Shown here in pieces: positions 1 to 41,513 of a stretch of 41,513 bases of DNA. A program made the translations under genes and the position numbers. Under the pieces are notes generated by a model, which was not told the DNA's origin, made no database searches, and worked only from the letters and a program-made list of their open reading frames with translations. The stretch is from positions 1-41,513 of the forward strand of contig JAUWFX010000004.1 of NCBI GenBank assembly GCA_030606765.1. Direction: 5' to 3'. The DNA is from Dehalococcoidia bacterium (GTDB lineage Bacteria > Chloroflexota > Dehalococcoidia > GIF9 > AB-539-J10). Position 1 is the first letter of the stretch. Every line of letters begins with the position of its first letter.

Positions 1-280
1 TTAACATAATCTGCTCGTAACTTTCGTTATCCATGAAGTAATAGAGGTCGCCATCGCTATAAAGGTACTGGACTGGGCGATGCTCCAGAAATACTGGTGT
101 AACTTTATCCCCGGATTGAAAATTCCGCTCGGTGACATTCCCGCTACGAACACCACGAAGTTTCAACTTGACTACAGGCTGCCTTTGCTGCATCTTAACA
201 TGTTGGTATTCCAGAATTTGGTATATTTCGCCATCTAGTTCTATGGCGGCTCCCTTTCTCAATTCTCCGGCATCAATCAT
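1..280 (-). CDS. efp: Elongation factor P (partial, C-terminal end outside window)
   Basis: Reading the minus strand from the ATG at 280 gives the N-terminal 93 residues of elongation factor P, beginning MIDAGELRKGAAIELDG. EF-P binds next to the P-site tRNA and relieves ribosome stalling at consecutive prolines. The KOW-like N-terminal domain and the start of the OB domain are present, including the typical GxxxxLRGVRSGNVTERNF segment; the gene runs off the window at base 1. A good Shine-Dalgarno (GGAGG, 7 nt upstream) fixes the start. The gene lies 57 nt downstream of the M24 peptidase gene in the same orientation, the same order as yqhT-efp in Firmicutes, so the two are probably co-transcribed. 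Confidence 0.95.
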   Translation of the reverse strand, partial: MIDAGELRKGAAIELDGEIYQILEYQHVKMQQRQPVVKLKLRGVRSGNVTERNFQSGDKVTPVFLEHRPVQYLYSDGDLYYFMDNESYEQIML

Positions 281-337
281 TTAGTAACCTCCGTAGTTAT
301 CGATAGTGAATTGTCACGCCGTTCCCTTTGCTCCTTG

Positions 338-1453
338 TCATAATAACAAATCCTTCTTTGCCTTGGTGAGCACTTTGGCCTTGCCATTTTTCAAAACTAC
401 CATATCCTCAATCCTAATACCACCTTTTCCAGCAAGGTAAATTCCCGGTTCTATGGTAAAAACCATGCCATCTGCAAGTGAATCAGAGGATCTGGGACCA
501 AGCGTGGGAAATTCGTGTACCGCTAGCCCAACACCATGTCCAAGACCATGTCCAAAGGCATCTCCATAGCCAGCTTGTTCAACAACGCTTCGAGCCAATC
601 GGTCTGCCTGCGAAGCATCCATACCTGATTCAACTCTCTCTATGGCAGTGGTCTGTGCTTTGAGAACTATATTATAAATTTCCTGTAGGGATTTGTCTGT
701 CTCGCCCAAGAATAAAGTGCGACTAAAGTCGCTGCAATAACCGTTGATCCTGGCTCCCATATCAATCAACACTGGTTCACCAGAGCAAATTACTTTTTCT
801 GTGGGTCGAGCATGAGGTAAAGCTGAATTTGAACCTGAAGCCACAATGATTTCAAAGGGTATTCCTTCACTACCTTCTTGACGAAGGATTTTTTCTATCT
901 CCCAGGCTGCTTCCTTTTCCGTTATGCCATGACGAATTATTGCCTTTGTTTGTTCGAAGACGGCATCGACTAGCTCTACTGCTTTTGTGATAAACCCTAG
1001 TTCCTCAGGTTCTTTTATGGAGCGAAGCTGTTCTACTATGCCAGTGGTGGGAACCAGCTCAAGATTAACTTGCCTGGTCTTTATTGCCTCACTGAGCTTG
1101 TGATAACCTTCATAGGAAATAAAATTTGCCTCGAAGCCTAATTTGTGCCACCCCAAATCAGAGACCAAACCAGGAAGCCAGTCACGTAACTCCTGCTTAG
1201 TCTGGATAATCTCAAAATCTGGTGACTCTCCCTTAGCTTGCTCTACATAGCGAAAGTCAGTAGCTAAAATGGCATTCTGTCCTGAAATGAGTAGCCATCC
1301 GGAGGAGCCGGTAAATCCAGAAAGGTAGCGGAGGTTCTCCGGCTGCGAAAGCAGGAGAGCATCTAGACCCTTTTCGGCGATTGATGTTCGCAACTTCCGC
1401 AACCGCTTTATTCCTGACTTTCTCCCCGGGCCTTCGATAATTCTATTCGTCAT
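338..1453 (-). CDS. M24-family Xaa-Pro dipeptidase/aminopeptidase
   Basis: A 371-residue metallopeptidase of the M24B (pita-bread) family, expected to cleave Xaa-Pro peptide bonds with two divalent metals in the cytoplasm. An N-terminal creatinase-like domain (about residues 10-135) is followed by the catalytic domain. Metal ligands are visible: the two Asp in the DMGARINGYCSDFSRT region, His in GHGLGHGVGL, and the two Glu in FTIEPGIYL and IEDMVVL. The length is typical. It sits 50 nt after mgtE and 57 nt before efp on the same strand, matching the conserved YqhT/PepP-EfP neighbourhood. A purine-rich GGGAAG precedes the ATG. PepQ versus PepP subtype cannot be settled by eye. Confidence 0.92.
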   Translation of the reverse strand: MTNRIIEGPGRKSGIKRLRKLRTSIAEKGLDALLLSQPENLRYLSGFTGSSGWLLISGQNAILATDFRYVEQAKGESPDFEIIQTKQELRDWLPGLVSDLGWHKLGFEANFISYEGYHKLSEAIKTRQVNLELVPTTGIVEQLRSIKEPEELGFITKAVELVDAVFEQTKAIIRHGITEKEAAWEIEKILRQEGSEGIPFEIIVASGSNSALPHARPTEKVICSGEPVLIDMGARINGYCSDFSRTLFLGETDKSLQEIYNIVLKAQTTAIERVESGMDASQADRLARSVVEQAGYGDAFGHGLGHGVGLAVHEFPTLGPRSSDSLADGMVFTIEPGIYLAGKGGIRIEDMVVLKNGKAKVLTKAKKDLLL

Positions 1454-1503
1454 TTCGAGCTTCCCTTTACCCGTAAACTTCTCTATCTTGCCCCGTTAGC
1501 TGA

Positions 1504-2874
1504 TTACATTAGCAGTACCATGCGCGCAATCCCAAAGTAAAGCGCCACGCCGAATATATCCATAATCGTAGTTATAAAAGGGGCGGACACCAGAGCCGGG
1601 TCAATCTTGAATAGACGGAAAATGAATGGTAAAGCTCCGCCTGCCAGTGTTGCCATTACCGAGATGGCCACCAGGGTCGTGCTCACTACGATGGCCACCT
1701 TCAGGTTACCGCCGAGCGCATAAGCCCAGCCCAGGGCAACCGCACCAAGGACAATACCCAGGATAGCACCTATCCCGGCCTCCCGCAAGACCACGGCCAG
1801 AGCCCGTCTTGGTTTCACCTCCCCGGTAGCCAGCCCACGAATAACGACGGTGGCCGATTGCGCTCCCACATTCCCGCCGGTGCCAATCAACAGCGGGATA
1901 AAGGCAGCCAGTATCAGTATCTCGGCGAACGCTTCCTGCCCGGCAATAATATAGCCAGTAACCGTGTTCACCACGATAAGCAGGAGGAGCCATATCCCCC
2001 GGCGCCGGACAACATCGAAGATACGGCTGGCAAAGTAACCCCGCTCTGTACCAGATACCGCACCAAAGCGATAGATATCTTCGGTGGCCTCTCGCTCTAT
2101 GATGTCCGCCACATCATCATAGGTGATGGTACCGACGAGGCGCTGTTCTGCATCTACCACGGGAATTGCCGGCAGGTTATGCTCCCGAAGTTCTCTGGCT
2201 ACTTCCTCGCGGTCGGTGTGGGTAGAGACAAAGGGCGAGTCTGGTTTCATGATATCGCTTACCTTGGCATTGGGGTCAGCGATGACCAAGTCCTTGAGTG
2301 AAACAGTGCCCATAAGAGCGCGGCGGCGGTCCATGACATAGCACTCATACACTGTCTCCCGGTTGATGGCCAGCTGTCGGACCTTTGCCAGAGCCTGTGT
2401 CACAGTCATATCGCTGTGCAGGTCTACGAATAGGGGAGTCATCTCACGTCCGGCCGTTTCTTCCTCATAACCCAGCAACTGCAGGGTGACACGCCGCTGG
2501 TCGGGCGAGAGTATCTGTAACAGTCTGCGGGCTACCTTGGCGGGTACCTCATCCAGCAACTCCGTCCGGTCATCTGGTGGCATTGCTTCAAGGAAATCCC
2601 TCGCCGCCTGGTCACTGAATGCCTCGAGTAGCTGGTTTTGAAATGCTCCATCCATATAGTCAAAAACAGAAATGGCAAGACTCTTCGGGAGGAGGCGAAA
2701 TGCTATCACTGCTTCGTCTGCCGGTATGCTGGTCAGGAGGTCGGCAATATGTGTGGGTTCTGAGTCCGCTAGCCTCTCTCGCAACTCCCTGTATTGCTTG
2801 TTTTCCAGCAACTCCTTAAATGTGTCTTCATTCAAAACTTCCAATGGCAGCCTCCCAGGAAAATCTTCGGCCAT
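1504..2874 (-). CDS. mgtE: Magnesium transporter MgtE
   Basis: An integral-membrane Mg2+ channel of the MgtE/SLC41 family. The start chosen here (MAEDFPGR, ATG at 2874) gives 456 residues. It has an N-terminal superhelical domain (DDRTELLDEVPAKVARRLL region), two CBS domains (roughly residues 130-255, ending with the VGTITYDDVADII motif), then five predicted membrane helices with the conserved GTGGNVGAQSATVVIRGLA pore segment. In characterised MgtE, the cytosolic domains sense Mg2+ and close the pore. An upstream in-frame ATG at 2922 would add 16 residues, but those codons are the terminator hairpin itself, so the later start is preferred. No good Shine-Dalgarno is seen before it. A peptidase gene and efp follow closely. 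Confidence 0.94.
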   Translation of the reverse strand: MAEDFPGRLPLEVLNEDTFKELLENKQYRELRERLADSEPTHIADLLTSIPADEAVIAFRLLPKSLAISVFDYMDGAFQNQLLEAFSDQAARDFLEAMPPDDRTELLDEVPAKVARRLLQILSPDQRRVTLQLLGYEEETAGREMTPLFVDLHSDMTVTQALAKVRQLAINRETVYECYVMDRRRALMGTVSLKDLVIADPNAKVSDIMKPDSPFVSTHTDREEVARELREHNLPAIPVVDAEQRLVGTITYDDVADIIEREATEDIYRFGAVSGTERGYFASRIFDVVRRRGIWLLLLIVVNTVTGYIIAGQEAFAEILILAAFIPLLIGTGGNVGAQSATVVIRGLATGEVKPRRALAVVLREAGIGAILGIVLGAVALGWAYALGGNLKVAIVVSTTLVAISVMATLAGGALPFIFRLFKIDPALVSAPFITTIMDIFGVALYFGIARMVLLM

Positions 2875-3044
2875 ATCACGACAAATAAAAGCCCCACGTC
2901 CGGTGGGACGTGGGGCACACATGCCTCGATCACAGACCTATACTAAAGCAAGCCCCACCACCATCGAACGAAAATGGTAATCTGTCGCCGTTTACGGTCT
3001 GGGTCTGGGGATGATTTCGTTTCCATACCTTATATTCCGTTCCA
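2875..3044 (-). promoter_or_regulatory. Structured mgtE 5' leader, candidate attenuator or metal-responsive element
   Basis: About 170 nt separate the predicted transcription start from the mgtE ATG, and the leader ends in the terminator. The minus-strand segment GTGGGGC (plus 2952-2958) can pair with the 5' arm GCCCCAC of the terminator (plus 2910-2916), giving a possible antiterminator. I do not see the conserved sequence blocks of the ykoK M-box or the yybP-ykoY element. The regulation is therefore inferred from layout only. Confidence 0.55.
2884..2916 (-). terminator. Intrinsic terminator in the mgtE leader
   Basis: On the minus strand an 11-bp perfect G+C-rich stem (arms at 2906-2916 and 2891-2901) with a 4-nt loop is followed at once by TTTTATTTGT. 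It ends about 10 nt before the preferred mgtE start codon. A terminator inside the leader of the gene it precedes is the usual form of a transcriptional attenuator. Confidence 0.85.
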
Positions 3045-3050
3045 GAAAGG

Positions 3051-3079
3051 ATTATAGCCCGCGCACACAATCATGTCAA
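3051..3079 (-). promoter_or_regulatory. Consensus sigma70 promoter for mgtE
   Basis: Minus strand: TTGACA (plus 3074-3079), a 17-nt spacer, and TATAAT (plus 3051-3056). Both hexamers and the spacing match consensus exactly. Transcription would begin near 3044. Confidence 0.85.
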
Positions 3080-3264
3080 TATAAGAACGCTGGGGTGGCA
3101 ACAACATATGGCTTATTGTTCAACGAGAATTGTATCGGCTCACTCCAGGCTATAGTTAGTACAATTTGTTAAGAAAAGTCTGGGTGAAGGAAGTCGTTCA
3201 TATTAATTTCTTAACATTTCTGTTATAACATTAGGAGGATTGAAGAATTACCAGGAGACTGGGG

Positions 3265-3951
3265 ATGGCAGGCAAAAAAGTTTTGGTAGTTGATGACGAT
3301 GTAAAGACTGTGGAGTTAGTCAGGCTCTACTTAGACCGGGACGGCTACCAGGTTCTAACTGCTTATGATGGTATTGAAGCTCTGCGCCTGGCTCGAGAAA
3401 GCCGTCCAGATCTCATTGTTCTTGACCTTATGCTGCCAGACATTGATGGACTTGAGGTTTGTCGTACCTTGAGACATGAATCCGATGTACCAGTTATTAT
3501 GCTTACTGCCCGGACTACTGACCAGGACAAGCTAACGGGCCTGGACCTGGGTGCCGACGACTATGTGACCAAGCCTTTTAGCCCTAAGGAACTGGCGGCT
3601 CGAGTGCGAGCAGTGCTAAGACGTCTTCCCGGAGAGCGTGGACCTGAGGAGATTAAGAGCGGTGAACTTAGTATGGATTTTACGAAACACGAGGCGTGGC
3701 TTGCCGGCAGGCCACTGAATTTGACTAGTATTGAATTTAAGTTACTGGGAATTCTTGCCAAGGAGCCGGGCAGGGTCTTCAGCCGGGCAAGCCTTATTGA
3801 AGAGGCTTTAGGCTATGATTTTGAAGGTTTCGACCGCACCATTGATGTTCACATACTCAACCTGCGCCGAAAGCTGGAGCCGGACCCCAGCCACCCTAAA
3901 TATATAAAGACGATATATGGAGTCGGCTATAAGTTTGTCGGAGGGGAATAG
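3265..3951 (+). CDS. OmpR/PhoB-family response regulator
   Basis: A 228-residue DNA-binding response regulator. The receiver domain (residues about 4-118) has the acidic pocket at D10-D12, phospho-acceptor D54 in LIVLDLMLP, and K103 in YVTKPFSP. A winged-helix trans_reg_C domain follows (about 130-226), ending with the typical TIYGVGYKF. An AGGAGA ribosome site lies 6 nt before the ATG. The stop codon overlaps the GTG start of the kinase gene by one base, so the pair is translationally coupled. The AT-rich upstream region (3150-3240) has TAACAT-type repeats that could bind the regulator itself, but no defined box can be assigned. The stimulus is unknown. Confidence 0.95.
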
Positions 3952-5291
3952 TGACGCATCGGTTGTGGTTCCGTCTCTCGGTGACTTTCGCAGTGATAAT
4001 ATTGGTGACTGTCGGCACCATATATTTCTTCGTCAGTCAGCGCATCGCTGACGAAATGGAAAATTATAATAAAATAAGTGCGCAATATCGTTCTAGTCAA
4101 ATACGGTACAGACTATATGTCTTCTATTCGGACAAAGGAAGCTGGGAGGGCGTCCAGTCCGTGGTTGAAGATACAGCGCATGTCTCCGGGACACATATTA
4201 TATTGGTCGCCAGTAACGGGACAGTTGTAGGTGATTCCCAAGGAGAACTTCTAGGGACGAACTACACCGATTCACAAGAAAGTCCTCTCGAGCTGACCTT
4301 GAGCCAAAAGCTTATAGGAAGAGCCTACATCACTCTTGACCCGACGGCGGAATTTTATGTTGCTCCATTTCTAAGGCTATCCACGTCAATAAATCGCACT
4401 CTTCTCCTGGGAGGCTCGCTGGCAATGGCCATCGCTTTGCTATTGACTTTTGTCCTGTCGCGGAGAATAACGTCACCTATCGGTGTCCTTGCCAGGGCTG
4501 CCAGACGATTGGGACGGGGAGACTTGTCTCAGAGGGTTCAATTAAAGGGCGAAGGCGAAGTTGCGGCACTGGCTCAAGCCTTTGACTCCATGGCCGCCGA
4601 CTTGGAGCACGCCGAGCAACTACGACGAAATCTGGTTGCTGATGTTGCTCATGAACTAAGAACTCCCCTTTCTAACATTCAAGGCTATCTGGAGGCAATT
4701 CGCGATCGGGTGATAAAGCCAGATGCCGGTACTATCCGCTCCCTCAAGGAAGAGGCAGCTCTGCTTTCACGACTGGTTGATGAACTCCAGGAGCTAAGTC
4801 TCGTTGAAGCCGGCGAGCTGAAGCTGGTTTATCAGTCGGAAGACATCACCAAGTTGGTTAAGCAGGCAGTAACTCCCTGGCAACCCAAGGTAGCAGCAAA
4901 GGAGATATCGCTGTCCCTTGACCTGCCTGATAATCTGCCACCGGTTAACATTGACTGGCAACGGGTCAACCAGGTGCTGCATAACCTTCTGGAAAATGCG
5001 GTGACTTATACTCATAAGGGAGGCACTATCAATGTGGCTGCTGTAAAACAAGGTGACTGGGTAGAGGTTAGCGTATCGGACACTGGCGAAGGCATTCCTG
5101 CTGAGGATTTGCCTAATATCTTCGAGCGCTTCTATAGAGTGGACAAATCTCGTGCCAAAGTCACCGGAGGCAGTGGTCTGGGTCTTACTATTGCCAAGCG
5201 GCTGGTGGAAGCCCATGGCGGCAAAATCACAGTCCAGAGCAGGCTGGGAAAAGGAAGCCGTTTTGCATTCACTCTCCCTATTGCGGAATAG
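3951..5291 (+). CDS. HAMP-domain sensor histidine kinase
   Basis: A 446-residue membrane histidine kinase, partner of the regulator just upstream (overlap of one base, GTG start). Visible parts in order: transmembrane helix (about residues 8-28), extracytoplasmic sensor region (30-148), second transmembrane helix (150-170), HAMP linker (171-223), HisKA with phospho-acceptor H234 in [14 protein letters not shown], and the HATPase domain with N box ([11 protein letters not shown]), G1 (DTGEGI), F box (FERFYR) and G2 (GSGLGLTI). It resembles the BaeS/PhoR class. The short sensor domain has no recognised fold by eye, so the ligand cannot be named. Confidence 0.94.
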
Positions 5292-5404
5292 CATTCACCA
5301 TGCCGCATGCGTGATGTTTAGCTATTGAGTATAGAACCAATCCTTTCTTTTTGTTTGGCGTTAGAGTATTATAACAAGCTACTTGCTTAGAAAAGATTCT
5401 ACAT

Positions 5405-5494
5405 ATGAGTAAGAAACTATTGATTGGTTTATTAGCTTTGGGTGTGGCAATGATAGCAGTAGGCTTGGTGATAGTATTTGTGGGCTTGCCTTAG
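5405..5494 (+). CDS. Possible 29-residue single-pass membrane peptide
   Basis: An ATG-initiated reading frame encodes two lysines followed by about 24 hydrophobic residues (MSKKLLIGLLALGVAMIAVG onward) and a proline end, the pattern of a tiny inner-membrane protein. It lies 113 nt downstream of the histidine kinase on the same strand. No convincing Shine-Dalgarno is present. Nothing allows a function to be proposed. It may be real because hydrophobic composition is kept along the whole frame, but it is too short to judge by coding bias. Confidence 0.35.
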   Translation: MSKKLLIGLLALGVAMIAVGLVIVFVGLP

Positions 5495-5542
5495 CTTAAT
5501 CGCTCTTGCAACTTAAGTTCCTGGTCGAACACCAAACAGGTT

Positions 5543-5589
5543 ACCACTAAACAAACATCGGGATGTTTACCTTTTCATGCGTACGTTTC
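5543..5589. repeat. Dispersed hairpin repeat, family A, copy 1
   Basis: Contains AAACAT-CGGG-ATGTTT, a perfect 6-bp stem with a 4-nt loop, followed by the shared ATGCGTACG box. It lies between the convergent 3' ends of the kinase region and the orphan gene at 5593. It matches the copies at 7375, 9559, 12401 and 13429. Confidence 0.7.
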
Positions 5590-5592
5590 AGT

Positions 5593-6150
5593 CTAGTAGA
5601 CGCGAGCTGATGAAAGGATATAATTAGCAATCTTCTGAATAGTTGCCCAATCTTGGTTTGTTGGCTCAAATCGCCTATCCACTTGCAATGTCCACCCTTG
5701 AAATTCTTTGGCATAACTGTGAATTACCAAATTGCCAATCCTTTTCGCTAGGTTTTTTACTGTTTCATCGTTGGAAAGAACTTCGACTAGTCCAGTATGA
5801 TGATCGTTACCTTTCCAAGTCACCTCGACTATTTTCCCGAACAATGGAAATGCCTTTTTTCTTATTGTCTTGATGTCAACCGCTTGGTGATTTGTGAGGG
5901 GTCTCTCATCCGGTATAACAAGAATGACCCACCATAGAGGAGGGCTGTTTCTACTCCCGTCTTTTTTCAAGATATTTATCCATCTGACCAATCCTTCTGG
6001 TATGTCCATAATTCCCAAAGAACGTTGATACCATGAATTCTCTATTTTTTCTTCCACCCGGCCACGTTCAGCCAAGTCCGCTCTAATACCCAAGGAGTTG
6101 AGGTTCTGAGCTAATTTATCTCTCGTTTTATCACGGAATATTTCTTTCAT
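5593..6150 (-). CDS. Hypothetical protein
   Basis: A 185-residue predicted soluble protein that I do not recognise. It has no signal peptide or membrane helix. Features are a charged N-terminus (MKEIFRDKTRDKLAQNLNSL), a hydrophobic strand-like segment PPLWWVILVIPDE near the middle, and VTWKGNDHHTGLVEVL further on. A TATAAT at 6164-6169 on the minus strand ends 13 nt before the ATG, so the transcript would have only a handful of leader nucleotides. The gene sits alone between family A repeats. A defence or mobile-element origin is possible given the surroundings but cannot be shown. Confidence 0.6.
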   Translation of the reverse strand: MKEIFRDKTRDKLAQNLNSLGIRADLAERGRVEEKIENSWYQRSLGIMDIPEGLVRWINILKKDGSRNSPPLWWVILVIPDERPLTNHQAVDIKTIRKKAFPLFGKIVEVTWKGNDHHTGLVEVLSNDETVKNLAKRIGNLVIHSYAKEFQGWTLQVDRRFEPTNQDWATIQKIANYILSSARVY

Positions 6151-6205
6151 TTGTTAGAATCATATTATAGCGTATTGAAGATAGCACTTAAAGCATTTTG
6201 TTTCT

Positions 6206-6235
6206 GTAAAACAAACATCAGGGCGTTTGATTCTT
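6206..6235. repeat. Family A repeat fragment (degenerate)
   Basis: ACAAACATCAGGGCGTTTG resembles the hairpin core of the other copies but with wobble or mismatched pairs and without the downstream ATGCGTA box. It is probably a decayed copy. Confidence 0.4.
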
Positions 6236-6406
6236 TTACACTATTACCAGATCTCCGATAGTGAGTCATTGACCATTCTACCTACTTTGCCGCTTGCTTA
6301 GAAGTTATACAACAGGCTTGTTTTCCACTGACTTTGAAGCTAAACTGCTATGCTGAACGGGATTTCAGTTCCGCGGCCCGGAGATTGTGGGGGCAAATCC
6401 CACCGT

Positions 6407-7162
6407 TCACCCCACCATATTCTTATCCACCCCACGTCGGTGGGTGGTGAAAACCCAGGCTCTGGTTTTCTTCATAAAGTCTCTTACCTCTTCGTCAGTG
6501 CGAAAATCTTCTTCGCCGAAGTAGTCACGATGAACCATCTTGTCGAGCGGCTTCATCAGCTTGGGCCTCGATTTGTAAGCAGGATAGCCCAGGGCGATCA
6601 TATCGTAGACCTCCATCTCGTTGGGTATGCGTAAAAGGTTCTTCAGTAAGCAGTGGTTATAAGGTGATGCCACCGAAGATACCCACTGGCTGGCCAGACC
6701 CAGCGTCGTAACCGCCAAGTGCATATACAGAAAGGCGTTGGCCAGGCTGGAAAGGTAGATTGATTGTTTTATATGCGGGTCACATCTTACCTCCATGGGT
6801 AACCCCACCTGAGTTCTGGTATCGCCAAAGAGTAATATAAGAACAGGGGCATTCTGGTACTCCATTTCCGGGTCAAGCCAGGGCTGTCGTTTCTGCCGCA
6901 TCCAGGGCTCACACATATCTTCCAATTCGGAGAATCCCGAGGCTCCGGCTGGACGGGGCGGTCTGATAATTCGAATAACGTCGTCCTTTAATTTCTTATC
7001 CTTGATGACGATAAACTCCCATGGCTGCGAGTTAAAGCCCGATGGAGCCCAGCGAGCAGCTTCAATAATCCTGTCCACATATTCATCAGGTATAGGGTCT
7101 GGCTTAAACCTGCGGATGGTCCTTCTTTCTTTAACCAATTCGAGAAAGCTCTCATAATTCAT
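6407..7162 (-). CDS. Nitroreductase-family protein
   Basis: An FMN-dependent nitroreductase-fold protein of 251 residues from the chosen start (MNYESFLELVKERRTIRRF). The family reduces nitro groups, quinones or halogenated aromatics with NAD(P)H, usually as a homodimer. The N-terminal RRTIRRF and the ARWAPSGFNSQPWEF motif bind the FMN phosphate and define the family; the C-terminal part is longer than in minimal enzymes (MALGYPAYKSRPKL-type segment present). The start at 7162 is preferred over 7183 because AAGGAGGAG lies 6 nt upstream of it. Substrate cannot be deduced. The stop codon lies inside a small inverted repeat described under rejected items. Confidence 0.88.
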   Translation of the reverse strand: MNYESFLELVKERRTIRRFKPDPIPDEYVDRIIEAARWAPSGFNSQPWEFIVIKDKKLKDDVIRIIRPPRPAGASGFSELEDMCEPWMRQKRQPWLDPEMEYQNAPVLILLFGDTRTQVGLPMEVRCDPHIKQSIYLSSLANAFLYMHLAVTTLGLASQWVSSVASPYNHCLLKNLLRIPNEMEVYDMIALGYPAYKSRPKLMKPLDKMVHRDYFGEEDFRTDEEVRDFMKKTRAWVFTTHRRGVDKNMVG

Positions 7163-7374
7163 CGCAATCTCCTCCTTAAGCATGACTATTACCGTAAGAG
7201 TCTAGTTTCCCCAAAATCTTAATTCCTGGTGTATTATACCCCGTGCGGTTAAGTTTTTCCCCAGAATTTCATCAGCATTGGTAAAAAGTCCATAAATTGG
7301 GTGATATGGGTTCAGCCCTGGCTCTCTGTTTTTACGTTTGTTAACCTTGTGATTGAGGCTGATTCGTACCTATT

Positions 7375-7440
7375 CACCACTGTACGAACATAGGGATGTT
7401 TGTCCAGCGATGCGTACAAATATTCGATTCCGTTTTCCTT
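7375..7440. repeat. Dispersed hairpin repeat, family A, copy 2
   Basis: The hairpin CGAACAT-AGGG-ATGTTTG (one G-U pair) is enclosed by an outer 6-bp stem, TGTACG with CGTACA (7381-7386 and 7412-7417). It lies just beyond the 3' end of the GLUG lipoprotein gene. Confidence 0.75.
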
Positions 7441-7475
7441 TAGAGTTAATGGCCCGAAAATGGCTGTATAAAGAG

Positions 7476-9437
7476 TTACGGCTCCCAGCTCAGGAAGGGA
7501 TAGGTCACTCCATTGACGATATTCCAGATGTAGGAAGGATTGCGCGTGCCGGGATTGGCGACTGCGATGATGTTCCAGCCTGCCTCTGAGAAGGTGGCGA
7601 TGTCCTGCATTTGTGCTGTGGTCTTGCCTGTCCCGCCAGCCGAAGTAGCTTGTCCGCTGGTTTCGGTGTCCCAGAAGGAGTCGCTCACGGTGCCCTCCCA
7701 ATTTTGTCCCACCAGACCGCCAACGGACGGATGACCAATATTACCAGTCACGGTGCCGGTCGAATAGGAGTTGCTCACAGTACTAGGAACATCAATCTCA
7801 TTCTGTCCATTCGCTCCTAAGAGGCCGCCGACGCGAAGATTGCCGGTTACGCTGCCTGTGGAATAACAGTTGTTTATGCTGCCGTTAAGATTCCATCCGA
7901 CCAGACCACCAACAGTATAATCGCCAGTCACACTACCTGCGGAATAGGAGTTGCTTACAGCACCAGCGGAATCATACGCATTCCCTCCATTCACTCCCAA
8001 AAGACCGCCGACGCCCAAATTGCCGGTCACGCTGCCTGTGGAATAACAGTTGTTTACGCTGCCGGCATAATTCCATCCGACCAGACCACCAACAGTATAA
8101 TCACCGTTCACGCTGCCTGTGGAATGAGAGTTGCTAACACTGCCCCGATTATATCCCACCAGACCGCCAGCACACTCAATAGTGCTAGTGATGTTACCGG
8201 TAGAATAGGAGTTGTTAACATTGCCTGAATTCCCTCCCGTCAGACCGCCAACTGCCGAGTTGCCAGTCACGCTGCTCGTAGAATAAGAGTTACTCACAGT
8301 ACCATAATCATTAAATCCCGCCAGACCGCCAACATCCACATGGGCGCTTATGTCGCCAGTGGCATAGCAGTTGGTCACACTGCCATACACAATACTTCCC
8401 ATCAGACCGCCAACAAACGACTCGCCAGTCACGGTGCCAGTGGCATAGCAGTTGCTCACAGTTCCTGAACTATATCCCACCAGACCGCCAACATAATTAT
8501 AGCCAGTTATGGTGATGCTCGTCACACCGATATTCTGGACGATTCCTCCCACACTAACTTCGCCAAAAAGGCCAATATAATTCTGAGAAGGCCGGTTGAT
8601 AAATAGGTCATATATCTCGTAACCCTGGCCATCCAAAGTCCCGGTAAATAGATAACTCTGAATTCCAATTGGCTGCCAGCCCTTTCCTTGATTGGCTGTC
8701 GGGCCCGCCAGCCAAGTATAGCCAATAGAGTTGGAATCGAGGTCATTAATGAGGATGAAGTGGCTGCTCAGGTAATCGCGGACACTATCAAGCTGATACC
8801 AATCTGCAATCTGGTAGGGGTCCTCGGCTGTTCCGTTTCCTCCGGCGAATGGGCTGAAGTTAGCGGTGATGGAGTAGGAGTCAAACATGGTGATGTTGGT
8901 CGCGGCAGCATCCACATCGGCGATGGTATCTACATTGCCAGTCCAGTTGACAAAGCGGCAGTGTTCGTCAGGCTCGGCGACAAGATCAATTGTCGTGTTA
9001 GCGGCATAGGCAAAATATCCTTCACCGGGTTCGGTTACCGACCCTCCATAGGTACTATCGATGGTGAGGTAATACCAACCTTGGTCCAGTACGAAGTTGG
9101 CGGTGATGAAGTAGTGGTCGTTCATGGTGATGTTGGTCGCAGGAGCATAGACATCGGCGATGTTGCTCACATCACCAGTCCAGTTGACAAAGTAGTGGTG
9201 GTCGTCAGTCTCAGCGACAAGTTCGACCGTCGTATTAGCGGCATACCACGATTCACTCTCACCGGGGGTTGTTACGGACCCTCCATAGGTACTGGAGATG
9301 GTAAGGTTATAATAGTCGCGACCTTCTGGTTCACCTTCACCACAGCCTGCTATGCCGACAATCAAAGTCGCCACAATCAGCCAGATGCCAACTCTTGCCA
9401 AGTAATGATGTCTCGACGGACCAGGGATTATCTTCAT
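7476..9437 (-). CDS. Lipoprotein with InlB-type repeats and GLUG repeats, probable surface protein
   Basis: A 653-residue secreted protein. A basic start, hydrophobic stretch and the lipobox-like VGIAGC (Cys at about residue 32) indicate a lipoprotein signal peptide. Two divergent InlB_B/Listeria-Bacteroides-type repeats follow (about residues 43-195, each with YGGSVTxPGE and FVNWTG). Next comes a linker with the GTAEDPYQIADWYQLD motif, then ten GGLxG-centred GLUG units (about residues 310-590), and a closing WDTETSGQ...GVTYPFLSWEP segment known from other GLUG proteins. GLUG repeats are found in large adhesins such as those processed by IgA-type peptidases. A surface-exposed adhesive role is inference. 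The gene stands alone between two family A repeats. Confidence 0.85.
   Translation of the reverse strand: MKIIPGPSRHHYLARVGIWLIVATLIVGIAGCGEGEPEGRDYYNLTISSTYGGSVTTPGESESWYAANTTVELVAETDDHHYFVNWTGDVSNIADVYAPATNITMNDHYFITANFVLDQGWYYLTIDSTYGGSVTEPGEGYFAYAANTTIDLVAEPDEHCRFVNWTGNVDTIADVDAAATNITMFDSYSITANFSPFAGGNGTAEDPYQIADWYQLDSVRDYLSSHFILINDLDSNSIGYTWLAGPTANQGKGWQPIGIQSYLFTGTLDGQGYEIYDLFINRPSQNYIGLFGEVSVGGIVQNIGVTSITITGYNYVGGLVGYSSGTVSNCYATGTVTGESFVGGLMGSIVYGSVTNCYATGDISAHVDVGGLAGFNDYGTVSNSYSTSSVTGNSAVGGLTGGNSGNVNNSYSTGNITSTIECAGGLVGYNRGSVSNSHSTGSVNGDYTVGGLVGWNYAGSVNNCYSTGSVTGNLGVGGLLGVNGGNAYDSAGAVSNSYSAGSVTGDYTVGGLVGWNLNGSINNCYSTGSVTGNLRVGGLLGANGQNEIDVPSTVSNSYSTGTVTGNIGHPSVGGLVGQNWEGTVSDSFWDTETSGQATSAGGTGKTTAQMQDIATFSEAGWNIIAVANPGTRNPSYIWNIVNGVTYPFLSWEP
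7801..8160 (-). repeat. 180-bp tandem duplication inside the GLUG region
   Basis: Bases 7801-7980 and 7981-8160 align in register at a period of exactly 180 bp. The first ~120 bp of each unit are close to identical (for example 7861-7920 against 8041-8100), while the last 60 bp are less alike. Each unit encodes two GGLxG motifs. This is a recent internal expansion of the repeat domain. Confidence 0.85.
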
Positions 9438-9558
9438 ACCCTATATTTGCCTTATAGTACTTATTGCACTATTATATAATAACATTGTTAAATTTTCATT
9501 AAGGAAGTTGTCAGTAGTTTTTGTGCGGCGTCCAAGACATACTATGGAGTTAAGGAGT

Positions 9559-9664
9559 CACCACTGCACGAACATAGGCATGTTTGCCCAATGATGCGTA
9601 TAAATATACTATACCTTTTTCTTATTCAATAAAAGTATAAACAGTTATTTCTTAATTGTTCAAT
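9559..9664. repeat. Dispersed hairpin repeat, family A, full-length copy 3 (106 bp)
   Basis: The longest form of the repeat: hairpin core CGAACAT-AGGC-ATGTTTG, the ATGCGTATAAATAT box, and a second imperfect palindrome TATAC...GTATA. It matches 12401-12506 over 106 bp with about 11 differences by eye and no gaps. It fills part of the 325-bp gap between the lipoprotein and acs genes. Confidence 0.85.
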
Positions 9665-9747
9665 CGGGCTGCTGCTGCTCTTATGCCCCCGGCTGTGCAT
9701 ACCAGTCCGCCTATTCCAAATCCGACCTGTACTGAATCTAAAGCCAA
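9652..9747 (-). CDS. Possible 31-residue small protein downstream of acs
   Basis: A TTG-initiated frame just after acs encodes a Gly/Ala-rich hydrophobic peptide (MALDSVQVGFGIGGLVCTAG then an Arg/Ala-rich tail). Its last codons and stop lie within the family A repeat at 9559-9664. There is no clear ribosome site. It could be a true membrane peptide, or the remnant of a longer gene truncated by the repeat. Low confidence. Confidence 0.25.
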   Translation of the reverse strand: MALDSVQVGFGIGGLVCTAGGIRAAAARLNN

Positions 9748-9763
9748 ATAAGGTGTCTTATCA

Positions 9764-11728
9764 CTACACCCTTTCTTTTACCAGTGTATGCACTACTGAC
9801 GGGTCAGCCAGGGTGGTAATGTCACCCAGGTTATCAACCTCACCAGCACCAATCTTGGTCAGGATTCTTCTCATGATCTTACCGCTCCTTGTCTTGGGTA
9901 GAGCATCAGCAAACTGGATCTTATCGGGTGTGGCTATTGGCCCTATCTCTTTTCGGACATGGGCTACCAGCTCTTTTTTGAGCCCATCGGATTTTTCCGC
10001 ATTAGCCATCAGGGTAACAAAGGCGTATATGCCCTGTCCCTTAAGTTCGTGTGGAATACCCACTACTGCTGCCTCAACCACTTTATCGTGGGATACCAGA
10101 GCACTTTCCACTTCAGCGGTGCCTATGCGATGTCCTGATACGTTGATAACATCATCAATTCGTCCCATCAGCCAGTAGTAACCGTCCTTGTCCACTCTGG
10201 CTCCGTCTCCCGTGGTATAAACACCGGGGAACTGGACGAAGTAGGTATTTTTGAACCTTTCCGGGTCACCATAGACCCGCCGCATCAAGCCAGGCCAGGG
10301 CCGCTTGATCACCAGGTAACCACCTTCATTTACCTCGGCCGGTGAGCCATTTTCCCTGAGCACGGCTAACTCAATTCCGGGGAATGGCAAGGTAGCCGAC
10401 CCCGGTTTCATGGGAGTAGCTCCTGGTAGGGGGCTAATCAGTGCAGCGCCGGTCTCGGTCTGCCACCACGTGTCCACTATCGGGCGTTTGCCTTTGCCGA
10501 TTACGTTGTAATACCACATCCATGCTTCAGGGTTAATCGGTTCGCCAACCGTGCCCAGGATACGTAGTGAGCTCAGGTCATGCTTATTCGGCCAGTCGTC
10601 CCCTTCCATCATTATGGCACGGAGGGCAGTGGGCGCGGTATAGAAGATATTGACCTGGTTCTTTTCCACAATATCCCAGAACCGGTCAGGGTGAGGATAG
10701 TTGGGTACACCCTCAAACATGAGGCAGGTGGCACCAGCAGCCAGTGGGCCATAGACGATATAGCTATGGCCGGTAACCCAGCCGATATCAGCGGTACACC
10801 AGAATGTATCCTCATCCTTGATATCGAATATCCACTTGAAGGTCTGGTAGGCGTACAGCAGGTAGCCAGCTTGAGTGTGGAGAACACCCTTAGGTTTTCC
10901 GGTGCTGCCACTGGTGTACAGGATGAACAGCGGATCCTCAGCATCCATCACCTCAGGCTCACAGACTGGTCTTATATCTCCAGCCTCCATTTCCTCATGC
11001 CACCAGTAGTCACGGCCTGGCTGCATATTTACTTGAATGTGAGCCCGCCGAACTACAATCGCGTCTTTTACTGCCGGGCATTTTTCCAGGGCAGCATCAG
11101 CATTATCCTTACTTCGGATAATACGGCCGCTGCGGTAGTAGCCATCGACACAGATAAGCATTTTCGCATCGCAGTCTAATATCCTGTCCCTCAATGCCTC
11201 GGCACTAAAACCACCAAAAACAACGCTGTGGATAGCCCCAATTCGGGCACAGGCAAGCATGGCAATTGGTAGCTCCAGAATCATAGGCAGGTAAATAGAT
11301 ACCCGGTCGCCCTTCTTGATTCCGTGCTTCTTCAGTACATTGGCAAACTTGCACACGTTATAGTATAGCCCTTGGTAGGTGAGCGTCTTGGTGTCACCGA
11401 TATCTCCCTCCCAGGTCAAGGCTGCTTTGTTTTTACGCCAGGTCTTAAGGTGTCTATCCAGACAGTTATAGGAGACATTGAGTTTACCACCAACAAACCA
11501 TTCGTGCTTACCTTCCCCGAAGTCTTCAACTAGTACCTTGTCCCATTTCTTGTACCAATCTAGCTGTTGGGCAGCCTCTCCCCAGAAACCCTCAGGGTCG
11601 TCAAGGGACCTTTGATAGATTTCTTTATACTCCTCCAGGCTCTTGATGTACGCCTTTCTACTCAACTCCGCTGGGGGATAGAAGACCCTCTTTTCTTGCA
11701 TCATAGAACTAAGTGTTTTTTGTTCCAT
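9764..11728 (-). CDS. acs: Acetyl-CoA synthetase (AMP-forming)
   Basis: A 654-residue cytoplasmic enzyme that activates acetate to acetyl-CoA through acetyl-AMP. The ANL-superfamily signatures are all visible: the P-loop [11 protein letters not shown], the [18 protein letters not shown] motif, the hinge region [20 protein letters not shown], and the C-terminal [11 protein letters not shown] containing catalytic Lys617, the residue that protein acetyltransferases modify in homologues. Length is normal for Acs. GAAGGA lies 9 nt before the ATG. It follows the cNMP-binding gene by 69 nt on the same strand, suggesting co-transcription. In an anaerobe the enzyme would assimilate acetate, which is inference from the family. 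Confidence 0.96.
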
Positions 11729-11797
11729 AAAGTACTATTCCTTCAATCTGTTACATCGAATATTAATCCCTGGTGACGATTGAATACCAAGGATTGC

Positions 11798-12253
11798 TCA
11801 GTCCTCATCAGTAACTCCCAGTAATTGAATATAGGCTTGACGTAGCCTTTCAGCTATCACACGAGCTAATGCCTGCATAATCCTGCAGCCTACCGCACTA
11901 TGGGTAGTACAAAAACCAGTCAACTCCCGTCCGTCAAAGATGACTACCTTTGTCTGCTCTAAGGCTTTAGCGGTAGCTGTAAGCGTGTATGGGGGGATCA
12001 TGGCTGACCAGCCAAAGCTCTCAAAGTTGACGGCCGCCTGGACTTGGCGTTGTGCCAGTGGCCCTACCTCCAGAATAATTCCTACCAGGCCTTCTTCAAT
12101 CACATGAACCAGCTCCGCCGGGCCTCCCTGCTTGTGGATGATTGTTCCCGCATCAAATACTTGCTCAGTACCCATTTCCGCCACCATGCTAAGTTGCTCG
12201 TTATCCAGTTCACGAAATAGGTCACACCGTTTAAGTACTTCAATCTTGTCCAT
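11798..12253 (-). CDS. Cyclic-nucleotide-binding domain protein without DNA-binding domain
   Basis: A 151-residue protein consisting almost entirely of one Crp/Fnr-type cNMP-binding beta-roll (residues about 8-125, beginning LKRCDLFRELDNEQLSMVAEMG), with a C-terminal helix (VIAERLRQAYIQLLG). The winged-helix DNA-binding domain of Crp proteins is absent, so direct promoter binding is unlikely. The canonical phosphate-binding RxA motif of true cAMP binders is not evident (the loop reads FGWSAMIP), so the ligand is uncertain. GAGAGGTG lies 5 nt before the ATG. It precedes acs by 69 nt, which may mean it regulates acetate activation; in some bacteria cNMP domains control lysine acetylation of Acs, but here they are separate. 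Confidence 0.8.
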   Translation of the reverse strand: MDKIEVLKRCDLFRELDNEQLSMVAEMGTEQVFDAGTIIHKQGGPAELVHVIEEGLVGIILEVGPLAQRQVQAAVNFESFGWSAMIPPYTLTATAKALEQTKVVIFDGRELTGFCTTHSAVGCRIMQALARVIAERLRQAYIQLLGVTDED

Positions 12254-12400
12254 TAGCTCACCTCTCTTCGTTATTTAGAATTTGCCACTATTTTGCCAAG
12301 TTACAAAGTCACAGCCACAGCGCAAGCCATTGACATAGACGGCGTTATACCACTTGAACCTACGTTCACGCGGACATCAGGCGAATCGCCCGATATTACT

Positions 12401-12506
12401 CACCATTGAACAAACATAGGGATGCTTGCCCAGCGATGCGTATAAATATTCTATACCTTTTTCTTATTCAATAAAAGTATAAACAGTTATTCTTTCATTG
12501 TTCAAT
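12401..12506. repeat. Dispersed hairpin repeat, family A, full-length copy 4 (106 bp)
   Basis: Direct-orientation match to 9559-9664 over the full 106 bp. It lies between the divergent cNMP-binding and AbiGi-like genes and includes the second palindrome around TATAC...GTATA. Together with copy 3 it brackets the cNMP-acs pair. Confidence 0.85.
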
Positions 12507-12582
12507 AGGGTCAGGGATTTATTAACCATTTCACTTTCTAGTTTGATTTCGGGCATAATAGTGATCAATTAAGAAGATGCTA

Positions 12583-12611
12583 TTGACAGCTAATATGGTA
12601 GTGGGTAAATT
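12583..12611 (+). promoter_or_regulatory. Candidate promoter for the AbiGi-like gene
   Basis: TTGACA (12583-12588), a 17-nt spacer, and a weak -10 TAAATT (12606-12611), 26 nt before the ATG. The -35 is a perfect consensus. Confidence 0.55.
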
Positions 12612-12637
12612 GGTTAATAGAGGCAGATTAAAAAACT

Positions 12638-13402
12638 ATGAGAAGATTGAGTCCTGATTCATTATTTCACTTCACATCTTGTCTTGAGAATATTCTGGGT
12701 ATACTGAAAAATACATTTTACCCTAGATATTGTTACGAGGAATTTGAATTGATAGACAAACCGAAAGAAAAATTTATACGTAGTGCTATACCGATGGTTT
12801 GCTTTTGTGACACTCCATTATCTCAATTAATGAATCATATTGAAACATATGGGAAATATGGATTGGGAATGAAAAAGGAATGGGGGATAAGGAAAGGGCT
12901 TAATCCTGTTATTTACTTCAATAAAAATTCAGATATGGCAAAAGACTTAAACAAGACAGCAATTCGGCTTTTGAAGAATAAAGGTTCAGCAGCTTTAAAA
13001 ACGTTTTGGAATATCCTTGTGTATTTAAAACCGTATGAGGGAGTCTTATACAGAGGTGGGAGTATTACCAAAGAGAATGTAAGATTCTATGATGAACATG
13101 AATGGCGATACGTGCCAGATAGAAGAGTGATGAATAAAAATTTAATAACCGTGAGTCTATCAGAAGTCGTGTATCGACAACCGGAAATTCTAGCGGATGC
13201 AAATAAACAGCTTGAAAGGGATGAAACTAGGCTTTCTTTTAATGCAAATGATATTAAGTACATAATTATAAAAGAGGAAAGCGAGATCAATAAAATGATA
13301 AAAAAATTAAGAGTCATTAAAGGTATTAGATATGATAGTGATACGATAGATAGACTAGCGTCACGTATTATTACTGTTAAGCAAATTGAAAATGACTTCT
13401 AG
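12638..13402 (+). CDS. AbiGi-like abortive phage resistance protein
   Basis: A 254-residue protein that I recognise as the AbiGi family (PF10899-type). The start LSPDSLFHFTSCLENILGIL and the later IPMVCFCDTPLSQLMNHIETYG and YGLGMKKEWGIRKGLNPVIY segments are the family hallmarks. In lactococcal AbiG, AbiGi is encoded with a second protein, AbiGii, and the pair blocks phage multiplication; Pfam describes AbiGi as the antitoxin-like partner. No AbiGii-like gene is seen next to it here. The gene is clearly richer in A+T and AAA/ATA codons than its neighbours, which points to horizontal transfer. It is convergent with the protease gene at 13485. Confidence 0.75.
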   Translation: MRRLSPDSLFHFTSCLENILGILKNTFYPRYCYEEFELIDKPKEKFIRSAIPMVCFCDTPLSQLMNHIETYGKYGLGMKKEWGIRKGLNPVIYFNKNSDMAKDLNKTAIRLLKNKGSAALKTFWNILVYLKPYEGVLYRGGSITKENVRFYDEHEWRYVPDRRVMNKNLITVSLSEVVYRQPEILADANKQLERDETRLSFNANDIKYIIIKEESEINKMIKKLRVIKGIRYDSDTIDRLASRIITVKQIENDF

Positions 13403-13428
13403 TATGAAGAATAATAGTATCGTGAGAA

Positions 13429-13470
13429 TGATAAGGGGATGTTTGCCCTTTCATGCGTATGTAGGTCGGG
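13429..13470. repeat. Dispersed hairpin repeat, family A, partial copy 5
   Basis: Shares GGGGATGTTTGCCCTTTCATGCGTA with the right half of the hairpin and the ATGCGTA box, especially with copy 1 (TTTCATGCGTA). It lies in the 82-bp gap between the convergent AbiGi-like and protease genes. Confidence 0.6.
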
Positions 13471-13484
13471 GAGTAAAAGATTGC

Positions 13485-14369
13485 CTAATCTGATGCAGTA
13501 TCAACCGCAATATCAGGAACAGGTGGTGTTTTTGCTGATTTTTTGTCGATTAATTCCCTCTGCTTTTTTAGCAATATCGGTTGCTTAATTGTTTCTAGAA
13601 TCTTCTCTACGGGGATCACAATAGCCATGCCCATATTAATTGAGCGTTGCTTATTGGTATCTGGAATGGATACATCAATATCGGCTTCATCTATATCCCA
13701 ATGACCATGCATAAGACCTAATAAAGTAAATGTAAATCCTGATGCTTGTCTCCACTTTTTATCGATTAATCTCCAGTTACCCAAGTAAACAAATACGGGT
13801 GAACCGCTCAATCCACCTATTGACCTGGATTCAATTAAATATGCTTCTATTTTACCGTTCGCGGTCTGCACAGGCTCCTCGGGCATAGCTGCAATATTTC
13901 CGACACGGATTACAGGTATGTTTTTGTTCGTGCCGTGATGAAATCTAAATAAACCAGGCAGGAAAACTTCATCTCCAATGCCTATACCGAGTTCTTTTCT
14001 GCGCTCTGGCGTTGCAGTGGAAATTAAATCATAGGGGCGATAATCCATTGTTTTTGGTGGAGCTATAAATGGTAGAACAGCTACATCAACAGAGGGGTCA
14101 GGATGAAAAACCCACAAACTAATCTGGGATTCCATATCAATAGCTATACCTTCTTCTAAATTACACCTTGTATAAACCTTACCATCAATACTTTTTTCAG
14201 TGATTTTAAGAATATTGTGCTTGGCAGTGACCAAGTAAACAAACCCCGTGTCTTCAACTATTTCACTGACGAAAAAGGCAGTACCACCATAAACAATGTG
14301 TTCTGGTGTAGTTGAAATCTTACAGCCAATAAAAACGACACACTTTCTAATTTCTTCTGGCACTTGCAT
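13485..14369 (-). CDS. Trypsin-like serine peptidase domain protein
   Basis: A chymotrypsin-fold peptidase of 294 residues from the chosen start (MQVPEEIRKCVVFIG). The catalytic triad is visible in order: His51 in VTAKHN, Asp95 in SVDVAVLP, and Ser189 in GGLSGSPVFV. There is no signal peptide, so it should be cytoplasmic, unlike DegP proteases, and it has no PDZ domain. The ORF is open to an ATG at 14444 (25 more residues), but that start has no Shine-Dalgarno, while GAGGA lies upstream of 14369. Cytoplasmic trypsin-like domains are common effectors in bacterial defence systems; its position beside the AbiGi-like gene makes that plausible but not shown. Confidence 0.75.
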   Translation of the reverse strand: MQVPEEIRKCVVFIGCKISTTPEHIVYGGTAFFVSEIVEDTGFVYLVTAKHNILKITEKSIDGKVYTRCNLEEGIAIDMESQISLWVFHPDPSVDVAVLPFIAPPKTMDYRPYDLISTATPERRKELGIGIGDEVFLPGLFRFHHGTNKNIPVIRVGNIAAMPEEPVQTANGKIEAYLIESRSIGGLSGSPVFVYLGNWRLIDKKWRQASGFTFTLLGLMHGHWDIDEADIDVSIPDTNKQRSINMGMAIVIPVEKILETIKQPILLKKQRELIDKKSAKTPPVPDIAVDTASD

Positions 14370-14595
14370 TAGAATATCTTCCTCATGAGCTGTAGAATAT
14401 CTGGGTGTCCGAGTTATTCTGTAAGCCGTTAATATTTCTAACATATAGAGTTATTCTTGGCAATAATGATGTTAGTAATGAGCAAGGAGTTGCGATATCT
14501 CAAAGTGAAATGCCACCGAATTGCTATTTGTCATGAGTTATTGGTATTGAAATACGTGAAGGTGCGGAGAGAAAAACGGCGAATTAACGGAAAAT

Positions 14596-14805
14596 GTGAA
14601 GGCTATCAAGAATATAGTGGATGACACATCCTGGTTTAGAGACGCTCCTCATTATTGGGCAGAAGCGTCGTTGCCTTTGGCTTATGCTGTGGCGTGTGTG
14701 GAAGTCGTGTCTAAAAGTTCGGAGAAGGCTAGCGTACTATACAATTTATTCGAAGCTAAAATTTATTACCACTGCACGAACATAGGCATCACTGTTCCGT
14801 TGTAG
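14596..14805 (+). pseudogene. Possible gene remnant ending in a repeat
   Basis: A GTG-initiated frame of 69 codons with protein-like composition (KAIKNIVDDTSWFRDAPHYW onward). The open frame extends about 13 codons further upstream without a start. Its last 13 or so codons lie in a family A repeat fragment (14768-14790) and the sequence after it. No ribosome site and no recognisable family are seen. It may be the remains of a gene cut by the repeat, or a chance frame. Confidence 0.25.
14768..14790. repeat. Family A repeat, left-half fragment
   Basis: ACCACTGCACGAACATAGGCAT is identical to the left end of copy 3 (9560 onward), after which the sequence diverges. The same left-half form occurs at 22960. 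Confidence 0.7.
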
Positions 14806-14822
14806 GTATACTTATATCGATG

Positions 14823-14858
14823 GAAAAGACTATGCTCTTTTAAGGGCATAGCCTTTTC
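14823..14858. terminator. Probable bidirectional intrinsic terminator
   Basis: GAAAAG/CTTTTC and CTATGC/GCATAG form a 12-bp stem with one internal mismatch and a 10-nt loop. T-runs occur on both strands (CTTTTCTTT on plus, GTCTTTTCC on minus). It sits between the accessory stretch and the glycosyltransferase cluster. Confidence 0.65.
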
Positions 14859-15169
14859 TTTAGACGGGTAGATTGAACAGAGTCGAACTCTCCGTTAAAC
14901 ACGTTTGACTTCCTTTGTAACATTCCCAAAGAATGTTGGGTAACAAGACAGGCTTCTGTTGCCTGAACTAAACAATATGGACTTTCGTTCAATGATGCAA
15001 CAAAGCACTGTTTTTTACAATGAAGTAACAGCACGACAATGATTGCATCGATCGTGCCTATTAGCTGGCATCTCAGCCTCGTTAAATTTGGTGGAAAAGG
15101 AACCTCGAAGCAGCCTACAGTATTGAGGAGAAGAGTTCATCCCCGACGTACCGCAGAGAGAGGCCACCT
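14859..15169. other. Gap with no recognised gene
   Basis: About 310 bp downstream of the GT4 gene. I see no convincing coding frame, RNA gene or repeat copy in it. Short reading frames here lack ribosome sites and family resemblance. Confidence 0.5.
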
Positions 15170-16762
15170 TTAGACAATAGTTGGTGTTTTGTCAGGCACA
15201 GGAAAAGTTGGTCCCAAAGTCGCATCGGTATGGGTGCCAAGAGGCAAAGTTGGGAGCAAACGCCGAATCCTGGAATGGCAGAGTCGTTCTGCCAGCTTAA
15301 AGTGCTCCAACACCTGATTTCTCCACGAGAACTCCTCCGCATACTTCCCCGCTCTCTCTGACATTTCATTCCGAAGCTCGGGATAGAGTACTAGTTCTTT
15401 GAGACTGGCAATTGTTTGTTCAAAGTCCACACAAGCCAAACCTCCAGCCATCTTCACAGTTTCGCCAACACCCTCCATGTCTCGGCAAGTAATTGTAGCC
15501 CCAGCACCTAAGGCATGTGCCAGAATTCCGCTCTGCGTACAGTCGCTTGGCCAATAGAAGTAGATGTCCAACGCTCTCAGCAGGATAGGTAGGATGTCTT
15601 CAGGTAGATAAGTCTCTAGAAAGAACTGTCTTGGACTGTTGTGACTGATCCTCAATTCCGCCGCATAATTGCTACGGACACTGCTGTCGGCTACCCGCAA
15701 GGCGCCGGTATAAACTGCAACGATCCTCTTTCGAGGCAGCATGTGTTGCAGCAAATCTTGGGCACGATAGAGGAGTTCAGTACCTTTGCTGGCGGTGATA
15801 AATCCAGTTGTGCCTATCACGAATGTATCGGAGTCAAGGAACACACGTTGCTGCTTCAGACTATCCTTGTACGCTTGGTCCAATCCGGATTCATATACCA
15901 GATACTCGTGAATCCTCATCTTGGCCTCTGCTCTGCTCATCCTGGCTATTATCGGATTGAGATGAATACCATGCCTTAGCACGTGAACCTTGTCACGATG
16001 TTCTGGGAAGGCTTGATTTACTGCTTGGTATACGCCATCACTAAACACAGTGATCGCATCCGTGTGAGGTAGCAGCAAGCGCAGGAATGAGTATTCCTTT
16101 CTTCGCAGCCCGCAAGTGGTTTCACTACTTTGAAAATGAAGTGTATGGAGGGAAACCACCTTTGTTTGGTCCAAGTCCCTGAGCATATCAACGAATTTGG
16201 CGTTGTCTGGCCAGATACCGAATTCGTGTTGAAACCATAGGACAGAGTTTTCTTTTTTCGCAACGAGTTCGTTGAGTCCATCTTGAATCATTGGCGCGCT
16301 AAAGCTACGACGGTCAGGTATGCCGTACCAAACACGACCCATTGTCAACTCACGGTCAGCCGTTAACGGCACCCCGTATTTCTCCAGATCAAAGGATAGA
16401 ACACCCCACCTTCCAACAGGGCTCTTACGAGTTATAAAGCTCGTGTAGTCAGCTATCCCACACATTATGGGCTTATATGGTCCCACGAAGTAAATAGATG
16501 CCATTTCACCACCCCCCTTCATCTCTTTGTGCATACCATGTACAGGTATATCAACTAGCGGAAGGCGTTTAATACTAGGATCTGGAACTGTAGATGTAGT
16601 TGCCACTGCCAGACTTCCGTGCTTTGTTGGCTCGGCGGCATGAGGGACAGCGATTGGGCTCGTTAGTAAAGCCTTTAGATGCGAAAAATTCTTGTTCCCC
16701 AGCGCTGAAACTAAAGGTGGTTCCACAATCGGAACATTGATCGACTTGTCCTGAAAACTCAT
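15170..16762 (-). CDS. GT4-type (GT-B fold) glycosyltransferase
   Basis: A 530-residue retaining glycosyltransferase of the GT-B fold. After an 85-residue, Pro- and Ser-rich N-terminal extension, the Rossmann core begins at ASIYFVGPYKPIMCGIADYTSF, a common GT4 start. The acceptor domain ends near HVLRHGIHLNP, and the C-terminal domain has VIGTTGFITASKGTELL and the sugar-nucleotide loop region (YWPSDCTQSGILAHALGAGA), although the usual EGFG/E-x7-E acidic motif is weak. The start at 16762 follows GGGGAGGAGG by 7-8 nt. An alternative start at 16504 (MASIYFVG), also after a G-rich tract, would remove the extension. It lies downstream of the GT-A/GH130 fusion gene on the same strand but has its own promoter. 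Donor and acceptor are unknown. Confidence 0.8.
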   Translation of the reverse strand: MSFQDKSINVPIVEPPLVSALGNKNFSHLKALLTSPIAVPHAAEPTKHGSLAVATTSTVPDPSIKRLPLVDIPVHGMHKEMKGGGEMASIYFVGPYKPIMCGIADYTSFITRKSPVGRWGVLSFDLEKYGVPLTADRELTMGRVWYGIPDRRSFSAPMIQDGLNELVAKKENSVLWFQHEFGIWPDNAKFVDMLRDLDQTKVVSLHTLHFQSSETTCGLRRKEYSFLRLLLPHTDAITVFSDGVYQAVNQAFPEHRDKVHVLRHGIHLNPIIARMSRAEAKMRIHEYLVYESGLDQAYKDSLKQQRVFLDSDTFVIGTTGFITASKGTELLYRAQDLLQHMLPRKRIVAVYTGALRVADSSVRSNYAAELRISHNSPRQFFLETYLPEDILPILLRALDIYFYWPSDCTQSGILAHALGAGATITCRDMEGVGETVKMAGGLACVDFEQTIASLKELVLYPELRNEMSERAGKYAEEFSWRNQVLEHFKLAERLCHSRIRRLLPTLPLGTHTDATLGPTFPVPDKTPTIV

Positions 16763-16872
16763 TCGGTGACCTCCTCCCCTTTGAATCTTAGTTGGAGTCC
16801 GGTCACCCAATACTTCAGTGGTCTGCAGTTATTTGAAGAAGCTTGTAATAACTAAACTGAAACTAAGAATTA

Positions 16873-16902
16873 ATTATACACAAAAAAGAGCCTCTTTGTC
16901 AA
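16873..16902 (-). promoter_or_regulatory. Promoter of the GT4 gene
   Basis: Minus strand TTGACA (plus 16897-16902), an 18-nt spacer, TATAAT (plus 16873-16878). Both hexamers are perfect. The transcript would carry a ~100-nt leader before the ATG at 16762. The rest of the 410-bp gap to the fusion gene (up to 17172) shows nothing recognisable. Confidence 0.75.
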
Positions 16903-17172
16903 ATGAGTGCAATAACACAGGTAATGAACGGCCTTATCAATCCTTTCTTGACGCTCTCTGCTTTTACTACCACTCGATTAAACGTGCTCCCTTTGGCGTC
17001 AGCGGAACCTGGTGCTATCCGCGGTAGTTATTTCGACTACGAAACCGACAAAATGTCACATTATTGGGTGTGTGACTCTCGCTTGGGCGAGACGCTTAGA
17101 TGATTCTATACGGAGCAATATCAAGATTGCAATCATGGTATGCTTACTTGGATGGCGATTTCTAGATGGGTG

Positions 17173-20100
17173 CTATTTCAAATAGCCGCTGCGGTTTTTG
17201 CCTCGCCTGATCTCTTCTGGAACGAGGTCGGACACCTTCGCTATAGCAACGCACGCTACCGTGTCTGCTGCTCCATAGTAAACAAGAACCTCATCATCAT
17301 CGTCAAGCATTTCCTTGTTCACTTGGGAAACAGCACCGCAGCTGAATACTACATTAGGAACATAGTGCCCCTTCTCGCCAATCTCGTAGCTTTCTTCGGG
17401 CTCCAATATAGGATTGGGCGAGCGATAAAGCAGGTATCCTGGGTCGTCCAGGGCTACCAGCAGCACACCAAGTCGATATATGAAGGAACGGTCAACACCG
17501 TGATAGATGAGAAGCCACCCATATTTGGTTCTAATGGGCTGAGACCCACCGCCAATTTTGAACCCATCCCACGCCATTCCTGCTCCTGGGCCTACTAATA
17601 TGCGATGCTCTTGCCGGGGCCAGGGACAGTCAAGGCGCTCAGAGTAAGAAATCCAAATACTCGGATCGATCCTATGATACATGACATACCGTCCGTTGAA
17701 CGCCTGCGGAAATAAGGTGGCATCCTTGTCGTCAAAGCCAGGAAAAGCAAGACCATGTTTTCTCCACGTGTTCCAGCGACGATTCAAGAAGTCATCCAGA
17801 CCGATTGAAGCCAAGGCGATCTGAGCGGAGACACTGCTGTAGGCAGTATAAAACATGTAAATGCGTTCTCCGATGAGGACAAGCCTGGGATCCTCACAGC
17901 CTTTTGCCTCCCACTCCTCTCCTGGCTCAAATATCGGGCTTTCCAACCTCTCCTCAATATGCAGGCCGTTTGAGCTTATGGCGAGCCCGATTCGGGAAAC
18001 CTCATCCTCTCCGTATGCGCGATACAGGATGTAGATCTTGTCTTTCAACCTTATCGCACCAGGATTGAACACGTACTTGGATTCCCAGGGGTGTTCTGCT
18101 ATCGCCTTGAGAATAGGATTCCCTGTAAACCTGCTCAGCTTGCCTGCTTCAGGCTCCGCTGGACGTAGCAGTTGCTCAGGCATTACCTGCTGCGCCGTTT
18201 GCCAGCCAGGAAGGAGCAGCCGAGCCAGGTTTTCCGATTCCCTCCCGTTCCCCATTAGTTCTGTAATCTTGCTATCCATGTTCTCCTCGGTACCCCCTAG
18301 TGCCGTAACCAGTTCGACCAGAAATTCCCGTGATGCCCAATCTCTCTCCACGTGCAGTGAGAGAGGCGTAGGCACACCTTTTCCTCCTTTAAAGCTATAA
18401 CTGGCCCACGTCCAAGCAGAGCAAGGTACGAATTTGCCATCAGGTAAAGACAGGGCAAGGTGGTAGCAATCCATGATATGACTCAAGTTTTGCGTGAGAC
18501 GCGACAATGAGAGATTCTCCTTTATCTCCAAATCCCGGATCATCTTTCTCACCCGCTCAACCAATATCCTCTGGACCTTACTTTCAAATATGTTGTGGGC
18601 GGATAAGGGATCTCCTCCCCAATGGCCCTTCAGCGAGTTTACTACCTTGGTTCCGAATTCCTTTCTCTCCCGTGCAAACTGTTCCCATATTTCCCCAAAT
18701 TTTTCAGCTTCCACAATATTCTTAGCCATCACTAGGAAATAGCGTAGCTTGGGAAATTCACCACCTTCTCCCCGGCGCAAATTACTGACGACAAGCCTTC
18801 CTGCGAGCTTGCTTAAGGTCGAAGGCTCCTTGTGAAGTGCAAGCGTGGAGAAATGCTCATAGCTTACTACCAGTGGCTCCAAAGGCAGGCAGGCAAAGTG
18901 CTCGGGCCGTGCATTTCCGGCTATCCATTCCCACACTCTCTCCGTATATTCTGTCTCCTCCAACAGGCTAGACAAAGCCAAGATATCCTTTGGCCCGTAG
19001 TGTTGTTCAAGCTCGGCCAGGTTGGCTGCACCGAATCTGATGAGCAAGTTGGAGGGTGGATTTCGCTGTAGAATCCAAGAGGCCACCTCAGGTTTTAGAG
19101 TGAAGGTTTCCGAACGAGGAAAGTTCTGCAATATGGCCTCAGCAACCTTCTTGGTTCCATCCAAGGTTGAAAGATCCCCGCTCAAAAGGAGTTCGTGCAT
19201 ATCCTGCTCCACCTGGAGCATTAGCTTGTCTATGTTTTCGGCGATATCGGTGGAATTCGGCTCGTGAGGGATCTTGAGCTGTTCATGGTAGAATCCCCTA
19301 AATTCCCTGTAGTGCCTTTGAAGAATATCCTTATAGATGCTATCAGTTCTTATGATCTCTTCGGTAGCGGAGGTAAGCTCCTTAGGCAGTATTAAGGGAA
19401 CTCCAGGTATGAACTCGCGGTAAGTCACCATAGGCAGAAGTGGCTTGAGAGTATCTTCCTTGTCCCTCCATGCCGCCAAGAAGCCGGCCTTCTGTTTGAT
19501 GAATTCCTCAATCTGCTGTTGAATCTCCCGCTCCGCCACCAGAGCAGTGAGTTGCTCTGCCTGGTCGAGGATAGTAGCCCCTGACCGTTGCTTGAACACC
19601 TCAAGCTCCTCAGCAAACCCGGCCTCTCTTGCATAGCAAATGGGGATGAAAGCATTCAAGACAGTGTCCCTGGCGAATTCCTGTTCTAGACAGTAAACGA
19701 GTAAAAAGTCATAAAGGATCTCGGTCCAGAGGTGCGCAGGAAACCTGAAAGCCTTTCGGTCAGTCCCTGCTAGCCTCTGTAGTTCTATTGAAGCTTCTCT
19801 GGAGAGGATCTCCTCATATAAGCCCTGGAACTCTATGTAACCTTGTCTATATCGCTCTATTGCAAAGGGGTCTGGTGTCACTTCTTCCGGGCAGTGGGAC
19901 TTTCTGTCTCCGAAGATAGCTAGGGGGTAGATTATGTCTCCTCTTTGCTGCCACCAGTCTTTGCTGGCTGCAATCTGCTCAAAGATTACTTTGGTTTGTT
20001 GCCTCCACACACTTTCTTTGTCTGGGTAGACTCTACGAATCTTCACACCAAGGCTGGTTTCGCAAATCTTCGCTTCGTTGATGATGGCCGTCGTGATGAG

Positions 20101-20838
20101 CTGGCTATCCATGCCATACTCACCAACTTCATCACTCCAGATGTTGAGATCAGCCAAATAGATTCTGAGGAGCTTGCTTGAGATACCAAGTATTTTGCCT
20201 GGCAGTCCCCCTGCTTTCAGATTAAAGACGGAAGCGAGCAAAGGACTCACGAGGTGATTGGATACTGTATTATCAAGGTAGTGACTATTGAACCTGGGTA
20301 TAACGAGGTCTACACCTTCTTTCTCTATCGGAATGATGAGACGACTTACCCATTGCGGAGCCAAGCCTTCAATTTCAGTTTTCACCTTTCTGCTATCAAG
20401 GTCGGGCTCAAATAAAGCTAAATCGGCGTTAAGCCTGTTCGCTATCTCTACTATTACCTTAAGAGTCGAAGCTTTGTCCCTCGCATTTTCATTCTTCATG
20501 AGGAAGGCTATCATCTCTACTGCATGTCCCAGAGGTACTTCCTGAATAACGTCCAAAGCGTCCTTCCCTTCCGGCGTGCCAACGCACACAATAACGCATT
20601 TCTTGTCAGGGAAGAATTCTGAAAGCCCCTTTGCCGTGATTTTGCATACGTGCCCAATTGTATCGACTTCGTTTTGGAAGGGGATGCCCACTACAATATT
20701 TGCATTCCCTATCCTCTCGGCTATCTCGAGGGGTTTATTAAGGGATTCCGCATAGGCTTTCTCAGTTAATAAGGTGCTCTTTTCAGTATCTTTCAAGTCT
20801 ACTCCTTGTCTCAATGGCGATATATCTGGTAATGCCAC
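17173..20838 (-). CDS. GT-A glycosyltransferase / GH130 glycoside phosphorylase fusion
   Basis: A 1221-residue protein joining two enzymes. Residues about 45-275 form a GT-A glycosyltransferase resembling glucosyl-3-phosphoglycerate synthase-like enzymes (IVVGIPFQNEVDTIGHV, the DxD-like EPDLDS at 144-149, VIPRFNSHYLDNTVSNHLV, and EYGMDSQLITTAI). Residues about 903-1212 form a five-bladed GH130 domain with FNPGAIRL, the signature GCEDPRLVLIGERIYMFYTA including the proton-donor Asp983 of the family, and LLIYHGVD. GH130 enzymes phosphorolyse or hydrolyse beta-mannosides. The 600 residues between are mostly helical and unassigned. GTG start with weak AGG. A divergent GT4 gene shares its upstream region, suggesting a joint pathway for a mannose- or glucose-containing glycoside, possibly a compatible solute; the product is inference. 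Confidence 0.8.
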   Translation of the reverse strand: MALPDISPLRQGVDLKDTEKSTLLTEKAYAESLNKPLEIAERIGNANIVVGIPFQNEVDTIGHVCKITAKGLSEFFPDKKCVIVCVGTPEGKDALDVIQEVPLGHAVEMIAFLMKNENARDKASTLKVIVEIANRLNADLALFEPDLDSRKVKTEIEGLAPQWVSRLIIPIEKEGVDLVIPRFNSHYLDNTVSNHLVSPLLASVFNLKAGGLPGKILGISSKLLRIYLADLNIWSDEVGEYGMDSQLITTAIINEAKICETSLGVKIRRVYPDKESVWRQQTKVIFEQIAASKDWWQQRGDIIYPLAIFGDRKSHCPEEVTPDPFAIERYRQGYIEFQGLYEEILSREASIELQRLAGTDRKAFRFPAHLWTEILYDFLLVYCLEQEFARDTVLNAFIPICYAREAGFAEELEVFKQRSGATILDQAEQLTALVAEREIQQQIEEFIKQKAGFLAAWRDKEDTLKPLLPMVTYREFIPGVPLILPKELTSATEEIIRTDSIYKDILQRHYREFRGFYHEQLKIPHEPNSTDIAENIDKLMLQVEQDMHELLLSGDLSTLDGTKKVAEAILQNFPRSETFTLKPEVASWILQRNPPSNLLIRFGAANLAELEQHYGPKDILALSSLLEETEYTERVWEWIAGNARPEHFACLPLEPLVVSYEHFSTLALHKEPSTLSKLAGRLVVSNLRRGEGGEFPKLRYFLVMAKNIVEAEKFGEIWEQFARERKEFGTKVVNSLKGHWGGDPLSAHNIFESKVQRILVERVRKMIRDLEIKENLSLSRLTQNLSHIMDCYHLALSLPDGKFVPCSAWTWASYSFKGGKGVPTPLSLHVERDWASREFLVELVTALGGTEENMDSKITELMGNGRESENLARLLLPGWQTAQQVMPEQLLRPAEPEAGKLSRFTGNPILKAIAEHPWESKYVFNPGAIRLKDKIYILYRAYGEDEVSRIGLAISSNGLHIEERLESPIFEPGEEWEAKGCEDPRLVLIGERIYMFYTAYSSVSAQIALASIGLDDFLNRRWNTWRKHGLAFPGFDDKDATLFPQAFNGRYVMYHRIDPSIWISYSERLDCPWPRQEHRILVGPGAGMAWDGFKIGGGSQPIRTKYGWLLIYHGVDRSFIYRLGVLLVALDDPGYLLYRSPNPILEPEESYEIGEKGHYVPNVVFSCGAVSQVNKEMLDDDDEVLVYYGAADTVACVAIAKVSDLVPEEIRRGKNRSGYLK

Positions 20839-21001
20839 TAACCTAATTGAAATGTTAGCATCTATGCCATCGCCTATACAATATTGTTTCTTGTGGCCAT
20901 TGTTACTCTCTTTCGTACCAACAACTACGCTTCCCTTAACAAGCCAGAACGTTTATACTGGAAATGAGGCCAATAGGAAGTTACTCAAAGGCGACGGCAT
21001 A

Positions 21002-22459
21002 ATGAAAGTGCTTATTGTTCATTTTCGCTCCGCTCCCGCCGGGGGACTGCAAAAACACTGGGTAAATGTGGATCCCCTCGACTCGGCGGGCACTGACGGC
21101 GTTTCCCTGGAGATAGCCAAACGCCAAGCTTCCCTCGAAGGGATGGGTCATAAGGTAGCGATTTGCTCAGCATACGATTGGGCAGACTTCGCGATACCGG
21201 CATTGGAGTTTGACTCTGAAGAAGTGATGCTGATGATGCGGAATTTATTCGGACCTGGGCTAGTGGACTTTGCTAGCGAGGCAGAGTTGAAAAGCGCATT
21301 TGATGCCTCATTACTGAAACTGAGGCAGGAATTGGGCAAGGTGATTACGGATTTCAAGCCAGGCATACTATTTGCCCACAACATGTTATCTCTTCCTGTG
21401 CATCCCGTCGCGACTTTAGCTTTAACCGACTTGCTCAGAGAGACCCGGTTGCCTTGCGCTGCGATCCACCATGACGTTCTAAGCGAAGGCGCCTACAAAT
21501 TCACCCCGACATGCGATTTCGCGAAATCAATTCTCGAGGGATATTTTCCTCCAGTATTACCTAATCTTAGACATTGGACGATCAACTCTCGCAATCAGAT
21601 GGCTCTCAAGAATAAAGGCATCCAAGCCGAAGTGATCCATGATACCATGGATTTCAATCAAAAACTTGACACGGCAGAGCAAACCAGGATTCGAGCCAAT
21701 CTTCGTGGGAAATACGGTATCAAGCCAAATGACATCGTTCTCTTTGCCGGAGCCCGCATTGTGCCCAACAAGCAGACTGAATTGGCAGGGCACCTAACCG
21801 AAGTTTTGCAAAGGTTGCATCAGGAGATAGTCGGGAAGAGGCTGTACACCGGCGAAGTGTTTTCTGACCTCAATAGAGTAGTGTTGGTTCTCGCAGGTCG
21901 ACCGGAGCGGGCCTTCATTGACTACCAAAAGAAGGTGTTTGATCTGTTTGACACATTGAAAATTGTCTGGAAATATATAGGTGGTGATGTTCGCCCATAT
22001 CGTTCCGAAGATGAAGGGCTTTATGCTCTGTATCCCGATTTCTATGCTATGGCCGACTTCGTCCTTTACCCCACGGGATGGGAAGGATTTGGAAACCAAC
22101 TTCTCGAGGCATTCGCCTCTGGGCTGCCCGTGGCAGTCTTCGAGTATCCCGTTTTCAAGGAGGATATTGCCCCGAGGGGCGTTAAAGTCGTGTCTCTTGG
22201 AGACACACTTCTCCCAGAGAGAGACTACATAGGGCTTGTTCAAATTCCCGTGGAAGTGCTGACGCGAGCGGCCCGCGAGATAATGGCAATCCTTACGTGC
22301 CCTGAGAAGTTGCCAGGTATCACTGACCACAATATTATGGTAGGAAAAAGGTGCTTCAGCTTCGATGTGCTTCGAGCTCACCTAAATGAGGCACTAACCT
22401 GGGCCCGCCTAATTAAAGGTCAAAAGGTTGATGAGGTTCAGCAGAACCAGGATAGCTAA
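21002..22459 (+). CDS. GT4-type glycosyltransferase
   Basis: A 485-residue GT-B glycosyltransferase starting MKVLIVHFRSAPAGGLQKHW. An N-terminal acceptor domain contains DGVSLEIAKRQASLEGMGHKVAICS (sugar-binding loop) and AAIHHDVLSEGAYKF. The C-terminal donor domain has FAGARIVPNKQTEL and the GT4 nucleotide-sugar motif PTGWEGFGNQLLEAFASGLPVAVFEYP, with both glutamates present. The open frame extends to 20774, but those codons run across the divergent promoter region and lack protein-like character, so the ATG at 21002 is chosen. It is divergent from the GT-A/GH130 fusion (164 bp between starts). A mannosylglucosyl-3-phosphoglycerate synthase-like role is one option given the neighbour, but unproven. 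Confidence 0.82.
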   Translation: MKVLIVHFRSAPAGGLQKHWVNVDPLDSAGTDGVSLEIAKRQASLEGMGHKVAICSAYDWADFAIPALEFDSEEVMLMMRNLFGPGLVDFASEAELKSAFDASLLKLRQELGKVITDFKPGILFAHNMLSLPVHPVATLALTDLLRETRLPCAAIHHDVLSEGAYKFTPTCDFAKSILEGYFPPVLPNLRHWTINSRNQMALKNKGIQAEVIHDTMDFNQKLDTAEQTRIRANLRGKYGIKPNDIVLFAGARIVPNKQTELAGHLTEVLQRLHQEIVGKRLYTGEVFSDLNRVVLVLAGRPERAFIDYQKKVFDLFDTLKIVWKYIGGDVRPYRSEDEGLYALYPDFYAMADFVLYPTGWEGFGNQLLEAFASGLPVAVFEYPVFKEDIAPRGVKVVSLGDTLLPERDYIGLVQIPVEVLTRAAREIMAILTCPEKLPGITDHNIMVGKRCFSFDVLRAHLNEALTWARLIKGQKVDEVQQNQDS

Positions 22460-22545
22460 TGGGGTTGGATGACTTGGCGATACGGGGGACTCAACGAAAC
22501 GTCATTAGGTGCAATACCAGACTGCTGGGCTGAAAATAACTGTTT

Positions 22546-22821
22546 CCCTCTCCAAATCCGCTGGCCGGGCTTGTTGCTATTCGCCTTTAGGCTGAGCAAG
22601 CCTCACCCTGATTGCGTGGAGGCGACCGTTGGGGTCGCGTGTAACCTCAAATTCCACTTTTTGCCCTTCTCTAAGAGAACCATACTCTACCCCTTGAAGC
22701 TGGTTGCGGCCAAAGAAGAGCTCTTCTTCCCGCTCTGTCTTGATGAACCCAAAACCACGGTCTGCAATTAGCCGTTTTATTGTGCCCTTTTGCATGGAAT
22801 GCCCTCTTCAAATCCGCTGGC
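22546..22821. repeat. Pair of 20-bp direct repeats flanking the cold-shock gene
   Basis: CCCTCTCCAAATCCGCTGGC at 22546-22565 and the same with one change (T for C) at 22802-22821. They lie 11 bp beyond the csp stop and 6 bp beyond its start. On the minus strand each carries a ribosome-site-like GAGAGGG or GAAGAGGG. Confidence 0.8.
22577..22795 (-). CDS. Cold-shock domain protein
   Basis: A 72-residue single cold-shock domain (OB fold) binding single-stranded RNA or DNA. It starts MQKGTIKRLIADRGFGFIKT, where DRGFGFIK is RNP1. RNP2 is EELFFGRNQL in place of the usual DVFVH, so one aromatic contact is shifted and the usual histidine is replaced. The domain ends in the expected beta-strand VEFEVTRDPNGRLHAIRV. 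GAAGAGGG, part of the upstream direct repeat, serves as the ribosome site. Members act as RNA chaperones or antiterminators. It is transcribed on its own by position. Confidence 0.9.
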   Translation of the reverse strand: MQKGTIKRLIADRGFGFIKTEREEELFFGRNQLQGVEYGSLREGQKVEFEVTRDPNGRLHAIRVRLAQPKGE

Positions 22822-22957
22822 TACGCTACTCATTAAGTGCTCCAGTCATCGTAATCCTGATTCTAGCACTTGCCGAAGAATTGCTTGCTTTGCTTATACT
22901 ACGCCAGCCATGATACCACAGAGACTAGAGGCGTGATTCCTCCTGAGTTAGCTTTAC

Positions 22958-24091
22958 CTACCACTGCACGAACATAGGCATGACTACGTGAACATAATTG
23001 TCCACGCCTATAGGGCGAATGGTTCCCGGGCTTGAGGGGGTGGTGAGTTCTAGAGCGACCTGGGCTTGGGAAAGGACAGATAGAACGTCGGAAAGATATT
23101 TTACATTGAAGGCGATTTTCGCCTCTTCTCCGTCAGTGAGAGCGTCGATTTCACCAACATTGTCTCCAACCTCCTCAGCTTGAGCAGAAACAGTTACCTT
23201 CCCTGGAGCAAGTTCACTACCCGGGGTAATGACCAGACGAACTATGCCACTGGCATCACGAGCAAATATGGAGGACATTTTAGTAACCCGCAGAAACTCA
23301 TTAATGTCTACTACAGCTCGCGTGGTATAGCTTTGTGGAATAACCTGGGAATAATTGGGGAAGGAGCCTTGAATAAGCTGAGAAACCAGCTCCGCATTCT
23401 TGAGGCGGAAGAGAACCTGGCTCTTTTTTTCGTTTACGGTGAGTTCTACGGGGTCCTCCTGCTCACTAAGAAGGCGGTTCAGTTCGTTGAGGGTTCTGGC
23501 TGGGACGATAACCGTAGTCTTCACGCTGACTGGCGAGCCGAGGGTTGTCTTATGAACAGCTAGCCTGAAGCCATCGGCAGCCACCAGGTTGAGCTGCTCG
23601 CCATCGAACTCAGTGTTAATTCCGGTTAATACCGGGCGGGATTCTTCAGTGGCAGCAGCAAAGGCGACCTGTGCAATTCCTTCCCTGAGATTAGCTGCCT
23701 CAATGGTGGTAGTTATGCCATCGTTTATCTGGGGGATAGGGGGGAAATCCGCGGCATCGATGCCGTGAATATGAGCTTGAAAATGGCCGCTCTTAAGCTC
23801 CAGGATGCGACTGGAAGCGGGAAGATTGATTTCAATTAAGTCGTTGGGCAAGGAATTAACAAAGTCGATGAGCAAGCGAGCAGGCACAGTTATGTCCCCT
23901 TCCTTTTTCACTTCAGCACCAATCCAGCACGTGGTAGCCATTTCCAGATTGGTGGCTGCCAATTTGAGACGCGATTCCTCAGCGGATAAAAGAATATTTT
24001 GGGTGATAGGTAAAGTGGACCTGGTGGCTACAGCTCTCCCTACGATGCTTAGCCCCCTATTTAGGTTTTCTTGATGGCAAGATAATTTCAT
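22958..24091 (-). CDS. dnaN: DNA polymerase III sliding clamp (beta subunit)
   Basis: A 377-residue sliding clamp, with three repeated clamp domains, that forms a ring dimer around DNA and tethers polymerase III, MutL and others. The start MKLSCHQENLNRGLSIVGRAV and the segments RPVLTGINTEFDGEQLNLVAADGFRLAVH and SYTTRAVVDINEFLRVTKMSSIFAR are typical. ATG 24091 is chosen over 24136 because GGGGGAGG lies 6 nt upstream. The C-terminus is odd: the near-universal ending VMPMR(L/I) becomes VMPMFVQW, because the final codons and stop come from a dispersed repeat fragment. The gene is not beside dnaA; cspA-like and ROK kinase genes are the neighbours. Confidence 0.95.
   Translation of the reverse strand: MKLSCHQENLNRGLSIVGRAVATRSTLPITQNILLSAEESRLKLAATNLEMATTCWIGAEVKKEGDITVPARLLIDFVNSLPNDLIEINLPASSRILELKSGHFQAHIHGIDAADFPPIPQINDGITTTIEAANLREGIAQVAFAAATEESRPVLTGINTEFDGEQLNLVAADGFRLAVHKTTLGSPVSVKTTVIVPARTLNELNRLLSEQEDPVELTVNEKKSQVLFRLKNAELVSQLIQGSFPNYSQVIPQSYTTRAVVDINEFLRVTKMSSIFARDASGIVRLVITPGSELAPGKVTVSAQAEEVGDNVGEIDALTDGEEAKIAFNVKYLSDVLSVLSQAQVALELTTPSSPGTIRPIGVDNYVHVVMPMFVQW
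22960..22982. repeat. Family A repeat left-half fragment overlapping the dnaN 3' end
   Basis: ACCACTGCACGAACATAGGCATG, identical to the left end of copy 3 at 9559 and to the fragment at 14768. Read on the minus strand it encodes the last residues of DnaN (MPMFVQW) and its stop codon. Confidence 0.75.
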
Positions 24092-24120
24092 GGAATACCT
24101 CCCCCTATGTGTATGATGAC

Positions 24121-24149
24121 AGTATACTATCAACAACTGTAATAATCAA
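24121..24149 (-). promoter_or_regulatory. dnaN promoter
   Basis: Minus strand TTGATT (plus 24144-24149), a 17-nt spacer, TATACT (plus 24121-24126); the leader would be about 23 nt and includes the ribosome site. Confidence 0.7.
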
Positions 24150-24586
24150 TGATTCGATTTGACATAATACTAGCTTCATCGAAGGCACATTACTACTGAC
24201 TATAATGGTCAAGCTGGCTTACTTTCTTAACGCTAGGCTAGTCTTTTCAACCTAATAAATCCTCCGGTACAGGACCATCAAGCTGTAATTACCGTCCATA
24301 GAGTGCAGTTAATTCCTTTAACCTGTCTTTGATTGTTCACGAGGGCTTACTGTCTTTTTTTATTATCTGCCCCAGTATACAATATAATATAAACTGTAAC
24401 AAAACCTATTATTGATGTTGGGACAGGATCTGTAAGTTGGGAGAAGATGAATATAATCCAAGCTGCTCGTTTTTGCCAAGTTAGGGAGTTAGGCTACGAA
24501 GATACCCATCAGGATAATCTATGCGTAAAATCAAGAGCAAGCCTTACTTTTAAAAGAAACGCCAATTTCGGCAAAGGGACCTACTT
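24150..24586. other. 437-bp gap between dnaN and the ROK kinase gene
   Basis: AT-rich non-coding sequence. A TATAAT occurs at 24383-24388 on the plus strand without a good -35. I looked for DnaA boxes (TTATNCACA) on both strands because dnaN often lies near oriC, and saw none. No RNA gene recognised. Confidence 0.5.
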
Positions 24587-25609
24587 ATGGCTGAAGCCCA
24601 TGGCAGGAGTTTAAAATTGTGTGAGAGTGCTGATGATTTGATTCTTGGCGTTGACCTTGGAGGCAGCAAAATACTGACGGCTGTAGTTAAGTCTCGAGGC
24701 GAAATGCTTTCGAGTGATGAAAGTACAACGCCCGCCACAGAAGGCCGCGAGGTAGTCATCCAGTCCATTCTAGACTCGGCACATAGTGCCTTGGGGCAGG
24801 CGAATTGCACTATCTCAGAGATCTCCGCTATAGGCATCGCGGCTCCCGGCATCTCTAATCCTGAAGCGGGAATTCTATTTACTTCACCGAACCTACCGGG
24901 ATGGCGAAACGTTCTCTTGAGGGATATAATCCAAAATAAGTTAGGTAAAAGAGCCTTCCTCATCAATGATGCCAATGCCGCTGCCCTGGGGGAATTTTGT
25001 TTTGGCGCTGCCCGGGGTATTCGTAACTTCATCTATATAACTCTTAGCACGGGCATCGGCGGGGGCATTGTCATTGATGGCAAGATTTATACTGGAGCTA
25101 TTGGTACCGCTGGAGAGGTGGGGCATATGACCATTGACGACAAAGGTCCAATTTGCAACTGTGGAAATAGAGGTTGTTGGGAAATGCTGGCCTCGGGGAC
25201 AGCCTTGGCCAGGGAAGCAAGGCATCGGATTAAGGAAGGCATCAGGACATCCATCTTGGAATATGCCGGGGGTGATATGGAAAAGGTAACGGCGCAGGTC
25301 ATTCATAGCGCTGCCGAGCAAGGTGATAGCCTGGCTAAAAAACTTATTTCTCGGACTGGCTACTATGTCGGTGTAGGACTAGCCAATTTAATAAACATAT
25401 TCAACCCTGAGTTGATAGTTATCGGTGGTGGTTTATCAAACATTGGTGACATGTTGCTCAAGCCAGCCTTCAAGGTAGCTGGAGAGAGGGCATATAAGGA
25501 AGCTTTCCAGGCTGTGCGCTTTGCCTCTGCTGGGCTAGGACGGAATTCCGGCGTGCTCGGTGCTGCTGCCTTTGCTCTCCAAGAGATGAGGAAGCTCCTT
25601 CATGAGTAA
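24587..25609 (+). CDS. ROK-family sugar kinase (glucokinase-like)
   Basis: A 340-residue ROK kinase expected to phosphorylate glucose or a related hexose with ATP. The ATP-binding start LILGVDLGGSKILTAVVKS, the catalytic region INDANAAALGEFCFGAARG, the STGIGGGIVIDG motif and the zinc-binding CNCGNRGCWE (CxCGxxGCxE) with a preceding GEVGH are all visible. The lack of an N-terminal winged helix makes it a kinase rather than a ROK repressor. AAAGGG lies 8 nt before the ATG. The LacD-type aldolase gene begins 33 nt downstream on the same strand, so the two probably work in one sugar-phosphate route. Confidence 0.92.
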   Translation: MAEAHGRSLKLCESADDLILGVDLGGSKILTAVVKSRGEMLSSDESTTPATEGREVVIQSILDSAHSALGQANCTISEISAIGIAAPGISNPEAGILFTSPNLPGWRNVLLRDIIQNKLGKRAFLINDANAAALGEFCFGAARGIRNFIYITLSTGIGGGIVIDGKIYTGAIGTAGEVGHMTIDDKGPICNCGNRGCWEMLASGTALAREARHRIKEGIRTSILEYAGGDMEKVTAQVIHSAAEQGDSLAKKLISRTGYYVGVGLANLINIFNPELIVIGGGLSNIGDMLLKPAFKVAGERAYKEAFQAVRFASAGLGRNSGVLGAAAFALQEMRKLLHE

Positions 25610-25642
25610 AAGAAAGGACATGGTCTGTCAGGAGGTGATGTG

Positions 25643-26635
25643 ATGAACATATCTATCGGTAAGCTAAGAGGACTCCAGCAATTGGCTGATTCCAAGGGCA
25701 TAATGACAATGTGTGCCATTGACCACAGGGGAGCGCTTAAGCGGGCCCTGAATGACAAAAACCCTGCTGCGGTGAGTTACCAGGATATAGTTGATTTCAA
25801 GCTTGATCTCTGTCAAGCGGTAGCGCCTTTTGCCAGTGCCGTATTGCTTGACCCGGAATATGGGGCTGGTCAGGCTATAGCAGCGGGTCTCTTGCCCGGA
25901 CCTAAAGGGCTTCTTGTCAGCATTGAAAAGACCGGCTATACAGGAGACAGTACGGCTAGAATTACTGAGCTTCTGCCCGGCTGGAGTGTAAAAAAGGCAA
26001 AAAAAATGGGAGCTTCAGCGGTCAAACTTTTAATCTACTTCCGGCCTGACCTGAAGGATGTCGCCTCAAAACAGCTCGATTTGGTGGCAAGGCTAGCCGA
26101 CCAATGCCTTGAAGAAGATATAGCCTTTCTGGTTGAGCCAGTGAGCTATCCTGCTAACAAAGGCGAGGCATCATCAAAGAAGTTTGCTGAGCTAAAGCCT
26201 GGCTTGGTAATCGAAACTGCCCGACAGATTACTGCCTTGCCCATCGATGTGTTGAAAGCAGAATTCCCGGCAGATATTAGGTTTGAACAGGATGAGGAAA
26301 AATTACTGGGGTTGTGCCAAGAGTTAAACGAGACATCGCGGCTTCCCTGGGTGCTGCTCAGCGCCGGTGTTGACTTCAACTCCTTCAAGAAACAGGTAGA
26401 CATAGCCTGTAAGGCGGGAGCCTCCGGTTTTTTGGCAGGGCGTGCCCTGTGGCAGGAGGGTGCCCAAATTCGTTCTCGGGATGAGAGGATGAACTTTTTC
26501 CAGAATACGGCTGCTCCGAGGTTGAAGAAACTAGCTGAGATAGCTGATAGCTACGGCAAGCCGTGGTATTCCAGGCTGGGGGCTGAAAACGGCAGATTCG
26601 CCCCGGTGACTGAGGGCTGGTATCGGAGTTATTGA
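25643..26635 (+). CDS. LacD-type class I aldolase (tagatose-1,6-bisphosphate aldolase family)
   Basis: A 330-residue class I aldolase of the LacD family, which splits tagatose- or fructose-1,6-bisphosphate into two triose phosphates. The family markers MCAIDHRGALKRAL and ASAVKLLIYFRPD are present, and Lys205 (in PIDVLKAEFPAD, counted from the chosen ATG) falls at the residue used for the Schiff base in streptococcal LacD. AGGAGG lies 7 nt before the ATG at 25643, preferred over the adjoining GTG at 25640. It follows the ROK kinase by 33 nt. As no lac or tagatose genes are near, it may serve as the fructose-bisphosphate aldolase of the cell; this is inference. Confidence 0.9.
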   Translation: MNISIGKLRGLQQLADSKGIMTMCAIDHRGALKRALNDKNPAAVSYQDIVDFKLDLCQAVAPFASAVLLDPEYGAGQAIAAGLLPGPKGLLVSIEKTGYTGDSTARITELLPGWSVKKAKKMGASAVKLLIYFRPDLKDVASKQLDLVARLADQCLEEDIAFLVEPVSYPANKGEASSKKFAELKPGLVIETARQITALPIDVLKAEFPADIRFEQDEEKLLGLCQELNETSRLPWVLLSAGVDFNSFKKQVDIACKAGASGFLAGRALWQEGAQIRSRDERMNFFQNTAAPRLKKLAEIADSYGKPWYSRLGAENGRFAPVTEGWYRSY

Positions 26636-26884
26636 TAGGTAATAGTTTGGCAAAGCTAGGCAAATATTATAGCGGGATATGGCTTATGCTATAGATATGA
26701 ATGACACATTGAGAGGCATTTCTCTGGTAGTCTATTTCAGGAGGAGGAGGTGGCTCTAAAGTTACTGAATGGAGAACATGTCTCTGGCATCTGAACCGAA
26801 GGGCGAAGCGATTAGGCACCCGCGAGCTTCCACAGAGGCAGTACCATTCATGGTTCAACAGAACTTAAGTTGGAGGTGTTGAAT

Positions 26885-27550
26885 ATGGCTTATGTAGGCA
26901 TTTTGTTGATAGCTATTCTAGTTTCTTTCATCGTCGTCCGAATTGGAGGCTTTGCCCTCCAATTAACAGGGATAGAACCCGAAGTAGCTAGATTTCAGGC
27001 GTTATCTGCTTTCTCAGGAACGGGCTTTACGACGAGAGAAGCTGAACGGGTGGTGGGACACAGAATCAGGCGCAGAATTGTGACCATTCTCATTATACTG
27101 GGAAATGCCGGCATGGTCACTGTAATTGCCACTTTAGTGGCATCTTTTACCCAGGTGAGCGGTTACACGTGGTTTTTCATTCGCCTGGCCATAATAGTTG
27201 GAGGCATATTCGGTCTCTATCAATTAATTATAAGAAGCAATGTTGGCCAGCGGATTCTTGACCGGCTGCAAAGGCCAGTTATAAACCGAATTCTTAGAGA
27301 AGCTCCAGTGGTTGAAGAAGTATTCCATGTGGAGAAGGACTGGGCTATTAGTCTTGTCACGATAAAAGGAAGCTCGAAGAGCATTGGCTTGACTGTGGCT
27401 GATATCACCGCGGAGGGGGAAATAGAAGTCCTTGATATAAACAGGGCCGGTACTTACCTAACTAGGCCGAATTGGGACGAGAAAATCATGGAGGGAGACC
27501 GGCTTCTGGTTTATACAAATAGAAAATCTGTGAAGCGAATTTTGGACTAG
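26885..27550 (+). CDS. Membrane protein with C-terminal TrkA_C (RCK_C) domain
   Basis: A 221-residue protein from the chosen start. Three membrane segments occupy about residues 1-22, 60-85 and 93-115. Between the first two is a polar loop with ALSAFSGTGFTTREAE, which resembles a K+-channel-type SGTGFTT segment found in TrkH/KtrB proteins. A cytoplasmic TrkA_C ligand-binding domain follows (about 145-221: FHVEKDWAISLVTIKGSS ... GDRLLVYTN). RCK_C domains in K+ transport bind c-di-AMP or related ligands. GGAGGT precedes the ATG at 26885 by 7 nt; the earlier start at 26870 would lie inside this site. Function probably concerns ion homeostasis, but it is too small for a complete transporter. Confidence 0.75.
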   Translation: MAYVGILLIAILVSFIVVRIGGFALQLTGIEPEVARFQALSAFSGTGFTTREAERVVGHRIRRRIVTILIILGNAGMVTVIATLVASFTQVSGYTWFFIRLAIIVGGIFGLYQLIIRSNVGQRILDRLQRPVINRILREAPVVEEVFHVEKDWAISLVTIKGSSKSIGLTVADITAEGEIEVLDINRAGTYLTRPNWDEKIMEGDRLLVYTNRKSVKRILD

Positions 27551-27566
27551 TAGCCTTGCTAGTTTT

Positions 27567-29240
27567 CTAGCTTATCCTGCCAAATTCTTTCTCTAATTGA
27601 TGAGAACTTAAATGAATCATCGTTGGCCGGCCGTGGGGACAGGCGCGTGGTTGCTTAGTTTGCTCTAGCTGCTTTATTAGTTCCCGCATCTCTTCATTGC
27701 TTAGCTGCTGTCCTGCTCTGATAGCACCGTGGCAGGCTAAGGATTGGGCTATCTTTTCCTCCCAGGGATTGGGACTTTCTTTGCTGGCAAGATTATCAAG
27801 CAACACGCTTATTATCTCAATAATATTCGCCCTGGCCATTAGTGCCGGTATGGCGCGTATCACATAGCTTCTATTTCCGAAGGGCTCAATGGTGAAGCCA
27901 AATTCGGCCAGAAACTCTTTACTAGCTCTCAGGGTCTCTTCCTCTCTGGGACTAAGCTCTATGGTTATCGGCTGGAGTAAGCCTTGGACTTCAACTTCCT
28001 TTTGTGCCCACTGCGCTGAAATTCGGTCATAAAGTATGCGCTCATGAGCAGCGTGCTGGTCGATGAGATAGAGTCCGTTAGGTCCCTCGGCGATAATATA
28101 GGTGTTGGCTAGCTGCCCCAGTATCCTCAAAACTGGTAATTCCATGGTCGGCAGCTGGGCAACAACAAAAGCCGGCTCGTTATCCATTATCATGCGGGGG
28201 CTCTGCCACTGCCCTGAGCTGACTGAGAAGGGCACAGCCTTCGAGCTGGCTATAGACGTTCTGGCTAATGCCTCCTCTATGGCCTTCTGTACACTGCTAA
28301 AAACCGCTTGCTCATGGCAAAACTTTATTTGGGCTTTGGCAGGATGGATGTTGACATCAAGCTCTTGAGTCGGCAGTGAGATATTGATTACCGCCATGGG
28401 ATGCTGGCCATCCATAAGTAAGCCACGATAGGCTTCCTCAGTTGCCCGAGTTAGCAAGGGACTGCGCACCCACCTGCGATTGACGAAAAAGCTGAGATAG
28501 TTGCGGTTGGAACGGGCTAAGGAAGGTGGGCTTGTTAGGCCGCTGACTTTGGCCAGGGCGTCCTTTTGTTCCAACTTTAGCATCCTTTGCGCTAGTTCTG
28601 AACTATATATCTCGCTTACCACCTCACGCAGGTCACCATTACCCGTAGTACGCAGGCTGGGGCGTTTATCAAGAACCAGGCTGAACCTAACCTCGGGGAA
28701 AGCCAGGGCGTACTGGCTTACTAAATGGGCAGTATGGCTATTTTCGGTATTTACCGATTTGAGAAACTTAAGTCGCGCCGGGAAATAGCGAAACAATCGG
28801 CGCACGGTTATGGTGGTGCCTTGGGGCCTAGCACGGCTCTCCTTGTGGACTACCTCGCCCTTTCTCAAATGCAGGTAGCTGCCAACAACCTCCGAAGATG
28901 TTTGGGTGAGTGTTTCGACTTCGGTTACAGCGGCGATGCTGGGCAAAGCTTCGCCTCGAAACCCGAGGCTGGAGATTTTCTCCAAGTCGTCTAAATCGCC
29001 GATCTTACTTGTGGCATATCTGTGAAAGGCAAGCTCTAACTCCGAGGACGGAATACCTATGCCATTATCGCTTACTTTGATTAGCTCTACTCCACCGCCA
29101 TGAGCTTCTACAGCAATCTGGGTGGCTCCAGCATCGAGGGAATTCTCTATCAGCTCCTTGACCACCGAGGCCGGCCTCTCAATCACTTCCCCAGCAGCGA
29201 TCCTAGAAACGACCTCCGGCTCTAAAACCTTAATCGACAT
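27567..29240 (-). CDS. mutL: DNA mismatch repair protein MutL
   Basis: A 557-residue MutL. The N-terminal GHKL ATPase is intact (IAAGEVIERPASVVKELIEN, DNGIGI, TSKI, GFRGEAL). The C-terminal endonuclease domain has DQHAAHERILYD at about residue 394, where the last Glu of the DQHA(x)2E(x)4E metal motif is Asp, plus ACHGAIRAG (502) and ACPHGRPT (533-540). MutL nicks the daughter strand after MutS recognition, usually stimulated by the sliding clamp. The linker is short, so the protein is at the small end of the family. The start codon lies only about 9 nt from the -10 box, so the message should be leaderless. pcrA, its helicase partner, ends 42 nt upstream. Confidence 0.95.
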   Translation of the reverse strand: MSIKVLEPEVVSRIAAGEVIERPASVVKELIENSLDAGATQIAVEAHGGGVELIKVSDNGIGIPSSELELAFHRYATSKIGDLDDLEKISSLGFRGEALPSIAAVTEVETLTQTSSEVVGSYLHLRKGEVVHKESRARPQGTTITVRRLFRYFPARLKFLKSVNTENSHTAHLVSQYALAFPEVRFSLVLDKRPSLRTTGNGDLREVVSEIYSSELAQRMLKLEQKDALAKVSGLTSPPSLARSNRNYLSFFVNRRWVRSPLLTRATEEAYRGLLMDGQHPMAVINISLPTQELDVNIHPAKAQIKFCHEQAVFSSVQKAIEEALARTSIASSKAVPFSVSSGQWQSPRMIMDNEPAFVVAQLPTMELPVLRILGQLANTYIIAEGPNGLYLIDQHAAHERILYDRISAQWAQKEVEVQGLLQPITIELSPREEETLRASKEFLAEFGFTIEPFGNRSYVIRAIPALMARANIIEIISVLLDNLASKESPNPWEEKIAQSLACHGAIRAGQQLSNEEMRELIKQLEQTKQPRACPHGRPTMIHLSSHQLEKEFGRIS

Positions 29241-29249
29241 CTACATTCT

Positions 29250-29278
29250 ATTTTACACGGTTTCGTGTATTTTGTCAA
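29250..29278 (-). promoter_or_regulatory. mutL promoter with palindrome in its spacer
   Basis: Minus strand TTGACA (plus 29273-29278), 17-nt spacer, TAAAAT (plus 29250-29255). The spacer holds TACACG-AAAC-CGTGTA, a perfect 6-bp inverted repeat that could be an operator. The ATG at 29240 begins 9 nt after the -10. Confidence 0.7.
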
Positions 29279-29282
29279 TAGT

Positions 29283-31475
29283 TTATGGGGAAAAATCGAA
29301 ATCTTTCTCGATTTTCTCCAAGGGTGCCAGGCTGGCCAGGAGCTTCTTAACCCCCGCTTCTTCAAAGGCTACGGTCAGCTCCTGGTCATCCCTTGTAAGA
29401 AGGCAATTCATCACTATACCAGGGCCAAATTTGCTGTGGCGGACATGGTCACCAACCTTTAGCGCTAGGGCGCTAGAAGGGCGAGATGAAGGCTGGGAGT
29501 AGGCACTAGCCATAGGAGTCGGGCTCTGCTCCCATAGTCCTCTTGGGCTTATTAGGTGGGGTGAGATGTCCTGGAGAAAGCGAGATGCTGGGTTTGCCGT
29601 GCTGCCTCCGAATAAGCTTCGACGGTAACTACGTAAAAGATAAAGTCGCTCCTTAGCTCTGGTTATTCCCACATAGCAAAGGCGGCGCTCCTCTTCCATC
29701 TCTTCCGGGTCATCAAAAGATCTCCTGTGTGGGAGAATTCCTTCCTCCATGCCAACAATAAAAACCGCAGGGAATTCCAATCCTTTAGCTTGATGTAAGG
29801 TGATCAGTGTCACAGCGTCAGGTTTTTCATCCAGTTCATCTATGTCCGATACCAGGCTCACTTTTTCCAGAAATGCGGTTAAGGCATCTTCAGGGTCAAG
29901 TTCATCATATTCGCTGGCAACACTGCGCAGCTCCATTATATTCTCCCATTTCTCCTCTCCATTCTCCTTGGCCAGAATATATTCTCTATACCCAGTATGC
30001 TCCAGTATCTCATTCAACAAACCAGAAAGGCTTAGCTCATGGCTCTGGGCGGTGAGTTTAACCATAAGAGCATCAAATCCAGCAAGAGCCTGGACAATGC
30101 GCGAAGCAAGAGATTGCTTCGCTTCGCTGGCAACAGGATTGTGACTCACCTGCTTTAAAGCCTCGAAGAGGGGGACATCATGAGCCTTTGCCCAATCCTG
30201 GAGATGGCTTAGAGTACGCTGCCCAATGCCCCTTACAGGAATATTTATTATCCGGGACAGGCTAACATTGTCCTGGGGGTTGTTGATGAGTCTGAGGTAA
30301 GCAATAATATCCTTAACCTCTCTTCGTTGGTAGAAGCGCGTGCCACCAACAAGCTTATAAGGCACACCATACCTCAGAAAAGTTTCCTCTAAGGCTCGTG
30401 ATTGAGCATTAACCCGATACATGACGGCGCAATCTTTGAAGGATATTTGCTCCTGGCCGATGAGTTTTTCGATCTCGTTGACCACAGATTGAGCTTCTTC
30501 CTCGGCATTATAACTTTCGATAACAGTTACCGAAGCTCCGTCTTCGTTTTTTGTCCATAGCTTTTTTGGCTTGCGTTGCACATTGGCTGAGATGACGTCT
30601 GAGGCTACCTCTAAAATAGTTTTGGTGGAGCGATAATTCTGCTCCAAAAACACCACTTTAGCTTCGGGGTAGTCCTTTTCAAAGCTCAGGATATTACGTA
30701 AATCAGCAAATCTCCAGGAATAAATAGATTGGTCAGGATCGCCAACCACGCACAGATTCCGGTATTTTCCTGCCAGTTGCTTCATTAACATATACTGTAC
30801 GATGTTGGTGTCCTGAAATTCGTCAACCAGAATATGAACATATTTTGACTGGTAACCGTTAAGGATTCGAGGATGGTCCTGGAACAACTGCACCGTCTTC
30901 ATCAATAAGTCGTCGAAATCCACCGCCCGACCCTGGCTGAGTAACTGCTGATAGCGTTGATAAACCCTGTGAACTATCTCCTCAAAATAGCTGCTAATCC
31001 GCTGGGCGTAGTCCTCAGGGTCAATAAGACGGCTCTTAGCAGCGCCGATAGCCGAGCGTAGAGCCTGAGGAGCATATTGCTTGGGGTCGAGATTTAATTC
31101 TTCCAGAGCTTGTTTCATCAAGCTTAACTGGTCATCTTCATCGTAGATAACAAAGCTTGAGTCAAGCCCTATGGCTTTGCCCTCACGACGGAGCATTCGA
31201 GCACAAATGGCGTGAAAAGTGCCTAAACTCAAGGCTTCTGCTGCCTGTCCCAGGAGTTGTCCCAATCTCTCTCTCATTTCTCGAGCGGCTTTATTGGTAA
31301 AGGTAACCGCCATGATGTAGTGAGGACTAACGCCGCAGCGTTGAACTAGATAAGCGACCCGATGGGTAATCACTCTGGTCTTGCCGCTGCCGGGCCCAGC
31401 CATAATAAGTACAGGTCCTTCGATGGCTTCCACAGCTTCTCTCTGGGCGGGATTAAGCGTGGCTAAGATATCCAT
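29283..31475 (-). CDS. pcrA: UvrD/PcrA-type 3'-5' DNA helicase
   Basis: A 730-residue superfamily 1A helicase. Motifs: Q motif LNPAQREAVEAIEGPVLIMA, Walker A AGPGSGKTRVITHRVAYL, Walker B VDEFQDTN, motif III GDPDQSIYSWRFA, motif IV EQNYRSTKTIL, motif V TLHQAKGLEFPAVF and motif VI YVGITRAKERLYLLRS. The C-terminal tail has the Tudor-like KVGDHVRHSKFGPGIV typical of PcrA. It unwinds DNA in excision and mismatch repair and removes RecA. Anomaly: residues about 449-460 (PVASEAKQSLASRI) are encoded by a palindromic repeat and make this loop several residues longer than in Geobacillus PcrA. A TATAAT lies 15 nt before the ATG. mutL follows. Confidence 0.95.
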   Translation of the reverse strand: MDILATLNPAQREAVEAIEGPVLIMAGPGSGKTRVITHRVAYLVQRCGVSPHYIMAVTFTNKAAREMRERLGQLLGQAAEALSLGTFHAICARMLRREGKAIGLDSSFVIYDEDDQLSLMKQALEELNLDPKQYAPQALRSAIGAAKSRLIDPEDYAQRISSYFEEIVHRVYQRYQQLLSQGRAVDFDDLLMKTVQLFQDHPRILNGYQSKYVHILVDEFQDTNIVQYMLMKQLAGKYRNLCVVGDPDQSIYSWRFADLRNILSFEKDYPEAKVVFLEQNYRSTKTILEVASDVISANVQRKPKKLWTKNEDGASVTVIESYNAEEEAQSVVNEIEKLIGQEQISFKDCAVMYRVNAQSRALEETFLRYGVPYKLVGGTRFYQRREVKDIIAYLRLINNPQDNVSLSRIINIPVRGIGQRTLSHLQDWAKAHDVPLFEALKQVSHNPVASEAKQSLASRIVQALAGFDALMVKLTAQSHELSLSGLLNEILEHTGYREYILAKENGEEKWENIMELRSVASEYDELDPEDALTAFLEKVSLVSDIDELDEKPDAVTLITLHQAKGLEFPAVFIVGMEEGILPHRRSFDDPEEMEEERRLCYVGITRAKERLYLLRSYRRSLFGGSTANPASRFLQDISPHLISPRGLWEQSPTPMASAYSQPSSRPSSALALKVGDHVRHSKFGPGIVMNCLLTRDDQELTVAFEEAGVKKLLASLAPLEKIEKDFDFSP
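30101..30122. repeat. Palindromic repeat inserted in frame in pcrA
   Basis: GCGAAGCAA-GAGA-TTGCTTCGC, a perfect 9-bp stem with a 4-nt loop, continuing into CTTCGCT. The sequence GAAGCAATCTC is shared with the mobile-element-like repeat at 37534-37650. Confidence 0.75.
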
Positions 31476-31490
31476 GAAGACTCAGGATCT

Positions 31491-31519
31491 ATTATAGCAT
31501 TCAGGAGAGAAAGCCCCAA
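31491..31519 (-). promoter_or_regulatory. Candidate pcrA promoter
   Basis: Minus strand TTGGGG (plus 31514-31519), 17-nt spacer, TATAAT (plus 31491-31496), 15 nt before the ATG at 31475. The -10 is perfect and the -35 is moderate. The leader would be about 8-9 nt, too short for a normal ribosome site. Confidence 0.5.
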
Positions 31520-31600
31520 AGAGCGCTAGAGGCTGGGTCTCGGGAGAACAACACAGGCTCCAATTTGGTGGAAATATACCAATTGTAGAAGAGCGACAGG

Positions 31601-31629
31601 TTGAGCTAGCTAAGCTTTGTTGTTATACT
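31601..31629 (+). promoter_or_regulatory. rnc promoter
   Basis: TTGAGC (31601-31606), 17-nt spacer, TATACT (31624-31629). The rnc ATG at 31641 begins 11 nt later, so the leader is only about 4 nt. The alternative TTG start at 31617 lies within the spacer and cannot be transcribed from this promoter. Confidence 0.65.
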
Positions 31630-31640
31630 TGATTCCGAGA

Positions 31641-32339
31641 ATGATTGATTGGAACGATTGCCAGAAAAACTTAGGAATATCTTTCCACCAGGAATCTTTA
31701 CTGGAGCAGGCCTTCGTTCATTCATCTTATCTTAACGAAAATCCCGGCTTCGCCCGGCCCAGCAACGAGCGCTTGGAGTTTCTTGGTGATGCCATACTTA
31801 ACTTTATTGTAGCGGAAAAACTGTATAAAGAGTTTCCCAAATTACCTGAGGGAAAACTAACTGAGATTCGTGCTTCGCTAGTTTGCCGTGATACTTTAGC
31901 TAAACTAGCTTCTTCACTCAAGCTTGGTGACTGGTTCTTGTTAGGACAAGGTGAGGAAACAAACGCAGGCAGGACTAAGGTGAGCAATTTGGCAAACGTT
32001 ATGGAAGCACTGATTGGCGCTTTATATTTAGACCAGGGGCTAGCCAAAACCAGAAGGTTTATTTTCACGCAGATCAAGCCAGAATTGGAAAAAATAAAGG
32101 CAGGGAAGACAACCCCAAACTACAAGACATTAGTACAAGAGCTCATCCAGGGACAAAAGAAGCCAACGCCAGTTTACAGTTTGGTGGAAGCTACTGGTCC
32201 TGACCACAGTAAGCAATTTACCGCCGAAATCCTAGTAGAGGGGGAGGCATTGGGCAAGGGGACAGGAAGGAGTAAGAAAGCTGCTGAGAGCCAGGCAGCA
32301 AGAGCAGCTTGGAAAAAACTGAGGTGTAGCTATGGGTAG
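31641..32339 (+). CDS. rnc: Ribonuclease III
   Basis: A 232-residue RNase III from the chosen ATG. The catalytic domain has the signature ERLEFLGDAILNFIVAEKLY with the metal-binding Glu and Asp, and the second acidic cluster around NVMEALIGALYLDQG. A double-stranded RNA-binding domain follows (about residues 160-228: NYKTLVQELIQGQ ... GTGRSKKAAESQAARAAWKKL). It processes rRNA precursors and structured mRNAs. The gene is divergent from pcrA and overlaps the next small gene by 8 nt. The start is set by the promoter position rather than by a Shine-Dalgarno, which is absent. Confidence 0.94.
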   Translation: MIDWNDCQKNLGISFHQESLLEQAFVHSSYLNENPGFARPSNERLEFLGDAILNFIVAEKLYKEFPKLPEGKLTEIRASLVCRDTLAKLASSLKLGDWFLLGQGEETNAGRTKVSNLANVMEALIGALYLDQGLAKTRRFIFTQIKPELEKIKAGKTTPNYKTLVQELIQGQKKPTPVYSLVEATGPDHSKQFTAEILVEGEALGKGTGRSKKAAESQAARAAWKKLRCSYG

Positions 32340-32478
32340 ACGAGATTATAGACGGCGAGAATCAAGGAAACCCAAGAAAGGGACGCAGCAAAGCAAACCG
32401 ATTTCGGAACTCGTGCCACAGATGGAGACAGAGGTAATCAAGAAAAAGAGAAAGCCCGCTGAGGAGTACGAGGAATAG
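32332..32478 (+). CDS. Small basic protein overlapping rnc
   Basis: A 48-residue protein, MGRRDYRRRESRKPKKGTQQ then an acidic C-terminal end (EEYEE). It starts in the last 8 bases of rnc (ATGGGTAG), GAGG lies upstream within rnc, and it ends 6 nt before the radical SAM gene. The tight overlaps on both sides make it very likely translated. The Arg/Lys-rich N-terminus suggests nucleic-acid contact and so a link with RNase III, but there is no known domain. Confidence 0.6.
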   Translation: MGRRDYRRRESRKPKKGTQQSKPISELVPQMETEVIKKKRKPAEEYEE

Positions 32479-32484
32479 ATTAAA

Positions 32485-33420
32485 TTGGCAGCTTACCTTG
32501 AGCTTTACCATAGTGGCAAGCTAAGGGAGCGGATAGACGCGGCTGTATCTTTGCTTGAGAGTTGCTCCGTATGTCCTCGTAGTTGTGGTGTGAATCGCCT
32601 GGCTGCCGATGTGGGCAAGTGTCATACACCCCGCGAAGCAATGGTGTCCAGCTATGGGCCTCACTTCGGCGAAGAAGCTCCATTAGTGGGTAGACATGGT
32701 TCAGGGACTATATTTTTCACTAACTGCAACCTTAGATGTCTATTCTGCCAGAATTATTCCATTAGCCAGCTAGGCGAAGGACAGAAGCTGAGCAAAGAAG
32801 AACTAGCTTACATAATGCTCTCCATTCAAGCTGAAGGATGCCACAACATAAACCTGGTATCCCCAACCCACGTAGTTCCTCAAGTTCTGGAGGCACTGGA
32901 ACTAGCAGTGGAGTCTGGCTTGCATCTTCCCTTAGTATACAACAGCGGTGGCTATGACTCGGTGGAGACCTTGAGGATACTCGACGGCATTGTCGATATT
33001 TATATGCCTGACATGAAATACGACGATGATGAGACTGCTAGAGAATTGTCGGGCATTGAAAACTATCCTGCGATAAATAAAGCAGCAATCAAAGAAATGC
33101 ATCGGCAAACAGGTGACCTAGAGATAAACGAGGAGGGAGTGGCTCAACGAGGACTCCTGATTCGCCATATGGCCTTACCCCACGGTTTAGCAGGAACGAA
33201 AGGGATAGTGAATTTTCTCAGCAAAGAAATTTCCCGCAACACCTATGTCAATATCATGGATCAATACCATCCTTGCTACAAGGCTTTTCAAATTCCAAGT
33301 TTAGGGCGGCGAATATCATCCGCAGAACTCCGTGAGGCATTATCTTTCGCCCAGGAAGCAGGGCTAAATCGGCTGGATAAGATCCATCCCATAGAGATTC
33401 TTCGCATTCGCTCAGAATGA
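32485..33420 (+). CDS. PflX-like radical SAM protein (COG1313 type)
   Basis: A 311-residue radical SAM enzyme related to pyruvate formate-lyase activases. The N-terminal CSVCPRSCGVNRLAADVGKC region is the PflX hallmark with extra cysteines; the radical SAM triad is CNLRCLFCQN (about residues 84-93), followed by GCHNINLVSPTHV and MPDMKYDDDE. Substrate of the family is unknown. The start is TTG, 6 nt after the small basic gene. The last nine or so codons (IEILRIRSE) and the stop come from a dispersed repeat unit at 33394, since homologues usually end near GLNRLD; the tail is probably acquired. Acylphosphatase follows after 61 nt. Confidence 0.88.
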   Translation: MAAYLELYHSGKLRERIDAAVSLLESCSVCPRSCGVNRLAADVGKCHTPREAMVSSYGPHFGEEAPLVGRHGSGTIFFTNCNLRCLFCQNYSISQLGEGQKLSKEELAYIMLSIQAEGCHNINLVSPTHVVPQVLEALELAVESGLHLPLVYNSGGYDSVETLRILDGIVDIYMPDMKYDDDETARELSGIENYPAINKAAIKEMHRQTGDLEINEEGVAQRGLLIRHMALPHGLAGTKGIVNFLSKEISRNTYVNIMDQYHPCYKAFQIPSLGRRISSAELREALSFAQEAGLNRLDKIHPIEILRIRSE

Positions 33421-33422
33421 CA
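33394..33422. repeat. Dispersed repeat unit at the 3' end of the radical SAM gene
   Basis: GAGATTCTTCGCATTCGCTCAGAATGACA is one half of the widespread GATTCTTCGCTTCGCTCAGAATGACA-type bacterial repeat. It contains the stop codon of the upstream gene. Confidence 0.6.
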
Positions 33423-33481
33423 AAAGTGGCTCAAGCTGGCAATGATAGCCAAGAACGACGAAGGTAACTCAGCGTAACGAG

Positions 33482-33766
33482 ATGGCTGATATGGCACGAC
33501 TTTCCGCGACAGTTTATGGTCGCGTGCAAGGCGTTTTCTTTCGCTATTTCGTCCGCAATGAAGCCAGGGGGCTGGGTTTAAAAGGCTATGTGCGCAACCT
33601 TGCCAGCGGCGATGTGGTAGAAGTTCAAGCTGAAGGAGAGAAGCCACAGTTGGATAGACTACTAGAGCAACTTAAGGTGGGCCCGCCGGGAGCCTGGGTT
33701 AAGAGGGTGGAAATAGACTGGTCTGACTATTCAGGTCAGTTCACCAATTTTAGTATAAGATATTAA
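33482..33766 (+). CDS. acyP: Acylphosphatase
   Basis: A 94-residue acylphosphatase hydrolysing carboxyl-phosphate bonds such as acetyl phosphate. The active-site loop is GRVQGVFFRYFVRNEARGLGL with the phosphate-binding Arg (in FFRYF), and the catalytic Asn is in GYVRNLASGDVVEVQAEG. The length is standard for the small alpha/beta sandwich. The start could be the ATG at 33482 or 33491; neither has a strong ribosome site. It lies downstream of the radical SAM gene on the same strand and before an AT-rich repeat. Confidence 0.93.
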   Translation: MADMARLSATVYGRVQGVFFRYFVRNEARGLGLKGYVRNLASGDVVEVQAEGEKPQLDRLLEQLKVGPPGAWVKRVEIDWSDYSGQFTNFSIRY

Positions 33767-33861
33767 TGGAAAATTAAAAGTCAAAGCTCAAAAATCAAAA
33801 TGACAACTCAAAATGCAAAACTTCTTAATTTTTGCACATTTATTTTGGCCTTTTGAATTTC
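33767..33861. repeat. AT-rich interspersed repeat with internal inverted symmetry
   Basis: The left part has repeated TCAAA(A)ATC/GC units (CTCAAAAATCAAAATGACAA), and the right part the complementary TTTTTGCAC, TTTATTTTG, TTTTGAATTT units, so the strand can fold on itself. It fills the gap between the convergent acylphosphatase and DUF362 genes. Similar TCAAAAT-type arrays occur in many environmental genomes. Confidence 0.6.
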
Positions 33862-34614
33862 TTAGTCCTCAAGTTGAACCCGACCCTCATTAATCAATTT
33901 TAAGTGCCCACAGTTAACTCCAGCTATTTGAGAAGCCTCAAGATCAATTTCATAAGGTTCGCCAACCAAGATTTTTCCATAATCCTCTGCTTCCCCTTTG
34001 GTTGGGTCATCAGTATAGAAGAATTTTTGATGGGCTTCGATAATGCCCAAATCGAAAGGCAAGGTGAAGTAGAGGTCAGCAAGGACTTTCTCAATGTCTA
34101 ACTCATATAGAGCTCCCCAGCCACCCGATTTGCCCCTTTGATACTTGCTTACCGGCAACAGACTCAAAAGGTTTGCCACACTGAAGTGACCAGAGCTACC
34201 ACAAACCTTAAAGGGGGTAACGCTGATCAAGAAGTCGCTGCGCAACACTACATTGGGTACCCAGAAACTTTCCACAGCATAGAATTGAGATAAAGGATTC
34301 TGAACCTCTATAAAAATGGAATCCCTGATATCGAGCATAAGGACGTGATGAAAGTTATATCCTAAAGCTTGATATATTGGGTAAATCGATTCACCGCTAG
34401 GAGTCCCATCCGCAATTAGGATATCTGCATTGCTAATTTTTCTAATACCTCTAATAATAGCATTAAGTAGTTTGAGGCTCGTAGTTACAGGGTACGAGAA
34501 GGGATAACCAGCACAGGGTTTGATCAAAACTCGTCTTGCCCAGGCAAGCTGAGGGGGAGGAGTAAACACAAAATCCGAATCTTTAACAATCATTGACTTC
34601 ATATCAGCGACCAA
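33862..34614 (-). CDS. DUF362-type protein
   Basis: A 250-residue protein with the DUF362 pattern: VLIKPCAGYPFSYPVTTSLKLL near the start, NADILIADGTPSGES (the ADG motif), SDFLISVTPFKVCGSSGHFS, and a C-terminal GGWGALYELDIEKVL. The iron-sulfur CxxC clusters seen in larger DUF362 ferredoxin proteins are absent, so this is a short form. The function of the family is not established. It begins 10 nt after the metallo-hydrolase stop, probably in one operon with it and pepA. The TTG at 34614 is the longest start; an ATG at 34602 is equally possible. Confidence 0.65.
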   Translation of the reverse strand: MVADMKSMIVKDSDFVFTPPPQLAWARRVLIKPCAGYPFSYPVTTSLKLLNAIIRGIRKISNADILIADGTPSGESIYPIYQALGYNFHHVLMLDIRDSIFIEVQNPLSQFYAVESFWVPNVVLRSDFLISVTPFKVCGSSGHFSVANLLSLLPVSKYQRGKSGGWGALYELDIEKVLADLYFTLPFDLGIIEAHQKFFYTDDPTKGEAEDYGKILVGEPYEIDLEASQIAGVNCGHLKLINEGRVQLED

Positions 34615-34624
34615 ATTTCAATGA

Positions 34625-35272
34625 CTACAAAGCCGGTCGCAATAGTACGATTTCAGTAGCAGCCGGAAGTCTTTCTCGTTCGAAGTCCACTTCACTACCC
34701 CCCACTCGTCTTACATTTTTCTGGCCTCTAAGGAAATCCTCAACACCTGCTATGGGATAGGCACACCTGGGCGTCTTAAAATGCATGGGAATAACTACTT
34801 TTGGCTTTAATTTATCACATACCTGGCTAGCTACAGATGCATCAATTGTATAGAAGCCACCCACAGGAATAAACATTATATCCACGGCACCAATTTCAGC
34901 GATTTGCCCTGGACTAAGCACATGTCCTAAATCACCGAGGTGACAAAGCTTTATATCATCTACGGTGAAACAAAAGATAGTGTTAAGTCCCCTTTGTTTG
35001 CCCTGCGAGTCATCATGGTAACTAGCGATGCCTCTAAACTGGATACCTTTGGCAGTTTTTGTGCCGCTACCTTCAACTACCTCTGGTGTCCCTTGTACTG
35101 CAGAAACGTCACTGTGGTCGTCATGTCCATGGCTCACCACAACAACATCAGCAGTTTCCTTAATGGGGGAATAATTAATACCTCCACCCACAGCATAAGG
35201 GTCGGTAATTACTCTTAGACCACCCCTAGAGGTAATTAAAAAGCAAGAATGCCCCAACCACCTTACTCTCAT
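34625..35272 (-). CDS. MBL-fold metal-dependent hydrolase (UPF0173-like)
   Basis: A 215-residue metallo-beta-lactamase-fold hydrolase. It starts MRVRWLGHSCFLITSRGG and has the metal motif SHGHDDHSD, a further His in CHLGDLGH, and VVIPMHFKTPRC near the end. The substrate is unknown; related small proteins are annotated as predicted Zn-dependent hydrolases. Its ATG overlaps the pepA stop by 4 nt, and the AGGAGG site lies in the end of pepA, so the two are translationally coupled. Confidence 0.88.
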   Translation of the reverse strand: MRVRWLGHSCFLITSRGGLRVITDPYAVGGGINYSPIKETADVVVVSHGHDDHSDVSAVQGTPEVVEGSGTKTAKGIQFRGIASYHDDSQGKQRGLNTIFCFTVDDIKLCHLGDLGHVLSPGQIAEIGAVDIMFIPVGGFYTIDASVASQVCDKLKPKVVIPMHFKTPRCAYPIAGVEDFLRGQKNVRRVGGSEVDFERERLPAATEIVLLRPAL

Positions 35273-36777
35273 ATAGCCTCCTGATTCTTTGCCTCACTCA
35301 AAGCTAATTTAACTAAAGTTCTGACGCCGACTCCAGTGGCTCCTTTTATTATATAGCCACTCTCCTTCGTCGAAAAAGCAGTGCCAGCTATATCGATATG
35401 AACCCAAGGGGTATTATCAACAAATTCAGCCAAGAAGAGAGCAGCGGTGATGGCTCCGCCATACCTATTGCCGGTATTCTTAACATCAGCAATTTCGCTT
35501 TTATTTTGCTCCTTATACTCCTCGGGCATGGGCATTTGCCACATTCTCTCCCCGGTTTTTTCAGCAGCTTTGAGGATTTTATCTATCAGGTCTTGGTCAT
35601 TTCCAAAAACACCGCTATAAAGGGTGCCTAAAGCAACACGGCAAGCTCCCGTCAAAGTAGCTAAATCTATTATAGGAGATAAACCAAGTTTCTGAGCATA
35701 ACTCAGAGCATCAGCCAGGATAAGTCTTCCTTCGGCATCGGTGCTTATCACTTCTATGGTCTTGCCATTTACCGCCTTCAGTACATCCCCTGGTTTCAAA
35801 GCGGTGCCGCTGGGTAAATTTTCGGTAGCCGGAATAATGGCGGTGACATTAATCTTCGGTTTTAACTGAGCAATAGCTCCAACCGCTGTCATAACTGCAG
35901 CAGCACCAGCCATGTCATCCTTCATCTCACCCATCCCTTCCGATGACTTAATGGAGATTCCCCCAGAATCAAAAGTTATGCCTTTGCCCAGAACGCCAAG
36001 GGCTTTTTCAGAACGTTCATCTCCTTTATAGCTGAGAGTTATTAGCTTAGGAGGCTGGTTGCTTCCTTTCGCCACCCCCAAGAGCGCTTCCATGCCCATC
36101 GCCTCCATGTCCTCTCGGTCAAAGACTTTGAATTCTAAATTATATTTGTTAGCTATTTCTTTAGCTGCTTCAGCCATCTGGCTAGGTGTCATGTAGTTAG
36201 CTGGTTCATTAACCATACCCCGAGCCAAGTTGGTAGCTTCAGCTACTACCTTCCCCTTGCCAATGGCCAGTTCCAGGATTGGGACTTTTTCTTCTTCTCT
36301 TACCACTATCCGCATTTCCTCGATATTCTCATATTCAGGCTTCTTATACTTGGTGAAGCTATAAAGCCCGAGAAGAGCGCCCTCCGCTATTGCTTCAGCT
36401 GAAGCTTCAAGCTCAATACCACCTATGCCAGCACCATGAAGTATTGTAGCTATCTTGTGGCAATTTAATTTACGCAATGCCCGACAAAATTCCCCGGCTA
36501 TCCCGCGAATTTTATCCGCATTGAAATCCTGTCGCTTGCCCAGCCCGGCAATAGCTACTATCCTTGCTGGCAGTTTCCCAAACGTATGAACAATGTTAAC
36601 TTCTCCAAACTTACCCTTAATCTCGCCTCGACTGATGAGAGAACTAATAGCTCCGTCCAAAGCTTTATCCACAGCAGCAGTAGCGCCGTCCGGTTCTTCC
36701 ACACCTTCAAAAAGATTTACCACAATGGCATCAGCTTCGATTTGAGCTATGTCTCCAACTGTAACTTTAATCTCCAA
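35269..36777 (-). CDS. pepA: Leucyl (cytosol) aminopeptidase, M17 family
   Basis: A 502-residue M17 aminopeptidase that removes N-terminal residues, normally as a hexamer with two metal ions. The N-terminal macro-like domain (about 1-170) is followed by the catalytic domain with LGKGITFDSGGISIKSS, MKDDMAGAAAV and the signature STDAEGRLILADALSYA, where the Lys, Asp and Glu metal ligands are all present. PepA proteins of some bacteria also bind DNA as a transcription factor, but nothing here shows that. It leads an apparent pepA - MBL hydrolase - DUF362 operon. Confidence 0.95.
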   Translation of the reverse strand: MEIKVTVGDIAQIEADAIVVNLFEGVEEPDGATAAVDKALDGAISSLISRGEIKGKFGEVNIVHTFGKLPARIVAIAGLGKRQDFNADKIRGIAGEFCRALRKLNCHKIATILHGAGIGGIELEASAEAIAEGALLGLYSFTKYKKPEYENIEEMRIVVREEEKVPILELAIGKGKVVAEATNLARGMVNEPANYMTPSQMAEAAKEIANKYNLEFKVFDREDMEAMGMEALLGVAKGSNQPPKLITLSYKGDERSEKALGVLGKGITFDSGGISIKSSEGMGEMKDDMAGAAAVMTAVGAIAQLKPKINVTAIIPATENLPSGTALKPGDVLKAVNGKTIEVISTDAEGRLILADALSYAQKLGLSPIIDLATLTGACRVALGTLYSGVFGNDQDLIDKILKAAEKTGERMWQMPMPEEYKEQNKSEIADVKNTGNRYGGAITAALFLAEFVDNTPWVHIDIAGTAFSTKESGYIIKGATGVGVRTLVKLALSEAKNQEAI

Positions 36778-36869
36778 AATTCGTCTCCCTAAAATGTATA
36801 AATTTTAGAACATTTATTTTACTTTATTTGGATGAAGAATTGAAGAGGTTAACAGAGGAAATTTTGCTC

Positions 36870-37517
36870 TTATCTCTTTGTTACTCGCACAATCTTATCG
36901 ATTACAGTAGTAATATCCTGCGAGGTATCAACAACAAGATGATTGCGAGAAATTTTTTCCCTTCGAGGCTTCATTTTATTATATACTTCCCAACCGGCTT
37001 CCGAGTTATACTGAGGCACAGCTGCTTTTTCTCGGGCAAGAAGGCGCTGCTTCACCACTTCGGTGGGAGCTTCAACCCAGACCAGGATGAGCTTTGCCCC
37101 GGCTTTTTCTGCAGCGCGGTAGAAATACTCTCGATGGTGCTCCAACAGGTTTGTGGCATCAAAAATGACAGGTATTCCCTTCCTTAAAAGCTCTTCGACG
37201 AGAACATGGCAAGCAGAGAAAAGTCGCTTATTTTCACTTTCCTTATACTGAGGGTAGGGGAACAAGATTTTTCGCAAAGTATCGCTTGCTAAGATGAGAA
37301 AAGACAACCTTTCAGCCAGTTTACGGCAGAAAAAAGACTTACCCGCGCCTGGCAAGCCACTGACCACTATAAGCGGAGGCTCTATCTGGGGTTGGGGTAA
37401 GCCATTAAGGCTTTGCCTTAATGGCTCTACATCTTCATCTAAGCTACCTGCCATAACATCACAATTATCACCATGAGTCAGCTTACGTGTCAAGATGCTG
37501 TCTTCGTTCAGTACCAT
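36870..37517 (-). CDS. P-loop kinase-like protein (zeta-toxin/AAA_33 type)
   Basis: A 215-residue protein with one P-loop NTPase domain starting near residue 48: Walker A VVSGLPGAGKSFFCRKLAERL, followed by LASDTLRKILFPYP, PVIFDATNLLEHHREYF and ILVWVEAPTEVVKQRLLARE. This is the pattern of small kinases of the AAA_33 group that phosphorylate sugars, nucleosides or RNA ends. The substrate is unknown. The first 45 residues are not part of the domain and include a stretch (about residues 31-39) encoded by a perfect DNA palindrome at 37400-37426. No start codon is available between the palindrome and the domain, so it appears to be translated. Confidence 0.75.
   Translation of the reverse strand: MVLNEDSILTRKLTHGDNCDVMAGSLDEDVEPLRQSLNGLPQPQIEPPLIVVSGLPGAGKSFFCRKLAERLSFLILASDTLRKILFPYPQYKESENKRLFSACHVLVEELLRKGIPVIFDATNLLEHHREYFYRAAEKAGAKLILVWVEAPTEVVKQRLLAREKAAVPQYNSEAGWEVYNKMKPRREKISRNHLVVDTSQDITTVIDKIVRVTKR
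37400..37426. repeat. Perfect 12-bp inverted repeat inside the P-loop kinase gene
   Basis: AGCCATTAAGGC-TTT-GCCTTAATGGCT. It lies in the poorly conserved N-terminal extension. No T-run follows on either strand, so it is not a typical terminator. Confidence 0.8.
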
Positions 37518-37533
37518 AGTGACATTTCTTTTT

Positions 37534-37650
37534 TGTCACTGCGCGGGGCGATAGCGACGAAGCAATCTCTAAGTGAGGTTCCTCAGTCGAACTATAGCAG
37601 GCTCCAGCTTCGCAATGAAATTGCCACATCTTCGACTCCTCGTAATGACA
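37534..37650. mobile_element. MITE-like element, about 117 bp, no coding capacity
   Basis: The ends are imperfect inverted repeats: TGTCACTGCGCGGGG at 37534-37548 and CTCCTCGTAATGACA at 37636-37650 (11 of 15 matching). Inside are GACGAAGCAATCTC and its partner region, the hallmark of the TGTCATTGCGAGGAG/GAAGCAATCTC family of bacterial miniature repeats. It lies between the HD-GYP gene and the P-loop kinase start. Confidence 0.7.
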
Positions 37651-37680
37651 GGGTGGGTGTCATTGTGCATTGAAGTCTCC

Positions 37681-38736
37681 CTATCCCCGGGGATGACCAT
37701 CGGGTGCACCGCTTTTAAGGCTTCGAGCCCGTGTAGTCACACTTCCGACCGTTTTAAGGAATGCGGTGATGATAGCCGGGTCGAACTGAGTGCCAGCACC
37801 TTGCCTAATTTCGTGTACGGCTTCCGCGACGGACATTGCTGACCGATACGGTCGGTCGGATGTCATAGCATCAAAGGCATCGGCTACGGCTATGATTCTG
37901 GCTCCCAATGGTATGCCGCTGCCGGCTATGACCTGATGAAGTCCGCTGCCGTCATAATTATCGTGGTGGTGCTCAATCATCTCGGTTATTTTCCCATTAA
38001 CCAACGGCCGAACAATGAGGGCGCCGACATGGGTGTGAGTCATAATGTGCTCGTACTCTCCACGTGTCAGCCTGCCGTGCTTATTCTGGATAACCTGGTG
38101 AATCGCAATCTTCCCGATGTCGTGGAGTAAACTTCCCCAGCGCAAGTCTTCCATATCTTTTGCCGATAGTCCAAGTTCATTGCCTAAAGCTAATGTTAGC
38201 TCGGTCACCCGGCGAGAATGCCCACCAGTATACTTGTCCTTAGCTTCGAGGGCGGATACCAGTGCCTCAATCGCACCAAGAAAGACTTTTCTAATCTCGC
38301 CCGTCTGTTCCTCAACCTTTTCCTCCAGAAATTGTTGGTACCCCCGGAGCTCGAGCTGTAGACGCCTCCTATCGAGAGCCCTTTGGACGGCCAGGGAAAC
38401 CTCCTCCAGGTTAAAAGGCTTGCAAATATAGTCATCAGCCCCCTGCTTCAGGCACTCAACGGCAACATTAATATCAATAACAGCGGTAGCCATAATAACT
38501 ACTGTGTCAGGGTAACCTGACTTTATTTCCGGGAGGAGTTCGATTCCTGATTTACCGGGCATCTTTATATCCAGTATAACCAGAGCAATCGGACTGGTTG
38601 TCAGCATGTTTAAGGTTCCTTCAGCATCACTCGCTTCCTGGCACAGGTAGCCTTCTCCTGATAATTTCTGACGAAGGAGTCTCCTGATAGCAGGTTCATC
38701 ATCGACGATAAGCAATATTTCTTGCTGGCTAGGCAT
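37681..38736 (-). CDS. Response regulator with HD-GYP-type phosphodiesterase domain
   Basis: A 351-residue two-domain protein. The receiver (about 6-120) has the acidic VDDE, phospho-acceptor Asp in LVILDIKMPG and Lys in YICKPFN. After a coiled linker comes an HD-GYP domain (about 155-335) with GHSRRV, LLHDIGKIAI, HTHVGA and EHHHDNYDGSG. The GYP tripeptide is replaced by GLH, so c-di-GMP hydrolysis may be weakened or altered. The start at 38736 is chosen for GGAGTGAGGG just upstream; the frame continues to 38763. The last residues (DGHPRG) lie in a CCCCGGGG repeat-like sequence. It follows the histidine kinase by 98 nt and is its probable partner. Confidence 0.9.
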   Translation of the reverse strand: MPSQQEILLIVDDEPAIRRLLRQKLSGEGYLCQEASDAEGTLNMLTTSPIALVILDIKMPGKSGIELLPEIKSGYPDTVVIMATAVIDINVAVECLKQGADDYICKPFNLEEVSLAVQRALDRRRLQLELRGYQQFLEEKVEEQTGEIRKVFLGAIEALVSALEAKDKYTGGHSRRVTELTLALGNELGLSAKDMEDLRWGSLLHDIGKIAIHQVIQNKHGRLTRGEYEHIMTHTHVGALIVRPLVNGKITEMIEHHHDNYDGSGLHQVIAGSGIPLGARIIAVADAFDAMTSDRPYRSAMSVAEAVHEIRQGAGTQFDPAIITAFLKTVGSVTTRARSLKSGAPDGHPRG

Positions 38737-38834
38737 ACCCTCACTCCTTTCCGGCCAAAACATTTTTGGTCATTCTTTTAGCTCCTTTTCATCTTTAACC
38801 ACTAGAATACCTTTCTCGTTAGCGTCAGCTTGTT

Positions 38835-41513
38835 TTATAGCATACTCTTAATATGGGCGCGCCTGCTAATGGGCAGTTCGACAAAAACGGTAGCTCCCTT
38901 ACCCAATTGGCTCTTGACATATATTTGCCCGCCATGCTCGGTCACTATCCCGTGGCAGATGCTCAAACCAAGCCCGGTCCCGCTGCCTGCTTCTTTGGTA
39001 GTGAAGAAGGGGTCGAATATTCGCCTTAGATTTTCCGGCATAATACCCGGGCCATCATCAACAATTGAAATCACCACGCTACTGTTCTGTTTTTTGGTGG
39101 TAATAGTCAGAGTCCCCTTATTATGTGCCTGAGTCATAAAATATTCGGCGTTGATAATGATGTTGAGGAGAACCTGCTGCATCTGGAAATAATCAACCAT
39201 GATTTCAGGAAGGTCAGGGGCAAGCTGTCTCTCGACCTCGATACCATTCATTTTTTGCAGATGAGCACGTAATTCCAGCACGTCTTCAATAATGTTATTT
39301 ATCTGGTTATGCTGCTTCACAGGTGCGTGCTTTCTGGCAAATGTAAGGAGATCCCTCGTTACTTTGACGGCGCGCTGAGCCTCGTTGTTGATAAGCTTCA
39401 GGTCCTCGCGGATGTCGTCAGGGGTTTCTTTCTCCACAAGCAACTGGGAGAAACCGATAATGCTCGTGAGCGGGTTGTTTAGTTCGTGGGCGGTGCCGGC
39501 TGCCAGTTCGCCAAGGGAAGCCAGCCGGTCAGTCATCATAAGCCGTTCTCTTTGCCGCTTTTGCTCAGTAATGTCCGTAAAAGAAATTAAACCCGCCAAT
39601 TTGCCCCCATGCATAATGCTCGCACCCGTCGCATTTATCCATATTTCTCGACCATCCTTGTTCAGCACCCCCAGTTCGTAAGTGTGCCGCGAGTCTTGCC
39701 CAAACAAATTCTCCGCAGCAATCTTAGAAATTCTCTCTTTGTCTTCCGGACGAACGAAGTCAAGCCAGTCTGCTCCCCGAGCTTCCTCTGCAGAACTAAA
39801 TCCAAACATTTTCGCAGCGGCTTGATTAACCATCGCTATTTTCATAGTTTCAGCATCCAGAACAATCGTGCCGATGACCGTGCTATCGAACAAAACTCGA
39901 TAATTTTCCTCGCTTTGCCGCAGTGCTTCCTCCATCCTCTTGCGCTCGGTGATGTCTCTGGTAATATGTACAGTGCCGACGACCTCACGTTTCTTATTGA
40001 AGATGGGGGACGTGCTTATCTCAATATAAGCCCCCTTCTTGACTACAAAAAACTCGGTTTTGGCCGGCTTCCCGGTCCGCAGCGTTTCTTGGTGAGGGCA
40101 GTTTGGTATAGTTTCGTGCATGTCAGCCATTACCTCGTAGCAGAGCTTGCCGATGACTTGACGGGGCTTCACGTGACACATGTCAACAAATGCCTTGTTT
40201 ACCCGCTGAATCCGGAAGTCCCTGTCATGAATAGAGACAGAATCACTGATGGAATCAAAGGTCTTGCTCCATTCTTCGGCTGCCTGCTTTATCGCCTCTT
40301 CTGCCTGGTTGCGCTCGGTGATGTCATGCCCAACGCCACGGAACCCGATAATCTCGCCCTTGTCATTTCGCAAAAGGGAGATTGATGTTTCAGCAAACCC
40401 GCAGACCCCGTCTTTGCGGACGGTTTTCCAGGGGAAGCCCTTGTTCGGCACACCGGTCCGGTACACTTCATTAAAGACTCGAAATATGGATTCGATATCA
40501 TCCTCAATTGTAAAGTCTTTATAGCTCATTCCAATCAACTCTTCCCTCGAGTATCCCAGGTCGCGGCACACCGAATTATTGACAAAGGTGAGGTGTCCAC
40601 CGAGGTCAACTTCGAAATAGCTATCTTCCATCTCCTCCAGTATAGTCCGGTATTTCTCCTCAGACTGCCTCAGCGCTTCCACTGCCCGCTTTCGCCCGGT
40701 GATGTCGCGGGATGACGTGACAAAACCTAACACGTTACCGGCACCATCTTTAAGCAACTGGCTGACCGATTCAAACCAGACGTATTCGCCGGATTTTTTG
40801 CGGATTCGATAGGACAGAAGGACAGGCATCCCCTGTAAGGCCTTTTCCTGACCCTCTTTCTGGAGAGCTTCAATATCCTCGGGATGTACTAACTCCCAGG
40901 GATTCGTTCCGACTAATTCATCTGGCTCATAACCGAGTATCTCTTTGCAGGCAAGACTGATGTAAACATATCTATGGTCCGGATCGTGGAGGCAGATAAT
41001 GTCCCTTGAGTTTTCAGATATAAGGCGGAGCTTCTTTTCGCTCTCGCGCAGCGCCTCCTCCATTTCCTTGCGCTCGGTGATGTCCCGGCCAATCTCGAGG
41101 CAGGAAGCAACCCTTCCCCTGGCGTCTCTAATGGGATTAGCGGTATTCTCCCAGAAGGAGAGCTCCCCAGAGGGCAGTACCCGCTGTCTCTCTGAGGTGT
41201 GGGGCTTACCATCCTCAAATGCCTTTTCTACCGGGCAGTCTTTACAGATACTTTCTCTACCTTCATAGACCCAATAGCACTTCTCCCCTAGGTGGTCACC
41301 ACCAGAACTTATTTTCGACGGCTCATTCTGATAAATAATGTTATAGTCCCTATCTTGTATACTGATGTCATTCTCTATGGCATCTATTAGTGATTGCAGC
41401 TTATTTTTCTCTGTTTGAAGCGCCTCCTCTGCTTTCTTGCGCTCGGTGATGTCTATGAAGGTCCCCAGAGTTGCCCGTCTCCCACGGTACTGGATGGAGA
41501 CAACTGACTCCAT
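38835..41513 (-). CDS. Multi-PAS sensor histidine kinase (partial, N-terminal end outside window)
   Basis: At least 892 residues, cut by the window edge; the Met at the edge is probably internal because the sequence begins midway in a PAS domain. The tail of one PAS/PAC unit is followed by five complete ones, each closed by the D(I)TERKxxEEAL-type PAC ending (near residues 150, 275, 400, 525, 650). One contains CysxxCys-like spacing (CKDCPVEKAF), typical of the PAS_4-like class. HisKA has phospho-acceptor H676 in GTAHELNNPLTSIIG, and HATPase has N box NIIINAEYF, DDGPGI and GSGTGLGLSI. No membrane segment is visible in this part. It probably phosphorylates the HD-GYP regulator encoded downstream. 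Confidence 0.92.
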   Translation of the reverse strand: MESVVSIQYRGRRATLGTFIDITERKKAEEALQTEKNKLQSLIDAIENDISIQDRDYNIIYQNEPSKISSGGDHLGEKCYWVYEGRESICKDCPVEKAFEDGKPHTSERQRVLPSGELSFWENTANPIRDARGRVASCLEIGRDITERKEMEEALRESEKKLRLISENSRDIICLHDPDHRYVYISLACKEILGYEPDELVGTNPWELVHPEDIEALQKEGQEKALQGMPVLLSYRIRKKSGEYVWFESVSQLLKDGAGNVLGFVTSSRDITGRKRAVEALRQSEEKYRTILEEMEDSYFEVDLGGHLTFVNNSVCRDLGYSREELIGMSYKDFTIEDDIESIFRVFNEVYRTGVPNKGFPWKTVRKDGVCGFAETSISLLRNDKGEIIGFRGVGHDITERNQAEEAIKQAAEEWSKTFDSISDSVSIHDRDFRIQRVNKAFVDMCHVKPRQVIGKLCYEVMADMHETIPNCPHQETLRTGKPAKTEFFVVKKGAYIEISTSPIFNKKREVVGTVHITRDITERKRMEEALRQSEENYRVLFDSTVIGTIVLDAETMKIAMVNQAAAKMFGFSSAEEARGADWLDFVRPEDKERISKIAAENLFGQDSRHTYELGVLNKDGREIWINATGASIMHGGKLAGLISFTDITEQKRQRERLMMTDRLASLGELAAGTAHELNNPLTSIIGFSQLLVEKETPDDIREDLKLINNEAQRAVKVTRDLLTFARKHAPVKQHNQINNIIEDVLELRAHLQKMNGIEVERQLAPDLPEIMVDYFQMQQVLLNIIINAEYFMTQAHNKGTLTITTKKQNSSVVISIVDDGPGIMPENLRRIFDPFFTTKEAGSGTGLGLSICHGIVTEHGGQIYVKSQLGKGATVFVELPISRRAHIKSML

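Follow-up and report, generated by a model that had tools for sequence, protein, structure and literature searches.

Three-part proteins of anaerobic microbes with a GT78-like fold, a middle domain of no recognised family and a GH130 phosphorylase-type domain

GH130 is usually pictured as a family of catabolic single-domain proteins. Its members invert between beta-mannosides and alpha-mannose 1-phosphate (alpha-Man-1-P), and in the Leishmania GT108 enzymes a GH130-like propeller turns over a beta-1,2-mannan reserve, as described in PMC8950772. A Glu beside the catalytic Asp and a Lys equivalent to Lys199 of BT3780 are given as typical of beta-1,2 enzymes (PMC4599007). For mannosylglycerate synthase (MGS, family GT78), a Lys76-Asp100-Asp192 network and the metal ligands Asp102 and His217 have been described, and both GT78 and GT81 are retaining transferases (PMC2581804). 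According to PMC7185993, some GT-A enzymes are active without a DxD motif or a C-terminal His, and COSMC, which has lost its motifs, works as a scaffold and chaperone.

Here, we analyze a three-part protein that departs from the usual picture of GH130. It is encoded in a 41,513-nucleotide stretch of Dehalococcoidia DNA (hereafter, the window). A literature search conducted outside subscription journals and CAZy found no characterised GT-GH130 fusion, in agreement with the preliminary description, which knew of none.

Gene, domain layout and spread of the fusion

The fusion had been read as a single open reading frame at 17173-20838. This is confirmed; the frame lies on the minus strand and comprises 1221 codons from a GTG, from which all residues are numbered here (longest ORF, 1221 aa). 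The TTG at 20796 is a likelier start than the GTG at 20838: among the 18 nearest homologues (P0002-P0019), 13 start at the position of this TTG, four upstream and one slightly inside. The main features are as follows.

17173..20796, minus strand: probable coding sequence, 1207 aa, TTG start, chosen by the Shine-Dalgarno-like site and homologue starts
20802..20807, minus strand: AAGGAG, Shine-Dalgarno-like, 5 nt 5' of the TTG at 20796
19474..20697, minus strand: GT-A domain with helical C-terminal part, MGS (GT78) fold, residues 48-455
20401..20409, minus strand: E144-P145-D146, where GT78 enzymes have the DxD
20035..20037, minus strand: R268, where MGS has its metal-binding His217
18154..19455, minus strand: middle domain, residues 462-895, mostly helical, no known family found
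18337..18414, minus strand: W809-x-W811...GG818-819...E831-x-x-W834, best-conserved stretch of the middle domain
17224..18141, minus strand: GH130 domain, residues 900-1205
17884..17901, minus strand: GCEDPR, residues 980-985, including the catalytic ED motif
17725..17727, minus strand: K1038, probable counterpart of BT3780 Lys199 (beta-1,2 specificity), placed solely by alignment and spacing

A whole-length search, in which 7997 candidates were scored, returned 686 proteins at E<=1e-3, and 117 of the best 120 of these exceed 1150 aa, the majority of the 120 covering the whole query. A genome scan confirmed 446 stretches, the best 80 of which gave 79 loci. Every one of the 74 loci read is an open frame of 1156-1295 aa across the match, with a stop 2-9 residues short of the tblastn match end in six; the remaining five, in which the match is cut by a contig end, were omitted, and three short homologues (1025-1113 aa) were excluded from the counts. 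When 398 genomes of the phylum of the Syntrophaceticus locus were searched with the middle domain, 51 of 55 matches fell in open frames of at least 1169 aa and the other four in frames of 718, 855, 1015 and 1102 aa. In all nine genomes reached through the loci, the middle domain lies inside a frame of 1182-1302 aa. The many full-length homologues and open frames across genomes rule out a sequencing or assembly artefact, and the 51 long frames rule out the joining of two adjacent ORFs. Thus, the fusion into a single protein is genuine, and it occurs widely among anaerobic microbes.

The record titles of the loci name Dehalococcoidia, other Chloroflexota, Deltaproteobacteria, many Firmicutes, Methanophagales, Methanomicrobia, Latescibacterota and Myxococcota, and include the Firmicutes isolates Thermosediminibacter, Fervidicola, Syntrophaceticus and Tepidanaerobacter. 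Individual titles may be wrong because most loci are metagenome bins. In the phylum of one Dehalococcoidia genome (L005), the middle domain was found in 2 of 400 genomes, both already known (G004 and G005), so the gene is patchy there. Several genomes carry more than one copy: three in Chloroflexi MAG bin.164 (L014, L018, L023) and two in a Mahella MAG (L058, L072), with two middle-domain matches each in 7 of 48 positive genomes of the Syntrophaceticus-locus phylum. A second long ORF (L061:14274-17861, 1195 aa), near the first copy, clusters with GH130 proteins. Source names on named members read 'glycosidase' or 'predicted GH43/DUF377 family glycosyl hydrolase', and the architecture cautions against such labels for these proteins.

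The GH130 and middle domains

GH130 is the sole family that a Pfam scan reported for the window protein (PF04041, residues 917-1205, 181.5 bits against a cut-off of 26, E 2.5e-53), and the C-terminal GCEDPR signature noted earlier was borne out. Conservation was assessed in 104 representatives (<80% identity) drawn from 192 proteins longer than 1140 aa. N925, R940, E982, D983 and D1192, which comprise the catalytic Asp of the E/Y-D motif and residues of the -1 subsite, are present in all 104, their mapping onto BT3780 being by alignment and order; K1038 is likewise invariant, at the right spacing to Lys199. With its Glu neighbouring the catalytic Asp and its putative Lys199 counterpart, the site would fit beta-1,2 enzymes. 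The preliminary description had singled out the phosphate-binding residues for checking. Three candidate positions, R1056, K1094 and H1113, are conserved, and three solved relatives likewise carry a basic residue or His there; by our mapping they may be phosphate ligands, which would fit a phosphorylase and not a hydrolase. The nearest relatives and the kept residues together suggest a beta-1,2 linkage and phosphorolysis. With the NCBIfam model for beta-1,2-mannobiose phosphorylase the protein scores 240, below the cut-off of 450, and GH130 specificity is not safely readable from sequence.

Between the two assigned domains, the preliminary description placed about 600 unassigned residues that might hold a third domain. 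Such a region exists but measures about 435 residues, because the MGS-like fold extends to residue 455, and it does form a third domain (residues 462-895). Pfam and NCBIfam gave no family common to more than two of 40 members (as judged from 25 of the 27 families reported), and the best match in a PDB sequence search had an E value of 0.61. A whole-model fold search listed mostly GH130 chains, and the novelty of the middle domain is accordingly one of sequence family. At least 102 of the 104 representatives keep 22 of its positions, among them E475, E544, E752, D800, E831, W809, W811 and W834; judging by this conservation, the acids and Trp residues could serve sugar binding or catalysis.

A protein database search with the middle domain matched 52 proteins, 38 of them with a precomputed GH130 annotation, and the domain has so far been seen in the three-part architecture only. 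Four proteins of about 770 aa (P0143, P0144, P0153, P0158) begin just N-terminal of it and are either GT-less forms or internal starts; P0153 (middle and GH130) and P0128 (GT part) lie on contigs of equal length (5517) and are perhaps one split gene. A GH127 lead (P0162) was rejected: the Pfam GH127 match covers residues 38-130, outside the middle domain, and the protein's ends look chimeric by eye. Four further matching proteins were scanned and gave no significant family.

The N-terminal glycosyltransferase-like domain

The earlier assignment of a GT-A domain holds by fold, the N-terminal part having the GT78 fold in a fold search, and is weak by sequence: at a threshold of E<=0.1, Pfam GT2 is found in 19 of 40 family members, the lowest E value being 9.8e-5, and the window protein is not among them. 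The supposed DxD-like motif is in fact E144-P-D146. The counterparts of MGS Lys76, Asp100, Asp102, Asp192 and His217 are K122, E144, D146, D244 and R268; four of the five positions are thus conservative (K, E, D, D), and His is replaced by Arg. MGS Lys76 was equated with K122 via the GKG motif, as it lies outside the MAFFT column of K122, which reads M.

As a control, 32 unfused GT-domain relatives were used: 28 (L086-L113) from the phylum to which the Dehalococcoidia genome belongs (the best 28 of 39 places at E<=1e-47 in 301 genomes) and four other proteins. The canonical K-D-D-D-H set occurs in 32 of 32 unfused relatives and in 0 of 104 fusions. Therefore, the domain changed at or after fusion, and it changed further in the window clade. 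A relaxed site (K/R, D/E, D, D/E, H) is intact in 35 of the 104, and 33, including a Methanophagales protein (L029), read K-E-D-D-H. In a phylogeny of the middle and GH130 domains built with FastTree (104 tips), the relaxed site is intact in none of the 22 tips of the window clade (support 1.0) and in none of the 24 tips of the main Firmicutes clade (support 1.0), where seven of the 24 keep the first acid and none keeps the His. Intact sites are found in 33 members of a 47-tip group that adjoins the window clade, is itself no clade and includes Chloroflexota and ANME members, and in two (L019, L058) of the 11 tips outside these three groups. Ten charged GT positions are kept in the 47-tip group.

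The acceptor side is changed as well. We take R131, D135 and T139 of MGS to form its glycerate site. The window protein has S185, D189 and S193 there; of the 32 unfused relatives, 32 have the Arg, 31 the Asp and 32 the Thr, but of the 104 fusions only 78, 35 and 2, respectively. A C-x-G motif ending at residue 87 is common to the fusion and GDP-mannose-using MGS, and all 32 unfused relatives have D at this position. L086-L113, with their glycerate-type acceptor site, are perhaps glucosylglycerate-type synthases; one of them, L111, lies inside a 1347-aa open frame, possibly another kind of fusion or merely a long frame.

Median dN/dS, from the 40 closest of 58 non-independent pairs, is 0.16 for the GT domain, 0.26 for its helical part, 0.17 for the middle domain and 0.095 for GH130. 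The GT domain is thus maintained, though not for the classical site. In the window organism, the active site of the transfer half seems to be partly lost. The altered site is no proof of inactivity, since some GT-A enzymes work without a DxD or C-terminal His; given that the domain is under selection and that the fold tolerates motif loss, as in COSMC, a scaffold is the preferred reading and is not proven.

Gene neighbourhood and proposed role

Two genes flank the fusion in the window.

15170..16810, minus strand: downstream GT4-like gene, 546 aa, matched weakly by an NCBIfam GT model (E 4e-5) and by no Pfam family, in the GT4 cluster
21002..22459, plus strand: divergent GT4-like gene, like mannosylglucosylglycerate synthase (245 bits, cut-off 640)

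A GT4-like gene also adjoins the fusion in six closer relatives (L001, L002, L004, L005, L007, L011). Neighbours of 75 loci (the 74 and the window) were clustered by BLAST and named from one or few representatives; the counts are lower bounds because many loci are short. GT4-type neighbours occur at 54 of 75 loci, in a single-linkage cluster (cluster 0) of proteins of mixed length, two representatives of which have no Pfam match. Mannose-1-phosphate guanylyltransferase occurs at 21, phosphomannomutase at 18, a GT4 with a mannose-6-phosphate-isomerase cupin at 16, a GH5-like relative of mannanases and mannosidases at 9 and a separate GH130 gene at 8. Cluster 4, in varying places at 14 loci, is ABC ATPase-like by eye; cluster 6 was judged a chance grouping and dropped. 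The guanylyltransferase and mutase accompany relatives of 36-42% identity that bear Firmicutes titles in nearly every case, and the 28 ORFs scanned in the window include no GDP-mannose-synthesis gene.

At one locus, a separate GH130 (L060:6485-7432) and a double-length GT4 (L060:7640-9937, 765 aa) directly precede the fusion, and L052, L061, L063, L067, L068 and L073 are arranged similarly. Elsewhere in the window are a putative abortive phage resistance antitoxin (Pfam AbiGi; 12638-13402, plus strand) and a 653-aa protein in which the GLUG motif is matched six times, alongside InlB B-repeat-like domains (7476-9437, minus strand).

We consider it reasonably probable that the fusion is a GH130 phosphorylase exchanging the mannose of a beta-1,2-mannoside with Man-1-P, its GT78-derived N-terminal part serving as a scaffold in the window clade. 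The protein, predicted to be cytosolic, would remove mannose from or add it to the non-reducing end: (Man)n + Pi <-> (Man)n-1 + alpha-Man-1-P. The N-terminal domain, putatively derived from a GT78-like transferase, would now probably be a scaffold or chain-binding module in the window and main Firmicutes clades; in other lineages, where a modified site is kept, it may have retained a chain-priming role. The middle domain would most likely hold the mannan chain or be a further catalytic unit. The alpha-Man-1-P made or used would connect the polymer with the GDP-mannose pool, a link suggested by the Firmicutes-dominated relatives described above. The earlier proposal that synthase and phosphorylase might make and recycle the same glycoside is not supported, because the GT part resembles retaining families whereas GH130 inverts, and all 22 members of the window clade have a degraded GT site. 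As the transfer half is seemingly incomplete, the protein is probably no make-and-recycle machine.

A working NDP-sugar transferase beside GH130, as in CGS (PMC10834661), strikes us as doubtful. The absence of the canonical set from all fusions and the near-loss of the acceptor Thr argue against it, as do the linkages, which would be expected to differ (alpha versus beta). The K-E-D-D-H members and kept charged positions of the 47-tip group and the shared C-x-G motif are in its favor; so are the GDP-mannose genes near Firmicutes fusions, yet it is the Firmicutes clade with these genes that has lost the His throughout. Still less probable is pure salvage, in which imported beta-1,2-mannooligosaccharides would be phosphorolysed for GDP-mannose, as for Teth514_1788/1789, with the N-terminal 900 residues serving folding, oligomerisation or chain delivery. 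A salvage role of this kind was proposed for the Thermoanaerobacter cluster, which has similar parts (GH130, guanylyltransferase, GT4, GH5 and genes for an ABC importer; PMC4264767), and the GH5-like and ABC ATPase-like neighbours are consistent with it; however, no solute-binding or permease cluster appears among the annotated neighbour clusters, which include a minority of the small ones, and some 900 residues under purifying selection are much for a mere salvage enzyme.

Beyond the preferred phosphorylase-with-scaffold reading, we tentatively suggest, as a rather unlikely extension, that strict anaerobes contain a so far unrecognised beta-1,2-mannan inside the cell, equivalent to mannogen but prokaryotic, and that this family is its central enzyme. 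In such a system, the MGS-like domain would be a primer in some lineages and a pseudo-glycosyltransferase in others, the middle a new acidic-site carbohydrate-active domain, and GH130 would build or mobilise the chain via Man-1-P. The combination of GH130, a mannosyltransferase fold and a domain without a recognised family hints that anaerobes have a mannose polymer or storage system that has escaped study. With its lineage-specific loss of the transferase site, the family also allows the conversion of a glycosyltransferase into a scaffold to be tested.

Among known systems, the GH130 domain is closest to Teth514_1789 (7fip) and Teth514_1788 (9fj8), beta-1,2-mannobiose and 1,2-beta-oligomannan phosphorylases, with 41-42% identity and the same fold, ED pair, basic residues and probable beta-1,2 Lys. 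Firmicutes relatives of the fusion share similar gene company with these enzymes (guanylyltransferase, GT4, GH5), but the Teth514 proteins are single-domain (~300 aa), whereas the fusion has about 900 residues ahead of GH130. The 408 N-terminal residues resemble Rhodothermus marinus MGS (2bo4) in fold, including the helical C-terminal part, at 12% identity; unlike MGS, the window protein has Arg for the metal His, Glu for the first DxD Asp and Ser for the acceptor Arg and Thr, and is fused to two further domains. The Leishmania mannogen enzymes (MTPs), at 15% identity, lack an MGS-like or middle domain, and their propeller, which uses GDP-mannose, performs both reactions by itself. CGS has the same order of GT, middle and C-terminal phosphorylase-family domains, by analogy only: its GT and phosphorylase families differ, it handles glucose, its GT84 end is catalytic, and the middle domains are likened by order alone.
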